Of a DNA stretch of 64,000 bases, positions 1 to 64,000 are shown in pieces (positions within the stretch are counted from its first letter, which is position 1; each line of letters starts with the position of its first letter). The translations under genes and the position numbers were made by a program. The notes beneath the pieces are model-generated. The model saw nothing but the letters and a program-made list of their open reading frames with translations, did not search any database and was not told where the DNA came from. The stretch is from Streptomyces huasconensis (GTDB lineage: Bacteria; Actinomycetota; Actinomycetes; Streptomycetales; Streptomycetaceae): NCBI GenBank assembly GCA_004010275.1, contig RBWT01000015.1:1-64000 (forward strand). Reading direction: 5' to 3'.

Positions 1-537
1 CTCACCTCCGCCGCCCGTGGCGAGGAACTGGCCGGTGGGCACCCGCCCTCCGGTCCTGCGCGCCTGGGACCGCCCTCGACACGTACGGCGCGGGCCACCG
101 GGGCGTCGATCTCGCCGCGGCGCCGGCACGGCGGTACGGGCGGTGGCACCGGCCGGGTGTCGTTCGCGGGCAGGGTGGCGGGCCGGGGCGTGGTCTCGGT
201 GGAGCTGGACGGCACCGGAGATCCGCCGCTGCGCACGACGTACGAGCCGGTGCGGCCCACCGTGAAGAAGGGCGCCGAGGTCGCCGCGGGCGAGGAGGTC
301 GGCACCCTGGAACCACCGACCGGCCACTGCCCCGAAGGCTGTCTGCACTGGGGCCTGCTCAGGGGAGAGACCTACCTCAACCCCTTGCCCCTGCTTCCGC
401 CGTGGCTGCTGCGCCGGGGACCGTCCCGGCTGCTGCCGCTGACCGAAGCGCCACCCCATGGCCTCGGTCCCGCACGCGCAGGGCCGCGGCTCAGCCCCGC
501 ACACCCCGCAGGGCCATCGCCACGGCGGCCTCGGTGA
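1..537 (+). CDS. M23-family metallopeptidase, C-terminal part (partial, frame broken)
   Basis: This is the end of a secreted peptidoglycan-hydrolase-like protein that starts before the window. The frame with WPVGTRPPVLRAWD (from about 20) leads into a region that restores HRGVDLAA and VRAVAPGRVSFAG only if single bases are added near 80-90, 134 and 150. The rest reads in one frame: a beta-sheet stretch, then HCPEGCLHWGLLRG, the typical last part of a LytM/M23 domain with its HWG motif. Family members cut peptide cross-links outside the membrane. The signal peptide and the first zinc ligands lie outside the window. The last 30 residues run antisense into the TetR gene, so the true stop may be earlier and lost to an indel. 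The family is fairly certain; the exact ends are not. Confidence 0.65.
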   Translation, partial: LTSAARGEELAGGHPPSGPARLGPPSTRTARATGASISPRRRHGGTGGGTGRVSFAGRVAGRGVVSVELDGTGDPPLRTTYEPVRPTVKKGAEVAAGEEVGTLEPPTGHCPEGCLHWGLLRGETYLNPLPLLPPWLLRRGPSRLLPLTEAPPHGLGPARAGPRLSPAHPAGPSPRRPR

Positions 538-1073
538 TGGCCTCGGGCTGCTCGGCCACGCCCAGCTCGATCCGCCGTACGGCCGCGTCCACGATGCCCT
601 GGAGCAGCATCGCCGCCATGCGGGGCTGCTCATGCCCGAGTTCTTCGAGCGCCTCGACGATCATCGCGATGAAGCCCGCCGTGCGCGGCCCGGATCTTCT
701 CCCGGGCCCCGGCGTCCAGCTCACTCGCGGAGATGGCGACGACGGCGCGGTGCCGTCGGTCCCCCACCAGGGCCAGCTGCCGTCGCACATAGGCCTCGAC
801 CTTGCCCTCGGCCGACTCCGCCTTCTCCATGGCCGCCGACACCTCGGCCGCCCAGACGGGAAAGTCCACCTCGCACAGCTCTTCGACCACGGCCGCCCGC
901 GACCGGAAGTACTCATAGACGGACGACCGGGCGAGCCCGGTGCGCTCGGCGAGGGCGGGGAAGGTCAACGCCTCCGTCCCGCCTTCGGACAACAGGGACC
1001 GCGCGGCGTCCAGCAGGGCCCCGCGCTGCATCGACCGGTGCTCGGCCACAGAGGCCGCTCGAATCCTTGGCAC
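491..1073 (-). CDS. TetR-family transcriptional regulator (one frameshift)
   Basis: A GTG start at 1073 gives about 194 residues. The N-terminal part has the TetR helix-turn-helix: ALLDAARSLLSEGG, then LTFPALAERTGLARSSVYEYF. The C-terminal helices (ALEELGHEQPRMAAMLLQG onward) would bind a ligand and dimerise. The two halves lie in different frames and join near 685-690, so one base is lost or gained there. It sits between the M23 gene (convergent) and whiG (same strand, about 95 bp away). The target is unknown; the nearby peptidase is a natural guess only. An internal ATG at 1031 is an alternative start. Confidence 0.75.
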
Positions 1074-1167
1074 GGCTCCACTTTACGGACGGGACGCGCC
1101 GCGCGGGAGTCGCGACGGGGCGCGCGACCGGCGGGCAGGGACGATTCAGCTCACTCGACGCACCGCG

Positions 1168-2010
1168 TCAGCGCCCGAAACTGGCCAGCTTCGCGCGCAG
1201 CTGCAGCACCGATTTCGTGTGGATCTGGCTCACCCGGCTCTCGGTCACCCCGAGGACGTTGCCGATCTCGGCGAGCGTGAGTCCTTCGTAGTAGTAGAGC
1301 GTCACGACGGTCTTCTCGCGCTCGGGCAGCGTGTTGATCGCCCGCGCGAGCAGCCGGCGCAGCTCCCGGTCCTCGGCGACCTCCACAGGGTTGTCGGCCG
1401 CGTGGTCCTCAAGGGTGTCCATCAGGCTGAGCCGGTCGCCGCCGTCACCACCGACGTGCAGCAGCTCTTCGAGCGCCACCACGTTCGCCAGGGACAACTG
1501 GCTGAAAACCGCGTGCAGTTCCTCCAGCGCGATGCCCATCTCGGCGGCGACCTCGCTCTCCGAGGGGGTGCGCCGCAGCTGCGCCTCCAAGGTGGCGTAG
1601 GCACGCTCGACGTTGCGGGCCTTCTGGCGCACCGATCGCGGAATCCAGTCGAGCGCCCGCAGCTCGTCGATCATCGCCCCGCGGATGCGGGTGATCGCGT
1701 AGGTCTCGAACTTGATCGACCGCTCGATGTCGAACTTCTCGATCGCGTCGATCAGCCCGAACACCCCGGACGAGACGAAGTCCGCCTGCTCCACGTTGGG
1801 CGGCAGCCCCACGCTCACCCGGCCCGCGACGTACTTCACCAGCGGTGAGTAGTGCAGGATCAGCTGCTCCCGCAGCCGCCCGTCCCCGGTCGCCTTGTAC
1901 GACCGCCACAACTCGTCCAGCGACGAGGGAGCGGGAGGCCGCTCCTGCTCGCCGCTACGGGCGGCGGGAGGGCCCGCCGCCCGGTCGGACCCTGAGGTGT
2001 GCTGGGGCAT
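1168..2010 (-). CDS. whiG: RNA polymerase sigma factor WhiG
   Basis: A 280-residue sigma factor of the FliA/SigD type that commits Streptomyces aerial hyphae to sporulation. The start chosen is ATG at 2010 ([13 protein letters not shown]), which gives the family length; the open frame runs further upstream without homology. Region 2 lies at about residues 40-115 ([19 protein letters not shown], then [18 protein letters not shown]), region 3 at about 120-190 and region 4 near the C-terminus ([19 protein letters not shown]). In S. coelicolor WhiG is held by the anti-sigma RsiG with cyclic-di-GMP and its gene is a BldD target (known for the species, not shown here). The frame is intact and close in sequence to the known protein. 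Confidence 0.97.
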
Positions 2011-2355
2011 TCGTCGCCTTGAGCCGTTCTGCCGTGAACCGGTGAGGTCGCGTGGGTCGGTGCCGTCGCGCGAGGCGGCGAATCCACCGGGACCGCCCGC
2101 GCTCATGTGGGGGTGTGTTTGCGTCAAATGAATGAGGTTGTCCGTCTGATCGCCTGTCCGCGTCGGAATCCTTGTGAGCGTAGCGTGACTGCAGCGTCGC
2201 AGTGAGCGAAGACTATGGGATCGCGCGTCCGCAGATACGTTCCGCTGGGTGCCCCTCGGAGTCGCCCTTGTCGCGGTGAGTGACGGTGTCGGCACATCAA
2301 CTGCACGATTCCCCAAGGTCGTCGGGGGTTCATCCGTCCGGCTCAACACTCTCGG
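2011..2355 (-). other. whiG-dprA intergenic region (345 bp), presumed whiG promoter
   Basis: No gene is visible. The stretch separates the dprA stop from the whiG start and must hold the whiG promoter on the minus strand. Three GTGA words (2174, 2185, 2202) are close together, but I could not fit a full BldD palindrome, so no operator is claimed. Confidence 0.4.
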
Positions 2356-3515
2356 TCACGATTCACCTCCAGTGGCGAAGACCGAGGGAATCGCCTGGCG
2401 TGTCAACTGCCAGACATCGCCGTGTCGTTCGACGAACCCCAACGACTGAAGTTCGTACAGGCGCCCTACCGCGTCATCCACGCTCGTGCCCGCGCCGACG
2501 GCGACGTCCTGAGCCGACGCGCGCCCCCGGGCGGGCAGCGCGGCCAGGACGTGGGCCGCCCCCGGGGCGAGCAGATCGCGGGGTACGACGGGGCCTCGCC
2601 GCTCCGGAGCCAGGTCGCCCATGTCGCCGACCAGCTCGACCACTTCCGCGGCATCGGTCACCAGGACGCCGTCACCCCGCAGCAGTTCATGCACTCCGGC
2701 GGAGAGTCCGCTGGTGGCGGGCCCCGGCACTCCCATGGTGAAGCGTCCCAACTCCTGGGCGCCACGAGCCGTGGCAAGCGCCCCGCTGCGGTACGCCGCC
2801 TCCACCACGACCGTCCCCCTGGTGAGCGCCGCGATCACTCTGTTCCGGAGGATGAAGCGGCTCGGCGTCGGGTGGTCGCCCGGCGGCAACTCACCGACCA
2901 CCAGGCCCTGTTCCGCGATCCTTGCGATCAGCTCGGCGTGCCCGCGGGGGTAGGCCCGGTCCACCCCGCAGGCCAGCACGGCCACGGTGGCCCCACCCGC
3001 TCCGAGCGCTTCGCGGTGCGCGGCGCCGTCACGCCGTATGCCCCGCCGGAGACCACCACCCAGCCGCGCTCCGCCAGGCCCGCGCCGAGGTCGGCCGCCA
3101 TGTGCGCGCCGTACTGCGTGCAGGCCCTGGCTCCGACGACGGCCACCGACCGCACCGCCCACATCCGCAGCGAGGGCCGCCCCCGCACCCAGAGCCCGAC
3201 CGGCCGGGCGTCCCCGAGGTCGTCCAGCGACAGCGGCCACTCCGCGTCCCCCGGGCACACGAACCGCGCCCCGACGCTCGCCGCCACCTCCAAATCCTCC
3301 TCCGGGCAGGCTCCGGCGGCCCGCGCCCGCAGCCCCTCCCACCGCCGCGCGGTCACCCCCGACAGCCGCTTCTCCTCGCTGCCGAGCCTGCGCAGGACCT
3401 CGGCCGCCCCGGCCTCCCGGAGCCACCGGCCACCGACCTCGTCCCCGGGTTCGAGCACGCGGGTCAGGGCGACCCGGGCCAGGCGGTCCTCGTCCGTCGG
3501 AAGCTCCGCGCTCAC
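2356..3515 (-). CDS. dprA: DNA-processing protein DprA (one frameshift)
   Basis: DprA loads RecA on incoming single-stranded DNA in competent bacteria; its role in Streptomyces is unclear. The protein would be 386 residues once one base is restored near 3032, where the GGAYG frame must join DGAAHREALGAGG. The Rossmann core shows SVAVVGARACTQYG, WVVVSGGAYG and ACGVDRAYPRGH. A winged-helix domain ends the protein (QDVAVGAGTSVDDAVGRLYEL). The GTG start at 3515 overlaps the comM stop (GTGA), which indicates translational coupling in a yraN-comM-dprA operon. Confidence 0.9.
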
Positions 3516-5145
3516 CCCGGGACCCCGATCGGCTCGATCACCATGGGCACGCCACGCGAGATCCCCGTGCGCAGTTGCAGCGCCAGGGCGACGTCCTGCG
3601 CGGAGGGCCGGTCGTGCCCCGCCAAGTCCGCGACGGTCCACGCCACCCGCAGGACGCGGTCGAGGCCGCGGGCGGTCAGGAAGCCGCGCTCCAAGTCCAG
3701 CTCGGCCGCGTCCAGCGCACCGGGGGCGGCGGGCCATCGGGTGCGCAGCGTATGGCCGGGCACTTCGCTGTTGGTCCGCCAGCCGGTGCCGGAGAGCCTG
3801 GCCGCCGCTCTCTCCCGAGCGGCGCGGACGCGGTCGGCGACGGTGCGGGTGGACTCTCCACGCGTGCCGTACCCGGCCAGTTCCGACCGCGTGACGGCCT
3901 CCACCTCGACTTTGAGGTCGACCCGGTCGAGCAGGGGACCCGAGAGCCGGGCCTGATAGCGGCGGATGACGGAGGAAGGGCATTCACAGCCGTCACCGAG
4001 CAGCGTGTGCCGCCCACAAGGGCAGGGGTTGGCCGCCAGCACCATCAGGAACTTCGCCGGCAGCCGCACCACCCCGGCGCTGCGCGCGATCACCACATGG
4101 CCCGATTCGAGAGGCTGACGCAAGGAGTCCAGTGCCTGGCTGCTGAACTCCGGCGCCTCGTCCAAAAAAAGCACCCCGCGGTGAGCCAGCGAGACCGCTC
4201 CCGGCCGGCCAGGCCCTGACCGCCGCCCACGAGCGACTGCATCGTGGCGGAGTGGTGCGGCGCGCAGTACGGCGCGACGTCCACCAGTGGCTTGCCCGGA
4301 GGGAGCATGCCCGCCACCGAGTGGACCGCCGTCACCTCCAAGGAGTCCTCGCGGGACAGTCGGGGCAGGATCGCCGGCAGCCGCTCCGCGAGCATGGTCT
4401 TGCCCGCGCCCGGCGGCCCCTGGAGGAAGAGGTGGTGCGCCCCCGCGGCGGCCACCTCCACGGCGGTCCTCGCCGACATCTGCCCGACGACGTCCGACAG
4501 GTCCAGCGTGTGGGCGTCGTCCAGCGCGCCGCCGACACCGAGGCCCGCGCCCACGCCGGTGCCCGGCACGCAGAGCCCGGCCAGCATCGGGTCGGGCCGC
4601 CCCGTCTCGTCCGGCTCCTCCATCGGCACCGGCTCATCGGTGAGCACCGCGATCAGCTGCCGCAGACTGCGCACGCCGAGAACCGATACACCCGGCACCA
4701 GCGAGGCCTCCGCGGCCGTGCACTCCGGGACCACCACCTGCTCGTACCCCGCGTCGGCCGCCGCCAGGACCGCCGGCAGCACGCCCCGGACGGGCCGCAC
4801 CCGCCCGTCGAGCCCCAGTTCGCCGATCATCACGATGTCGGTCAGCACCCGTGGGTCGATCCGCTCGGCCGCCCCGAGGACGGCGCACGCGACAGCGAGG
4901 TCGAAGCCGCTGCCGCCCTTGGGGACCGACGCGGGGCTCAGCCCCACCGTGAGCTTCTTCTGGGGCCACTCCGCGCCGGAGTTGACCACGGCGGCCCTGA
5001 CCCGGTCCCGGCTCTCCGTCAGGCTCTTGTCCGGCAGCCCCACCAGCGTGAAGGCCGCGACGCCGGGCTCCAGATCGGCCTGCACCTCGACGACCACGCC
5101 TTCGACGCCGACCAGCGCCACCGAGCACGTACGCGCGAATCCCAT
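3512..5145 (-). CDS. comM: YifB/ComM-family Mg-chelatase-like AAA ATPase (one frameshift)
   Basis: A ComM-type hexameric helicase that helps branch migration during DNA integration. The expected 544 residues appear after restoring one base near 4200. The N-terminal Lon-protease-like fold carries GLPDKSLTESRDRVRAAV. Walker A is GPPGAGKTMLAERLP, Walker B is VLFLDEAPEF, and a zinc-ribbon-like loop NPCPCGRH follows. The ATG at 5145 shares one base with the yraN stop, and the comM stop overlaps the dprA start, so the three genes form one operon. The span is one base short of a multiple of three, which fits a single lost base. Confidence 0.92.
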
Positions 5146-5525
5146 CAGGCCACCCCCCGCGCGTGCTCGACCACGGGAGCGCCGCGCCGCGGGAGGAGGA
5201 CGCCGACCAGGTCGATGCGGACGCCTCCGGGCGGTGGGCCGCCGCTCTCCTCGATCCACCGCTCGGCCAGGCGCCGCAGCCGCTCCGCCTTGGTCCGGTC
5301 CACGGACGCCATCGGATGTTCGAACAGCGCCGAACCGGCCAGGCCAGGCGCCCTGCGGGTCTTCACCTCGCAGACGACGAGGGCCTCGCCGTCCATGGCC
5401 ACGATGTCGATCTCACCGGCCCTGCCCGCGCGCCAGTTGCGCGCCAGGACCGTCATCCCCGCCTCGACCAGCCGCCGTGCGGCCAGGTCTTCGCCGTACT
5501 TGCCGAGTGCTCCCCGTGCGTTCAT
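5145..5525 (-). CDS. YraN family protein (UPF0102, nuclease-like)
   Basis: A 126-residue member of UPF0102, a small family with a PD-(D/E)XK nuclease-like fold. The signature is present: [10 protein letters not shown] followed by VCEVKTRR, giving the E-ID-EVK acidic/lysine set. The start [19 protein letters not shown] matches the family N-terminus. It is the first gene of the yraN-comM-dprA run. No experimental role can be assigned from sequence; the neighbours suggest DNA metabolism. Confidence 0.92.
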
Positions 5526-5632
5526 GTCGGCACCACCTCCGGCACCCACACTCACGGGTTCCCCCGCAGCCATTGGATCTTGGTGCACTACTCGCCGGTT
5601 GTGGACAACTCCGTCACCCCGGCGAGTGAAAC

Positions 5633-5941
5633 TCAGCCGCCCGGCAGCTCCAGGTCGCTCTTGTTGAGCTCCTCGATGTTCACGTCCTTGAACGTGAGGA
5701 CGCGCACCTGCTTCACGAACCGCGCCGGCCGGTACATGTCCCACACCCAGGCGTCCGCCATCGACACCTCGAAGAACACCTCGCCCTGGACCGAGTGCAC
5801 CTGCATCTCGTAGTCATTGGTGAGGTAGAAGCGTCGCTCGGTCTCGATCACGTATTTGAACAGACCGACGACATCGCGGTACTCCCGGTAGAGCTTCAGC
5901 TCCATCTCGGTCTCGTACTTCTCGAGGTCCTCGGCGCTCAT
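5633..5941 (-). CDS. DUF2469 domain-containing protein
   Basis: A 102-residue acidic protein that is very conserved in actinobacteria and of unknown function. It begins [20 protein letters not shown] and is rich in aromatic residues in the middle ([35 protein letters not shown]). There is no signal peptide or membrane segment. It stands between yraN and the Nudix gene on the same strand, the usual position in Streptomyces. The frame is intact. Confidence 0.92.
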
Positions 5942-5996
5942 GGCATGTTCCCCTTCAGCCGTGCGTCCCCCTATTGTGCGTCAGCCCCGCGAGCCC

Positions 5997-6594
5997 CTAC
6001 ACGATTTCCGTGTCGAGGATCTCGGGCCGGTCCGGGGGCCCCTCGTCCAGCAGTCTGCGCAGCAGCTCGGCGAGTCTGGTCGGATACACCGTCTCATGAG
6101 CCTCGGTCAGTTCCCGGCACGTCCACCAACGCGCTCCGGCCACACTGCGGCGTTCCAGCTCCGTCAGGCCTTCGGCCGCCGTCGCCGTCTGCGTCGTACA
6201 CGCCAGGTAGTACCACTCATCCTGGTCCCAGCGGCGCCCGGCGAAGGGGAAGGAGCACACGCGCCGCCACAGCACCGGACCGAGCTGGACCTCCGTGATG
6301 CCCGTCTCCTCGCGCAGCTCGCGCAGGGCGGCCTGTTCCCGCGTCTCGTCGCCCTCCACGCCACCACCCGGCGTGAACCACCAGTCGTCCGCGGGGTCAC
6401 CGGGTTCGTGGCCGTGGAGCAACAGGATGCGCTCGCTCGGGTCCAGCAGCACCACGCGCGCGACCTTGCGCAGCGGCCGGCCCGTCGGCGTCGACGCGCC
6501 ACGCCGGCGCGCTCTCCCTCACCGGCGTCGGCCCTGCCTGGCCAGCCTCCCCCACCGGCGACGACCCGGCCCGCGCGATCTCCTCAGCCGACAC
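5997..6594 (-). CDS. NUDIX hydrolase (one frameshift near the N-terminus)
   Basis: A MutT-like pyrophosphohydrolase. The Nudix box is complete: GGGVEGDETREQAALRELREET (positions about 6317-6382), with the REXXEE glutamates that bind the metal. The domain starts at RPLRKVARVVLLDP. An upstream piece in another frame (GTG at 6594, V-SAEEIARAGSSPVGEAGQ) looks like its N-terminal extension and joins near 6500. The GTG overlaps the sipZ stop, as expected for the conserved sip-mutT operon of Streptomyces. If the extension is not used, the minimal open frame is 5997-6455. The substrate is unknown. Confidence 0.82.
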
Positions 6595-7347
6595 CAACAG
6601 CCTCCCCCGTACGACTGCGCCCACGGCCACGGCCACGGCCCAGCCGCTTGGCCACCGGCCCGTACGCGGCGCCTCCGAGGACCAGCACCATGCCCGCCCA
6701 CGATCGCGCTCACCACCATGCCGCAGCGGCCCCGGCTCGGAGAGGCCGCCCGGCATGTCCGCGAAGCCCTCGGGCCGCTCCAGCATGCCGGACTTGTCCA
6801 TCGGCCACGCCACCGCGTCGACCCGCGCCCGCACCGCGTCCCGCGGCACCGTCCCTTGGTCCGCGTCCCCCAGGTGCGTGCTGGAGTCCAGGGAGCCGCT
6901 TCGCTCGTCGCCGAGCAGGAACAGCCGGCCCTTGGGGACCGTCGTGGTGGGGATGCCGGTGACCGCGGCGTCCTTGCCCTCGGGCAGATACGGTTCTGCG
7001 ACGGCCTTGCCGTTGACGGTCAGCTTGCCGTCCTGGCAGCAGGCGATCTTGTCGCCGCCCACGCCGACCACGCGCTTGACCATCGGCAGGTCGCCCCACG
7101 TCGACTGCTCGAAGACGACGACGTCACCGCGGCGCACCTCGTCGCCCCCGATCCGCTGCGCGAGCACCCGGTCGCCCGCGTCGATCGTCGGGGCCATCGA
7201 GCCCGTGGGCACGGCATACGGCTGGTACAGGGCCGCGCCCCAGACGAAACCGCCGAGGAAGAGCACACAGCCGAGGGCCACGGCGATGCCCGACAGCACG
7301 CTGCCGAGCCGGCCATGGCCCTCGTCCGTACGACGTGTCCTGCTCAT
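6584..7347 (-). CDS. sipZ: Signal peptidase I (fourth of cluster, SipZ-like; frameshifts at the end)
   Basis: A type I signal peptidase that removes leader peptides of exported proteins at the outer face of the membrane. The start MSRTRRTDEGHGRLG (ATG 7347) is followed by one N-terminal membrane helix. The catalytic serine is in PTGSMAPTI and the lysine in MVKRVVGVGGD; LGDERSGSLDS is the third conserved box. Near 6690-6720 the frame slips twice. Restoring it gives a hydrophobic C-terminal segment (VVSAIVGG then MVLVLGGAAYGPVAKRL) and a stop at 6584 that overlaps the Nudix start. It is the last sip gene in transcription order. Confidence 0.85.
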
Positions 7348-7427
7348 CCCGGTGCTCCCCCGTCTCGGAGACGACCTCGCCGCCCGTGGGCACGGGCGGC
7401 GAAAGATCGGCGATCTGGAACGGCACC

Positions 7428-8423
7428 CTACCCGGCGGTACTGCCGCCAGAAACCCTTGTGTTCCGGGCCGCGGCGACCGTCAGCCGGCGCCTGCGCCAC
7501 AGCACCAGCGGCACCGCGCCCGCGAGGCCGAGGACGCCCGGGGCGGCGCTCGACAGGGCGTTGATGCCCGGCTGGTCGAAGGTGTCCGGCTTCGGCAGCG
7601 TCGCCCAGCGGGTGGGCGGCCAGGCGACCACGATGGCGCGGCCCACGACGTTGTCCACGGGGACGGCGCCGCCGCCGGGCTGGTTCTGGTGGTAGCGGGA
7701 GTCCAGCGAGTTCTGCCGGTGGTCACCCATGACCCAGATCTTGCCCTTGGGCACGGTGACCTTGAACTGGCCGCCCTGGTCGTCGACCGTGCAGGGGGTG
7801 TTCCCGGCGAAGACGTACGGCTCGTTCAGCGCCTTGCCGTTGACCTTCACCGGGCCGTCGCCCTTGCACTCCACGGTGTCGCCGCCCACGGCGATGACGC
7901 GCTTGATCAGGTCCTTCTCGTCGGCGGACGGCATCAGCCCGATCCAGCCGAGGACCCTCTGGACGGCGTTCGGGTCGGGGGTGGGCTCGCCGTCCAGCCA
8001 GTGGCCCGGGTCCTTGAAGACGACGACCTCGCCGCGCTCGGGCTCGGAGCCGAACCACGGCGTCAGCTTGTCGACGAGGACGCGGTCGCCCTGCTGGAGC
8101 GTGTTCTGCATCGAGTCCGACGGGATGGAGAACGCCTGGACCAGGAAGGACTTGATCACCAGCGCCAGGACCAGCGCGATGCCGATGAGGAGCGGCAGTT
8201 CCTTCCAGAAGGACCGTTGCTTCTTCGGCCCCTTGCTGTCCTTGCCGCCCGCGCTGTCCTTGCCGTCCGGGCCGCTCTGCGTCTCGTCGCCGCCCGCGGC
8301 GTCACTCCCGGGGTTCGTACCGCCCGCGGCGGCCTCGACGCCCGGCGCGTCGGATCGTCCCGGCCGCTCCTCGGGCCCCTCGTGTCCGGATCGTGCGCCG
8401 ACCGCCAAATCCCCCACATCCAC
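7428..8423 (-). CDS. sipY: Signal peptidase I (SipY-like)
   Basis: An intact 331-residue type I signal peptidase. It has a long hydrophilic N-terminal extension rich in Gly, Asp and Ser, then a membrane helix (LPLLIGIALVLALVIKSFLV). Serine lies in PSDSMQNTL, lysine in LIKRVIAVGGD, and the box MGDHRQNSLDSRYH follows. A second C-terminal hydrophobic segment (GVLGLAGAVPLVLW) is present, which in S. lividans SipY is part of the known topology. The ATG at 8423 lies inside sipX, so a later start is possible. By family knowledge SipY is the main secretory peptidase in S. lividans; that role here is inferred. Confidence 0.9.
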   Translation of the reverse strand: MDVGDLAVGARSGHEGPEERPGRSDAPGVEAAAGGTNPGSDAAGGDETQSGPDGKDSAGGKDSKGPKKQRSFWKELPLLIGIALVLALVIKSFLVQAFSIPSDSMQNTLQQGDRVLVDKLTPWFGSEPERGEVVVFKDPGHWLDGEPTPDPNAVQRVLGWIGLMPSADEKDLIKRVIAVGGDTVECKGDGPVKVNGKALNEPYVFAGNTPCTVDDQGGQFKVTVPKGKIWVMGDHRQNSLDSRYHQNQPGGGAVPVDNVVGRAIVVAWPPTRWATLPKPDTFDQPGINALSSAAPGVLGLAGAVPLVLWRRRRLTVAAARNTRVSGGSTAG

Positions 8424-9396
8424 TCCTCAGTCCGTGCCGCCGCCTGCCCCAGATGCGATGCAGGCCCACCACTCCCATAACGAGCGGGAGTTCCGCAGGG
8501 GTCGGGAGTCGGATCAATCCATATCGATCGCCGTGTACCACCCTATGCGACACGCCTGTGGCGTTGTCCGATCCCGCACGCGCGTCGGGTACGGACGCAT
8601 ATGTGGCGGGCTCCTCCAGTTTGCGCCAATGGCCGAAGGGCCAGGCGATGACAAGGGCCCTCCCGACGACCTCGTCCTCGGCGATGGTCCCGGCGAACTT
8701 CTCCGTGCGGTGGAAGCGGGAGTCGGCCGAGTTGCTGCGGTGGTCGCCCATCATGAAAAGGCGTCCCTTGGGGACCTTCACCTCGAACTCGAACGCCGAG
8801 GGCTTGTCGCCGGGGTGGATGTAGGGCTCGTCGAGCGGTACGCCGTTGACGGTGACCTTGTCGTTCTTGTCGCAGCACTTCACGGTGTCGCCGCCGACAC
8901 CGACGACACGCTTGATCAGGTCCCGCTCGCTGTCGGAGGGCAGCAGACCGATCTGGGTCAGCCCTTCCTTGATCTGCTTGACGACCACCGGGTCGTTCTT
9001 CTTCTTGCCCTGTTCCTCTTCGAGCCAGTTGCCGGGGTCCTTGAAGACGACGACGTCGCCGCGCTCCGGCTTCGACCCGAACCACGGGGTGAGCTTGTCG
9101 ACGAGGACCCGGTCCCCGATCCGGATCGTCTGCTCCATGGAGCCCGTGGGGATCACGAAGGCCTGGACGAGGAAGGTCTTCAGTACGAGGGCGATCAGCA
9201 GGGCCACGCCTATGAGGAGGGGTATCTCCTTGATCGCCGAACGTCGCCTGCGCCGCTTGACCTTCTTCGCGAGCTTGCGCCGGTCGGCCCGGCCCGGCCG
9301 GGCGGGACCGCTGGTCGGCCGGGAGCCCGTGGGCAGCTGGGTGCCGGCCCCGTGGGCCGCGGCGCGTGTCCGCCCGCGGTTACCCATGCGCGCCAC
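8302..9396 (-). CDS. sipX: Signal peptidase I (SipX-like)
   Basis: An intact type I signal peptidase of up to 364 residues. A basic N-terminus (KLAKKVKRRRRR) precedes the membrane helix (IPLLIGVALLIALVLKTFLV). The catalytic serine is in PTGSMEQTI, the lysine in LIKRVVGVGGD, and MGDHRSNSADSRFH is the third box. GTG 9396 or ATG 9387 may start it; both overlap the sipW stop. The last 100 residues are Arg/Gly-rich and run 120 bp into sipY, which is unusually long; part of this tail may be an indel artefact. Confidence 0.88.
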   Translation of the reverse strand: MARMGNRGRTRAAAHGAGTQLPTGSRPTSGPARPGRADRRKLAKKVKRRRRRSAIKEIPLLIGVALLIALVLKTFLVQAFVIPTGSMEQTIRIGDRVLVDKLTPWFGSKPERGDVVVFKDPGNWLEEEQGKKKNDPVVVKQIKEGLTQIGLLPSDSERDLIKRVVGVGGDTVKCCDKNDKVTVNGVPLDEPYIHPGDKPSAFEFEVKVPKGRLFMMGDHRSNSADSRFHRTEKFAGTIAEDEVVGRALVIAWPFGHWRKLEEPATYASVPDARAGSDNATGVSHRVVHGDRYGLIRLPTPAELPLVMGVVGLHRIWGRRRHGLRSGCGGFGGRRTIRTRGARGAAGTIRRAGRRGRRGRYEPRE

Positions 9397-10099
9397 CCGG
9401 TGCGGGCACGCGCGCGTAGCTGTCGGGGCGCTCCAGGGAGGTCCAGTGGCCGACCGGCCAGGCGATCCAGTCGGCCCGGCCGATGACCTCGTCGACGGGG
9501 ATCATGCCGCCGCCGGGCTCCCCCAGGTGATCGCGGGAGTCCCGGGAGTCGCTGCGGTGGTCGCCGAGCAGGAAGAGGCTGTCTTCGGGGACGACGACAT
9601 CGAAGGGCACCTGTGAGGGGCTGTCCCCCGGAAACAGATACGACTCATCGACAGGTACGCCGTTCACCTCGATCCTCCCCCGCTCACCGCAGACCACCCG
9701 GTCTCCCCCGGTGCCCACGACCCGCTTGATGTAGTCGGCATCCCCGAAGTAACCGCTGCCGTCAAAGACGACCGCGTCACCCCGCTGCGGCTCGGAACCG
9801 AAACGGTACGCCAACTTGTTGACGAGTACCCGGTCTCCGACGCGGAACGCGGGCTCCATGGAGCTGCTCGGGATCTGGAAGGGCTGCACCACGAAGGTGC
9901 CGACGAGGAGCAGTGCCGCCGCGCACGCCAGGAAGGTCAGCGTGAACCCGCCGCCCGGCAGCCGGGAGACGAGCGACATGAAAACGGAGCGCGACCGCTC
10001 CTCCGGCTCCTCCGCTGCTTCGGCGACGTGCGGGACGTCTCCGGGGCCGGAAGGTGGGGAGGAGCGGTCGCGCTCCGTGTGCTGTGCTTCGGTGTCCAT
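9380..10099 (-). CDS. sipW: Signal peptidase I (SipW-like)
   Basis: An intact 239-residue type I signal peptidase, first of the four sip genes in transcription order. One membrane helix (LTFLACAAALLLVGTFVV) is followed by PSSSMEPAF with the catalytic serine, YIKRVVGTGGD with the lysine, and LGDHRSDSRDSRDH. It lies 45 bp downstream of rplS. The stop TAA at 9380 overlaps the sipX start, which suggests co-translation. The name follows the known rplS-sipW-sipX-sipY-sipZ order in S. lividans. Confidence 0.9.
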   Translation of the reverse strand: MDTEAQHTERDRSSPPSGPGDVPHVAEAAEEPEERSRSVFMSLVSRLPGGGFTLTFLACAAALLLVGTFVVQPFQIPSSSMEPAFRVGDRVLVNKLAYRFGSEPQRGDAVVFDGSGYFGDADYIKRVVGTGGDRVVCGERGRIEVNGVPVDESYLFPGDSPSQVPFDVVVPEDSLFLLGDHRSDSRDSRDHLGEPGGGMIPVDEVIGRADWIAWPVGHWTSLERPDSYARVPAPGGAHG

Positions 10100-10144
10100 C
10101 GGGGCCAGATGCTATCCGGCCCCGCTGTGGACCCGCGCGGGAGC

Positions 10145-10495
10145 TCAGCTCTCGCGCTTCTCCTTGATCTTCGCGGCCTTGCCGCGCAGGTCACGGAGGT
10201 AGTACAGCTTCGCGCGACGCACGTCACCGCGGGTGACGAGCTCGATCTTCTCGACGATCGGGGTGTGCACCGGGAAGGTGCGCTCGACGCCGACGGAGAA
10301 GGAGACCTTGCGGACCGTGAAGGTCTCGCGCACGCCGGCACCCTGGCGACGGATGACTACGCCCTTGAACTGCTGCACACGGGAGCGGTTGCCCTCGATG
10401 ACGCGGACGTGGACGTTGACGGTGTCACCCGGGCGGAAGGCCGGGATGTCGCTGCGCAGCGACGCGCTGTCGACGGAGTCGAGCAGGTTAGCCAT
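10145..10495 (-). CDS. rplS: 50S ribosomal protein bL19
   Basis: A 116-residue ribosomal protein at the 30S-50S interface. It starts [18 protein letters not shown] and shows the family blocks [40 protein letters not shown] and [18 protein letters not shown]. It lies in the conserved rpsP-khpA-rimM-trmD-rplS order, with 166 bp before it that could hold its own promoter. The frame is intact. Confidence 0.97.
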
Positions 10496-10661
10496 GATCG
10501 TCTGCTTTCTTCACTGATGCCACAGGTCATCAGCGGAACGTAATGATGAGGATTCGGTAGCTGATCGCGTCGGGCGGGCGTCTGGACCATCCCCCGCGCA
10601 TGCGGAGAGCTTCGGTCGATCCCCCTGTGGCAGGGGCGCACGCTGGACGTACAGCAGCGGC

Positions 10662-11483
10662 CTATTCTTCCACGGCTTGGGGGTCTCGCCCAAATCGGCC
10701 GTCGGGCCCCGGCCGCCACCCCAGGATCGAGAGCATCTCGCGGTCCTTCTTGTCGAAGGCCTTGGGGTCGCAGCGCTCGATGAGGTCGGGCCTGTTGCGG
10801 GTGGTGCGGCGCAGCGCCTCGTCCCGCCGCCAGCGGGCGATCTTGCCGTGGTGGCCGCTGAGCAGGACGTCCGGGATGCCGTGACCGCGCCACTGGGGAG
10901 GCTTGGTGTAGACGGGGCCTTCGAGGAGGTTGGCCATGGCGCCGGGCGCGAAGGAGTCGTCCTGGTGGGAGGCGGCGTTGCCGAGGACGCCGGGGAGCAG
11001 CCGGGCCACCGCCTCGGTGATGACGAGGACGGCGGCTTCCCCGCCCGCGAGGACGTAGTCGCCGATGGAGATCTCGTAGACGGGCACGCGGGTGGCGTAC
11101 TCGTCCGTGACGCGGCGGTCGATGCCCTCGTAGCGCGCGGGGGTGAAGACCAGCCAGGGGCGCTCGGAGAGCTCGACGGCGAGTTCCTGGGTGAAGGGGC
11201 GGCCGCTGGGCGTCGGGACGACCAGGGCGGGTCCGTGGGCCCCGGACTCGTACCCCTCGGCGAGTACGTCGTCGAGGGCCGCGCCCCAGGGCTCGGTCTT
11301 CATGACCATGCCGGGGCCGCCGCCGTAGGGGGTGTCGTCGACCGTGTTGTGGCGGTCGTACGTCCACTCCCTGAGGTCGTGGATGTTCACGTCGAGCTGG
11401 CCACGCGCGCGTGCCTTGCCGACAAGGGAGACGTTCAGCGGTTCCAGGTACTCGGGGAAGATCGTGACGACGTCGAGCCGCAT
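10662..11483 (-). CDS. trmD: tRNA (guanine37-N1)-methyltransferase TrmD
   Basis: TrmD methylates G37 next to the anticodon, which prevents +1 frameshifting. The 273-residue protein starts [20 protein letters not shown]. The SPOUT-fold knot is visible in YEISIGDYVLAGGEAA, with substrate-binding blocks GGGPGMVMKTEPWGAAL and RYEGIDRRV, and DVLLSGHHGKIARWR near the end. Its ATG overlaps the rimM stop (TAATG), which marks an operon. The frame is intact. Confidence 0.97.
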   Translation of the reverse strand: MRLDVVTIFPEYLEPLNVSLVGKARARGQLDVNIHDLREWTYDRHNTVDDTPYGGGPGMVMKTEPWGAALDDVLAEGYESGAHGPALVVPTPSGRPFTQELAVELSERPWLVFTPARYEGIDRRVTDEYATRVPVYEISIGDYVLAGGEAAVLVITEAVARLLPGVLGNAASHQDDSFAPGAMANLLEGPVYTKPPQWRGHGIPDVLLSGHHGKIARWRRDEALRRTTRNRPDLIERCDPKAFDKKDREMLSILGWRPGPDGRFGRDPQAVEE

Positions 11484-12097
11484 TACGCCTTGCCCTCCGG
11501 CGCCGGGTCCTGCGATGCCGAAGCGTCCTCCGGAGCCGGCTCGCCCTCCGCGGTCGTCTCGGCGTCCCGGGCGGAGGCGATCTCCGCGCGGTCGTCGATG
11601 AGGCCCGGCGGCGGGTCGATGACCGCGCGCTGCTCCTCCAAATCGATCTCGGTGACGATCTCCTCGACGAAGGGGATCATGACCTCGCTGCCGTCGGGCC
11701 GCTCCACGATGAACAGGTCCTGCGAGGGCAGGTGCGAGATCTCCGTGATGCGGCCGATCTCGGTGCCGTCCTTGGTGACGACGTCGAGATCCATCAGCTG
11801 GTGGTCGTAGTACTCGTCGGGGTCCTCCGGGAGCTCCTCGGGGTCGACCTCCGCGATCAGCAGGGTGTTGCGCAGCGCCTCGGCGCCGGTGCGGTCGCGT
11901 ACGCCCTCGAAGCGCAGCAGGAGGCGGCCGCTGTGCACGCGGCCGGTCTCGATGGTCAGCGGCCCCACCGAGGCGGGGTCGGTGGCGAGCACGGCGCCGG
12001 GGCCGAGCCGCAGCTCGGGCTCGTCGGTCCGTACCTCCACGGTGACCTCGCCCTTGATGCCGTGGGCGCGGCCGATCCGAGCGACTACCAACTGCAC
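11483..12097 (-). CDS. rimM: Ribosome maturation factor RimM
   Basis: RimM helps assemble the 30S head and binds ribosomal protein uS19. The GTG start at 12097 gives 204 residues beginning [20 protein letters not shown], the family N-terminus. The PRC-barrel domain follows ([40 protein letters not shown]). The C-terminal 35 residues are Asp/Glu/Ala-rich, as in other actinobacteria. The upstream open frame shows no homology, so it is not part of the gene. It is coupled to trmD. Confidence 0.95.
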
Positions 12098-12225
12098 TGC
12101 GTTCTCTCCTGTCGTGTGCCTACGGCTCTGCGCGCCCGCGGAAGTGCTCCGCAGACGACTACGGCGGAGGGCCCTGAAGCCCTCCCCGGCCCGAGCCGGT
12201 GCTGCTGTGGTTCTGCGAACCCGGT

Positions 12226-12465
12226 TCAGCGAACCTGGTCCACGTCGACGAGGTCGACGCGGACGCCGCGGCCGCCGATGGCGCCCACGACGGTGCGCAG
12301 AGCGCGCGCGGTGCGGCCGTTGCGGCCGATCACCTTGCCGAGATCGTCCGGGTGAACCCGGACCTCGAGGACGCGCCCGCGGCGCAGGTTGCGCGAGGCG
12401 ACCTGCACGTCGTCGGGGTTGTCGACGATGCCCTTCACGAGGTGCTCGAGAGCCTCCTCGAGCAT
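12226..12465 (-). CDS. khpA: KH-domain RNA-binding protein (KhpA-like)
   Basis: A 79-residue single-KH protein between rpsP and rimM, the usual place of khpA/ylqC. It starts [22 protein letters not shown]. The GxxG RNA-gripping loop is in [19 protein letters not shown]. In other bacteria KhpA binds many RNAs, often together with KhpB/Jag. The ATG lies 2 bp after the rpsP stop, so it is translated with rpsP. Confidence 0.93.
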
Positions 12466-12467
12466 GC

Positions 12468-12910
12468 TCAGGCCTCGGTGGACTCGGTGGACGCGGCCGC
12501 GTCAGCAGCCTCGTCCGCCTTCTTGTCAGCCTTCTTGGCCTTCTGAGTAATGGCCTCACCCTTGGCGTCGTCGCCCTCGAGACCCTTGGTGAAGGCCTCG
12601 AACGCGGCGCGCTTGTCCTTGGGCTCCGCGACCTTCAGCGCGCCGGGGCCGGCAGGCCCTTGTGCTTCTGCCAGTCGCCGGTGAGCTTGAGGATCGCCAT
12701 GACCGGCTCGGTCGGCTGGGCGCCGACGGACAGCCAGTACTGGGCACGCTCCGAGTTGACCTCGATGCGCGAGGGGTTCTGCACCGGGTGGTACAGGCCG
12801 ATCTCCTCGATGGCCCGGCCGTCACGGCGGGTACGGGAGTCGGCGACGACGATGCGGTAGTGAGGCGAACGGATCTTGCCCAGACGCTTCAGCTTGATCT
12901 TGACTGCCAC
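12468..12910 (-). CDS. rpsP: 30S ribosomal protein bS16 (one frameshift)
   Basis: bS16 binds 16S rRNA early in 30S assembly. GTG at 12910 starts [19 protein letters not shown], and the conserved part ends [12 protein letters not shown]. There a base is missing in a C/G run near 12645: adding one G continues as [20 protein letters not shown] and an Ala/Asp/Glu-rich tail, to a stop at 12468 just before khpA. The span is one base short of whole codons, as expected. Because the gene is essential, sequencing error is likely, although the raw frame would still make the conserved core. Confidence 0.95.
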
Positions 12911-13100
12911 GGAAGTGGTGTCTCCTGGTCTTGACGTGGGTGGGCACAAGAAGATGCCGCGTGGGGTTGCGGTACTCGAGTGCCCGATGGACGCGTCAGC
13001 CGGAGGAGAGAGGGGTCCTGTGCGACTGTCGAGTACAGCTAGCCATTGTGCCATACGACGCCGGGGCACCCGCACCCCGGTTCGGGCGCCCCGGTGCCGC

Positions 13101-13696
13101 TCAGCCCACGCCCGCGCCGACCGCCTCGGGGATGCGGAAGGGCTTGCCGCAGCCGCCGCACATGATGGGCGCCTGGGCGAGCACGGACGGCACGACGCGG
13201 ACGTTGCGCCCGCAGTCGCAGACGGCCTTCACGCGCACGCCGCCTCCGAGGAGCCGTGCCGGGCCGCCGGGCCCCGGAAGCTGCGGGCGGTGTCCGCCGT
13301 GGTCGCCGCGGTGTGCGCCTTCAGGGCGCGCTGGAGCCGTTCGATCGTCGGGCGGTACCGCCGCTTGGCCTCGGGGTTGAGCGTGACCAGGGAGAAACCG
13401 CTGCTCGGATGCGGCTCCTCGGGATGGTCGAGGCCCAGCTCCTCGGCGATCGCGAGGAATCTGCGGTTGTGGTACCGGCCTGCGCGTGAGGTGTCGCGTA
13501 CGCCGCGGGAGGCGGCGATGCCATGGACTGCCTCGTGAAGCAGTCGCTCGAAGGAGAGCTCGGCGCCACACGCGGACGACGACTCTCCGATCAGGGATTC
13601 GGGCGCGGCAAGGTCGGGCAGCTCGGGGTGGTGCCGCTGAATGTCGGCCCACGCCTGTGCCAGCTCTGCGGCGAGAACAGGTGGTGTCGTGCTCAC
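13101..13696 (-). CDS. SprT-like zinc metallopeptidase-fold protein with C-terminal zinc ribbon (one frameshift)
   Basis: About 198 residues once one base is restored near 13245. The first part has a zincin-type HExxH motif ([17 protein letters not shown]) and the block [18 protein letters not shown], as in SprT-like proteins. The end has two close cysteine pairs (CDCGRNVRV and MCGGCGKPF), a zinc ribbon. The GTG start at 13696 ([14 protein letters not shown]) is chosen because homology-like sequence begins there. SprT relatives include DNA-protein crosslink proteases, but short plasmid- and element-borne versions have no known role. It is isolated between rpsP and a decayed proS, in what looks like an accessory insert. 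Confidence 0.7.
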
Positions 13697-13969
13697 GTCG
13701 TGACAACGAGCCGGATGCCCCGGGGGTTCCATTCCGGGGCATCCCAAATAATTTGCACGTACCCGTCAGTTGCCGTTGATGCGTCCGGACGAGGGCGGGT
13801 GCGCTGATCTGCGGAGAAGCCTCGCAGCTCGCATCAAGCCGGTACGTAGCGGCGCGTACGCCCCGGCGCGTAGAGAAAGCATGCACGCCGGGGCTTGTGT
13901 TGCCTCTATCGCGTACGAGACGAAAACGGGCGCCCGCCGCCGGAACCGCGCCCCTCAGGGCCACCACGG

Positions 13970-15381
<1,412 letters not shown>

Positions 15382-15409
15382 TTACTCTCGGCGGATTGGG
15401 GCGCTTTCG

Positions 15410-16267
15410 ATGACACCAACACTCGTGCAGTCGCACCTCCCTCACGCGGGCACCGCGCCCCGCGTGAACCTCGGTGCACGCGCGCGTGACTGGGCGGAGA
15501 TCCAGGAACGGATGCTGGTCCCGCTCTATGAAGCGGTGTACGAACGACTCGACGTGGGCGACGGCACCCGGCTGCTCGGCCTGGGCTGCGGCTCCGGGCT
15601 CGCCCTGCTGATGGCGGCCTCCCGGGGCGCGACGGTGACCGGTGTCGACCCCTCGGCGCCCGAGCGGCTGGCGCTGGCACGCAGACGGCTGCTGCCGGAC
15701 GCCGCTCCGGAGGCGGGGGCCGGCGCGGCGCGGCTCGTCGCAGGCGGGCCCGCGGACGCGGCGGGGCCGGACGTGCCCGCGTACAACCTCGTCACCGCGT
15801 TTCAGCCGATCGGCTGTATGGCGGGCGACGCCGAGGGGCTCTCCGGCCTCCTGAAGGCGGCGGCTCCGCTCACCGACCGGGGGACTCCGGTGGTGCTCGC
15901 CGGATGGGGCCCTCCGGAGCGGTGCGCCACGTCAACGGTCATGAGGGTGGCGACCAGGCTCGCCGATCCGATGCGCAGTGCGGGCAGTTGGCGCCCCGCG
16001 CTGCGGGACCGCCTGGAGGAGGTCGCCCAGCGGGCGGGGCTCAAGCCGGACGGCTCCGGCCGCGTCGCGTGCCCGTTCGGGTACGCGGACGTGGAGAGCG
16101 CGGTGCGGGGGCTGCTGTCGACGGGCCTGTTCGACGCGGCGGTGGGCGCGACGGACAAGGCGCAGGTCGACAAGGAGCTGACGGAGGCGCTGCATCCGCA
16201 CCGGCGGCACGACGGGACGGTGTGGATGCCGAACGTCTTCCGGTACTTGATCGCGCGTACGCCTTAG
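15410..16267 (+). CDS. SAM-dependent class I methyltransferase
   Basis: A 285-residue methyltransferase. ATG 15410 (MTPTLVQSHLPHAG) is preferred because the open frame upstream shows no conserved sequence. Motif I is LLGLGCGSGLALL with the acidic strand end TGVDPSAPE; the region AYNLVTAFQPIGCM would be motif IV. The C-terminal half resembles Streptomyces UbiE-like proteins of unknown substrate. It ends convergently with the polyketide synthase, the two stops overlapping by 4 bp (16264-16267). A link to the polyketide is possible but not shown; similar genes occur beside ftsH/ffh in streptomycetes that lack this PKS, as I recall. Confidence 0.8.
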   Translation: MTPTLVQSHLPHAGTAPRVNLGARARDWAEIQERMLVPLYEAVYERLDVGDGTRLLGLGCGSGLALLMAASRGATVTGVDPSAPERLALARRRLLPDAAPEAGAGAARLVAGGPADAAGPDVPAYNLVTAFQPIGCMAGDAEGLSGLLKAAAPLTDRGTPVVLAGWGPPERCATSTVMRVATRLADPMRSAGSWRPALRDRLEEVAQRAGLKPDGSGRVACPFGYADVESAVRGLLSTGLFDAAVGATDKAQVDKELTEALHPHRRHDGTVWMPNVFRYLIARTP

Positions 16268-19200
16268 CCGCACGTCACTTCGGCCGCCGGTGACGGGCTG
16301 CTGCCCGGCAGGCCGAGGCGGAGCAGCACCAGATGCGACACGTCGGTGATGGTGCCGCCGCTGCGCAGCAGCTCCAGCGGCGGGATCTCGACGTCGAAGC
16401 GGGTGCGCAGGGACACCAGCATCTCGGCGAGCATGAGCGAGTCCAGTCCGTACTCGTCGAGCCGGCGGTCGTGGTCGAGGTCCTCTTCGTCCATGTGCAG
16501 TACACCGGCCAGCAGGTGCGCGAGCGTCCCGGCGACGGCGCGCAGGGCCTCCTCCGGGCTCATCGCGGCCAGCGCCGCCATGATCTCCTCGCGGGAGTGG
16601 CTTGCCTCGTCCATGTGTTCGGGGAGCAGTGTCGAGCAGCGGGGCACCGCGAGGGACGGCAGGAGGTTGCGCAGCCGGGCCCAGTTGTACCGCCCGATGC
16701 CGGCCACCTCTGTGCCCTGCGCGACGAGTGGCTCGGCGGCCGCGAAGGCCTCACGCGGCGAGACGGGTTCGATGCCCACCGAGGTGAGTGCCCCGGTCAG
16801 TCCGTTGCGGGCGACGTATCCCGTCTCCCCGATGGCTCCCCAGGCGATGGCCTGTCCGGCGGCTCCCGACCGGCGGCGGCGCCGCGTGAGCGCCTCCAGC
16901 CAGAGGTTGGCCGCCACGTAGTTGGCCTGCCGGATGTTGCCGAGGAAGGTCGTGCCGGAGGAGTACAGCAGGAAGAGGTCCAGTTCCCGGTCGGCCAGGA
17001 GCTGGTCCAGCACGGCGGCGCCGGCCGTCTTCGGGGCCAGGGCGGCGGCGAACCGTTCGTCGGTGAGTTCGCCCAGTGTGTCGTCCTCCAGGTGCATCGC
17101 GCAGTGGACGACTCCGCGCAGCGGGTGCCCCCCGGCGTCGATGCGTGCGATGACTTCCCGTACGGCGGACGTGTCGGTGACGTCGGCCGCGTACGCGGTG
17201 GCCCGCACGCCGCGTGCGGCCAGTCCGCCCAGGACCGTCTCCCCCTCGGGGGAGGCGTCGCCGCGCCGGCTCATCAGCGCCAGGTGCCGTGCGCCCCGGT
17301 CGGCCAGCCACGCGGCGCTCGCGGCACCGAACCCGCTCAGGCCCCCCGTCACCAGGTAGGTGCCCGCGGGGTCCAGGGAAGGCGCCTGCGCCCGCCGCTC
17401 CACGGGCACCTGCTCGTCCAGCGGGTCCATCGCCACCACGACCTTGCCGACGTGGCGGGAGTGCTGCATGAGCTGGAACGCCTCGCTCACACGGGCCGCG
17501 GGGTAGACGCTGTGCGGCAGCGGGCGGTAGGACCCGTTCCGTACGCGCTCGGTGACGTCCGCGAAGAGTTTCGCTCCTTGGTCGGGGTCGAAGGCCAGCG
17601 TGGTGAGGTCGACCCCGAAGAAGCTGATGTTGTTGCGGAAGGGCCGCAGCAACAGGGGCTTGTTCTCGTAGATGTCACGCTTGCCCAGTTCGATGAACCG
17701 GCCACCGGGGCGCAGCAGTTCCAGGCTGCGGGTGATCGCCTCTCCGGCCAGGGAGTTGACGACGACGTCGACCCCGCGCCCGTCGGTGACCTCCGTGACC
17801 CGGGTGGCGAAGTCGAGGCTGTGGGAGTCCAGGACGTGCTCGACGCCCAGGGTGCTCAGCAGTTCCCGCTTGGCGGGGGTGCCCGCGGTGGCGATCACGC
17901 GGGCGCCGCACAGGTGGGCGTACTGGAGGACGGCGAGGCCGATGCCGCCCGCGCCGCCGTGCACCAGGACCGTCTCACCGGCCCTGAGCCGGGCCAGGTG
18001 ACCGAGGCTGTAGTGGACGGTGGAGAAGACGACGGGCAGGGTCGCGGCCTCGGTGAAGCTCATGCCCCGGGGCATGTGTCCGAGCGCCTGGGCGGCGGTC
18101 AGGGTGTGGGAGGCCAGGGACGCCGGCGCGAGGCCGAACACCCGGTCGCCGGGCCGGAACGCGGTCACGTCGGGTCCGACGGCGGTCACCACTCCGGCGC
18201 ACTCCAGGCCGAGCCCGACCTCGGTGTACGTCCCTTCGATCGCCTCGGCCGGCAGCAGACCGACCGCCTGCATCATGTCGCGGTAGTTCAGCGCGGCGGC
18301 CCGTACGGCCACGGCCACCTGGCCCGGCCCCGCGGGCACAGCGGTGTTCTCGACCCATGCCAGGCGGTAGGAGAGTCCCGGGGAGCGCACCTCCAGCCCG
18401 AAGGGTGCCTCTCCCCCGGCCGTCACCTCCGTATGGGCGGCGGGCAGTTCCCGCTCCCGGGGCACGAAGCGTCCGCCGCCCGCGGTGATCGCCACTTCCG
18501 TCTCGGCGTCGTCCGTGAGCAGTTCGCGGGCCAGGCGGCAGGCGTCGGTGGCGGTCCGGCCCGAGCGGTCCAGCGAGACGGCGCGGAGCGACAGCCGCGG
18601 TTCTTCGTTGGCGAGGGTGCGGGCGATGCCCCACACCGCCGCGTCGTCGGTCACCTCGGCCCGCTCCGGGTGCGGGAGCGCGCCGCTGGGCCGGGTCACC
18701 AGGGTGAGCGCGGCCCGTGCGGTGCCGTCGAGGGCCGAGCAGGCGCGGCTGACGGCCCGCATGAGCGCCGCGCGCCGGGTGGTGAGCGACACGGTTGCGG
18801 CGGGGCCGTCGGCCGGCGCTTCACCGGGATCGCCGGGTACGTCGCCGAGGATGACGCATACGTCCGCGCCTTCCGTCCCGAGGACCCGCTCCCAGTCGAC
18901 GGTGTCCTCGTCCGTCACGTACACCGCTGCCGGCGCACCGTCCCCGTCGGGCGGCAGGAGGTCGGCGACAGCCCGGGCCAGGGCCAGTTCCCCGGCGCTC
19001 TCGGCGGCGATCACCCGAGGGCGGCCGGTCGTGGTCACCGGCGGCGCCGGTGGGGTGACGGCGCCGCGCGGAGTCGCGGCGAGCAGCACGGAGAAGTGGT
19101 CCCGGCATTCGGTGGCGTCGTCGCCGGTGCGTACGACATCGGTGAAGCCGCACCGGTCGAGCAGTTCCGGCCAGCAGCGGTGAGGTGGGGCGCTCGGCGT

Positions 19201-22200
19201 GGTCGGCACGGTCCCAGAAGGAGTCCATGGTGCCGAAGTAGGGGGCGAGGACGGCCGTCTCATGGCTCTCGACCGCCAGGAGCAGGCCGCCGGGGGTCAG
19301 GAGGGTGGCGACGCGGCGCACCGCTGCTGCGAGGTCCTTGGCGGTGTGCAGGGCGTTGGCGGCGATCACCACGTCGAAGCCCGCCTCGGGCAGCCCCTGG
19401 CCGGCCGGGTCGGCGTCCAGGTCGAAGGTGCGGTAGGTGACGAAGTCGTAGGCGGCGAAGCGCCGTTCGGCGCGGGTGAGGAACCCGGGTGAGACATCGC
19501 TGTAGACGTAGTGGGTGCGCTCGGCGGGCAGGAGGGGGAGCAGGGCGGCCGCCATGCCGCCCGTGCCCGCCCCCACCTCCAGCACGCGCAGGGGCCGGTC
19601 CTGGGGCCAGGCCCGTACGGTCTCCTGAAGGAGTGCCTGTGCGAGACGGTTGTGGAAGCGGCTGATGACTGCGGTGTCATAGAGCTGCTCGATGTCCGCG
19701 AGGCTCCCGTCGCCCGCCATGGAATCCGTGAGGTCGTCTCCGTCGGGGACCAGGAGGCCCCGCGTACGGCTGATGGCCAGCCGGCTCTCGGCGGAGTACC
19801 GGGGGAACTCCAGGGTCAGCGCGCGCAGGAGTTCCTTGTCCTCGAACTCGGGCCGGGTCAGCCGCAGCCGTCCGCCCCCGGCTTCCTCGGCCAGGCCGTG
19901 GCGGATCATCTCCGCGCCCATCACCTCGGCGAACGGCGCGCGCGTGGGTCCATCCCGGCGGTGACGAGGTCGTCGGTGCCGAACGCGACGCGGTGGTCGG
20001 GTACGAGGGCGGCGACGGCGGTGGCGTACCGGTGGGCGGCGGCTTTCCTGAAGAGGACGGCGAAGCGCTCGTAGCCGGCGTCGTGCCAGTCGGCGCGCAG
20101 GCGGCGATGCGGTCGGCGGTGGCCGCGAGGATGTCCCGGGGAGTGACCGGCGGCCCGTCGCCGGGCCAGGGCGGCGCACCCGGCGCGGCCCGCATGGTGG
20201 TGTGGTGCACGGTCAGGGCGGTCCGGTGGGCGCCGGCCAGTCTGCGCAGCCGGCAGCGGAGCAGCTCGACGCAGACCCGCCCCTCCTCATCGGTCACCAC
20301 GATGTCCCAGCAGGTCTCGGCCGTCGTGAAGGACCGCCGGCGGACGTGGACCGACCCGCGGGAGGCGGGGGTACGCCATACGCGGGCGGAGCCCACGGCG
20401 GCGGGCAAGTAGACCGTGCCGCCCGCCACGGCCGCACGGATCAGCGGTGCTCCGGCCTGGAGGGCGCCGTCCAGCAGGGCGGGGTGGGCCTCGTACTCCT
20501 CGCTCGGGGCCTCGTGCCGGTAGGTGGCCACCACCTCCCCGTCCCCCACGCGCAGTTCGCGCAGCACCTGGAAGGCGGGACCGTACTGGAGGCCGGCGCG
20601 GTCCACCGCGTCGTAGTGTTCCGCGCCGTCCACGACGCGCGGGCAGCGTGCGCGGACGGCGGCGAGGTCGATGTCCGAGGGGGCGCGGCCGAGCAGGGCG
20701 CGCACTCTGGCCCGGACATGCGCGCGCGGCCGGGCGGTACGCGCGTCGGTGCTGGTGATGCTCACCACGCCGTCGTCCGGTGTGACGGCCAGCTGGACGC
20801 GTACGCTGCCGGCGTCCGCCCAGGGCACGACCAGCGGGCGGGTGATCTCCAGGCAGTCGACTTCCGCAGGACCGTCGAGGGTGAGGCGCCCGGCGGCCAG
20901 TGCCATCTCCACGTAGGCGGTCGCCGGCACCACGACCGAGCCCGCGAAGCCGGGGGTGTCGAGCCACGGGGTGAGCGCCGGTTCGATGGCGCCCTGCCAG
21001 GTGGGGACGGGCGAGGGGAGCCGCTCGCCGAGCAGCGGGTGGTCCAGGTGGCCGGAGCCGCTGGTGCGCAGCCAGGTCTGCGGGGTGCCGTTCCAGTGGC
21101 GTTCGCGTTGCCAAGGGTAGGCCGGAAGGTCCGCCACCCGACCCTGACGCGGGAAGTGCACGCTCCATTCCACCTCGGCGCCCTGCGCCATGAGGGTGGT
21201 CATGGCGTGGTCCACGGCCTCGGGTCCGCTCGCGTCCCGGCGCAGGGTCGGCGTCACCGCGACGGTGTCCCGGGTGCGGGAGCGGGCGACGCGGTGCAGG
21301 TAGGCGCGGAGGACGGGGTGCGGGCCGATCTCCACGAGGATGTCGGCGCCGTCCTCCAGTGCCTTCTCCGTCGCCCCGGCGAAGAGCACGGGCTCCCGTA
21401 CGTTGCGCCACCAGTAGGAAGCGTCCAGGGCGGGGCCCTCGATGCGGTCACCGGTCACGGCGGAGTACAGCGGCAACCGGGCCGTGCCGGGGCGCAGTTG
21501 GGACAGCTCCTGCCGCAGGGGGCACTCGATCGGGTCCATCACCGCGCTGTGGAAGGCGTAGTCGAGGTCCAGCTCTTTGCAGGTGACTCCCTTGCGGGTC
21601 AGCTCGGCGAGGAACGCCCGCAGGATGTCCGTGGGGCCCGCCACGGTCACGTCCTGTCCGCTGTTCACCGCCGCCACCTCGACGCCGGGGAACACGGCTG
21701 CTTCCTTGGCCGCCTCGTACACGGGGAGCGCCACGGCGGCCATCCGGCCCGTTCCGGCGGTGGCCGCCTGGGTGCGGCTGCGCGCGACGATCACGTGTGC
21801 CGCCTGGTCCAGGTCCAGCGCGCCGGCCACAAAGGCGGCGGCGACCTCCCCCACGCTGTGGCCGAACACGCCGTGCGGCACGACGCCCTGGTCCCGCAAC
21901 ATGCGTACGAGACCGACCTGCACGGCGAACAGCAGGGGCTGGGCCACCTCGGTCAGCGCGAGACGCGACCGCTCGGCCGGCGCCGACAGCTCGTCGGTCA
22001 CCGACCAGCCGAGCCGGGGGGCCAGCGCCGCGTCCACTTCCTCGACGGCGGCGCGGAAGGCGGCGCTCCCGGTCAGGAGGTCGGCCGCCATGCCCGGCCA
22101 CTGTGAGCCGTTGCCGGAGAAGACGAACGCGATTCTCCCCCGGGCCACCGCCTGGGAGGCGGTGGCGTCGGCACGGTCTCCCCGCTCCTCCTCACGCGGC

Positions 22201-23834
22201 GCGGGCATGAACGGTGACGGGCGGCCGGGTTCGCCCGCGTGGGGCTCCGCGGAAGGCGTGGGGCCGGCGAGTGCCCGCAGCTACCGCGCGGCGGCCCGCG
22301 GTCCGGCCAGGACGACCGCGCGGTGCGGGTGGGCGCCGCGCCGAAGGCAGGCGGTGTAGGCGATGTCGTAGAACGCGTGTGCGGTGGCCGTGTCGAGCCG
22401 GTCCGCCATGCGCGCGGCTGCCTCGGCCAGCGCCTTGGGGGTACGCGCGGACACCACAACCGGGAGCGGCCGCACGTCCACCGCGGCCTCGCGAGGGCCG
22501 CTCCCCTCGCGGCGCGGCGGCGGCATGGTGGGCGCGGTGGTGAGGACGACGTGGGCGTTGGAGCCGCCGAAGCCGAAGGAGTTGACGCCGACGACGGGAC
22601 GCTCGACGGCGCCGAGCGGCACCGTGCGGTCGGCGGTCACCAGGTTCAGCCCCGCGAAGTCGATGTCGGGGTTGGGCGGGGAGGCGTGCAGCGACGGCGG
22701 GATCGTCCGGTGGCGGAGGACGAGCAGGGCCTTCAGCAGGCCCGCGATCCCCGAAGCCGGCTCCAGATGCCCGATGTTGGTCTTGACCGACCCGATCGGC
22801 AGCACCCCGGTGGTGCGGCGGCGCCCCAGGGCGCCCCCGATGGCCCGGCACTCCAGGGGATCGCCGACCAGCGTGCCCGTGCCGTGCGCCTCCAGGTAGA
22901 CCAGTTCGTCGGGGAGGACGCCCGCCTGCGCGTACACCGCCTTCAGCAGGTCTTCCTGCGCCCGCGCGTTGGGCAGCGCGAGCCCCATCGTCCTGCCGTC
23001 GCTGTTGGAGGCGCTGGCGAGGACGACCCCGTGAATCCGGTCGCCGTCCGCCATGGCGTCCGTCAGCTTCTTCAGGACGACGAGCCCGCCGCCCTCCGCC
23101 CGTACGAAGCCGTCGGCCGCCGCCGAGAAGGAGGCGCACCTGCCGCTCGGCGACAACATGGCCGCCTGGGAGAACCCCACGTAGTGGTAGGGGCTGAGCA
23201 GTACGTTCACGCCCGCGGAGAGCGCCACGCGGCTGCTGCCGTCGAGCAGGGTGCGACAGGCCCGGTCCAGCGCCACCAGAGACGAGGAGCAGGCGGTGTC
23301 GACGGCCATGCTCGGCCCGTGCAGGTCGAAGTGGTGGGAGAGCCGGTTGGCGGCGATCGAGGAGGCGCCGCCGGACATGGTGTAGGCGTTGATCGTCTCC
23401 GGCGTCATCATCTGGAGGCCGCCGTACGAGGTGTCCGACACCCCTACGTAGACCGCCGCGTCGGTGCCCGCCAGGCGCTCGGGGGCGATGCCCGCGTCGT
23501 CCAGCGCTTCCGCGGCCAGCTCCAGCAGCAGCCGGTGCTGGGGGTCCATCCGGCTCGCCTCTTTCGGGGCGATGCCGAAGTAGGCGGCGTCGAAGCCGGT
23601 GACGTCGTCGAGGAAGGCCCCCGCGGCGGTGTAGCTCTTGCCGGGGCGCGGCATCGCGGTGTCGACGAACCGGGACGACTCGAACCGGTCTTCCGGGATC
23701 TCGCCGACCACGTCGCGGCCCTGTCGCAGCGCGTCCCAGAGCTGATCCAGGTCGTGGATGCCGCCCGGAAGGCGACATGCCGCCCCGACCACGGCGATGG
23801 CCCGCTCCGCTGGCGTCGCCTTGATGTCGTCCAT
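16264..23834 (-). CDS. Highly reducing iterative type I polyketide synthase (KS-AT-DH-MT-psiKR-ER-KR-ACP), frame broken
   Basis: One module of about 2520 residues read leftwards from ATG 23834 (MDDIKATPAERAIAVVG). KS (23.8-22.5 kb): VDTACSSSLVAL, EAHGTGT and NIGHLEPASG supply Cys-His-His. AT (22.15-21.15 kb): GHSVGE and DYAFHS, pointing to malonyl-CoA. DH (21.05-20.2 kb): the usual first histidine is not seen (WLDTPGFAGSVVVP), although HPALLDGALQ is present. C-methyltransferase (20.0-19.2 kb): LRVLEVGAGTGGMAAALL. A structural KR follows (19.1-18.4 kb, AAVWGIARTLANEEP). ER (18.4-17.4 kb): VHGGAGGIGLAVLQ. KR (17.35-16.7 kb): VTGGLSGFG, YSSG and QANYVAAN. ACP: YGLDSLMLAEML. No thioesterase is present. 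The frame slips near 22285, twice between 20180 and 19960, and near 19190. The product is unknown; a methyl-branched reduced chain is inferred. Confidence 0.9.
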
Positions 23835-24057
23835 GCACAACCTCCCGGGGAGAGGAACGTCTGTCGCGCCCGGCACGGCGGGAGTTCAGGCACGCGTCGG
23901 TTCGGGGCGCCGCTCAGGACCGGCGGGCGCGCGGGGTTCAACCGGCGCGCGCGGGCGGAGGTTGCGCGGGAGAGGACCGTTCACCCGGTCGCCGCAGCAC
24001 GGCTCACAGCGGGCCCTGATCCCCCGGCGCCCCGCTGAACCCGCAGGCCCGGCCGGG

Positions 24058-25995
24058 TCAGTGGGACCCCGCGGCCTTCCGTACGACCCCGGCGACCCGG
24101 TAGGCCTCGGCCTCCTCCAGGGTCTCGTTCGCCAGCAGCGCCGCGGCGAGGGCGTCCAGTTGGTCCCGGTGGTCGCGCAGCTGGCGGCAGGCGCTCTCGT
24201 AGCACTCGTCGACGATCCGCCGCATCTCGCCGTCGATCACATCCAGCGTCTGCGGGGCGGCCGACAGTCCGTACGCCTGCTGCGCGTCGCTCGGCAGGGC
24301 GGACAGGCGCCCCACGAGTTCGCTCATGCCCCAGCGGCCGACCATGCCGCGGGCGATGTTGGTGACCTGCTCCAGGTCGTTCTCGGCGCCGGTGGTGACG
24401 ACTCCGTAGACGACGTGTTCGGCGGCCATGCCGCCCAGGGCGCCGATGATGCGGCCGCGGAGGTACTCCTCCGTGTACGCGTACTTGTCGGAGTCGGGGG
24501 TCGACAGCGTGACGCCCAGGGCACGGCCGCGCGGCACGATGGTGATCTTGCGGACGGGGTCGGCGCCGGGCTGGAGCATGCCGAGCAGCGCGTGGCCGCT
24601 CTCGTGGTAGGCGGTACGCCGACGCTCCTCCTCCGGCATGACCAGCGGCCGTTCGGCGCCGAGCTGGACCTTCTCCATGGCTTCGGAGAGGTCGGATTGC
24701 GTGACCGTCTTCTTTTTGCGCTTGACGGCGATCAGGGCGGCTTCGTTGGCGAGATTGGCGAGTTCGGCGCCGGTCATGCCCGGTGTCGTACGGGCGACCT
24801 GCGCGAGGTCGACGTCCTCGGCCAGCGGGATGGTCCGCGTGTGGATGCGGAGGATGGCCTCGCGCCCGCCGCGGTCCGGGGGCGAGACGTTGACGACGCG
24901 GTCGAAGCGGCCGGGCCGGGTGAGGGCGGGGTCGAGGACGTCGGCGCGGTTGGTGGCGGCGAGCACGATGACGCCTTCCGCCCCCGAGAAGCCGTCCATC
25001 TCGGTGAGGATCTGGTTCAGGGTCTGCTCGCGTTCGTCGTGACCGCCCATGCCGCTGCCGCCGCCCCGGGCGCGGCCGATGGTGTCGATCTCGTCGATGA
25101 AGATGATCGACGGGGCGACCTTGCGGGCCTCGGCGAAGAGTTCCCGTACGCGCGAGGCGCCCACGCCCACGATCATCTCGATGAACTCCGAGGCGGAGGC
25201 CGAGAAGAAGGGCACGCCGGCCTCGCCCGCGACGGCGCGCGCGAGGAGGGTCTTGCCGGTGCCGGGCGGTCCGGCGAGCAGCACGCCGCGCGGCATCTTG
25301 GCACCCATGGAGCGGTAGGCGTCAGGGTTCTTGAGGAAGTCGACGACGTCGTTCAGCTCGCCTTCGACCTCGTCGATCCCGGCCACGTCCTCGAAGGTGG
25401 TCCGCTTCACCCCGGGCTCCAGTTCGACCGGCTTGGGCGGCGTCTTGCGCCCGAGCATGCCGCCACCGCCGCCCATGCCCGCGCTCATCCGGCGGGCGAT
25501 GAAGATCCACAGCACCACGAGAAGCAGCATCGGGGCGAGCGAGATGAGCAGGTTGGAGAGGAAACTCCGCTCCTGCACCACGGGCTCGGCGGTGACGGTG
25601 ACGCCATGTTTGGTCAGGTCGTCCCAGAGCTTGTCGTCGGCGAAGGCGGGCCGCTGGGTGAGGAACTTGGTGTAGTTCCCCTTCGCGTCGCCCGGCTTCT
25701 CCCGCTCCTTCTTGAGCTGCCCCTGGATCGCGTCGCCCTTGGAGTAGATCTTCGAGACATTCCCGGCATCGACCTGCTTGCTGAACTCGGTGTACGAGAT
25801 GGTCGGCTCGTCGCCGTCGTCGAAGAAGGACAGCACGAGGTTGGCGATGAGGTAGACGATCAGAGCCGTCAGGATGAGCCCGCCCCAGCCGCCCGGCATC
25901 TTCTTCTTCGGCGGCGGTGTCGGAGCGGGTGAGGGCGCGCCCTCGGAGCGCCACGGCTGATCGGGCGCCCGGCGCGGCGGCACAGGGTTGCTCAT
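24058..25995 (-). CDS. ftsH: ATP-dependent zinc metalloprotease FtsH
   Basis: A membrane-bound AAA protease that degrades membrane and regulatory proteins. The 645-residue frame is intact. After a Pro-rich cytoplasmic start come a membrane helix ([20 protein letters not shown]), an extracytoplasmic domain and a second helix ([18 protein letters not shown]). The AAA domain shows Walker [20 protein letters not shown], Walker [12 protein letters not shown] and the arginine-finger region TRPGRFDR. The protease zinc motif is [12 protein letters not shown] with a later Asp. A Gly/Met-rich stretch and [21 protein letters not shown] mark the linker. It lies next to ffh, as in S. coelicolor. Confidence 0.96.
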
Positions 25996-26058
25996 ATCCG
26001 GACGTTACGTCACAAAACACACCGCGGCACCCGCTCCGGTTCTCCCGGAAGGCGCCTG

Positions 26059-26084
26059 GGGCGCCCCTCTGCGGAGGGGCGCCC
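26059..26084 (-). terminator. Stem-loop downstream of ffh
   Basis: Two perfect 11-nt arms (GGGCGCCCCTC / GAGGGGCGCCC) with a TGCG loop lie about 45 bp after the ffh stop on its strand. There is no clear U-run, which is common in Streptomyces terminators. It would separate ffh from ftsH. Confidence 0.6.
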
Positions 26085-26127
26085 GCAGGCGTCGTACGAG
26101 TCGCTGGTCCGTGCCCAGCGGCGGGAC

Positions 26128-27682
26128 TCAGCCCATGAACTTCTTGAACTCGTCCGGCAGCTCGAAGTTCTGCGCGGCCTGTCCGCCCGGGAGGCCGAAG
26201 GCGCCGCCTTCCTGGCCGGCCTGCTCGCGGCGCGTGGCCGCCTCCAGCTCCTCCTGCTTGCGCTTCATCGGGTTGCCGGAGCGCCGCTTGCCCTTGGCCT
26301 GCTTCTGCTTCTTCTTCTGCTTGCCGGCGCCACCGCCCATGCCCGGCATCCCGGGCATACCCGGCATGCCGCCGCCCTGGGCCATGCGGGACATCATCTT
26401 GCGGGCGTCGAAGAACCGCTCGACGAGGCCCTTCACCGCGCTGACCTCGACGCCGGAGCCCTTGGCGATACGGGCGCGGCGGGAGCCGTTGATGATCGTC
26501 GGGTCCTGGCGCTCGGCGGGCGTCATGGACTTGATGATGGCGGCGGTGCGGTCGACGTCCCGCTCGTCGATGTTGTTGATCTGGTCCTTGATCTGGCCCA
26601 TGCCGGGCATCATCCCGAGCAGCTTGCTGATGCTGCCCATCTTCCTGACCTGCTCCATCTGGGCCAGGAAGTCATCGAGCGTGAAGTCCTTGCCCTTGCT
26701 GCTCGCCAGCTTGGAGGCCATCTTCTCGGCCTCTTGCTGGGAGAAGGTCTGCTCGGCCTTCTCGATGAGCGTGAGCATGTCGCCCATGCCGAGGATGCGG
26801 GACGCCATGCGGTCCGGGTGGAACGCGTCGAAGTCGTCCAGCTTCTCGCCGTTCGAGGCGAACATGATCTGGCGGCCGGTGACCTGCGCGATGGAGAGCG
26901 CGGCACCACCGCGGGCGTCACCGTCGAGCTTGGAGAGCACGACGCCGTCGAAGCCGACGCCGTCCCGGAAGGCCTCGGCCGTGTTGACGGCGTCCTGACC
27001 GATCATGGCGTCGACGACGAACAGGACCTCGTCCGGGCTGACCGCGTCGCGGATGTCCGCGGCCTGCTGCATGAGCTCCTGGTCGATGCCGAGGCGGCCG
27101 GCGGTGTCGACGATGACCACGTCGTACTGCTTGGTCTTCGCGAACTCGATGGAGTCCTTGGCGACCTGCACCGGGTCGCCGACGCCGTTGCCCGGCTGGG
27201 GGGGCGTAGACGCCGACGCCGGCGCGCTCGGCGACGACGCTCAGCTGGTTGACGGCGTTGGGGCGCTGGAGGTCACAGGCCACCAGGAGGGGGGCGTGAC
27301 CCTGCCCCTTCAGCCAGAGGCCGAGCTTTCCGGCGAGGGTCGTCTTACCGGCGCCCTGGAGACCCGCGAGCATGATGACGGTCGGGCCGGTCTTCGCGAA
27401 GCGCAGGCGCCGGGTCTCGCCACCCAGGATGCCGATGAGCTCCTCGTTGACGATCTTGATGACCTGCTGGGCGGGGTTGAGCGCCTGGGAGACCTCGGCG
27501 CCGGCCGCGCGCTCCTTGATCTGCTTGATGAAGGCGCGTACGACGGGCAGGGCCACGTCCGCCTCGAGCAGGGCGATGCGGATCTCGCGCGCCGTGGCGT
27601 CGATGTCCGCCTCGGACAGGCGGCCCTTGCCCCGGAGGTTCTTGAATGTCGCTGCGAGGCGGTCGGAGAGAGTATCGAACAC
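26128..27682 (-). CDS. ffh: Signal recognition particle protein Ffh (one-base insertion)
   Basis: The SRP GTPase that delivers nascent membrane proteins. The start MFDTLSDRLAATFKNLRGKG and the N domain are followed by the G domain: LAGLQGAGKTTLAGKLG, CDLQRPNAVNQL and DTAGRLGIDQE. At 27189-27195 a run of seven G (C on the coding strand) has one base too many: removing it restores VYAPQPGNGVGDPVQVAKD. The M domain follows, with the methionine-rich MMSRMAQGGGMPGMPGMPGM and a basic tail. The total is about 517 residues. The protein is essential and the insertion would destroy it inside the GTPase, so it is almost surely a sequence error. Confidence 0.95.
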
Positions 27683-28366
27683 GGCGGTCGCGAATCCTCA
27701 GGTCTGGGGGCGGGCTGACAGGTCGCCTTCCAGAGTATCTGCCGCAGGCCAGTGCCCGGGGCTCCGGTCGGTTCTCCGGGCCCCGGGGGGGCCTTGCCTT
27801 GCCGGGAATGGATACCCGGCGGTATCCCCCACCCCGCCGCTCCGCGGCGGATGTCACCCACCCACCCGTTAACCGGCGTCGAGATGGCGGGGTAGGGAGG
27901 GTGCTCGTGACTCAGGGCTAGATGTCGGGGCCGGGCAGGCAGGAGCGCCCGTAGCTCAGGCGCCCATTACCCCGTACCGAGACCACCAGTCCGCCGCCCC
28001 GGGCAAGCAGGGGGCCCGTTGACCCGCGGCGAGGTCGCGGAGCGGGCAGCACAGCGAGCGACCACCACCCACGTGCCCCATGAGCCGAACCCGGCCCGCA
28101 GCCGCGTACGCGCCCGAGGGGACGTGGGGGTATGTGCGCGCGGAGCACAGTGGTGGTCATGACGGCCCCGAAGCAGCAAAGGGCCCGCGCCAAGATGGCG
28201 AGCACGGACATACCCCCGCGGCCCCGCCCCACAGACGAACCCATGGCGACCCCCGCCCCACCCCGGCCGCTCCAATAACCGCCTTGACACCACCTCACCC
28301 CCTCCCGCACATTTACCTGCGCCACACAATCTCTGCGTAACGCAGCTACACTAAAGGACTCCCCCT
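27683..28366. other. 684-bp region without a convincing gene
   Basis: Between the ffh start and the MFS start. On the minus strand this must hold the ffh promoter; on the plus strand the last 90 bp hold the MFS promoter. A minus-strand open frame (27918-28409) reads Gly/Arg/Trp-rich sequence without domain features, so I do not call it. In S. coelicolor I recall glnD upstream of ffh; no trace of it is visible here, which makes this stretch the likely junction of two distant chromosomal blocks. Confidence 0.5.
28333..28345. promoter_or_regulatory. Palindrome in the MFS promoter region, candidate MarR operator
   Basis: CTGCG-TAA-CGCAG is a perfect 5-bp-arm palindrome 22 bp before the MFS start. 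It lies directly before TACACT (28347-28352), which could serve as a -10 box. A TTGACA at 28283 is too far from that box and may belong to another start point. A regulator bound here would block transcription; the nearby MarR protein is the obvious candidate, by inference only. Confidence 0.4.
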
Positions 28367-29797
28367 GTGCTCCCGGCAACCGACCCAAAGACCACCACGC
28401 CCCCACCACCCCTCCCCGCCCGAAAACGCTGGGCCATCCTCGCCGTCGTCCTGGCCGCCGACATCCTCGACCTGGTCGACGCCACCATCACCAACATCGC
28501 CGCCCCCACCATCACCGCCGACCTCCACGGCGGCCCCGCCCTCGTCCAGTGGCTCGGCACCTCCTACGCCCTGGCCCTCGGCGTCCTCCTCGTCCTCGGC
28601 GGCCGCCTCGGCGACAAGTACGGCAGGCGCCGCCTCTTCCTCCTCGGCCTCGCCGGCTTCACCCTCGCCTCGCTCGTCTGCGGCCTCGCCCCCACCCCCG
28701 CCACCCTCGTCGCCGGCCGCCTGGCCCAGGGCGCGTTCGGCGCCCTGGTCATCCCGCAGGGCTTCGGCATCCTCGGCGCCACCTGGCCCCGCGAACACAT
28801 CGGCAAGGCCTTCAGCCTCTTCGGCCCGGCGATGGGCCTCTCCGCGGTCGGCGGCCCGATCCTCGCCGGCTTCCTCATCGACGCCGACCTCGGCGGCCTC
28901 GGTTGGCGCCCCATGTTCCTGATCAACCTCGTCCTCGGCGGCGCCGCGCTCCTCGCCGCCGCCCGCCTCCTCCCGAAGGACAGCGGCGACCCCACCACCT
29001 CCATCGACGCCCGCGGCTCCGCCCTGCTCGCCGCGACCATGCTCGGCCTGCTCTCCGGCCTCATCGAGGGTTCCGCGAACGGCTGGACGACCACGCCCGT
29101 CCTCCTGATCGCCGCCGGACTCGCGGCCTTCGCCCTCTCCTGCCACCGCCAGCGCACCGCCCCGAGCCCGCTCATCCAGCCCTCCCTGCTGCGCAACCGC
29201 GGCTTCACCTCGGGCCTGATCCTCGGCATCGTCTTCTTCGCCGCCGTCTCCGGCCTGCTCTACGTCATCTCGCTCTTCCTGCAACAGGGCCTCGGCCGCT
29301 CGCCCTCCGGCACCGCGCTCGGCCTGCTCCCCGTGACCGCCGGCATCGTGATCGCGTCGATCGCCTGCCACGGCCTCATCGGCAGGTACGGCCGCACGCT
29401 CGTCCTCGCGGGCCTGCTGATCACGCTCGCGGGCACCGGCGGCCTGCTGGCCGTGACGGCGATCTCCGGGACAGAGGCGAGCGGCTGGGTCCTGCCGGCG
29501 CCGCTGTTCGTCATCGGCCTCGGCATGGGCACCTGCTTCGGCACGGTGTACGACGTCACGATCGGCGACATCGCGCAGGAGGAGGCGGGCAGCGCGAGCG
29601 GCTCACTCAGCGCGGTGCAGCAACTGGCCAACGCGACCGGCGCGGCGGTGGTCACCACGGTGTTCTTCAAGACCGCGCACGCCGGGCAGGCCCACGCCAT
29701 GACGGTGAGCCTCACCGCGGTCGCGGCGGTCACGCTCCTGTGCTGCCCCCTCGTACGCCTGCTCCCCCGCAAGGCACGACCGTCGGAACACCACTGA
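28367..29797 (+). CDS. MFS transporter, DHA2 (14-TM drug exporter) family
   Basis: A 476-residue proton-driven exporter. The GTG start at 28367 is followed by a Pro/Thr-rich cytoplasmic start, then membrane helices through the whole length (about 14 by eye). Motif A is LGGRLGDKYGRRRLFLLG, and the DHA2-type early sequence LDLVDATITNIAAPTITADL is clear. The family pumps out antibiotics, dyes or antiseptics; the substrate cannot be told. It is convergent with a MarR-family gene across a small repeat block. The protein frame is intact. Confidence 0.92.
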   Translation: MLPATDPKTTTPPPPLPARKRWAILAVVLAADILDLVDATITNIAAPTITADLHGGPALVQWLGTSYALALGVLLVLGGRLGDKYGRRRLFLLGLAGFTLASLVCGLAPTPATLVAGRLAQGAFGALVIPQGFGILGATWPREHIGKAFSLFGPAMGLSAVGGPILAGFLIDADLGGLGWRPMFLINLVLGGAALLAAARLLPKDSGDPTTSIDARGSALLAATMLGLLSGLIEGSANGWTTTPVLLIAAGLAAFALSCHRQRTAPSPLIQPSLLRNRGFTSGLILGIVFFAAVSGLLYVISLFLQQGLGRSPSGTALGLLPVTAGIVIASIACHGLIGRYGRTLVLAGLLITLAGTGGLLAVTAISGTEASGWVLPAPLFVIGLGMGTCFGTVYDVTIGDIAQEEAGSASGSLSAVQQLANATGAAVVTTVFFKTAHAGQAHAMTVSLTAVAAVTLLCCPLVRLLPRKARPSEHH

Positions 29798-29879
29798 ACG
29801 CGGGGGGGGGACAGCCCAGCAACACTGAACGCGGGGGGGACAACCCAGCAACACTGCACGCCGGGGGGACAACCCAGCA
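29792..29879. repeat. Three tandem ~30-bp repeats between MFS and MarR genes
   Basis: Three successive units (31, 29 and 28 bp) share the frame CACTGAACGCG-Gn-ACAACCCAGCAA. They differ mainly in the length of the G run (9, 7, 6) and in a few bases. The first unit includes the MFS stop codon. They lie between two convergent genes. The variable G run suggests slippage or sequencing noise; a terminator role is possible but the units do not form clear hairpins. Confidence 0.8.
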
Positions 29880-29906
29880 GCAGCACCCCCAAGCTCTCCG
29901 CCCCGC

Positions 29907-30392
29907 TCAGCCGCCCAACTCCCCGCTCCGCAACCGTTCCACCTTGCGCCGCACTGAACTCCACGGTGCGCGCATGTGGGCGAGGAGCGACGCCAGTTCG
30001 TCGTCGTCGCACGCTTCGAACAGCGCGAACCAGCCGCCGCTGAGCTTCCCCCACATCCGCCCGAACTCCGCGACCTTCTCGGGCACGGTGGCGACGAGCA
30101 CCCGCCGCCGGTCCGCGGTGTCCCGCTCCCGCACGACGTAGCCCGCGCGCTCCAGACGGTCGACGAGCCGCGTCGCGGAGCCGGTGGTCAGCCCGGTCAG
30201 TTCGGCGACACGGCCGGTGGTGACCGGCTCGCGCTCCAGGCTGAGCAGATTCAGGCACTGGACGTCGGTGGGATGCAGCTTCAGATGATCGGCGACGGCC
30301 TGGTTGAAGAGGGCGTACGAGGCCATGTAACGCCGCGACTCGACGGCCAGCTCCCCGAGCAACAGCCCACGCCGTCCACCACCTTGCGCCAT
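29907..30392 (-). CDS. MarR-family transcriptional regulator
   Basis: A 161-residue winged-helix regulator. ATG 30392 ([14 protein letters not shown]) is chosen since the frame upstream is not conserved. The wHTH reads [39 protein letters not shown] and the wing [17 protein letters not shown]. Such proteins repress exporter or stress genes and let go on binding a phenolic or drug ligand. The convergent MFS exporter with a palindrome at its promoter is the likely target (inferred). Confidence 0.88.
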
Positions 30393-30528
30393 GACGAACC
30401 ACTCCTCCGAGAACGGGACGACCGCGCCGAGACAGCTGCGCGAAACAGCAATCGTACGACGCACACATCACGCACCCCGCCCTCCACATCACACCGCCAC
30501 GCCACACCGCCGTGCCACCCTGTCGTCC

Positions 30529-30864
30529 ATGCTCATCGCCCGCTCCGCCGCCCTGTTCCTCCTCGCCGCGCTCTTCGAGATCGGCGGCGCCTGGCTCGTC
30601 TGGCAGGGCGTGCGCGAGCACCGCGGCTGGGCCTGGATCGGCGCGGGCGTCATCGCCCTCGGCGCCTACGGCTTCGTGGCCACGCTCCAGCCCGACGCCG
30701 AGTTCGGCCGCATCCTCGCCGCGTACGGCGGGGTCTTCGTCGCAGGCTCGATCGCCTGGGGCATGACCGCGGACGGCTACCGCCCGGACCGCTGGGACGT
30801 CATCGGCGCCCTGATCTGCCTCGCGGGGATGGCCGTGATCATGTACGCGCCCAGGCCCCGCTGA
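30529..30864 (+). CDS. YnfA family membrane protein (UPF0060)
   Basis: A 111-residue protein with four membrane helices, related to small multidrug resistance transporters. The family opening is clear: [20 protein letters not shown]; helix 3 reads [18 protein letters not shown], and the protein ends with [20 protein letters not shown]. The ATG at 30529 gives the normal family length. It is divergent from the marR gene. Its transport role in Streptomyces is not established. Confidence 0.93.
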
Positions 30865-30963
30865 ACGACCCACATATCCTGACCACGCACCACGCACCAC
30901 GCACCACGGACAACCGCCGCCCAGAGCCACCCGGCCCCCACCCCGAACCCCGAGGAGCGCCCC

Positions 30964-31729
30964 ATGACCGTCGCCGCCGCCCAGCGCATCGCCATCGTCA
31001 CCGGCGCCAGCAGCGGCATCGGCGCCGCCACCGCGCGCGGTCTGGCCGCCGCCGGCTACCGCGTCGTCCTCGAAGCGCCCGCAGGACCGCATCGAGGCGC
31101 TCGCCGCGGAGCTGACCGAGGCGGGGCACGACGCGATGGCGTACGCGCTCGACGTCACCGACCGCGCGGCGGTCGACACCTTCGCGACGGCGTTCAAGAA
31201 GATCGCGGTCCTGGTGAACAACGCGGGCGGCGCGCTCGGCGCGGACCCCGTCGCCACCAGCGACCCGGCCGACTGGCGCCAGATGTACGAGACGAACGTC
31301 CTCGGCACGCTCAACGTCACCCAGGCCCTGCTCCCCGCGCTCACCGCGAGCGGCGACGGCACGGTGGTCGTCCTCTCCTCGACCGCCGGGCACGGCACGT
31401 ACGAGGGAGGCGGCGGCTACGTCGCCGCCAAGCACGCCGAGCACGTCCTCGCCGAGACCCTGCGCCTGGAGATCGTCGGCACCCCGGTCCGCGTCATCGA
31501 GATCGCGCCCGGCATGGTCAAGACCGACGAGTTCGCGCTGACCCGCTTCGGCGGCGACTCCGAGAAGGCCGCGAAGGTCTACGCGGGCGTGGCGGAGCCG
31601 CTGACGGCCGAGGACGTGGCGGACACGATCACCTGGGCGGTCACCCGCCCGCCCCACGTCAACGTCGACCTCCTGGTGGTCCGCCCGCGCGCCCAGGCCA
31701 GCAACACCAAGGTCCACCGGGAGTCCTGA
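30964..31729 (+). CDS. Short-chain dehydrogenase/reductase (one frameshift)
   Basis: A classical SDR of about 255 residues. The N-terminal dinucleotide motif is TGASSGIGAATARGLA. Near 31075 the frame slips: the sequence should pass from GYRVVL to DRIEALAAELTEAGH. After that VNNAGGALGADP, the catalytic serine in VVLSSTAGHGTY and YVAAKHAEH (Tyr-x3-Lys) are present. It oxidises or reduces an alcohol/ketone with NAD(P); the substrate is unknown. The small gene that follows starts 2 bp after its stop, so they are co-transcribed. Confidence 0.88.
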
Positions 31730-31731
31730 CG

Positions 31732-31941
31732 ATGCCGCTCCCCGGCGACGACCCCGGCAGGCCGGCCTTCTCCGCCGACTCCCCGGACCCGCTCGAACGC
31801 CTCACCCATGAGCACGAGACCCACCGCCTCGCCGAGGAGAAGAAGAACGAGCGGATGGTGTGGTGGTACCTCGCGTACTTCCTCTTCGGCATCCACCTGG
31901 TCGCCTTCGTCATGATCTTCGCCGTCAAGCACGCGAAGTAG
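31732..31941 (+). CDS. Small single-helix membrane protein
   Basis: A 69-residue protein starting MPLPGDDPGRPAFSADSPDP. The first 40 residues are charged, with an ERLTHEHETHRLAEEKKNER helix. One C-terminal membrane segment follows (WWYLAYFLFGIHLVAFVMI). It lies 2 bp after the SDR stop. No function is known to me. Codon use fits the neighbours, so it is likely real. Confidence 0.8.
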   Translation: MPLPGDDPGRPAFSADSPDPLERLTHEHETHRLAEEKKNERMVWWYLAYFLFGIHLVAFVMIFAVKHAK

Positions 31942-31973
31942 ACGTGGCGCGCCCACACGCGGAACGCGCCGCC

Positions 31974-33167
31974 TCAGCCCTTCACACAGACGACCTGCTT
32001 GAGCTTCGCCACCACCTGGACGAGGTCCCGCTGCTGGTCCATGACCTGCTCGATCGGCTTGTACGCCGCCGGGATCTCGTCCACCACACCGGAGTCCTTG
32101 CGGCACTCGACGCCCTGCGTCTGCTCCGCCAGGTCCTGCGCCGAGAAGCGCCGCTTCGCCGCGTTCCGGCTCATGCGGCGGCCGGCGCCGTGCGAGGCGG
32201 AGTTGAAGGACGCGTCGTTGCCGAGGCCCTTGACGATGTACGAGCCCGTGCCCATCGAGCCCGGGATGATCCCGAAGTCACCGCTGCCCGCACGGATCGC
32301 GCCCTTCCGGGTGACCAGCAGGTCCATCCCGTCGTACCGCTCCTCGCTGACGTAGTTGTGGTGGCAGGAGATCTCCTGCTCGAACGTCGGCTTCGCCTTC
32401 TTGAACTCCTTGCGGATCACGTCCTTGAAGAGCGCCATCATGATCGCGCGGTTGTGCTTCGCGTACTCCTGGGCCCAGTAGAGGTCGTTCCGGTAGGCGG
32501 CCATCTGCGGGGTGTCCGCGACGAAGACGGCCAGGTCGCGGTCGACGAGCCCCTGGTTGTGCGGAAGGCTCTGGGCCACGCCGATGTGGTGGTCGGCCAG
32601 TTCCTTGCCGATGTTCCGCGAGCCGGAGTGCAGCATCAGCCACACCGAACCCGCCTCGTCGAGACAGAATTCGACGAAGTGGTTGCCCGAGCCAAGCGTT
32701 CCCATCTGCTTGACGGCCCGCTCCTCCCGGAACTTCACCGCCTCGGCGACCCCGTCGAACCGCGCCCAGAAGTCGTCCCACCCCGCCGTCGCCATCCCAT
32801 GGAAGCGCCCCGGCTCGACGGGGTCGTCATGCATGCCCCGCCCCACCGGGATCACCGCCTCGATCCGCGACCGCAGGCGCGACAGATCGCCCGGGAGGTC
32901 GTTCGCCGTCAGGGAGGTCTTCACCGCCGACATGCCGCAGCCGATGTCGACGCCGACCGCCGCCGGGCAGACCGCGCCCTGCATGGCGATCACGGAGCCG
33001 ACCGTCGCGCCCTTGCCGAAGTGGACGTCCGGCATGACCGCCAGACCCTTGATCCACGGCAGCGTCGCCACGTTCTGCAGCTGTCGCATCGCGACGTCCT
33101 CGACCGACGCCGGGTCGGCCCACATCCGTATCGGCACCTGCGCGCCGGGAACCTCTACGTACGACAT
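31974..33167 (-). CDS. rtcB: RtcB family RNA ligase
   Basis: RtcB seals RNA ends (2',3'-cyclic phosphate with 5'-OH) using GTP and manganese. The 397-residue frame is intact. Metal and GTP sites are clear: PDVHFGKGATVGSV, VGVDIGCGMSA, TLGSGNHFVEF, MLHSGSRNIGKEL and the guanylate-accepting histidine in SASHGAGRRMSR. There is no archease or RtcR beside it. In bacteria it is linked to RNA repair after stress; streptomycetes have no known intron-containing tRNAs that need it. Confidence 0.95.
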   Translation of the reverse strand: MSYVEVPGAQVPIRMWADPASVEDVAMRQLQNVATLPWIKGLAVMPDVHFGKGATVGSVIAMQGAVCPAAVGVDIGCGMSAVKTSLTANDLPGDLSRLRSRIEAVIPVGRGMHDDPVEPGRFHGMATAGWDDFWARFDGVAEAVKFREERAVKQMGTLGSGNHFVEFCLDEAGSVWLMLHSGSRNIGKELADHHIGVAQSLPHNQGLVDRDLAVFVADTPQMAAYRNDLYWAQEYAKHNRAIMMALFKDVIRKEFKKAKPTFEQEISCHHNYVSEERYDGMDLLVTRKGAIRAGSGDFGIIPGSMGTGSYIVKGLGNDASFNSASHGAGRRMSRNAAKRRFSAQDLAEQTQGVECRKDSGVVDEIPAAYKPIEQVMDQQRDLVQVVAKLKQVVCVKG

Positions 33168-33348
33168 ATCGTCCTCATTCCCCCGTAACCCACTACAAGT
33201 CTAGAAGCGCAAATACCGGAGCCAAGGTCAACGAAATGGGCATCGGACCGGCATCCACGGTGGCGTGTGCGATACACATTGTGTCCATCGGCCGCCCGCC
33301 GACGGCAACCGAATAACCCCACGTACCCCCATGAGAGGAGCCATCACG

Positions 33349-34182
33349 GTGCAGCGGAAGGTCTACGCACCCGGTGTCGCCGCGCTCCTCGCGGCGCTGC
33401 TCGTCGGCTGCTCCTCGGGCTCCGACGGCGGCACCGGGTCCGAGGACTCCAAGCCGGGGGACGCCGGCAGCGCGGCCGCCCCCGCCGAGCCCGGCAAGTA
33501 CCGCACGCTCCCGGAGCCCTGCGGCGAAGTCGAACCCGGCACCCTCGACGCGATGCTGCCCGGCCTCAAGGAGATGGAGGACGCCGAGCAGTGGGAGAAG
33601 GCGTACGAGGGGACGCCCACGGTCACGTACGACACGGACCGGCGCGTGGGCTGCCGCTGGAAGGTCGAGTCGTCCGGCGCCTCCCACCACCTCCTCGTCG
33701 ACTTCGAGCGGGTCGTCTCCTACGACGGCACGGTCAGCGACGACGACCGCGCCGCCGAGGTCTACGCCAAGAAGCTGCGGGAGGCCGACCTCCCGGTGCC
33801 CGCCGCCTCCGACAGCGAGTCCCCGGCCTCGGACGCGGACGCCGAGGAGGGCGACAAGGCCCAGGGCGGCAAGAAGGACCGGAGCGACCACGGCGACGAC
33901 GACGCCACCTCCACGACCGCGCCCGCCACCCCGCCGGCCGGCCTGGAGCCCCGCTCCCTCGACGACCTCGGCGACGAGGCGTTCTTGAACGACGCCCTCA
34001 CCACCACCGGCTCGGCGACCCGACACCGCACCGTGACTGTGGTGTTCCGCACGTCGAACGTCATCGTGACCATCGAGTACGACGAGCAGCCCGGCCGCCG
34101 CACGGACGTGCCCGACAGCAAGGAAATGCAGGACAAGGCGGTGGAACTGGCCGACGGGCTCGCCGGGGAGTTCGACGAGTAG
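33349..34182 (+). CDS. DUF3558-type lipoprotein
   Basis: A 277-residue exported lipoprotein. The GTG at 33349 is favoured over the ATG at 33331 because GAGGAG (33334-33339) sits 9 bp before it. The signal peptide ends in the lipobox LLVGCSSG. The mature part opens with a Gly/Asp/Ser linker, then LPEPCGEVEPGTLDAMLPGL, the start of a DUF3558-like domain with a Cys pair (PCGE, VGCRW). A Lys/Asp-rich insert (GDKAQGGKKDRSDHGDDD) lies in the middle. The next gene is a paralogue. Function unknown; the membrane outer face is the likely site. Confidence 0.85.
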   Translation: MQRKVYAPGVAALLAALLVGCSSGSDGGTGSEDSKPGDAGSAAAPAEPGKYRTLPEPCGEVEPGTLDAMLPGLKEMEDAEQWEKAYEGTPTVTYDTDRRVGCRWKVESSGASHHLLVDFERVVSYDGTVSDDDRAAEVYAKKLREADLPVPAASDSESPASDADAEEGDKAQGGKKDRSDHGDDDATSTTAPATPPAGLEPRSLDDLGDEAFLNDALTTTGSATRHRTVTVVFRTSNVIVTIEYDEQPGRRTDVPDSKEMQDKAVELADGLAGEFDE

Positions 34183-34276
34183 CCGCCGCGCGCGGCCCGC
34201 ACGGGCCGCGGTCCCGCCTCCCTGAAGCGGAGCCACCCGCCGCCCCATACGCGTACCGTGGCCCCTCGGACCCGAC

Positions 34277-34314
34277 GACGTCACGAGACGAACTGGACGT
34301 CACGAGACGAACTG
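34277..34314 (+). repeat. Perfect 19-bp tandem duplication upstream of a lipoprotein gene
   Basis: GACGTCACGAGACGAACTG occurs twice head-to-tail with no gap, ending 12 bp before the start codon of the lipoprotein gene at 34327. It lies in the presumed 5' leader, just before the GAAGGAA ribosome-binding site. GACGTC is itself a palindrome. It could alter translation or be a duplicated operator, or be an assembly slip. Confidence 0.85.
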
Positions 34315-34326
34315 AGTGAAGGAACC

Positions 34327-35274
34327 ATGCACCGACCTGCACAGCGACAGCGCCAGCGTCTGAGCCGCATCCTCGTCAGCGCGGCCGCCGTACCGGTGAT
34401 CCTCGTCGCCTCCGGCTGCTCCTCCGACTCCGGCTCCGGCTCCGACGGGGCCAAGAAGGAGGCGGGCGCCAAGGCGTCGGCCCCGAAGAAGGCCGGGGAG
34501 GAGACGCCGGCCGTGGAGAAGGCCGCGTACGGCAAGCTTCCCGAGCCCTGCGACGTCCTGTCGAAGAAGACGCTCCAGGAGCTGGTGCCGGAGGCCGAGG
34601 ACAAGGGCAAGGCCGGTACGTCCACGGACACGGCGCTGCGCGGCAGCTGCTCGTGGGACAGCCTCGACAACAACGGCGTGGACGGTTCCCAGTTCCGCTG
34701 GCTGCGCGTCTCGCTGATGCGCTTCGACTCGGACGCCTCGCTCGGCAGTGGCGCGAAGCGCGCGCAGGACAACTTCGCCAAGCAGGTCGCGGACGCCCAG
34801 GCGACCAAGGACGCGAAGGGCGTCAAGGCGGAGCCGGTGCAGGGCGTCGGCGAGCAGGCGACGCTCGTGCGGTACGACCTGAAGAAGGACAAGGACACCT
34901 TCAAGCAGCAGACGTTCGTGACGCGCGTGGAGAACGCGGTCATCACCGTCGACTACAACGGCGCGGGCCTCGCGGGCGACAAGACCCCCGACGCCGGTGA
35001 GCTGTCGAAGGACGCGCAGAAGGCGGCGAAGGAGGCCGCGGCCGCGGTCGTCTCCGCCAACGAGGGCGGCGGCAAGCCGTCGTCCGGCTCCAGCGAGAAG
35101 CCGAAGTCCGACGACTCGAAGAAGGACGGCGAGTCGAAGAAGGACGAGGACTCGAAGAAGTCCGACGGGTCGAAGCAGGGCGCGGACGCCGAGAAGGCCG
35201 ACGACGCCACGAAGTCGGACGACTCCAAGAGCGACGACGACGGCAAGTCCAAGACCAGCCACAGCAAGTCCTGA
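34327..35274 (+). CDS. DUF3558-type lipoprotein with charged C-terminal tail
   Basis: A 315-residue lipoprotein starting MHRPAQRQRQRLSRILVS. The lipobox is VASGCSSD. The DUF3558-like core starts LPEPCDVLSKKTLQELVPEA, parallel to the gene before it, with the second Cys in RGSCSWDSL. The last 75 residues are almost only Lys, Asp, Ser and Glu (SEKPKSDDSKKDGESKKDED), a disordered tail that may contact the cell wall. GAAGGAA precedes the ATG. The two lipoproteins are paralogues and probably arose by tandem duplication. Function unknown. Confidence 0.87.
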   Translation: MHRPAQRQRQRLSRILVSAAAVPVILVASGCSSDSGSGSDGAKKEAGAKASAPKKAGEETPAVEKAAYGKLPEPCDVLSKKTLQELVPEAEDKGKAGTSTDTALRGSCSWDSLDNNGVDGSQFRWLRVSLMRFDSDASLGSGAKRAQDNFAKQVADAQATKDAKGVKAEPVQGVGEQATLVRYDLKKDKDTFKQQTFVTRVENAVITVDYNGAGLAGDKTPDAGELSKDAQKAAKEAAAAVVSANEGGGKPSSGSSEKPKSDDSKKDGESKKDEDSKKSDGSKQGADAEKADDATKSDDSKSDDDGKSKTSHSKS

Positions 35275-35352
35275 GGCGAAGCCGGGGCCGGCACGGCCGC
35301 CCCGCACACCCGGCCGCGGGGCTCAACTCCCCCGGCCACCACGCCGCTTGAC

Positions 35353-35379
35353 GAGCCCGGCCCCCCTGGGGCCGGGCTC
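35353..35379 (+). terminator. Stem-loop after the lipoprotein gene
   Basis: Perfect 12-nt arms (GAGCCCGGCCCC / GGGGCCGGGCTC) with a 3-nt loop, about 80 bp after the stop at 35274. No U-run. It separates the lipoprotein gene from the DUF2637 gene. Confidence 0.7.
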
Positions 35380-35470
35380 CGGGCGTACCGGCGCGCGACC
35401 CGTCCGTACACGTGTGCCAGGCTAGCGCTCGCAAGAAGCCGATCCAGGCTGAACAGGGAGGGGTTCGCGG

Positions 35471-36796
35471 GTGGCCGCGATGCAGCTGACACGCACGCAC
35501 CGGATACTCATCGGGGTGGTCGTCGCCGGTGCGGTCGTCATCGCCGGGATCGGCTTCGCGGGGTCGTACGCGGCCGTGCGCGAACTCGCCGAGCAGAAGG
35601 GCTTCGGCGGCTTCTCGGTGGTCTTCCCGATCGGCATCGACGCGGGCATCTGCGTCCTGCTGGCCCTCGACCTCCTGCTGACCTGGATACGCATCCCCTT
35701 CCCACTGCTGCGGCAGACCGCGTGGCTGCTGACGGCCGCGACGATCGCCTTCAACGGCGCGGCGGCCTGGCCCGACCCGCTCGGCACCGGCATGCACGCG
35801 GTGATCCCGGTGCTCTTCGTCGTCGCGGTCGAGGCGGCGCGGCACGCGATCGGGCGGATCGCGGACATCACCGCCGACAAGCACATGGAGGGCGTACGGC
35901 TCACCCGGTGGCTGCTGTCGCCGGTGCCGACGTTCCTGCTGTGGCGCCGGATGAAGCTGTGGGAGCTGCGCTCCTACGACCAGGTGATCAAGCTCGAACA
36001 GGAGCGCCTCGTCTACCAGGCCCGGCTGCGCTCCCGCTTCGGCCGTGCCTGGCGCCGCAAGGCCCCCGTCGAGTCCCTGATGCCGCTGCGCCTCGCCCGC
36101 TACGGCGTTCCGCTGGCGGAGACCGCCCCCGCGGGCCTCGCCGCCGCCGGCATCGAACCCGCCCTGCTGCCCCCGGTCCCGGCCGCCGCGCAGACCGCGG
36201 CCTCCCAGCAGCCGGAGCTGCCGGCCCCGCGCCGGTCGGAGGCGGAACCGGCAACGGAACCGGAACCGGCTCCGGAGCCCCAGCCGGAACCCCAGCCGGA
36301 GGTCCTGCCGCACGAGAGCCCGTGGTTCGCGAAGCACCCCGCTTCGTACGCCCCCGAGGAGCCGTACGACCAGTGGTACGAGGAGCAGGCCCCGTACGAC
36401 AACGGACCACACGACAACGAGCAGTACGGCAACGGGCAGCAGTACGGCGATGAGCAGCAGTACGGCGATGAGGCCCACGACGCCCACGACGCTCCCGCCG
36501 CTCACGAGCAGCCCGTGCCCGAGGCCGACGCCGCGCCCGAGGCCGAGGCCGAGCCCGACATCCCCGGGCTCCCCGACGACGTCTCCCGCATGGAGGCCTA
36601 CTTCACGGCGTTCCGCAAGTACGTCAGCGAGATCGGCGACTACCCCAACGCCCGGCAGTTCAGCCTGTATCTGATGGACCTGTACGGCGTGACGGGCCAG
36701 GCGGGCGGGCCGCTCACGGAGAGCACCCTCCGCCCGTACCTGCGCGACTTCCGCTCCCGCTACCAGCAGGATCTGGACGCGGAACGCATCGCGTGA
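35471..36796 (+). CDS. DUF2637 domain-containing membrane protein
   Basis: A 441-residue protein. GTG 35471 is chosen: GGGAGG lies 9 bp upstream, and ATG 35480 is too far from it. Four membrane helices fill residues 10-140 (ILIGVVVAGAVVIAGIGFAG, IGIDAGICVLLALDLLLTW, TAWLLTAATIAFNGAAAW, HAVIPVLFVVAVEAARHA), the DUF2637/SpdB-like region also found in transfer proteins of Streptomyces plasmids. A basic stretch follows, then a long Pro/Glu repeat and a Gln/Tyr/Asp-rich repeat (QYGNGQQYGDEQQYGDE). The C-terminal 75 residues fold as a helical domain (SRMEAYFTAFRKYVSEIG). Function unknown. Frame intact. Confidence 0.85.
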   Translation: MAAMQLTRTHRILIGVVVAGAVVIAGIGFAGSYAAVRELAEQKGFGGFSVVFPIGIDAGICVLLALDLLLTWIRIPFPLLRQTAWLLTAATIAFNGAAAWPDPLGTGMHAVIPVLFVVAVEAARHAIGRIADITADKHMEGVRLTRWLLSPVPTFLLWRRMKLWELRSYDQVIKLEQERLVYQARLRSRFGRAWRRKAPVESLMPLRLARYGVPLAETAPAGLAAAGIEPALLPPVPAAAQTAASQQPELPAPRRSEAEPATEPEPAPEPQPEPQPEVLPHESPWFAKHPASYAPEEPYDQWYEEQAPYDNGPHDNEQYGNGQQYGDEQQYGDEAHDAHDAPAAHEQPVPEADAAPEAEAEPDIPGLPDDVSRMEAYFTAFRKYVSEIGDYPNARQFSLYLMDLYGVTGQAGGPLTESTLRPYLRDFRSRYQQDLDAERIA

Positions 36797-36814
36797 CCCC
36801 GGCCCGTCGGCGCG

Positions 36815-38650
36815 TCAGGAGACCTTCGGCGGTACGAGGGTGACCTCGCGGCCGAGCTTCGTCGTCGTATCGGCGTAGAGGCTGACCTCGCCGTCGCTCC
36901 AGCGCACGATGAGGTCGTCGGACCGGCCGCCCACGGTGTAGTTGCCCGCCGTCATCGCCTTGGCGTGGGTCCACAGGGTGCCGGGCGCGCCCATGCGCGT
37001 CTTCGTGCCGGAACCGGCCGGGCTCACGTCCTTGTGGACGGTGCGTTCGCCGTCGCTCCAGCGGACGACGAGGTCCCACAGGCCGGTGCCGGTGAAGTCG
37101 CCGCCGGTGAGCAGGGTGGTCCGCTTCCACGTGGCGTTGGGCTTGTGGAGCGTGGTCTTCTTCTTGAAGCCGCGGGCGTCCACGTCGCTGTACAGGACGA
37201 CCTCGCCGTCGGTCCGGCGCACGAGGACGTCGTCGGCCCTGTCGCCGCCTCCGCCGAAGCGGCCCGCGGTGATCTGGGCGGCCTTCTTCCAGGTGGACCC
37301 CGCGGCGGCGAGTCTGGTCTCCTTGCCGAGCCCCGAGGCGGACACGTCCTGGTAGAGGGTGACCTCGCCGTCGGACCAGCGCACCATGAGGTCGGAGAGG
37401 TTCCCGCCGGCGAAGTCGCCGCCGGTGACGGCCGCGGCGTGCTTCCACGTGGCGTTGGCCTTCTGGAGGCGGCGCTCGCGGGTGAAGCCGCCCTTGCCGT
37501 TGCCCGGGTGGAGGGTGACCTCGCCGTCGGCCCAGACCACGAGGAGGTCGGACGTGCCGTCCCCGGTGTAGTCGCCGGTGGCCAGCTGCTTCGCGTGCTG
37601 CCAGGTCTCGCCGGTGCCGAGGGTGGTCGGCAGCGGGGTCCGCTCGATGACGGCGGCGTTGCGCACGGCGTCGTCGTAGAGCTTGAACACCTCGTCGTCG
37701 TAGAAGGGCGCGTAGGAGACGGAGTCGGTGGCTCCGCCGCCGCCCGCGCCGCCGAGGTTGCCGACGACCTTGCCCGTCTTGGTCCGCTCGTCGAAGTCCA
37801 TCAGCCACGGGCTGCCCGAGGTGCCGCCGTAGAAGCCGCCGCACTCCATGCGCAGCTGCTTGTACCCGGAGAGCCGGGTGGTCTTCGTGCGGCACTTGAT
37901 CGCCTGGTCCTTCGGCGCGTGCCTGGCCGACGGGTAGCCGATGACGGTGACCTGCACCTGGTAACCCGGCGTGCGGGTCAGGGTGTTGGCGCCGGTGATC
38001 TCCTCGACCTGGCGGCCGCGCTGGTCGGGCTTGACGGTCGCGAAGGCGAAGTCGAGGTCCGAGCCGGGGCCGTAGTCGGTGCGCCGCGGGTCCTTGAAGA
38101 CGCGGTCGACCGCCCAGATGCCGTTGGGCTGCTGCGCCGGGGTCTTGCCGGTGCGGTACTGGGGCACGAAGGCGTACTTGTCGCCGTTGCCGCAGTGCGC
38201 GGCGGTGAGGATGAGGTTGCCCTTGGGGCTGTGGACCACGCTGGCCGTGCAGTTGTGCGTGGACATGTCCTTGCCGACGAAGTAGAGGACGCCGATGGTC
38301 TTGGAACCCTCGCGATCTGTCTGGGCCCTCGCCGCCGCCGCGTACGTCACCGGCCCGCGCCGGGCCACGTCCGCCCGAACCGAAGCCTGCGCCTTCCCCG
38401 AAGCCGAAGCCGAAGCCGGAGCCGGTGCCTGCCCCTTCCCCTGCCCCGTCACCGGCGTCGCCGATTCCATGCGGTCGGCGGTCCAGAACCGCTCCGCCGC
38501 CGCGACTCCCCACCCCGCGTCGCTCTTCAGCGGAACCGTCCTGCTGTCTTCGGCGGGTGTCACCGCGCCGGCGGCCGTGGTGGCCGAAACGGCGAGGAAA
38601 CCGCCGCCCGCCCCCATGGCCACGGCCCTGGCCCATCGTGAAATACGCAC
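36815..38650 (-). CDS. Secreted trypsin-like serine protease with VCBS/FG-GAP repeats
   Basis: A 611-residue exported protein. GTG 38650 starts a signal peptide (basic start, then GAGGGFLAVSATTAAGAV). Residues 115-340 form a trypsin-like domain: His in ILTAAHCGNGD, Asp in GSDLDFAFATV, Ser in GGTSGSPWLMDF. Residues 355-611 hold five similar repeats of about 50 residues, each with a DLLVVWADGEVTLH-like strand and a GDYTGDG- or GDFTGTG-like loop, the FG-GAP/VCBS beta-propeller type seen in many Streptomyces secreted enzymes. The propeller probably binds a surface or substrate. Frame intact. Confidence 0.9.
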   Translation of the reverse strand: MRISRWARAVAMGAGGGFLAVSATTAAGAVTPAEDSRTVPLKSDAGWGVAAAERFWTADRMESATPVTGQGKGQAPAPASASASGKAQASVRADVARRGPVTYAAAARAQTDREGSKTIGVLYFVGKDMSTHNCTASVVHSPKGNLILTAAHCGNGDKYAFVPQYRTGKTPAQQPNGIWAVDRVFKDPRRTDYGPGSDLDFAFATVKPDQRGRQVEEITGANTLTRTPGYQVQVTVIGYPSARHAPKDQAIKCRTKTTRLSGYKQLRMECGGFYGGTSGSPWLMDFDERTKTGKVVGNLGGAGGGGATDSVSYAPFYDDEVFKLYDDAVRNAAVIERTPLPTTLGTGETWQHAKQLATGDYTGDGTSDLLVVWADGEVTLHPGNGKGGFTRERRLQKANATWKHAAAVTGGDFAGGNLSDLMVRWSDGEVTLYQDVSASGLGKETRLAAAGSTWKKAAQITAGRFGGGGDRADDVLVRRTDGEVVLYSDVDARGFKKKTTLHKPNATWKRTTLLTGGDFTGTGLWDLVVRWSDGERTVHKDVSPAGSGTKTRMGAPGTLWTHAKAMTAGNYTVGGRSDDLIVRWSDGEVSLYADTTTKLGREVTLVPPKVS

Positions 38651-38706
38651 AACTGCCTTCCCGCTGGGCGCGCGCGAGGTCGAGCAGGCGCCCAGACTCC
38701 CCCTGC

Positions 38707-38725
38707 ATAAGATCCGGATAAGATC
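38707..38725 (+). promoter_or_regulatory. Direct repeat ATAAGATC ... ATAAGATC before an exported-protein gene
   Basis: Two copies of ATAAGATC with an 11-bp period (38707-38714 and 38718-38725) lie immediately before ATG 38731. TAAGAT fits a -10 box. From the first copy, transcription would begin near the ATG, giving a short or absent leader, which fits the lack of a clear ribosome-binding site. Confidence 0.4.
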
Positions 38726-38730
38726 ACCTT

Positions 38731-39261
38731 ATGCCACACAAAACCGCCGCGACGGTCGGAGCGGTCGCCCTCGCCCTTTCCCTGGCAGGCATGACGAGCG
38801 CCGCCGCGCAGGCGGGCCCAGAGGGCGGACTCACCGTCGCTCCCGGCTCGGTGCGGCCCGGTGAACGCGTCACGCTGTCCGTGCTGAATCCGGAGCTGAT
38901 GGACCAGATGGACGACGCCCACCGCGTCACCGTCCGTTCCGACGCGTTCGCGGGGCCGGTGAAACTGGCCCCTTCCGGAAAGGTCTCCTGGAAGGGCCGG
39001 GCCATGATCCGCTGCGACGCGAAGCCCGGCGACCACGCCCTGCGTTTCGCCGAGCCGGTCCCGCCCGACGAGGCGCGGACCAACGGCACGGTGCGGGTCG
39101 AGGCGGGCGGCGCGGCCCCCGGCGCCGACTGTGCCGCCCAGGCCGGACCCGAGTCCCGGCCCGACGGCTGGACGCCGGTGACGCTCACCATCACCGGCGG
39201 TTCGCTCGCCGTACTGGCGGCGCTGGTCTTCTTCGCCGTACGCCGCCACCGCCACCCGTAG
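38731..39261 (+). CDS. Exported hypothetical protein with C-terminal membrane anchor
   Basis: A 176-residue protein. A signal peptide (TVGAVALALSLAGMTSAAAQA) is followed by a beta-rich domain that opens LTVAPGSVRPGERVTLSVLN, an immunoglobulin-like strand pattern. Two Cys are present (IRCDAK and GADCAAQ). A C-terminal helix (LTITGGSLAVLAALVFFAV) and a basic RRHRHP tail anchor it to the membrane. No known family is recognised by eye. It is divergent from the protease gene. Confidence 0.8.
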   Translation: MPHKTAATVGAVALALSLAGMTSAAAQAGPEGGLTVAPGSVRPGERVTLSVLNPELMDQMDDAHRVTVRSDAFAGPVKLAPSGKVSWKGRAMIRCDAKPGDHALRFAEPVPPDEARTNGTVRVEAGGAAPGADCAAQAGPESRPDGWTPVTLTITGGSLAVLAALVFFAVRRHRHP

Positions 39262-39273
39262 GACGCCGGGCGC

Positions 39274-39480
39274 TCAGGCGGCCGACGCCCGCTTCTTGCC
39301 CAGCTCCCCGTAGACGGCGAGCACGGTGCCGACGGCGAAGAGGGCCACGTACAGGGGAGTGGGCACGTCCCACCACTTGTGCAGCAGCCCCCAGGGGCCG
39401 TCCCCGAAGAGGCGGCCTGCGGCACCGAGGCCGCCCTGGATTCCGACGACCCATCCGACGATGGCGATGATTTCCTTCAT
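39274..39480 (-). CDS. Small two-helix membrane protein
   Basis: A 68-residue protein from ATG 39480 (MKEIIAIVGWVVGIQGGLG). It has two hydrophobic segments, residues 3-24 and 44-60 (TPLYVALFAVGTVLAVYG), with WGLLHKWWDVP between them. It ends GELGKKRASAA. It is convergent with the exported protein gene. Function unknown. Confidence 0.78.
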   Translation of the reverse strand: MKEIIAIVGWVVGIQGGLGAAGRLFGDGPWGLLHKWWDVPTPLYVALFAVGTVLAVYGELGKKRASAA

Positions 39481-39560
39481 GCGTCCATGATCACGGGGGC
39501 GATGGGCCCGCGCGTCCTGCCCCGGGCCGAACTCCCGGTAGTCCAAAGGATGCAGAGACA

Positions 39561-39603
39561 CGGCCGGGCGGGCGGGAGACCACGGTCCCCGCCCGCCCGG
39601 CCG
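39561..39603 (-). terminator. Long stem-loop downstream of lysS
   Basis: Perfect 16-nt arms (CGGCCGGGCGGGCGGG / CCCGCCCGCCCGGCCG) with an 11-nt loop start 11 bp after the lysS stop. It is GC-only without a U-run. Confidence 0.75.
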
Positions 39604-39614
39604 GTCCGCGGACG

Positions 39615-41375
39615 TTACGCCCCGAGCAGCTTGCGCACCCGGTCCGCGCCCACGGCCAGCAGCAGCGTGGGCAGGCGCGGGCCGGTCTCCCGGGTCACGA
39701 GCAGCCGGTAGAGCAGCGCGAAGAACGTCCGCTGCGCCACCTTGATCTCCGGCGGCAGCTCCTTGGCCGTCGCGTCCGCCGAGAACCCGGCCCGCACCTT
39801 CGGCACGCCGTACACGAGGTGGGTGAGGCCGTCCAGGGACCAGTGCGAGTCGAGGCCCTCCAGGAGCAGCCGCAGCGACTCGCGGCTCTCCTCGTCCAGC
39901 GACGACAGCAGCTCGGTGTCGGGCTCGGCGCGCACGATGGTGCGGGCCTCGGCCGGGACCTGGGTGGTGATCCAGTTCTCGGCGCGGTCCAGGCGCGGGC
40001 GCACCTCGTCGAGCGAGGCCGGCGGCGCCGACGGGTCGAGGTCGCTGAGGATGCGCAGCGTCTGGTCCTCGGCACCGGCGGTGATGTCCGCGACGGACGC
40101 CAGCGTGCGGTACGGCATCGGGCGCGGGGTGCGCGGCAGCTCACCGGCGGCGGTGCGCACCGCGCGGGAGAGCGCGGCGGCGTCGGCGGGCAGCGCGGAG
40201 CCGTCGGCGACCTTGGCCTCCAGCTTGTCCCACTCGTCGTAGAGCCGCTGGATCTCCTGGTCGAAGGCGATCTTGAAGGACTGGTTGGGCTTGCGGCGCG
40301 CGTACAACCAGCGGAGCAGCGGCGCTTCCATGATCTTCAGGGCGTCGGCCGGGGTGGGCACGCCGCCCTTCGAGGACGACATCTTCGCCATCCCCGAGAT
40401 CCCCACGAAGGCGTACATCGGACCGATCGGCTGCACGCCGTCGAAGATCTGCCGCACGATCTGCCCGCCGACGACGAACGACGAGCCGGGCGACGAGTGG
40501 TCCACACCGCTCGGCTCGAAGATGACGCCCTCGTACGCCCAGCGCATGGGCCAGTCGACCTTCCAGACCAGCTTGCCGCGGTTGAACTCGCTCAGCTGCA
40601 CGGTCTCGCCGAAGCCGCACGCCGTGCAGGTGTACACCAGCTCGGTGGAGTCGTCGTCGTACGAGACGACGGTCGTCAGGTCCTTCTCGCACTGCCCGCA
40701 GTAGGGCTTGTACGGGTAGTACCCGCCGCTGCCGCCGCTGCCGTCGTCCTCGGAGGCGGCGCCGGAGCCCTCGGCGGCCTCCAGCTCGGCCTCGTCGACC
40801 GGCTTCTGCTGCTTGGCGCCGCCCTTGCCGGCCTTGGCGGGGTCCTTCTTCGTGCGGTACTGGTCGAGGATCGCGTCGATGTCGCCGCGGTGCTTCATCG
40901 CGTGCAGGATCTGCGCGCGGTAGGCGCCCGAGGTGTACTGCTCGGTCTGGCTGATGCCGTCGTACTCCACGCCCAGCTCGGCGAGGGCCTCGGCCATGGC
41001 GGCCTTGAAGTGCTCGGCCCAGTTCGGGTACGCCGACCCGGCCGGGGCGGGCACCGAGGTGAGCGGCTTGCCGATGTGCTCGGCCCAGGACTCGTCGACG
41101 CCGGGGACGCCGGCCGGGACCTTGCGGTAGCGGTCGTAGTCGTCCCAGGAGATCAGGTGGCGGACCTCGTGCCCACGGCGGCGGATCTCGTCGGCGACGA
41201 GGTGCGGGGTCATGACCTCGCGGAGGTTGCCGAGGTGGATCGGGCCGGACGGGGAGAGGCCCGAGGCGACCGTGACGGGTTTGCCCGGGGCACGACGCTC
41301 CGACTCGGCGATGACCTCGTCCGCGTAGCGGGAGACCCAGTCGGTGGTATCGGTGCTCTGAGCCACGATCGGCAC
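39615..41375 (-). CDS. lysS: Lysyl-tRNA synthetase, class I
   Basis: A class I LysRS (archaeal/actinobacterial type) of about 586 residues that charges tRNA-Lys. The start VPIVAQSTDTTDWVSRYADE uses GTG 41375; GTG 41366 (VAQSTD) fits the AAAGG ribosome site better and is the main alternative. The class I HIGH-like motif is SGLSPSGPIHLGNLRE and the KMSKS-like motif is AKMSSSKGG. A zinc-binding pair is YCGQCEKD and YTCTACGFGE. A low-complexity insert rich in Lys/Glu/Gly lies around residues 195-235. The open frame upstream antisense to argS is not part of the gene. It is divergent from argS. Confidence 0.95.
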   Translation of the reverse strand: MPIVAQSTDTTDWVSRYADEVIAESERRAPGKPVTVASGLSPSGPIHLGNLREVMTPHLVADEIRRRGHEVRHLISWDDYDRYRKVPAGVPGVDESWAEHIGKPLTSVPAPAGSAYPNWAEHFKAAMAEALAELGVEYDGISQTEQYTSGAYRAQILHAMKHRGDIDAILDQYRTKKDPAKAGKGGAKQQKPVDEAELEAAEGSGAASEDDGSGGSGGYYPYKPYCGQCEKDLTTVVSYDDDSTELVYTCTACGFGETVQLSEFNRGKLVWKVDWPMRWAYEGVIFEPSGVDHSSPGSSFVVGGQIVRQIFDGVQPIGPMYAFVGISGMAKMSSSKGGVPTPADALKIMEAPLLRWLYARRKPNQSFKIAFDQEIQRLYDEWDKLEAKVADGSALPADAAALSRAVRTAAGELPRTPRPMPYRTLASVADITAGAEDQTLRILSDLDPSAPPASLDEVRPRLDRAENWITTQVPAEARTIVRAEPDTELLSSLDEESRESLRLLLEGLDSHWSLDGLTHLVYGVPKVRAGFSADATAKELPPEIKVAQRTFFALLYRLLVTRETGPRLPTLLLAVGADRVRKLLGA

Positions 41376-41540
41376 GCCTTTCTGCTTCCTACGACTTCTC
41401 ACGTTCTTGCGTGAGTACCGCTTGACCCAGCCATTCTCCCAGGTCGCCCCGTAACCGCGAAAACCGCTTTTCACCGCGTGGGATACTCGGTTTTCACAGC
41501 TACGGCACGTCCAGGCACCCGAGCAGAACGGCACCCTTTC

Positions 41541-43298
41541 ATGGCCCCGGTCACGTCCCTCACCGCCTCCGTCCACCAGCGCCTCGCGGACGCCCTTTCG
41601 GCAGCCCTGCCGGAAGCCGGTGCCGCGGACCCGCTGCTGCGACGCAGCGACCGGGCCGACTTCCAGGCCAACGGCATCCTGGCGCTCGCCAAGAAGCTCA
41701 AGGGCAATCCGCGGGAGCTGGCCACGCAGGTCGTCTCCGGCATCACCGCCCCCGAGCTGATCAAGGACATCGAGGTCTCCGGGCCCGGCTTCCTGAACAT
41801 CACGGTCACCGACGAGGCGATCACGAGGAACCTCGCGGCGCGTGCGGCGGACGGCGAGCGGCTCGGCGTGCCGTACGCCGAGAACCGGGGCACGACGGTG
41901 ATCGACTACGCCCAGCCGAACGTGGCCAAGGAGATGCACGTCGGCCACCTGCGTTCCGCCGTCATCGGTGACGCCCTGCGTCACATGCTGGACTTCACCG
42001 GCGAGAAGACGATCGGCCGCCACCACATCGGCGACTGGGGCACCCAGTTCGGCATGCTCATCCAGTACCTGATCGAGAACCCCGGCCGGCTGGCCCCGGC
42101 CGACGAGGTCGACGGCGAGCAGGCGATGAGCAACCTCAACCGCGTCTACAAGGCCTCGCGCGCGGTCTTCGACGCCGACGAGGAGTTCAAGGAGCGGGCC
42201 CGCAAGCGGGTCGTCGCCCTCCAGTCCGGCGACAAGGAGACGCTCGACCTCTGGCAGCGGTTCGTGGACGAGTCGAAGGTCTACTTCTTCTCCGTCTTCG
42301 AGAAGCTGGACATGGAGGTCCGCGACGAGGAGATCGTCGGCGAGTCCGCGTACAACGACATGATGGCCGAGACGGCGCGGCTCCTGGAGGAATCGGGTGT
42401 CGCGGTGCGCTCCGAGGGCGCGCTCGTCGTGTTCTTCGACGACATCAAGGGCAAGGACGACAAGCCGGTCCCGCTGATCGTCCAGAAGGCGGACGGCGGC
42501 TTCGGGTACGCGGCCTCCGACCTCTCGGCGATCCGCAACAGGGTCGTCGACCTGCACTCCACCACCCTGCTGTACGTGGTGGACGTCCGGCAGTCGCTGC
42601 ACTTCAAGATGGTCTTCGAGGCGGCCCGCCGGATGGGCTGGCTCAACGACGAGGTCACCGCCCACAACATGGGCTACGGCACGGTGCTCGGCGCGGACGG
42701 CAAGCCGTTCAAGACGCGTGAGGGCGAGACGGTGCGCCTGGAGGACCTCCTCGACGAGGCGGTGCAGCGCGCCGCGGAGGTTGTGCGCGAGAAGGCGCGG
42801 GACCTCACCGAGGAGGAGATCCAGGAGCGGGCCTTCCAGGTCGGCATCGGCGCCGTGAAGTACGCGGACCTGTCGACGTCGGCCAACCGCGACTACAAGT
42901 TCGACCTCGACCAGATGGTCTCCCTGAACGGCGACACGTCGGTCTACCTCCAGTACGCGTACGCCCGAATCCAGTCGATCCTGCGCAAGGCGGGCGAGGT
43001 CCGCCCCGCGGCCCACCCGGAGCTGGCGCTCGACGCGGCGGAGCGGGCGCTCGGCCTGCACCTGGACGCGTTCGGCGCGACGGTCACCGAGGCCGCCGGG
43101 GAGTACGCGCCGCACAAGCTGGCCGCGTACCTCTACCAGCTGGCGTCGCTGTACACCTCGTTCTACGACAAGTGCCCGGTCCTGAAGGCGGACACCCCGG
43201 CGCAGGTCGAGAACCGCCTGTTCCTGTGCGACATCACGGCCCGCACGCTGCACCAGGGCATGGCGCTGCTGGGCATCAGGACCCCTGAGCGCCTCTGA
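41541..43298 (+). CDS. argS: Arginyl-tRNA synthetase
   Basis: A 585-residue ArgRS that charges tRNA-Arg. ATG 41541 ([19 protein letters not shown]) gives the family length; the open frame before it is leader. The HIGH motif is in [21 protein letters not shown]. ArgRS uses a degenerate KMSK; here [12 protein letters not shown] fills that place. The C-terminal anticodon domain includes [18 protein letters not shown]. It is divergent from lysS, a conserved arrangement. Frame intact. Confidence 0.96.
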
Positions 43299-43324
43299 TG
43301 CCCGAGCGCCTCTGACGAAGCCCG

Positions 43325-44537
43325 TCACGCCACCAGCGCGCCCCTGAGCCTCCGCAGTCCCTCGGCGATCTCGTCGGGGGACTGCGTCACGAAGCACAGC
43401 CGCAGGGTGGACACGTCCGGCTCCCCCGCGAAGAACGGCGCCCCGGGGACGTACGCCACGTCGTGCGCGACGACACCGCGCAGCAACTCCCCCGTGTCGT
43501 ACCCCTCGGGCAGCTTCGCCCAGACGAACATGCCGCCCTCGGGCCGGACCCAGCCCGACCCTTCCGGCAACGCCTCCGCGAGGCCGAGCAGCATCGCGTC
43601 CCGCCGCTCGCGGTAGACCTCCGCCACGCGGGCGACATGCGCGTCCAGGTCCGCGTCCGCGAGGTACCGCGCCGCCGCCAGCTGGTTGACGGTCGGCGTG
43701 TGCAGGTCAGCCGCCTGCTTGGCGACGGCGCAGGCCCGCAGCAGCGCCGCGGGCCCCCGCAGCCAGCCGAGCCGCAGGCCCGGCGCCATGACCTTGGAGA
43801 AGCTGCCGAGCAGGACCGTGCGGTCCTCGGCCCCCGGGTACGTGGCGATCCACGGCACCCGCTCCCCCTCGAAGCGCAGCTCCCCGTACGGTCGTCCTCA
43901 CGATCCACACCCCGCGCCACGCTCGGCGACCTCGGCGACCGCGGGGCGCGCCGAGCCGCGGGCAGGGTCCGGCCGGTCGGGTTCTGGAAGGTGGGCACGG
44001 TGTAGAGCAGCTTCGGCCGGTGCAGGGCGACCAGCTCGTCGAGGGCGGCGGGGTCGATGCCGGCCTCGTCACACGGCACGGGCACCACGCGCGCGCCCGT
44101 GAAGGCGAAGGCCTGGAGCGCCGCGAGGTAGCAGGGGTTCTCGTCGAGGACGGTGTCACCGGGCTCGATCAGCACGGTCGCGAGGAGCGACAGCGCCTGC
44201 TGCGACCCGGTGGTGATCAGCACGTCGTCGGCGTCGGTCGCGAGGCCCCGCGCGGCGGTGCGCGCGGCGACGGCGGCACGCTGCGCGGGTTCGCCCTCGG
44301 TCGTCGAGTACTGGAGTGCCCGCTCGGGCGTCTCGGCGAGCACCGCGCGGAACGCGGCCGCTATGCCCTGGGCGTCGAAGAGGCCGGGGGCGGGCAGGCC
44401 GCCCGCGAAGTTGATGACCTCGGGCCGCGCGGTGACCGGCGAGGATGTCCCGTACCGGCGAGCCCCCGACCGCGGCGGCGCGCGCGGCCGGCGGCGGCGC
44501 GGGGGGCGGCGGTGCGGGCGGGCTCGGTGACGGTCAC
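43325..44537 (-). CDS. PLP-dependent aminotransferase, class I/II (several frameshifts)
   Basis: A fold-type I aminotransferase of about 405 residues, 2-aminoadipate/AroJ-like. GTG 44537 starts VTVTEPARTAAP. Across three frames one reads INFAGGLPAPGLFD, then ERALQYSTTEGEPA, ITTGSQQALSLLATVLIEPG, YTVPTFQNPTGRTLP (Asn for PLP), EDDPYGELRFEG after repair, and the PLP lysine in VLLGSFSKVMAPGLRLGW. Slips lie near 43870-43960 and 44380-44500. The C-terminus carries PEGGMFVWAKLP and LRLCFVTQSPDEIAEGL. The substrate cannot be named. All motifs are kept, so sequencing error is more likely than decay. Confidence 0.85.
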
Positions 44538-44646
44538 GGCGGCGGCTCCTTCGGCTGGGACGGCTGGCTCTGCCCGCACCCTAGGCATGTGCCTGCCGCC
44601 TACACACGCCGTTCCGCGATACGGACGCGGCGCCTCCGCCGGGGCC

Positions 44647-46023
<1,377 letters not shown>

Positions 46024-46233
46024 GTGCCGTCCTCCCCATTCCAGTACCGCGTTCCAGGAGGAGGCCATCCCCCCAGGTCAAAGCAGGCGCGGGTGTTCCA
46101 GCGTCCCCCGTTCCCCGCCGCCTCTGGCGGCCGGGACACCCGGCCGCACAAGCTGTGGCCATCCAAGCACGCCGCTCCCGCCGACCGTCCAGGCGGACAC
46201 GCCCCTGCCCGCACGACACCAAGGACCCAAGCC

Positions 46234-46500
46234 ATGCCCCGGACCGCAGAACCCCGTTCGGATCTCGCCGCCCGCCTCCTCGCCGCCACCGCCGTCGTGC
46301 TCGCGACCCTGTCCGTGACGGCGTGCGCGAGCAGCGACGGCATCGGCCTGCGCGACGAGGGCACGGCGACCCCGGCCGGAATCCGGCCGGTCTCCGAACC
46401 GCGGGAGAGCGGTGACGCTCCAGCGCCGATCCACCGGACCCGTCCCGACCCTCACCCCGGACACCCGGTCCACCTCCCTGACCAGCACACACACCAATAG
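46234..46500 (+). CDS. Small lipoprotein
   Basis: An 88-residue protein, MPRTAEPRSDLAARLLAATA, with a signal peptide and lipobox LSVTACASS. The mature part is only about 55 residues and rich in Pro, His and Arg (DPHPGHPVHLPDQHTHQ), which might bind metal by its histidines. It is divergent from the HTH gene. No family recognised. The signal peptide and coding bias support it. Confidence 0.7.
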   Translation: MPRTAEPRSDLAARLLAATAVVLATLSVTACASSDGIGLRDEGTATPAGIRPVSEPRESGDAPAPIHRTRPDPHPGHPVHLPDQHTHQ

Positions 46501-46502
46501 GT

Positions 46503-46529
46503 AAGTACCGCACTAATTAGTCCGTACTT
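46503..46529. promoter_or_regulatory. Strong dyad AAGTAC-ACTAATTAGT-GTACTT, candidate operator
   Basis: The AT-rich core ACTAATTAGT (46512-46521) is a perfect palindrome. It is flanked by AAGTAC (46503-46508) and GTACTT (46524-46529), which are reverse complements, with spacers of 3 and 2 nt. It lies 67 bp before the reductase gene. Dyads of the AAGTAC/GTACTT kind are bound by HxlR-type regulators of oxidoreductases, as I recall. No regulator gene of that type is adjacent. Confidence 0.6.
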
Positions 46530-46595
46530 GTCCGCCCCCTAGGGCCCCGCAAAGATCAGAGACATCCCCGGAACAACGCCTCTGAAGGAGCCCCC

Positions 46596-47479
46596 GTGCC
46601 CAGCAGCACCGAACACCGCGCCTCCGCGACCGTCCTCGGCCTCGGCCTGATGACGCCCTCGCCGCCGCCCTGCTCAAGGCGGGCCACGACACGACCGTGT
46701 GGAACCGCACCGCCTCCAAGACGGGCCCTCTGGCCGCCCAGGGCGCGACCCCGGCCGACACGGCGGCCGAGGCCATCGCGGCAAGCCCGCTCGTGATCGT
46801 CTGCCTCACCACCAACGACAACGTACGCGGCCTGCTGGAGGCCGAGGCCGACGCGCTCGCCGGCCGCACGGTCGTGAACCTCACCAACGGAACCCCCGCC
46901 CAGGCACGGGAGTTGGCGGAGTGGGCGGCCGGCCACGGCATCACGTACATCGACGGCGGCATCATGGCCGTCCCGCAGATGATCGCGACGCCCGCCGCGT
47001 ACATCCTCTACAGCGGCACCGACGAGGACGCGTACGAGACGCACCGCCCCACCCTGGCGGCCCTCGCGGACACCAAGTGGGTCGGCAAGGACCCCGGCGC
47101 CGCCGCGCTGTACGACCTCTCCCTGCTCACCGGCATGTACGGCATGGTGATGGGCGTCGCCCAGGCCTACGCGCTGATCGGCAGCGGAGGCGTCCCCGCC
47201 CGCGACTTCGCGCCCCTGCTGAAGAACTGGGTGAACGCGATGACGGACGGACTCGTGCCCGGCATGGCCGAGGCGCTGGACTCCGGGCAGCACCTCACGG
47301 ACGTGTCGTCGCTGGCGGTCAACCAGGCCGCGCTGCCCAACTTCCTGACGGCCTTCGCCCAGCAGGGCCTGCGCACCGACCTGTTCGAGCCGCTCCAGGC
47401 CCTCCTGGACCGCTCGATCGACGAGGGCCACGCCGCCGACGGCCTCTCCCGCCTCGTCACCCTGATCAAGAAGGACTGA
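46596..47479 (+). CDS. NAD(P)-dependent reductase of the 6PGDH/imine-reductase-like fold (one frameshift)
   Basis: About 294 residues. GTG 46596 follows GAAGGAG with 6 bp spacing. The N-terminal Rossmann motif reads VLGLGLM, and after repair of one base near 46652 it continues [20 protein letters not shown], where the WNRT end favours NADPH. VIVCLTTNDNV and GGIMAVPQMI are hydroxyisobutyrate-dehydrogenase-like landmarks. The helical C-terminal half (LYDLSLLTGMYGMVMGVAQA) is like that of imine reductases, where the family lysine is replaced. The natural substrate is unknown. It lies behind the dyad at 46503. Confidence 0.87.
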
Positions 47480-47615
47480 GGACCACCGAGGAACCCGGGC
47501 ACTGCCGAGGGGGACCGGTCCGACTGGATTTCTATTAACCCCAACGGGTGGCACGAATTCAGATAGTCGGCGGCGGTCCACAACAATGGCGAGCCTCACG
47601 GCCGTTGGAGGTCTC

Positions 47616-48827
47616 GTGTCCCGCTCCGTCACACCCCCCTCGAACATGACCACGCTGGGGTGCGCGCTCTTCGCCACCCGCTGGCTCCAAGCGCCCCTGT
47701 ACTTCGGCCTGGTGGCCGCCCAGGGCGTGTACGTCTACAAGTTCTTCAACGAGTTGTGGCACCTCATCCACCACGTCATCAGCGGCCAGGCGGACGAGAC
47801 ACACGTCATGCTCGCCGTGCTCAAGCTCGTCGACGTGGTGATGATCGCCAATCTGCTGATCATGGTGATCGTCGGGGGGTACGAGACCTTCGTCTCGCGG
47901 ATCGGCCTCCAGGGCCACCGGGACCAGCCCGAGTGGCTGTCCCACGTCAATTCGAACGTGCTGAAGGTCAAGCTGGCCACCGCCATCGTGGGCATCTCGT
48001 CGGTGCACCTGCTCCAGATGTTCGTCGACGTGCACCACACGCCCCGGCACGACCTGATGTGGGGGACGGTCATCCACATGGCGTTCATCGCCTCCGCGGC
48101 GATCCTCGCGTACATGTCCGGGCCCATGGCGGCGCACGAGGCCAGGGCGCGCACCGCGAAGGAGGAGTCGCGGGCGGCCGTGGTCATCCCCGCCCAGCGG
48201 GGCCCCGGGGAGGCCGGGACGCCGGAGCCGGGGGCGAGCGGTGCCGAGGAGCGCATCGAGGCCGCCGGGTTCCCGTCCCGGAAGCTCCTGGAGATGTTCG
48301 ACGAGGGGCGGCTGCGGGCACCCGGGCCGCAGGTGATCAACCGGCTCGGGAAGGCCGACTTCGTCACCCGCAAGGCGAACGTCGTCCTGCTCGGCGGCCC
48401 CGGCACCGGCAAGACGCACCTGGCGGTCGCCCTGGGCGTACGGGCCTGCCAGGCCGGTCACCCGGTGCTGTTCGCGACCGCCGCCGAGTGGGGCACCCGG
48501 CTGGCGGAGGCCAAGGCCGCGGGGCGGCTGCGCCAGGAACTGGCCCGGCTCGACGCGTACCCGGTGCTCGTCGTGGACGAGGTGGGCTACGTGCCCTTCG
48601 ACCCCGAGGTCGCCCACCTCCTCTTCCAGCTCGTCTCGCACCGCTACGAACGCGCCTCCCTGATCGTCACCGGCAGCCTCCCCCTGGACCGCTGGCACGA
48701 GGTCCTCGGCGACAGCGCGACGGCGTCCGCCACGGTGGACCGGCTGGCCCACCACGCGGACGTCATCACCCTGGACGCCGACAGCTACCGCACGCGCCGC
48801 CTCGAAGACGCCGGGCCCGCCTTCTGA
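47616..48827 (+). CDS. Fusion of UPF0114 (YqhA-like) membrane domain and IstB-like ATPase
   Basis: A 403-residue protein in one unbroken frame. GTG 47616 follows GGAGG by 4 bp; the ATG at 47586 has no ribosome site. Residues about 12-175 match UPF0114: TRWLQAPLYFGLVAAQGVYV, LVDVVMIANLLIMVIVGGYE and IHMAFIASAAILAYMSGP, giving 4 helices. After a Pro/Glu/Ala linker the C-terminal 190 residues resemble the AAA ATPase of IS21 helpers: Walker A GGPGTGKTHLAVALG, Walker B VLVVDEVGYVPFD, sensor LIVTGSLPLDRW. IstA, inverted repeats and the IstB N-terminal domain are absent, so this is not a transposon gene. Function unknown. Confidence 0.85.
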   Translation: MSRSVTPPSNMTTLGCALFATRWLQAPLYFGLVAAQGVYVYKFFNELWHLIHHVISGQADETHVMLAVLKLVDVVMIANLLIMVIVGGYETFVSRIGLQGHRDQPEWLSHVNSNVLKVKLATAIVGISSVHLLQMFVDVHHTPRHDLMWGTVIHMAFIASAAILAYMSGPMAAHEARARTAKEESRAAVVIPAQRGPGEAGTPEPGASGAEERIEAAGFPSRKLLEMFDEGRLRAPGPQVINRLGKADFVTRKANVVLLGGPGTGKTHLAVALGVRACQAGHPVLFATAAEWGTRLAEAKAAGRLRQELARLDAYPVLVVDEVGYVPFDPEVAHLLFQLVSHRYERASLIVTGSLPLDRWHEVLGDSATASATVDRLAHHADVITLDADSYRTRRLEDAGPAF

Positions 48828-48859
48828 CACGGTCCGCCGGGTCCGCCTTCCGGCACGGC

Positions 48860-49837
48860 CTAGGGGACGAGCACCACCTTGCCCGTGGTCTCCCGCCGCT
48901 CCATGGCCGCGTGCGCCTCGGCCGCCCGCGCCAGCGGGAACGCCTGCCAGGACGGCACCAACTCCCCCTTGGCGGCGGCCTCCAGAGCCGCACGCTCCCG
49001 TGCGGTCCCCTTCTCGGGGTGCCCGATCAGCTCCATCAGGGCGTTGGCGTACGCGATGCCGCGCCCGGCGAGAACCCGCGGCGCCGGTTCGAACGCCTCC
49101 TGCGAGGACCAGCCGATGACGACGTACCGCCCGCCCTCACCGATCAACTCGAAGGCCGCGGCGGCCTTCTCGCCCCCGACACCGTCCAGCACGGCGGTGA
49201 CCGCGCGCCCGCCGAGCTGTGCGCGGACCGAGTCGGCCCACCCGGGCACGTTGTAGTCCACGGCGACGTCCGCGCCCAGCGCCCGCACCGCCTCGACCTT
49301 GCCGGGGCCGCCCGCCGCCCCGACGACCGTGGCGCCCAGGGCGTGCGCGTACTGCACGACGAGCCGTCCCACGCCCCCGGCCGCGGACGTCACCACCACC
49401 ACGTCGTCCGGCCGAAGGTGCGCGGTGCCGAGCAGCCCCATGGTCGTGGCGCCCGTCATCACCATGGTCACGGCGTCCTCGAAACCGAGCCCGTCCGGCA
49501 CGGCGTGCAGTGCGTCGACGGCGGCGACCGCCAGCTCGGCGTACCCACCGGGCGCACCGTGCGCGGTCACGACGGGCCGGCCGAGCCAGGAGGCGTCGAC
49601 GCCGGGGCCGACCGCGTCGACGACACCCGCGACCTCACCGCCGAGGACCGCGGGCAGCTCGGGCAGCGGCGGCGCCTTGTCGGAGGCCTGCCCCGCCCGC
49701 ATCACCGTCTCGACGAAGTGCACCCCGGCCGCCCGCACGACGATGCGGACCTGGCCGGGCCCCGCGACGGGGTCCGGCCAGGTCTCGTACCGCAGATTCT
49801 CGGCGGGCCCGAACTCATGCAGAACAACGGCGCGCAT
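48860..49837 (-). CDS. Zinc-independent quinone-type oxidoreductase (MDR family)
   Basis: A 325-residue NADPH:quinone reductase-like protein. ATG 49837 (MRAVVLHEFGPAENLRYETW) follows GAGGACGAG. The N-terminal GroES-like fold lacks the catalytic zinc cysteine; GGEVAGVVDAVGPGVD replaces the usual GHEXXG region. The NADPH motif is VTSAAGGVGRLVVQYAHALG. The C-terminal sequence ends RRETTGKVVLVP. It is convergent with the fusion gene. It reduces a quinone or enone; the substrate is unknown. Frame intact. Confidence 0.9.
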   Translation of the reverse strand: MRAVVLHEFGPAENLRYETWPDPVAGPGQVRIVVRAAGVHFVETVMRAGQASDKAPPLPELPAVLGGEVAGVVDAVGPGVDASWLGRPVVTAHGAPGGYAELAVAAVDALHAVPDGLGFEDAVTMVMTGATTMGLLGTAHLRPDDVVVVTSAAGGVGRLVVQYAHALGATVVGAAGGPGKVEAVRALGADVAVDYNVPGWADSVRAQLGGRAVTAVLDGVGGEKAAAAFELIGEGGRYVVIGWSSQEAFEPAPRVLAGRGIAYANALMELIGHPEKGTARERAALEAAAKGELVPSWQAFPLARAAEAHAAMERRETTGKVVLVP

Positions 49838-49927
49838 CTCGTCCTCCTCGGACGGGCCCCCTCGGGCCCTGTGCACACCACCCTGCGACCTCAACCGAAC
49901 TTCAGGTCAAGGGCGTCCGGCGCGGGG

Positions 49928-50926
49928 TCACAGCTGCCGCGCCACCTCGGTCGCCCAGTACGTGAGGATCATGTTCGCGCCCGCGCGCTTGATGCCCGTG
50001 AGCGACTCCATGATCGCCTTGTCGCGGTCGATCCAGCCCCGCTCGGCGGCGGCCTCGATCATCGCGTACTCGCCGCTGATCTGGTACGCAGCCACCGGCA
50101 CGTCCACCGCGTCGGCGACCTTCGCGAGGATGTCGAGGTAGGGCCCGGCCGGCTTGACCATCACCATGTCGGCGCCCTCCTCCAGGTCGAGCGCCAGCTC
50201 CCGCATGGACTCCCGCGCGTTGGCCGGGTCCTGCTGGTACGTCTTGCGGTCGCCCTTGAGGGACGAGCCCACGGCCTCCCGGAACGGCCCGAAGAAGGCC
50301 GACGAGTACTTCACCGAGTACGCGAGGATCGACACGTCCTCGTGGCCGACCTGGTCCAACGCGTCACGGATGACGCCGATCTGACCGTCCATCATGCCGC
50401 TCGGGCCCACCACATGGGCGCCCGCGTCGGCCTGCACCTGCGCCATCTCGGCGTACCGCTCAAGCGTCGCGTCGTTGTCGACGCGGCCCTCGGCGTCCAG
50501 CACACCGCAGTGCCCGTGGTCGGTCGTCTCGTCCAGGCACAGGTCCGACATGACGATCAGCTCGTCACCGACCTCGGCCCGCACATCGCGGATCGCCAGC
50601 TGGAGAATCCCGTCCGGGTCGGTGCCCGGCGTGCCCACGGCGTCCTTCTTCGACTCCTCCGGCACACCGAAGAGCATGATCCCGGAGACCCCGGCCTCCA
50701 GCGCCTCGACGGCCGCCTTCTTCAGGGTGTCGCGGGTGTGCTGGACGACGCCGGGCATGGCCCCGATCTCCACCGGGGCGCTGATCCCCTCGCGCACGAA
50801 CGCGGGCAGGATCAGGTCGGCCGGGTGCAGCCGCGTCTCGGCGACCATGCGCCGCATGGCCGGCGTCGTGCGCAGCCGCCGCGGCCGCGTTCCGGGGAAA
50901 GATCCGTACTTCGTCACTGACGTCAC
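49928..50926 (-). CDS. hemB: Delta-aminolevulinic acid dehydratase (porphobilinogen synthase)
   Basis: HemB joins two aminolevulinate molecules to porphobilinogen. The protein is about 332 residues from GTG 50926 ([19 protein letters not shown]); GTG 50917 is an alternative. Metal and active sites: [16 protein letters not shown], the Schiff-base lysines in [18 protein letters not shown] and [14 protein letters not shown]. It lies after hemD on the same strand, but a perfect hairpin stands between them, so it may have its own promoter or be read by leak-through. Frame intact. Confidence 0.96.
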
Positions 50927-50956
50927 CTGGATTCGTGCTGCGTGCTGCTGATGTCG

Positions 50957-50986
50957 TTGTGGGCGGGCCCGAAGGCCCGCCCACAA
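50957..50986 (-). terminator. Perfect hairpin between hemD and hemB
   Basis: Arms of 13 nt (TTGTGGGCGGGCC / GGCCCGCCCACAA) enclose a CGAA loop. It begins 4 bp after the hemD stop and ends 30 bp before the hemB start. On the minus strand it would end or weaken transcription of rex-hemACD before hemB. Confidence 0.8.
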
Positions 50987-50990
50987 GAAC

Positions 50991-52649
50991 CTACGGCGCG
51001 GTGCGTCGCCGGCGCGAACCGGGCCGTCGCTCACTCGGCCGTGTCACGGGGTCCCCGGCGTCCAGCGCCGCGTCCCGCCGCCGCGCACCGAAGTCCGCCA
51101 GCGCCTGGGCCAGCTTGTGCACCGACGGCTCGGGGGCCATGACGTCCACCCGCAGCCCGTGCTCCTCCGCGGTCTTCGCGGTGGCGGGACCGATGCAGGC
51201 GATCACGGTCACGTTGTGCGGCTTGCCGGCGATGCCGACGAGGTTGCGCACGGTGGAGGACGACGTGAAGAGCACGGCGTCGAAGCCGCCGCCCTTGATC
51301 GCCTCCCGCGTCTCGGCCGGCGGCGGCGAGGCGCGCACGGTCCGGTAGGCCGTGACGTCGTCGACCTCCCAGCCCAGGTCGATCAGCCCCGCGACCAGCG
51401 TCTCGGTGGCGATGTCGGCCCGCGGCAGGAAGACGCGGTCGATCGGGTCGAAGACCGGGTCGTACGGCGGCCAGTCCTCCAGGAGCCCCGCGGCCGACTG
51501 CTCGCCGCTCGGCACCAGGTCCGGCTTCACACCGAAGGCGATCAGCGCGGCGGCGGTCTGCTCACCGACGGCCGCGACCTTGATCCCGGCGAAGGCACGC
51601 GCGTCGAGCCCGTACTCCTCGAACTTCTCCCGCACCGCCTTGACGGCGTTGACGGAGGTGAAGGCGATCCACTCGTACCGCCCGGTGACCAGGCCCTTGA
51701 CCGCGCGCTCCATCTGCTGGGGCGTGCGCGGCGGCTCGACGGCGATGGTCGGCACCTCGTGCGGCACCGCGCCATAGGACCGCAGCTGGTCGGAGAGCGA
51801 GGCCGCCTGCTCCTTCGTACGCGGTACGAGCACACGCCAGCCGAAGAGGGGCTTCGACTCGAACCACGACAGCTGGTCGCGCTGGGCGGCGGCGGAACGC
51901 TCGCCGACCACGGCTATGACGGGTCGGCCACCCTCGGGCGAGGGCAGCACCTTCGCCTGCTTGAGGACCTGCGCGATGGTGCCGAGCGTCGCGTTCCAGG
52001 TGCGCTGGCGCGTCGTCGTACCACCGATGGTCACCGTCATCGGGGTGTCCGGCTTGCGGCCCGCGGCCACCAGCTCGCCCGCGGTGGCCGCGACGGAGTC
52101 AAGGGACGTGGAGACCACCGCGGTGCCGTCGGACGCGCCGACCTCGCTCCAGCAGCGGTCCGAGGCGGTGCGGGCGTCGATGAAACGGACGTCCGCGCCC
52201 TGCGCGTCGCGCAGCGGCACACCGGCGTACGCGGGCACACCGACCGCGGCCGCGACGCCCGGCACGACCTCGAAGGAGATCCCCTCGGCGGCGCAGGCGA
52301 GCATCTCCTCCGCCGCGTGGGTGTCGAGGCCGGGGTCGCCGCTGACCGCGCGCACGACCCGCCTGCCACCCCTCGCGGCCTCCATGACAAGATTGGTGGC
52401 GACTCGGAACGTCGCCGTGTCCGCGGTCGTTGACGCGTCGTCAGCGACCGTCGGCCCAGGTGTGTCCACACCTCCCCTGGCGTGCACACGGACGACATCG
52501 AGAACATCCGGCTCGGCGATCAGCACATCCGCTCGGGCCAGCGCCTCGACGGCGCGCAGGGTCAGCAGTCCCGGATCTCCGGGTCCGGCACCGAGAAAGG
52601 TGACGTGCCCGTGTGCGGGAGTGCCGGGAAGGTTCGAGGTGGGGCTCAA
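50991..52649 (-). CDS. hemD: Bifunctional uroporphyrinogen-III methyltransferase-like / uroporphyrinogen-III synthase
   Basis: A 552-residue fusion. TTG 52649 overlaps the hemC stop (TTGA) and begins [20 protein letters not shown]. Residues 15-270 form a CobA/SUMT-like domain: [53 protein letters not shown]. It lacks some usual SUMT residues, for example the GRGGEE end, so methyltransferase activity is uncertain. Residues 285-530 are the HemD fold: [71 protein letters not shown]. HemD closes the ring to uroporphyrinogen III. It ends the rex-hemA-hemC-hemD operon. Confidence 0.94.
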
Positions 52650-53641
52650 AGTGCTCGCTCCCCCATCAGACCGGCCGCGCCCTTGGCAAGCATCTCGACC
52701 GCGAGTTCGCGGCCCAGCGCCATGGCTCGGGTCTCCGTCTCGGGCACGGGACCGGTGGTGGACAGCTGCACCAGCGTCGAGCCGTCGGGCGTACCGACGA
52801 CACCGCGCAGGCGCATTTCCTTGACAATCTGTTCGTCGGCATGGGGGTCCCCCCGCTCGAGCGAAGCCGAGAGTGGGGGAAGGTCGGCCAGCGCGCCCAC
52901 AGGCGCGCTGCAACCGGCTTCCAGGGCGGCGAGCAGGGACCGCTCGGCGGTGACGGCGACCCGGGTGTACGGGTCGTCGAGTTCGGCGAGCGCGGCGGCG
53001 AGTGACGCGTTGTGCGCGGCACACTCGATCGCCAGTGCCCCCTGGCCGGGGGCGGGCAGAACGGTGTCGACCGACAGGAAGTCGGTCACCTCGTCGGTCC
53101 GGCCGATGCGGCTCAGTCCGGCGGCGGCGAGCACGACGGCGTCGAGCTCCCCCTTGTGCACGTATCCGATGCGGGTGTCGATGTTCCCGCGGATCGGCAC
53201 GGTCTGGATGGTCATGCCGTGGCTGCGCGCGTAGGCGTTCAGCTGCGCCATGCGGCGCGGCGAACCGGTGCCGACGCGGGCGCCCTCGGGGAGCTCGGCG
53301 AAGGTCAGTCCGTCACGCGCGATCAGCACGTCGCGGGGGTCCTCGCGCTTGGGCACCGCGGCGAGCACCAGCTCGTCGGGCTGCGCCGTGGGCAGGTCCT
53401 TGAGCGAGTGCACGGCGAAGTCCACCTCGTCACGGACCAGCGCGTCACGCAGGGCCGCGACGAAGACGCCGGTGCCGCCGATCTGCGCCAGGTGCTCGCG
53501 CGAGGTGTCGCCGTACGTCGTGATCTCCACGAGCTCGACGGGGCGGCCGGTCAACTGCCGCACCGCATCAGCAACTTGGCCCGACTGGGCCATGGCCAGC
53601 TTGCTGCGCCTGGTCCCGAGCCTCAGAGCCCTCTCGGTCAT
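52646..53641 (-). CDS. hemC: Hydroxymethylbilane synthase (porphobilinogen deaminase)
   Basis: HemC links four porphobilinogens into hydroxymethylbilane. The 331-residue frame is intact: MTERALRLGTRRSKLAMAQS, EVDFAVHSLKDLPTAQPDE, GTGSPRRMAQLNAY, GNIDTRIGYVHKGELDAVVLA, and the dipyrromethane cofactor cysteine in LEAGCSAPVGALA. The start overlaps the hemA stop (ATGA) and the stop overlaps the hemD start. Near 52840 a run of plus-strand CCCCCGCTCGAGCGAAGCCGAGAGTGGGGG gives the insert LPPLSASLERGDPHAD, absent from many homologues. Confidence 0.96.
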   Translation of the reverse strand: MTERALRLGTRRSKLAMAQSGQVADAVRQLTGRPVELVEITTYGDTSREHLAQIGGTGVFVAALRDALVRDEVDFAVHSLKDLPTAQPDELVLAAVPKREDPRDVLIARDGLTFAELPEGARVGTGSPRRMAQLNAYARSHGMTIQTVPIRGNIDTRIGYVHKGELDAVVLAAAGLSRIGRTDEVTDFLSVDTVLPAPGQGALAIECAAHNASLAAALAELDDPYTRVAVTAERSLLAALEAGCSAPVGALADLPPLSASLERGDPHADEQIVKEMRLRGVVGTPDGSTLVQLSTTGPVPETETRAMALGRELAVEMLAKGAAGLMGERAL

Positions 53642-55408
53642 GCCCGGCCTCTATTCGGATCGTGGTTCTCGTTGTTCTCGTGGTTCGTGACGATCGCGCT
53701 GTTCGTGTCGTTCGCGCTGTTCGCTTTGTTCGCGCCGTTCAAGTGGTCGGCGCGGCTGACCGACGCGACCGTCTGCGGGTCGAGGTCGAAGAGCGTGCGC
53801 AGCGCGTCCGCGTACCCGGCGCCGCCCGGCTCGCCGGCCAGCTGCTTGACCCGCACCGTCGGCGCGTGCAGCAGCTTGTCCACGACGCGGCGCACGGTCT
53901 GGGTGATCTCCGCGCGTTGCTTGTCCTCGAGGCCCGGCAGCCGTCCGTCGAGCCGCGCGATCTCGCTCGCCACCACATCGGCGGCCATGGTGCGCAGGGC
54001 GACCACGGTCGGCGTGATGTGCGCGGCCCGCTGCGCGGCGCCGAAGGCGGCGACCTCGTCGGCGACGATGCCGCGCACCTGCTCGACGTCGGCGGCCATC
54101 GGCGCGTCGGCGGAGGCCTCGGCCAGCGACTCGATGTCGACCAGCCGTACGCCGGGCACGCGGTGCACGGCGGCGTCGATGTCGGGGGGCATGGCCAGGT
54201 CGAGCAGCGCGAGCACGGCCATGCGGGCGGCACCCGCCGAGGACACGGGCTTGCGCCGCTCCGGCAGACGTCCCGTGACCCGCGCGGCGGCCACCAGCGC
54301 GGCGATGGCGTCCGCCTCGGCCTGCGGATCGACCGGCTTGTGGTGGACCTCGCGCCGCTCGGCCGGGGCGTTGTCCACCACGCGCGTGCTGCTCCAGGGA
54401 GGCGGCGTCCATGCCGGCAACGGCGGCCTCGCCCGCGACGGAGAAGCCACGCGGGGCGGTGAGGTCGACGGGGCAGCCGTCGTCGGCGACGGTGGAGTGC
54501 GCGGCCTGGCCGGCGGACCCGCTCCTGGTCTGCGCCGGTACGTCACCGGGGCGGCTGTCCGCGGGGACGCGCCCCTCGACGGCCGCCACCACGGCGTCCG
54601 CCGTCAGCACGAGACCGGTCGCGCCGGTGCAGGACACCGCCACATCGGCACGTGTCAGTTCGTGGGCCACCTGGTCCATCGGCACGGCACGCGCGCTCAC
54701 GCCCGTGCCGCCCTGCTCGCCCAGGATCTCCGCCAGCCGCTCGGCACGCTCCAGCGTGCGGTTGGCGACCACGACCTCCTCGACCCCGGCCCGCGCGAGC
54801 GTCGCCGCGGCGAGCGAGGACATGGAGCCCGCGCCTATCACCAGCGCGCGCTTGCCCTTGGCCCAGGTCTCGACGGACGTGCGGACGGCGAGCTGTTCGA
54901 GGCCGAAGGTGACCAGTGACTGCCCGGCCCGGTCGATGCCGGTCTCGGAGTGCGCGCGCTTGCCCACCCGCAGGGCCTGCTGGAAGAGGTCGTTGAGGAG
55001 GCGGCCCGCGGTGTGCAGCTCCTGGGCGCGCGCGAGGGCGTCCTTGATCTGCCCGAGGATCTGCCCCTCGCCGACCACCATCGAGTCCAGCCCGCACGCC
55101 ACCGAGAAGAGGTGGTGGACGGCACGGTCCTCGTAGTGCACGTACAGGTAGGGGGTCAGCTCTTCCAGGCCGACGCCGCTGTGCTGCGCGAGCAGCGTCG
55201 ACAGCTCGGCGACACCGGCGTGGAACTTGTCGACGTCGGCGTACAGCTCGATGCGGTTGCACGTGGCGAGCACGGCCGCCTCGGCGGCGGGCTCGGCGGC
55301 GACGCTGTCGTGCAGCAGCTTGGCCTGCGCGTCCACGGGCAGCGCGGCCCGCTCCAGGACGCTCACCGGAGCGCTGCGATGGCTCAGCCCTACGACCAGG
55401 AGACTCAT
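53638..55408 (-). CDS. hemA: Glutamyl-tRNA reductase (one frameshift)
   Basis: HemA reduces glutamyl-tRNA to glutamate semialdehyde, the first step of tetrapyrrole synthesis. ATG 55408 (MSLLVVGLSHRSAPVSVLER) lies 7 bp after rex. The catalytic cysteine is in VLATCNRIELYADV; GEGQILGQIKDALA and the NADPH motif VIGAGSMSSLAAATLARAG follow. Near 54390 the frame slips: DAASLEQHA must continue as WVDNAPAERREVHHKPVDP. The helical dimer domain then runs to an Asn/Ala/His-rich tail. An insert (TRSGSAGQAAHSTVADDG) of actinobacterial type lies before the slip. About 590 residues. Essential for heme unless fed, so error is likely. Confidence 0.95.
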
Positions 55409-55415
55409 GCCGGCA

Positions 55416-56159
55416 TCACGGCGGGACGTCCCCGTCGGGTCCCTTGCGCTGCTGCTTGGCGGCGACGGGCGGCACGACGCCGTCGGCGGCGGCCTCCTCG
55501 CCGGCCTTGCGCTGCTCGTGGAAGGCGAGGATCTGCAGCTCGATGGAGAGGTCGACCTTGCGCACGTCGACGCCGTCCGGCACGGAGAGCACGGTCGGCG
55601 CGAAGTTCAGGATGGAGGTCACACCGGCGGCGACGAGCCGCTCGCAGACCTGCTGCGCGGCACCGGCCGGGGTGGCGATGACGCCGATGGAGACGCCGTT
55701 GTCCTCGATGATCCGCTCGAGGTCGTCGGTGTGCTGCACCGGCATCCCGGCGACAGGCTTTCCGGCCATTGCCGGATCGGCGTCGATGAGCGCCGCGACC
55801 CGGAAACCACGCGAGGCGAACCCGCCGTAGTTGGCCAGCGCGGCCCCGAGGTTGCCGATGCCGACGATGACAACCGGCCAGTCCTGGGTCAGACCCAGTT
55901 CACGGGAGATCTGGTAGACGAGATACTCGACGTCATAGCCGACGCCTCGCGTCCCGTACGAACCGAGGTACGAGAAGTCCTTGCGCAGCTTCGCGGAATT
56001 GACCCCCGCGGCGGCCGCGAGCTCCTCGGAGGAGACCGTGGGCACCGAGCGCTCCGACAGCGCCGTGAGGGCTCGGAGGTACAGCGGAAGCCTGGCGACG
56101 GTGGCCTCGGGAATCCCTCGGCTGCGGGTCGCCGGTCGGTGAGTTCGGCCAGTTGCCAC
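55416..56159 (-). CDS. rex: Redox-sensing transcriptional repressor Rex
   Basis: Rex reads the NADH/NAD+ ratio and represses respiratory and heme genes until NADH binds. GTG 56159 (VATGRTHRPATRSRGIPEAT) gives 247 residues; the frame before it is not conserved. The winged helix covers residues 15-85 (VSSEELAAAAGVNSAKLRKD, then FSYLGSYGTRGVGYDVEYL). The Rossmann domain is VVIVGIGNLGAALANY. A swapped C-terminal helix carries LSIELQILAFHEQRKAGEE. The sequence is close to S. coelicolor Rex. It is first in the operon with hemA, hemC and hemD and has a Rex box upstream. Confidence 0.97.
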   Translation of the reverse strand: MATGRTHRPATRSRGIPEATVARLPLYLRALTALSERSVPTVSSEELAAAAGVNSAKLRKDFSYLGSYGTRGVGYDVEYLVYQISRELGLTQDWPVVIVGIGNLGAALANYGGFASRGFRVAALIDADPAMAGKPVAGMPVQHTDDLERIIEDNGVSIGVIATPAGAAQQVCERLVAAGVTSILNFAPTVLSVPDGVDVRKVDLSIELQILAFHEQRKAGEEAAADGVVPPVAAKQQRKGPDGDVPP

Positions 56160-56465
56160 GGTGCTCCTGCGGGTAGAGCGGGGCTGTAGGCGGTCACACG
56201 TCCCCAGACCGCCCCGTCGAATGCAGGCTATGTCTTTGTGAACGCGTGCACAAAGATTGTGTCCGTTTTGCCCGGCCAACGTGACCGGGGTCACGCGCCC
56301 CCGGCGCACGTTCGTGGAACCGAAGCGCGGGCGGCGCCGTTGTTCACTGGATGGGGGCAAAACCGCACACTCTCCTCACGACCATCGCCCCCGAGACCAA
56401 AACCGCCCCAAAGCGTAAACGACTTCGCGGCGACTTTGGACTACCCGGTCAGTAGCTTCGGCGCG
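56160..56465. other. rex upstream region (306 bp)
   Basis: No gene is visible. It holds the Rex operator (56236-56253) and the rex promoter on the minus strand. The right end meets the stop of the glutaredoxin-like gene, also on the minus strand. GTGACC-GGGGTCAC (56281-56294) is a further short dyad next to the operator. Confidence 0.5.
56236..56253. promoter_or_regulatory. Rex operator (ROP) upstream of rex
   Basis: TTGTGAACGCGTGCACAA is an 18-bp dyad with one mismatch and fits the Rex consensus TGTGAAC-N-TTCACA type. It lies 77 bp before the rex start. In S. coelicolor Rex represses its own rex-hemACD operon through such a site, so the same loop is expected here. Confidence 0.9.
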
Positions 56466-56744
56466 TCAGCCGGTCAGCTCACGCCGCAGCCGCGCCTCGT
56501 CCACGCGCCAGAAGGTGTGCTGCTCCCCGTCGACCAGGACCACCGGGATCTGCTCCCAGTAGGCCCGGTGCAACTCCTCGTCCTGCGTGATGTCCTTCTT
56601 CTCCCAGGCGGCGCCCACCTCCGCGCAGACCTTCTCGATCACCAGCTGTGCGTCATCACACAGATGACAGCCCGGCTTCCCGATCAGGGTGACCGTGCGA
56701 TCCGCGGGCTTCTTCTTCTCCGTACGACGAAAAATCGGGCTCAT
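56466..56744 (-). CDS. Glutaredoxin family protein
   Basis: A 92-residue thioredoxin-fold protein from ATG 56744 (MSPIFRRTEKKKPADRTVTL). The redox pair is IGKPGCHLCDDA (CxxC), the cis-proline site EQIPVVLVDG, and the end WRVDEARLRRELTG. It is a small thiol-disulfide protein of the DUF836/glutaredoxin-like group. The HAD gene is divergent. Place next to rex is conserved in Streptomyces. Confidence 0.92.
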   Translation of the reverse strand: MSPIFRRTEKKKPADRTVTLIGKPGCHLCDDAQLVIEKVCAEVGAAWEKKDITQDEELHRAYWEQIPVVLVDGEQHTFWRVDEARLRRELTG

Positions 56745-56891
56745 GCCCCTATTCTCGCCCCGCCGACGCGCCCGGCGGAGAACCCGGCGAAGGCCCTTCC
56801 GCGGGCCGGCCGCGAAGAGTTCACAAGGCCTCACGTTCCCCGACATCCGTCCGACTCCGGAACCACCGAACGAACTGGCTATGCTCACGAC

Positions 56892-57835
56892 ATGGCCGCT
56901 CTCGGATGGCTCACCCCCCGTAGGCGCTCCGCCACGGCGCGGAGCGTGTTGGCAGGCGAGGCCTCTGCCGAGGCCGCCCGCAAGACCTCCCAGGAGCTGG
57001 AGGCGCTCGCCGGACAGGCCGCGCCCGCGGCAGGCCCGGGCGAGCCGGAGTTCCCCGTCGTCGGCGACGTGGAGGCCGCCGCCTTCTTCGACCTCGACAA
57101 CACCGTGATGCAGGGCGCCGCGATCTTCCACTTCGGCCGCGGCCTCTACAAGCGCAAGTTCTTCGAACGCCAGGAGCTGTTCCGCTTCGCCTGGCAGCAG
57201 GCGTGGTTCCGGCTCGCCGGCGTCGAGGACCCCGAGCACATGCAGGACGCTCGCGACAGCGCCCTGTCCATCGTCCAGGGCCACCGCGTCGCCGAGCTGA
57301 TGACCATCGGCGAGGAGATCTACGACGAGTACATGGCCGAGCGCATCTGGCCCGGCACCCGCGCCCTGGCCCAGGCCCACCTCGACGCCGGGCAGAAGGT
57401 CTGGCTGGTCACCGCCGCCCCGGTGGAGATCGCCACGGTCATCGCCCGCCGCCTCGGCCTGACCGGCGCCCTCGGCACCGTCGCCGAGTCCGTCGACGGC
57501 GTCTACACCGGCAAGCTCGTCGGCGAACCCCTGCACGGCCCCGCCAAGGCCGAGGCCGTGCGCGCGCTGGCCGCCGCCGAGCCTGGACCTGGCCCGCTGC
57601 GCCGCGTACAGCGACTCGCACAACGACATCCCGATGCTCTCGCTCGTCGGCCATCCGTACGCGATCAACCCCGACGCCAAGCTGCGCAAGCACGCCCGCG
57701 AGCGGGACTGGCGGCTGCGCGACTACCGCACCGGCCGCAAGGCCGCGAAGGTCGGCATCCCCGCCGCGGCCGCGTCGGCGCGATCTCGCGGGCGGCACGG
57801 CCGCCGGCCTCGCCCTGCACCGCCGCCGCCGCTGA
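56892..57835 (+). CDS. HAD-IB family hydrolase (SerB-like, two frameshifts)
   Basis: A haloacid-dehalogenase-type phosphatase of about 314 residues. ATG 56892 starts [19 protein letters not shown]. Motif I is [20 protein letters not shown] (DxDxT type), motif [13 protein letters not shown], and the cap is large and helical as in the IB subfamily. Near 57585 the frame slips before [20 protein letters not shown] (motifs III/IV), and near 57775 again before [14 protein letters not shown]. The C-terminal Gly/Ala helix may sit in the membrane. In Streptomyces it lies between the rex operon and bldN. Substrate unknown; a phospholipid-type phosphate is possible. Confidence 0.87.
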
Positions 57836-58166
57836 CCCGCCCCCGTCGAAGACGGCCGGTCAGCGCGCATTCCCCGGTCCTACCCCGCCCCGCGCGCGGC
57901 CAGTCGCGGTGGTTGAACTCGGCCACAACACGCCCCGCGTGGCGACGGAATGTGAACCGTTCCGATCAACATCCGCTCACTCTCCGGCACTTGATACGAC
58001 TCCGTTCAGTTACAGAAGCGTCGTAATCGGTGATTTTAGCAACTGGGTGTAGCGCTGCCTGTACGAAGCGTTATTCTCCTCAGACGCATATCGGACCCCA
58101 CACGTCGCTACGACGAGTGAAAGGTTCCGTACTGCACGTGATGGAAGCTCTGCCTCTGGGAGTCCC
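57836..58166 (+). other. bldN upstream region (331 bp)
   Basis: No gene is visible. It must hold the bldN promoter, which in S. coelicolor is controlled by BldD. The left part is GC-rich HAD 3' sequence; the AT-rich part (57990-58085) includes GTGATTTTAGCAACTGG and GTGTAGCGC, the most promoter-like stretch. No exact operator could be fixed by eye. Confidence 0.4.
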
Positions 58167-58961
58167 GTGTACCCACACGTCGGGGTTGACGCCTCGGGCC
58201 TGGCTACGCTGCGCGCAACGGTCATCGACCGCTTGCGCGGCTTCGTCCCCACCGCGTACGCCGTCCCCGCCGTCCCCGCCTTCGCCGTCCCGGCACCCGC
58301 CGGGCCGTGCTATGCCCTGGCGGACGGCGGTGCGGCGGTCAGCAGACGGGCCCGTTCCGGCGCCGCTGCCGCCACCTCCACGCCCACCCACCGCCGTCCC
58401 GCCGCGGACAGCGACAGCGCCCGCATGATGGACCTGGTCGAACGCGCCCAGGCCGGCGAGTCCGACGCCTTCGGCCGCCTCTACGACCAGTACAGCGACA
58501 CGGTCTACCGCTACATCTACTACCGCGTCGGCGGCAAGGCGACCGCCGAGGACCTCACCAGTGAGACCTTTCTGCGCGCCCTGCGCCGTATCGGCACCTT
58601 CACCTGGCAGGGCCGCGACTTCGGCGCCTGGCTCGTCACCATCGCCCGCAACCTGGTCGCCGACCACTTCAAATCGAGCAGATTCCGCCTCGAAGTGACC
58701 ACCGGCGAAATGCTCGACGCCAACGAGGTCGAGCGCAGCCCCGAGGACTCCGTCCTGGAGTCCCTCTCGAACGCGGCACTGCTCGAAGCCGTCCGCCGCC
58801 TCAACCCACAGCAGCAGGAATGCGTGACCCTGCGCTTCCTCCAGGGCCTCTCCGTCGCCGAGACCGCGCGCGTCATGGGCAAGAACGAAGGCGCGATCAA
58901 GACCCTCCAGTACCGCGCGGTGCGCACCCTCGCCCGTCTCCTCCCGGACGACGCGCGCTGA
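58167..58961 (+). CDS. bldN: ECF sigma factor BldN with N-terminal pro-sequence
   Basis: A 264-residue ECF sigma factor that drives bldM, the chaplin and the rodlin genes during aerial growth. GTG 58167 (VYPHVGVDASGLATLRATV) gives an unusually long N-terminus: about 85 residues of Ala/Pro/Thr-rich sequence before ARMMDLVERAQAGESDAFG. In S. coelicolor this extension is cut off to activate the protein. Region 2 is LYDQYSDTVYRYIYYRVGGK with TFTWQGRDFGAWLVTIARN; region 4 is LNPQQQECVTLRFLQGLSVA. rsbN, its anti-sigma gene, follows. Frame intact. Confidence 0.97.
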   Translation: MYPHVGVDASGLATLRATVIDRLRGFVPTAYAVPAVPAFAVPAPAGPCYALADGGAAVSRRARSGAAAATSTPTHRRPAADSDSARMMDLVERAQAGESDAFGRLYDQYSDTVYRYIYYRVGGKATAEDLTSETFLRALRRIGTFTWQGRDFGAWLVTIARNLVADHFKSSRFRLEVTTGEMLDANEVERSPEDSVLESLSNAALLEAVRRLNPQQQECVTLRFLQGLSVAETARVMGKNEGAIKTLQYRAVRTLARLLPDDAR

Positions 58962-59003
58962 CGCGCCGGCGCCACGCACGCTTCGTGGCGCCCAACTCAC
59001 CGT

Positions 59004-59029
59004 CCGTGGCGGCCAGATGGCCGCCACGG
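59004..59029 (+). terminator. Stem-loop after bldN
   Basis: CCGTGGCGGCCA-GA-TGGCCGCCACGG, a near-perfect dyad with 10-12-bp arms, lies about 45 bp after the bldN stop. It lies before the rsbN promoter, so it would separate the two transcripts. Confidence 0.75.
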
Positions 59030-59067
59030 CCCTTCGCCGATTCCTGGCGGTCGGATCATCCGCCGTC

Positions 59068-59096
59068 CGTAACCCAAGTGCCGCGCCGCTCGTTGT
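59068..59096 (+). promoter_or_regulatory. rsbN: Candidate sigma-BldN promoter of rsbN
   Basis: CGTAAC (59068-59073) and CGTTGT (59091-59096) are separated by 17 bp. This fits the -35/-10 elements I recall for sigma-BldN promoters. It lies 162 bp before the rsbN start. Since rsbN is known to be transcribed by its own sigma factor, this would form a negative feedback loop. Confidence 0.6.
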
Positions 59097-59257
59097 GCGG
59101 GATGCAGGCTCCCTGTGGTCGCAACCTGACGTTCCTCCTTCTCGCCCCGAGCGGAGGACACCTCACTCGCTCACCCGATCGTGTGGACGTGGTCAGGCCA
59201 TGCAACCCTCAGGACCCCCTGGGGAGTCGACCGTCTTGACGAGAGGAGGTGCCGCCA

Positions 59258-60630
59258 GTGATCGCGAACGTATCGGCCCACCGGCGGGCGAACGCCTTCG
59301 CCCAGGCCCTGGAGGAGCATTCCGACCAGGACCCGGCGGCCGAGCAGTCCGAGGACTCCGCGTCCACCGCGCCCGCGGCCGCGTCCGTGGAGTCCCCCGA
59401 AACCACCGCGGCCCGCGCCGAGCCGACCGAGCAGAGCCGCATGCTGGCCCTGGCGGACGGTCTCGACGCGCTGCCGAAACCCGCCCTCGACCCCGAGGTC
59501 AAGGTCGTCCAGCGCGCGCAGCTCGTGGCCGCGATGGAAGCCATGCTCCTCGAGGGCGGCGGCAGTGCCGCGGTGCCCGAACAGCGCTCCCGCAAGGGCG
59601 CCCACCGCGCGGGTCCGCTGCACAAGCTGCGGCCCCGCTCCCGGCTGTCCAAAGGCATCGCCGCCGGCGGTCTCACCGTCGGCGTCGCCGCGGGTGCCTT
59701 CGGCGGTGTCGCCGCCGCCAGCTCCGACGCCCTGCCGGGCGATTCGCTGTACGGCCTCAAGCGCGGCATGGAGGACCTCAAGCTGGGCATGGCCGACGGT
59801 GACGTCGACCGGGGCCAGATCTACCTCGACCAGGCCTCGACCCGGCTGAACGAAGCCCGCAGGCTCATGGAGCGCGACCGCGCCGGCTCCCTGGACCACG
59901 AGTCCGTCGGCGAGATCAGGCGGGCCCTCTCCGGCATGCGGCACGACGCCACCGAGGGCCACCGCCTGCTCCTCGAGGCGTACGAACGCGACGGGGCGCT
60001 CGGCCCCATCCAGGCGCTGTCCGCGTTCTCCCGCTCGCACCGCCAGAGTTGGAGCGACCTCCAGGGCCGCCTGCCGGTCCAGCTGGGTGACGTGGGCAAG
60101 CAGGTGGACTCCGTCTTCGACGCCATAGACGACGAGGTCGAGCCGCTCCGCTCGCTGCTGCCCCGCGCCCCCGAGAAGGACGGCAAGCCCGGCCGGCCCC
60201 CGAGGGCCCCACCGGCTCCCAGGGCACGGACGGGCGCTCCTCCACCCCCTCGGGCAGCGGAGGCGGCCACGACGGCGACCCCCGCCGCGGCGACAGCAAG
60301 CCGAGGCCCTCCTCGCCCCACGAGACGGACGACGACGTGCTCGGCGGCAGCGTGGGCGGTCTCCTCGACCCGCCGGACGACAAGAAGACGTCACCGGCTC
60401 CGTCGGACGGCAGGAGCAAGCCCGGCAAGGACAGCCCCTCGGCCAAGCCGGACGTCACCCTGCCCCCGATCACGTACGCACGTATGCGCCTACGGAAAGG
60501 ACCGGACGCTCAGAAGAACACCGACCGCCGCTGGACCAGCAGCTTGTACAGCGTGTGCTGGATCTGCTCGCGCACCTGGTCCGTCAGGTTGAACATCAGC
60601 ATCGGGTCCTCCGCCGCCTCCGGCGGGTAG
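59258..60630 (+). CDS. rsbN: Anti-sigma factor RsbN (DUF5667), one frameshift
   Basis: RsbN is a membrane protein that holds sigma-BldN until needed. GTG 59258 (VIANVSAHRRANAFAQALEE) is set by GAGGAGGT 8 bp before it. The N-terminal about 90 residues bind sigma. A membrane helix follows (GIAAGGLTVGVAAGAFGGVA), then an extracellular DUF5667 domain (DSLYGLKRGMEDLKLGMADG, IYLDQASTRLNEARRLMERD). Near 60195 the frame slips; the third frame gives a Gly/Asp/Ser-rich tail ending KPDVTLPPI. The usual stop soon after that is missing, and the frame runs on to 60630 across the end of the acyltransferase gene, so the true end is probably near 60500. Confidence 0.85.
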
Positions 60631-61554
60631 CCGTCCGTCGGGATCGGCTCGCCGAACTGGATCGTCCACTTCGTCGGCAACGGCACCGCGCCCAGCGGGC
60701 CCAGCCACGGGAACGTGGGCGTGATCGGGAAGTACGGGAACCCGAGCACCCGCGCCAGCGTCTTGGCGTTGCCGATCATCGGGTAGATCTCCTCCGCCCC
60801 GACGATCGAGCACGGCACGATCGGGGTGCCCGTGCGCAGCGCCGTCGAGACGAAGCCGCCGCGGCCGAACCGCTGGAGCTTGTAGCGCTCGCTGAACGGC
60901 TTGCCGATGCCCTTGAAGCCCTCCGGCATCACCCCGACCAGCTCGCCCCGCTCCAGGAGCCGCTCCGCGTCCTCCGCGCACGCGAGTGTGTGCCCGGCCT
61001 TGCGGGCCAGTTCGTTGATGACCGGCAGCATGAAGACGAGGTCGGCGGCGAGCAGGCGCAGGTGCCGGCCCCGCGGGTGGTGGTCGTGCACCGCCACCTG
61101 CATCATCAGGCCGTCCAGCGGCAGCGTCCCGGAGTGGTTGGCGACGATCAGCGCCCCGCCCTCGGCGGGGATGTTCTCGACGCCCTTCACCTCCACCCGG
61201 AAGTACTTCTCGTAGAACGGGCGGAGCAGCGACATCAGGACCTGGTCGGTGAGTTCCTCGTCGTAGCCGAAGTCGTCGACCTCGTACTCACCGGTGAGGC
61301 GGCGCCGCAGGAAGGCGAGGCCGCCCGCGATGCGCCGGTCCCAGCCGCCGCCACGCGCCTCCGGAGCCCGGTCCTCGGGTTCCGGGCGCGGGGGCGGCGG
61401 CGCCCTCGGCGGCCTGCTGGGCCGGGAGCGTCTTGACCTCCGTCACGGTCCCGGGATCGCCCGTGCGCCGCGGCGCGGCCCTGCGGCGCGGCGTGCGCTG
61501 CGCACCCCCGCGGGAACGGTCGTCGTCGAACGGAATGACCTTGGCGTCCGCCAT
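60510..61554 (-). CDS. Lysophospholipid acyltransferase family protein (one frameshift)
   Basis: A membrane-bound acyltransferase of about 347 residues. ATG 61554 (MADAKVIPFDDDRSRGGAQR) starts an Arg/Ala/Pro-rich region; near 61385 the frame slips, then GWDRRIAGGLAFLRRRLTGE and YEVDDFGYDEELTDQVLMSL continue. The PlsC-like core has VANHSGTLPLDGLMMQVAVH (His...Asp motif) and GVMPEGFKGIGKPFSE (PEG motif). It moves an acyl chain onto a lipid acceptor. It follows the NAD-epimerase gene by 14 bp, so the two form an operon; the pair is conserved downstream of bldN-rsbN. Confidence 0.9.
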
Positions 61555-61568
61555 CGTTGACGCTCTCC

Positions 61569-62618
61569 TCAGTTGGCGCATCGGTTGCCGCCCGCGAAGG
61601 GCAGCGCGGCGATCCGGTCGACTGCCCCGGCGAGGGCAGCGGGCGGCAGCAGTCCGGGACCACGGCTGCGTACGAAGTCCGCGAAGGTCTCCGCGGTCGT
61701 GTACTTCGGCCTGAACCCCAGAGTCTCGCGCATCTGCCGGGTGGCCACGACCCTGCCGTGCGTGAGCAGGCGGATCTGCTCCGGCGAGAAGTCCGTCGCG
61801 CCGAGCGTGCGCAGCGCCGAGCCGACCCAGGTGACGGCCGGCAGGAGCACCGGCACGGTCGGCCGGCCGAGCCGCCGCGAGCACTGCGAGAGCAGCAGCT
61901 GGCCGTCGCCCGCGATGTTGAACGTGCCGCTGTTGAGCGTGCCGCGCCGCGGTTCGTGCGAGCCCAGGCGCAGCACCTCGACGGCGTCGTCCTCGTGGAC
62001 GAACTGCAGGCGCGGGTCATAGCCGAAGACGGTCGGCAGGACCGGCAGCGAGAAGTACTCGGCGAGCGGCGACTCGGCGGCGGGCCCCAGGATGTTCGCG
62101 AAGCGCAGCACGCAGACCGCGACGTCGGGCCGGCGCCGCGCGAAGCCCCGCACATAGCCCTCGACCTCGACGATGTCCTTGGCGAAGCCGCCGCTGGGCA
62201 GGGACTTGGGCGGCGTCGTCTCGGTGAAGACCGCCGGGTCCTTCGGCGCGGAGCCGTACACGCTCGTACTGGACTTCACCACGAGCCGCTTGACCGTCGG
62301 CGACTTCTGGCAGGCGCCGAGCAGCTGCATGGTGCCGATGACGTTGGTCTCCTTGACCGAGCCCCGGCCGCTCCGGCCGAGCGCGGTGGCCGTGACGTCC
62401 ATGTGGACGACCGTGTCCACATCGAACTCGGCGAGCACCTTGGCGATCGCGGGCTGCCGGATGTCGGCCTGGACGAAGTCGGCGCCGCCCAGATGGTGCT
62501 CGGGCGGGACCGCGTCGACGGCGATCACCCGTTCGACTTCGGGGTCGCGCTGAATCCGCCGGACGAACCGTCCGCCCAGCTGCCGGGCCACTCCGGTCAC
62601 GAGCACGACCTTGCCCAA
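61569..62618 (-). CDS. NAD-dependent epimerase/dehydratase
   Basis: An extended SDR of 349 residues. TTG 62618 (LGKVVLVTGVARQLGGRFVR) begins at the Rossmann strand; GAAAGG lies 12-15 bp upstream, and the longer frame to 62675 is not conserved. The nucleotide motif is VTGVARQLGG, a GxxxxxG variant. VVHMDVTATAL, VVKSSTSVYGSAP and the shifted catalytic region (GFAKDIVEVEGYVRGFA) lack a clear Tyr-x3-Lys, so activity is uncertain. It is co-transcribed with the acyltransferase; a role in modifying an isoprenoid or glycolipid is only a guess. Confidence 0.88.
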   Translation of the reverse strand: MGKVVLVTGVARQLGGRFVRRIQRDPEVERVIAVDAVPPEHHLGGADFVQADIRQPAIAKVLAEFDVDTVVHMDVTATALGRSGRGSVKETNVIGTMQLLGACQKSPTVKRLVVKSSTSVYGSAPKDPAVFTETTPPKSLPSGGFAKDIVEVEGYVRGFARRRPDVAVCVLRFANILGPAAESPLAEYFSLPVLPTVFGYDPRLQFVHEDDAVEVLRLGSHEPRRGTLNSGTFNIAGDGQLLLSQCSRRLGRPTVPVLLPAVTWVGSALRTLGATDFSPEQIRLLTHGRVVATRQMRETLGFRPKYTTAETFADFVRSRGPGLLPPAALAGAVDRIAALPFAGGNRCAN

Positions 62619-62796
62619 GATCAGCGCCTGCCTTTCCCCAACCTCGCCGCACACGTGGACTGTGTCCCGGCCCACGCTAGCGGGTCGGTGTCGCGCTGTG
62701 AGGACCGCGCGCTGCGTGAAGTGACGACGGACACAGGGCTACGTACGGACCAACCGCCCGTGTCTCAAGTACCGCGCACAGGGGCCCCGAACATGC

Positions 62797-62829
62797 CGAA
62801 GCCCTCCCACCGGTGGTGGGAGGGCTTCG
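62797..62829 (-). terminator. Strong stem-loop after the bS22 gene
   Basis: Perfect 15-nt arms (CGAAGCCCTCCCACC / GGTGGGAGGGCTTCG) with a GGT loop start 22 bp after the bS22 stop on its strand. It is the strongest terminator in the window, as expected for a highly expressed ribosomal gene. Confidence 0.88.
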
Positions 62830-62851
62830 AAACCCGCTGTGCAGCGATCGC

Positions 62852-62950
62852 CTACTTCTTGTTGCGACGCTGAACGCGAGTGCGCTTCAGCAGCTTGCGG
62901 TGCTTCTTCTTGGCCATCCGCTTACGACGCTTCTTGATAACAGAGCCCAC
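62852..62950 (-). CDS. 30S ribosomal protein bS22 (AURKAIP1/COX24 domain)
   Basis: A 32-residue, extremely basic protein: GTG 62950, [18 protein letters not shown] and then [13 protein letters not shown] to TAG. It matches the actinobacterial small-subunit protein bS22 found near the decoding centre in mycobacterial ribosomes and is related to the mitochondrial AURKAIP1 domain. It is too short for usual ORF calls. The terminator at 62797 and the conserved position next to the excisionase-type HTH gene support it. Confidence 0.95.
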
Positions 62951-63108
62951 GACTACCCTCGCTCACTTCTCTTCACTCGGTGCGGGGCAGCAGACTGGGC
63001 CCACACGACCTACGTCGGCCTAGCCTACCCGCCTCCGCGTGAGGGACGTAATCGAGGGCCAAAGGATCTCGCGGGACCCCTGCGGCGAGGGGCCCGCGAG
63101 TCCGTCGC

Positions 63109-63318
63109 TCAGCCTGCCTCGACCCCCACATAGGACTCGCGGAGGTACTCGTGAACCGCCTGCTCGGGCACCCGGAAGGACCTTCCGACCCGAATGGCGG
63201 GCAGATGACCGCTGTGCACCAAGCGGTACACGGTCATCTTGGACACTCGCATCACCGAGGCGACTTCCGCCACGGTCAGGAACTGAACCTCGTTCAGCGG
63301 CCTCTGGTTATCAGCCAT
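63109..63318 (-). CDS. Excisionase/BldC-type helix-turn-helix DNA-binding protein
   Basis: A 69-residue MerR-like winged HTH protein from ATG 63318 (MADNQRPLNEVQFLTVAEVA). The HTH reads SVMRVSKMTVYRLVHSGHLP, and the wing IRVGRSFRVPEQAVHEYL. It has no effector domain. I think it matches the S. coelicolor gene called bdtA, a BldD target, but I am not certain. It sits 158 bp from bS22 on the same strand. A regulatory role in development is inferred from this link. Confidence 0.92.
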   Translation of the reverse strand: MADNQRPLNEVQFLTVAEVASVMRVSKMTVYRLVHSGHLPAIRVGRSFRVPEQAVHEYLRESYVGVEAG

Positions 63319-63450
63319 GACACCCCACCTGAACCTTCCGCACATGACGGGCACCGGCTTCCCCTTCCGGTGACTCTTCGTCGCTGCGCGCTCACTCCCC
63401 AGACTAGGGGCGGATGATGCGAGTGGGGAAGAGGAGCAGCCATCGGCCGC

Positions 63451-64000
63451 CTACTGTGACAGACACGCTCGATTGAGTACATAGCGAGTAAGCGGCCGGT
63501 AGTAATCAGACCGCACGGCGTCATCAAGCGGAACGACGACGGACACCCGTCCCTCGGCTTCTCCGACGAACAGCGCGGGATCATCCGTATCCGCCAGCCC
63601 GATGGCCTCGAACCCCAGCTGACCTGCTCCGCAGACCCATCCGTGGTCCCCGACGACGAGTTCGGGAAGGGGCCCGCCGGCCTGTGCCGCGGCCCCCAGG
63701 ACGGCCCGAACAGGGAGCGGCGAGTGGGTGTGTGCGCCGGTCTCACTCCCGGTGGAACGCACGCCGGGTTCGCGCACCAGCGCGACTCCTTGTACGTAGT
63801 CAAGGTTGTACGTGCGTAGGCCGAACCGGGTCGTTATGTCGACACTGCGACCCTGCGCGGGGGTGAGGACGGTGCATCCGGCCGCCGACAAGGCGTCCGC
63901 CAACGCGGCGTAGAACCCCAGCAGTCGGTGCGGGTGGCCGGTCCCGAAGAGTACGGGAAGCCGCCTCCGCGCCGCCTCCGCGAGCCGCGCCGCGAACGCG
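63451..64000 (-). CDS. Phosphatase-annotated family protein, C-terminal part (partial)
   Basis: The gene starts beyond the right edge. The visible 183 residues read [86 protein letters not shown] and end VLNRACLSQ. This fits an actinobacterial family annotated as phosphatase, with conserved His and Asp residues (GTGHPH, DHGW) that could bind metal. The true reaction is unknown. A frameshift is not evident in the visible part. Confidence 0.8.
   Translation of the reverse strand, partial: AFAARLAEAARRRLPVLFGTGHPHRLLGFYAALADALSAAGCTVLTPAQGRSVDITTRFGLRTYNLDYVQGVALVREPGVRSTGSETGAHTHSPLPVRAVLGAAAQAGGPLPELVVGDHGWVCGAGQLGFEAIGLADTDDPALFVGEAEGRVSVVVPLDDAVRSDYYRPLTRYVLNRACLSQ

Follow-up and report, generated by a model that had tools for sequence, protein, structure and literature searches.

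A stand-alone methylating and reducing polyketide synthase inserted as a single gene beside ftsH in Streptomyces huasconensis

The window (the whole stretch of DNA that was analysed, 64,000 nucleotides of contig RBWT01000015.1 of Streptomyces huasconensis) carries a stand-alone type I polyketide synthase (PKS) gene at 16264..23834 on the minus strand, with the domain order KS-AT-DH-MT-psiKR-ER-KR-ACP and without a thioesterase (TE). On balance, the reading favoured here is an iterative reducing PKS that makes a methyl-branched acyl chain, whose release, by reduction or by acyl transfer, takes place in trans; the assignment as a methylating, reducing PKS of one module is far more secure than the manner of release. 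The gene was delimited using its reading-frame pieces, Pfam matches and a whole ortholog found at the same site in Streptomyces sp. G44 (L031:6095-13660, 2521 aa, single open frame).

As assembled, the chain is spread over four minus-strand reading-frame pieces across 16264-23834, with which the ATG start at 23834 and the gene end given in the initial annotation agree. All domains lie on the minus strand. The ketosynthase (KS; 22683..23804; PF00109, E = 1.6e-85) shows the motifs DTACSSS, EAHGTGT and KTNIGH and is 95% identical to the G44 KS. It is followed by an acyltransferase (AT; 21174..22127; E = 1.5e-78) of the malonyl type, with GHSVGE and YAFH (HAFH in G44), and by a dehydratase (DH; 20223..21041), in which the Asp motif is kept and the catalytic His motif is absent as assembled. 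The C-methyltransferase (MT; 19172..19933; PF08242-type match, E = 3.1e-21) has intact SAM motifs (VLEVGAGTGG, YSDVS), as it has in G44; using a profile of three sequences, its nearest solved relative was the CurJ MT, and those after it included MTs of fungal PKSs. The enoylreductase (ER; 17434..18330; HGGAGGIG) was also matched by Pfam, as was the DH. The ketoreductase (KR; 16828..17364; TGGLSGFG, YSS, NY; E = 3.9e-57) and the acyl carrier protein (ACP; 16330..16524; YGLDSLM; E = 7.4e-13) complete the order, the ACP being the last domain. Pfam found no TE and no extra domain at either terminus, and a scan of 23700-24200 for promoters and terminators found nothing. The single-module order, the missing TE, the malonyl-type AT and the methyltransferase proposed earlier were thus all recovered.

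The stretch between MT and ER had no Pfam match. The corresponding family region was modelled using AlphaFold from an alignment of 36 family sequences with the G44 sequence first, and the model (pLDDT 92.6) was compared to solved structures using Foldseek. It resembled the structural half of PKS ketoreductases, including DEBS module 1 and MAS (best E about 1e-5, TM 0.63-0.70). Given this confident fold and its match to structural ketoreductase halves, the earlier assignment as a psiKR (the structural, non-catalytic ketoreductase half), at approximately 18455..19025, is borne out.

Relatives were collected from two sources. A search with the MT region was run against 61 same-genus genomes, the source genome included, of which 10 had a match at E ≤ 1e-50. 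The family was thus present in 9 of the 60 others, in each case inside an open frame 2535-2714 codons long, whereas the next-best matches began at 1e-38; contrary to the earlier claim, the plan is not rare in Streptomyces. From a collection of species genomes the best 80 of 234 relatives were kept, giving 79 loci in Streptomyces, Nonomuraea, Nocardia, Saccharothrix, Actinomadura, Kitasatospora and other genera; with one locus on a Streptomyces megaplasmid the total was 80. In 69 of these 80 there was a single frame measuring 2400-2800 codons from stop to stop. The G44 ortholog has a full set of catalytic motifs. In the 71 full-length relatives the KS Cys-His-His, AT Ser, DH His/Asp and KR Ser/Tyr positions were kept throughout (71/71), and the ACP serine in 70. 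HGTGT was present in all 71 and in the window KS; the methylmalonyl-type YASH motif was present in none. The source genome itself holds two sibling PKSs, on contigs C445 and C460. Among the best 25 of 111 NCBIfam families, the G44 ortholog reached the curated cut-off of none; the best scores were Pks2_ls1_myc (1118 bits against a cut-off of 2400) and PKS_plus_SDR (1104 against 1740).

From the domains present, the window PKS would load malonyl-CoA, a SAM-derived methyl group would be added by the MT in some or all rounds, and the chain would be reduced over iterative rounds to leave a methyl-branched fatty acyl group on the PKS's own ACP. Its removal in trans would then most probably fall to a thioester reductase and/or a WS/DGAT-type acyltransferase of the sort encoded at C445 and C460, yielding a fatty alcohol or a wax-type ester. 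Of these steps, we infer the iteration, the chain length and methylation pattern, the use of distant release enzymes, and the product.

Release partners were considered on a tree of KS sequences. The tree held 82 rows: 76 of the family, MAS, CurL, and four other KSs of the source genome, of a type not established. Eight of 90 KS rows were removed beforehand, namely five second KS matches in Ole loci, a partial C460 row, in whose place a row made of two pieces was used, L086 (partial) and L072 (another KS). L037, L071, L085, L087 and L109, without a KS match of at least 280 aa, and the own-genome loci L001 and L003 were not in the tree.

No release gene was recognised in the flanks of the window PKS or of its G44 ortholog, with which the window KS groups (SH-aLRT 99). 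The subclade of six rows to which both belong (SH-aLRT 98) includes L032, in which a reductase gene lies 215 bp downstream of the PKS, and L034, in which a convergent MMPL gene overlaps the PKS end. In L035 a reductase gene lies upstream, beyond another large PKS-like frame (judged by eye), and in the flanks of L033, a near relative of the window gene, no release gene was recognised. The subclade falls inside a group of 23 rows (SH-aLRT 89) together with a clade of 11 rows, all with a reductase, to which the C445 sibling belongs. The C445 PKS adjoins reductase, WS/DGAT-type acyltransferase and MMPL genes, and the C460 PKS adjoins reductase and WS/DGAT-type genes; these reductase genes are the only ones of their kind in the source genome at E ≤ 1e-15 (in G44, reductase genes were looked at in L031 and L055). 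Release in trans by reduction or acyl transfer is favoured because near relatives of the window gene have reductase or MMPL genes and the sibling loci supply reductase and WS/DGAT genes; the lack of a release neighbour at the window gene itself and at L033 counts against it. The earlier description of release as open still holds for the window gene, while its relatives point to specific release enzymes (reductase, OleA, thioesterase).

Across the 80 loci, some of them short, neighbour proteins were clustered and each cluster was named from a single representative. The clusters included a thioester-reductase-like protein (21 loci), OleA (18), OleC (16), OleB (15), MMPL (14), DUF6230 (11), DUF6114 (10) and a thioesterase (5); the OleD cluster had 18 members, two of which (L098, L100) lay outside Ole loci. 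OleA occurred with B, C and D together in 15 of its 18 loci. The neighbour lay within 1 kb of the PKS for 18 of 21 reductases, 17 of 18 OleA and all five thioesterases, the distances for L089, L095 and L069 being artefacts of long stop-to-stop frames. The reductases scored above the cut-off of the Pfam Male sterility family, and two scored 118 and 126 bits against the 213-bit cut-off of the NCBIfam thioester-reductase model, which counts against the favoured reading. When six release-partner labels were placed on the KS tree (L102 was labelled reductase on a tblastn match, outside the neighbour cluster, and L052, with both reductase and thioesterase, was also labelled reductase), 14 changes were required as compared to a shuffled mean of 44.2, and none of 200 shuffles was as low, although near-copies inflate such clustering. 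The release neighbours are therefore specific to clades, and their three kinds suggest a route of the chains to alcohols, waxes or hydrocarbons.

The same neighbours bear on an unlikely, though serious, alternative in which the synthase is as described and a general thioesterase or acyltransferase frees its chain without the sibling loci, giving a free branched acid or a membrane or storage lipid. It would agree with the lack of a reductase near the window gene or the G44 ortholog, with the thioesterase directly downstream of the PKS in five loci, and with the frequency of solo copies: apart from those of the window and G44, 28 of the 76 rows of the family lack a recognised release partner, which also weighs against the favoured reading. 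Four of the five thioesterase loci, however, lie elsewhere in the KS tree (the exception is L052), and the recognised neighbours within the window's own six-row subclade are a reductase (L032, L035) or MMPL (L034).

An Ole partnership of the window gene was considered and, on a search of the source genome for OleA, rejected. An OleA homolog there, on C420 (49% identical), adjoins ACP and FabF-like genes and no single-module PKS. Elsewhere in the family, an 11-row clade of Streptomyces with OleABCD (SH-aLRT 99), to which S. coeruleorubidus ATCC 13740 (L078) belongs, shows erosion of the glycine-rich SAM motif of the MT and loss of the acid of the next motif in 11 of 11 members; this SAM acid is kept in the other 60 of the 71 full-length members. 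The loss is a correlation in one clade and represents one evolutionary event. An Ole partner alone does not entail loss of the acid, since six other OleA loci (L046, L053, L065, L099, L104, L105) keep it.

A broader reading is put forward tentatively and is, in our judgement, rather doubtful. The family would be a widespread, apparently undescribed lipid platform of actinomycetes, in which one type of single-module methylating iterative PKS has its fate set by exchangeable partners (thioester reductase, OleABCD or thioesterase). In Streptomyces, the takeover by OleABCD would have led to the MT being switched off, since a free alpha-CH2 is required for head-to-head condensation, and the lone window copy would give half of a mixed wax ester, the other half coming from the C445 or C460 sibling.

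The breaks in the window gene were examined by comparison to the whole G44 copy, with which it shares 95% DNA identity. The stretch that joins KS to AT contains one in-frame TAG, which leaves the reading frame unchanged, and three or four gaps that are not multiples of three were found, depending on the alignment setting. Twelve of 13 motifs were present in the window's own pieces, the exception being the DH histidine motif, which is kept in 71 of 71 full-length relatives; this stretch has 9 mismatches in 75 bases as compared to G44. Assembly errors are the simplest account of these breaks. The TAG, if real in this strain, and the missing DH histidine motif would also weigh against the favoured reading. 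That the window copy is a dying gene in this strain, with the TAG, the DH change or some of the frameshifts real, is quite unlikely: the TAG, the three or four frameshifts and the missing motif would all be expected of such a gene, yet the G44 gene is whole, and the breaks are denser in neighbouring genes. Using the three-gap setting, the PKS had 0.40 frameshift gaps per kb, as compared to 1.29 for ffh (2 gaps) and 5.67 for proS (7 gaps), both of which are whole in G44; ftsH, the methyltransferase gene and trmD had none. The glnD row was left out of this comparison, there being no glnD match in the window. The source assembly consists of 467 contigs at 91% completeness, which also argues against a dying gene.

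The PKS is bordered on the left by a second FtsH-type protease gene (24058..25995, minus strand; NCBIfam FtsH_fam 710 bits, cut-off 600) and on the right by a convergent SAM methyltransferase-like gene (15449..16267, plus strand), for which Pfam matches were weak and below cut-offs. The distance between the stop codons of these two genes is about 7.8 kb in the window and in G44. Thirteen ftsH loci of the same genus were examined, of which four (L143-L146) were at other places and were excluded. In all nine remaining contigs ftsH precedes the convergent methyltransferase gene, their stop codons are 7 to 439 bp apart, and a PKS match was not found between the two; in one of these genomes, G016, a PKS of the family lies on a different contig. 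In six named Streptomyces genomes, all of which carry PKS family members elsewhere, the ffh region has the convergent methyltransferase gene after ffh without ftsH or a PKS-size frame between (6/6). Adjacency was direct in four of the six, with one small frame between in L119 and three frames in L120. This FtsH was not found at E ≤ 1e-150 in any of nine such named Streptomyces genomes. The convergent methyltransferase gene thus lies downstream of ffh or ftsH in all 15 PKS-free sites (6 + 9). Among the 79 fetched loci, only G44 has ftsH, ffh and this methyltransferase gene flanking a family PKS.

Because the site is empty in 9/9 and 6/6 comparison contigs, the PKS was inserted as a single gene in the lineage to which the window and G44 belong. 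The earlier description of a stand-alone gene adjoining ftsH stands, as an insertion at that site. The search suggested earlier, for the same gene beside ftsH in other genomes, found it in G44 and not in the nine same-genus ftsH-methyltransferase contigs. The genes ftsH, the convergent methyltransferase gene and proS are old neighbours of the site and not partners of the PKS. A partnership with any of them was rejected, as they are grouped without a PKS in other same-genus genomes; any functional tie to ftsH or the methyltransferase gene falls in the same way, the two adjoining elsewhere with nothing of PKS size between them. Similarly, proS as a self-resistance copy was dropped, as it occupies the same place in the PKS-free sites L118, L119, L123, L134, L136, L137 and L138.

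Kinship was assessed using the whole chain and the KS alone. Against solved structures the whole chain matched MAS first (9d2z, 952 bits), with LovB at 591 bits. KS-only scores (phmmer) were 378 bits for CurL, 366 for Pks13, 348 for MAS, 298-339 for DEBS modules and 316 for LovB. The highest summed KS score, 625 bits for 7zma, belongs to a two-KS chain and corresponds to about 310 bits per KS. As judged from these scores, the window KS would have no special kinship with LovB, which scored below CurL, Pks13 and MAS and inside the DEBS range; a special kinship to fungal highly reducing (HR) PKSs, which the initial annotation had raised, was not supported. In the KS tree the 76 family rows fall on one side of a branch from the six references (SH-aLRT 100), and full-length family KSs are 57-95% identical to the G44 KS as compared to 39-47% for the four other source-genome KSs. 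The family KS is thus distinct, as had been suggested, from ordinary modular modules as represented by CurL (which we take to be a modular PKS) and the four other source-genome KSs, a small reference set. The tree speaks to separateness from the references used and not to deeper origin, since it was built with a 'quick' method, gave a long-branch warning and had few references, none of them fungal. A reading of the window protein as a normal assembly-line module, with its partner proteins encoded elsewhere, could cite the many further KSs in the genome (49 PF00109 matches, counting fragments). It is highly improbable given the single-module frames throughout the family, the separation of the family KSs from CurL and the remaining KSs compared, and the lack of a further Pfam domain at either end.

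Among known systems, MAS and MAS-like PKSs are, like the window PKS, stand-alone reducing chains without a TE. They make methyl-branched chains that are released by partner enzymes. MAS has no MT domain and takes its methyl groups from methylmalonyl-CoA, whereas the window PKS has a malonyl-type AT and an in-line MT, and the MAS KS lies outside the family clade. Fungal HR-PKSs have the domain order KS-AT-DH-MT-psiKR-ER-KR-ACP, as in the window PKS, and those such as LovB (7cpx) share with it the logic of malonyl-CoA plus SAM; the KS scores given above place LovB no nearer than the bacterial KSs.

Streptomyces is already known to have reducing PKSs that act iteratively, and bacterial PKSs with one fully reducing module have also been described (PMC5301196, PMC13389473, PMC3908369). 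The lagunapyrone iPKS of Streptomyces sp. MP131-18 is described as an iterative highly reducing type I PKS, likened to the alternapyrone PKS, without a C-methyltransferase domain and thought to act with a type III PKS (PMC5301196); compared by these descriptions, it and the window PKS are both reducing type I enzymes of Streptomyces, and only the latter has an MT. The POP-iPKS of fuelimycin and jawsamycin is reported to be a single iterative type I chain in Streptomyces that makes fatty acids, with KS, AT, DH and ACP domains and with cyclopropanase, KR and, for fuelimycin, TE as separate proteins (PMC13389473). It is thus a single type I chain like the window PKS, with fewer in-line domains. 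The swf mono-modular PKS/FAS of sponge symbionts is reported to have one fully reducing module with a malonyl-type AT and a product given as unknown; SwfA is KS-AT-DH-ER-KR-ACP without an MT and has HATGT, whereas the window family has an MT and HGTGT (PMC3908369). In marine bacteria a Pfa synthase acts with OleABCD, and there is experimental precedent, with Shewanella genes, for OleA tying an iterative synthase to hydrocarbons (PMC6463001). This OleA link between an iPKS/FAS and long-chain hydrocarbons may hold for the Ole-linked family members; the Pfa synthase is a PUFA synthase of another plan, and Ole genes are lacking beside the window gene. The literature consulted (including PMC7064751, PMC7158056 and PMC5064953) contained no account of the family or of its links to the reductase and to OleABCD; few subscription papers were covered, and the negative result carries little weight. 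None of the family members that could be identified has a known product, which counts against the favoured reading, and nothing related was found on DUF6230 or DUF6114.

By itself the window gene is of modest value, being one solo member. In the best-known bacterial cases, methyl-branched polyketide lipids are made by enzymes of the MAS type from methylmalonyl-CoA. The family represents the fungal solution, malonyl-CoA with an in-line SAM methyltransferase, in one portable gene, and its enzymes would be of interest for the production of branched oleochemicals. The pattern of neighbours predicts release and product, branched alcohols and waxes on the one hand and head-to-head hydrocarbons on the other, and the Streptomyces clade with OleABCD, in which the MT has lost its SAM site, offers a natural experiment in which release chemistry may constrain the chemistry of the chain.

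Upstream of ffh in the window (27700-29800), no match to glnD was obtained at E ≤ 1e-5, and an MFS gene was located on the other strand in its place. The glnD gene lies upstream of ffh in Streptomyces sp. G44 and in most of the fetched Streptomyces stretches; its absence from this position in the window was attributed to rearrangement or misassembly. The proS gene (13960-15192) is broken in the window and whole in L031, the G44 locus with the intact PKS ortholog. In some genomes of the genus proS adjoins the convergent methyltransferase gene (window 15449..16267, plus strand), and in others it is absent there. The tRNA-Sec called by ARAGORN at 13288-13362 of the window, only 75 bases long, is probably a false call.

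Genes for DUF6230 and DUF6114 proteins recurred as a pair near the PKSs of the family (11 and 10 of the 80 loci compared, respectively), the loci including L032, L033, L041, L048, L051, L054, L058, L059, L083 and L104, among others. A DUF6230-like gene was also recognized by eye on C460, one of the two contigs of the window's own genome that carry a sibling PKS.

The MT regions of the PKSs in the Streptomyces OleABCD clade (L009, L069, L070, L075, L078, L080, L081, L082, L092, L106 and L107) were compared. In all 11 members the MT domain has lost both its SAM-binding motif and the acidic residue that partners this motif, and the motifs examined in the KS, AT, DH, ER, KR and ACP domains of the same proteins were retained. 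Neighbour clustering also placed a stand-alone ACP, identified with Pfam from one representative, at five of the Streptomyces OleABCD loci (L069, L070, L075, L080 and L081), where a second, distant KS (28-30% identical) was located close to the ole genes.

In the genome of the window itself, an OleA-like gene cluster was located on contig C420 (L016:10139-15989). The OleA-like gene is accompanied by ACP and FabF-like KS genes, with a diiron-oxygenase-like gene and an MMPL gene on the opposite strand; all names except that of OleA were assigned by reading the sequence rather than by family search. Judged from its predicted gene content, this is a separate lipid-type cluster within the genome.
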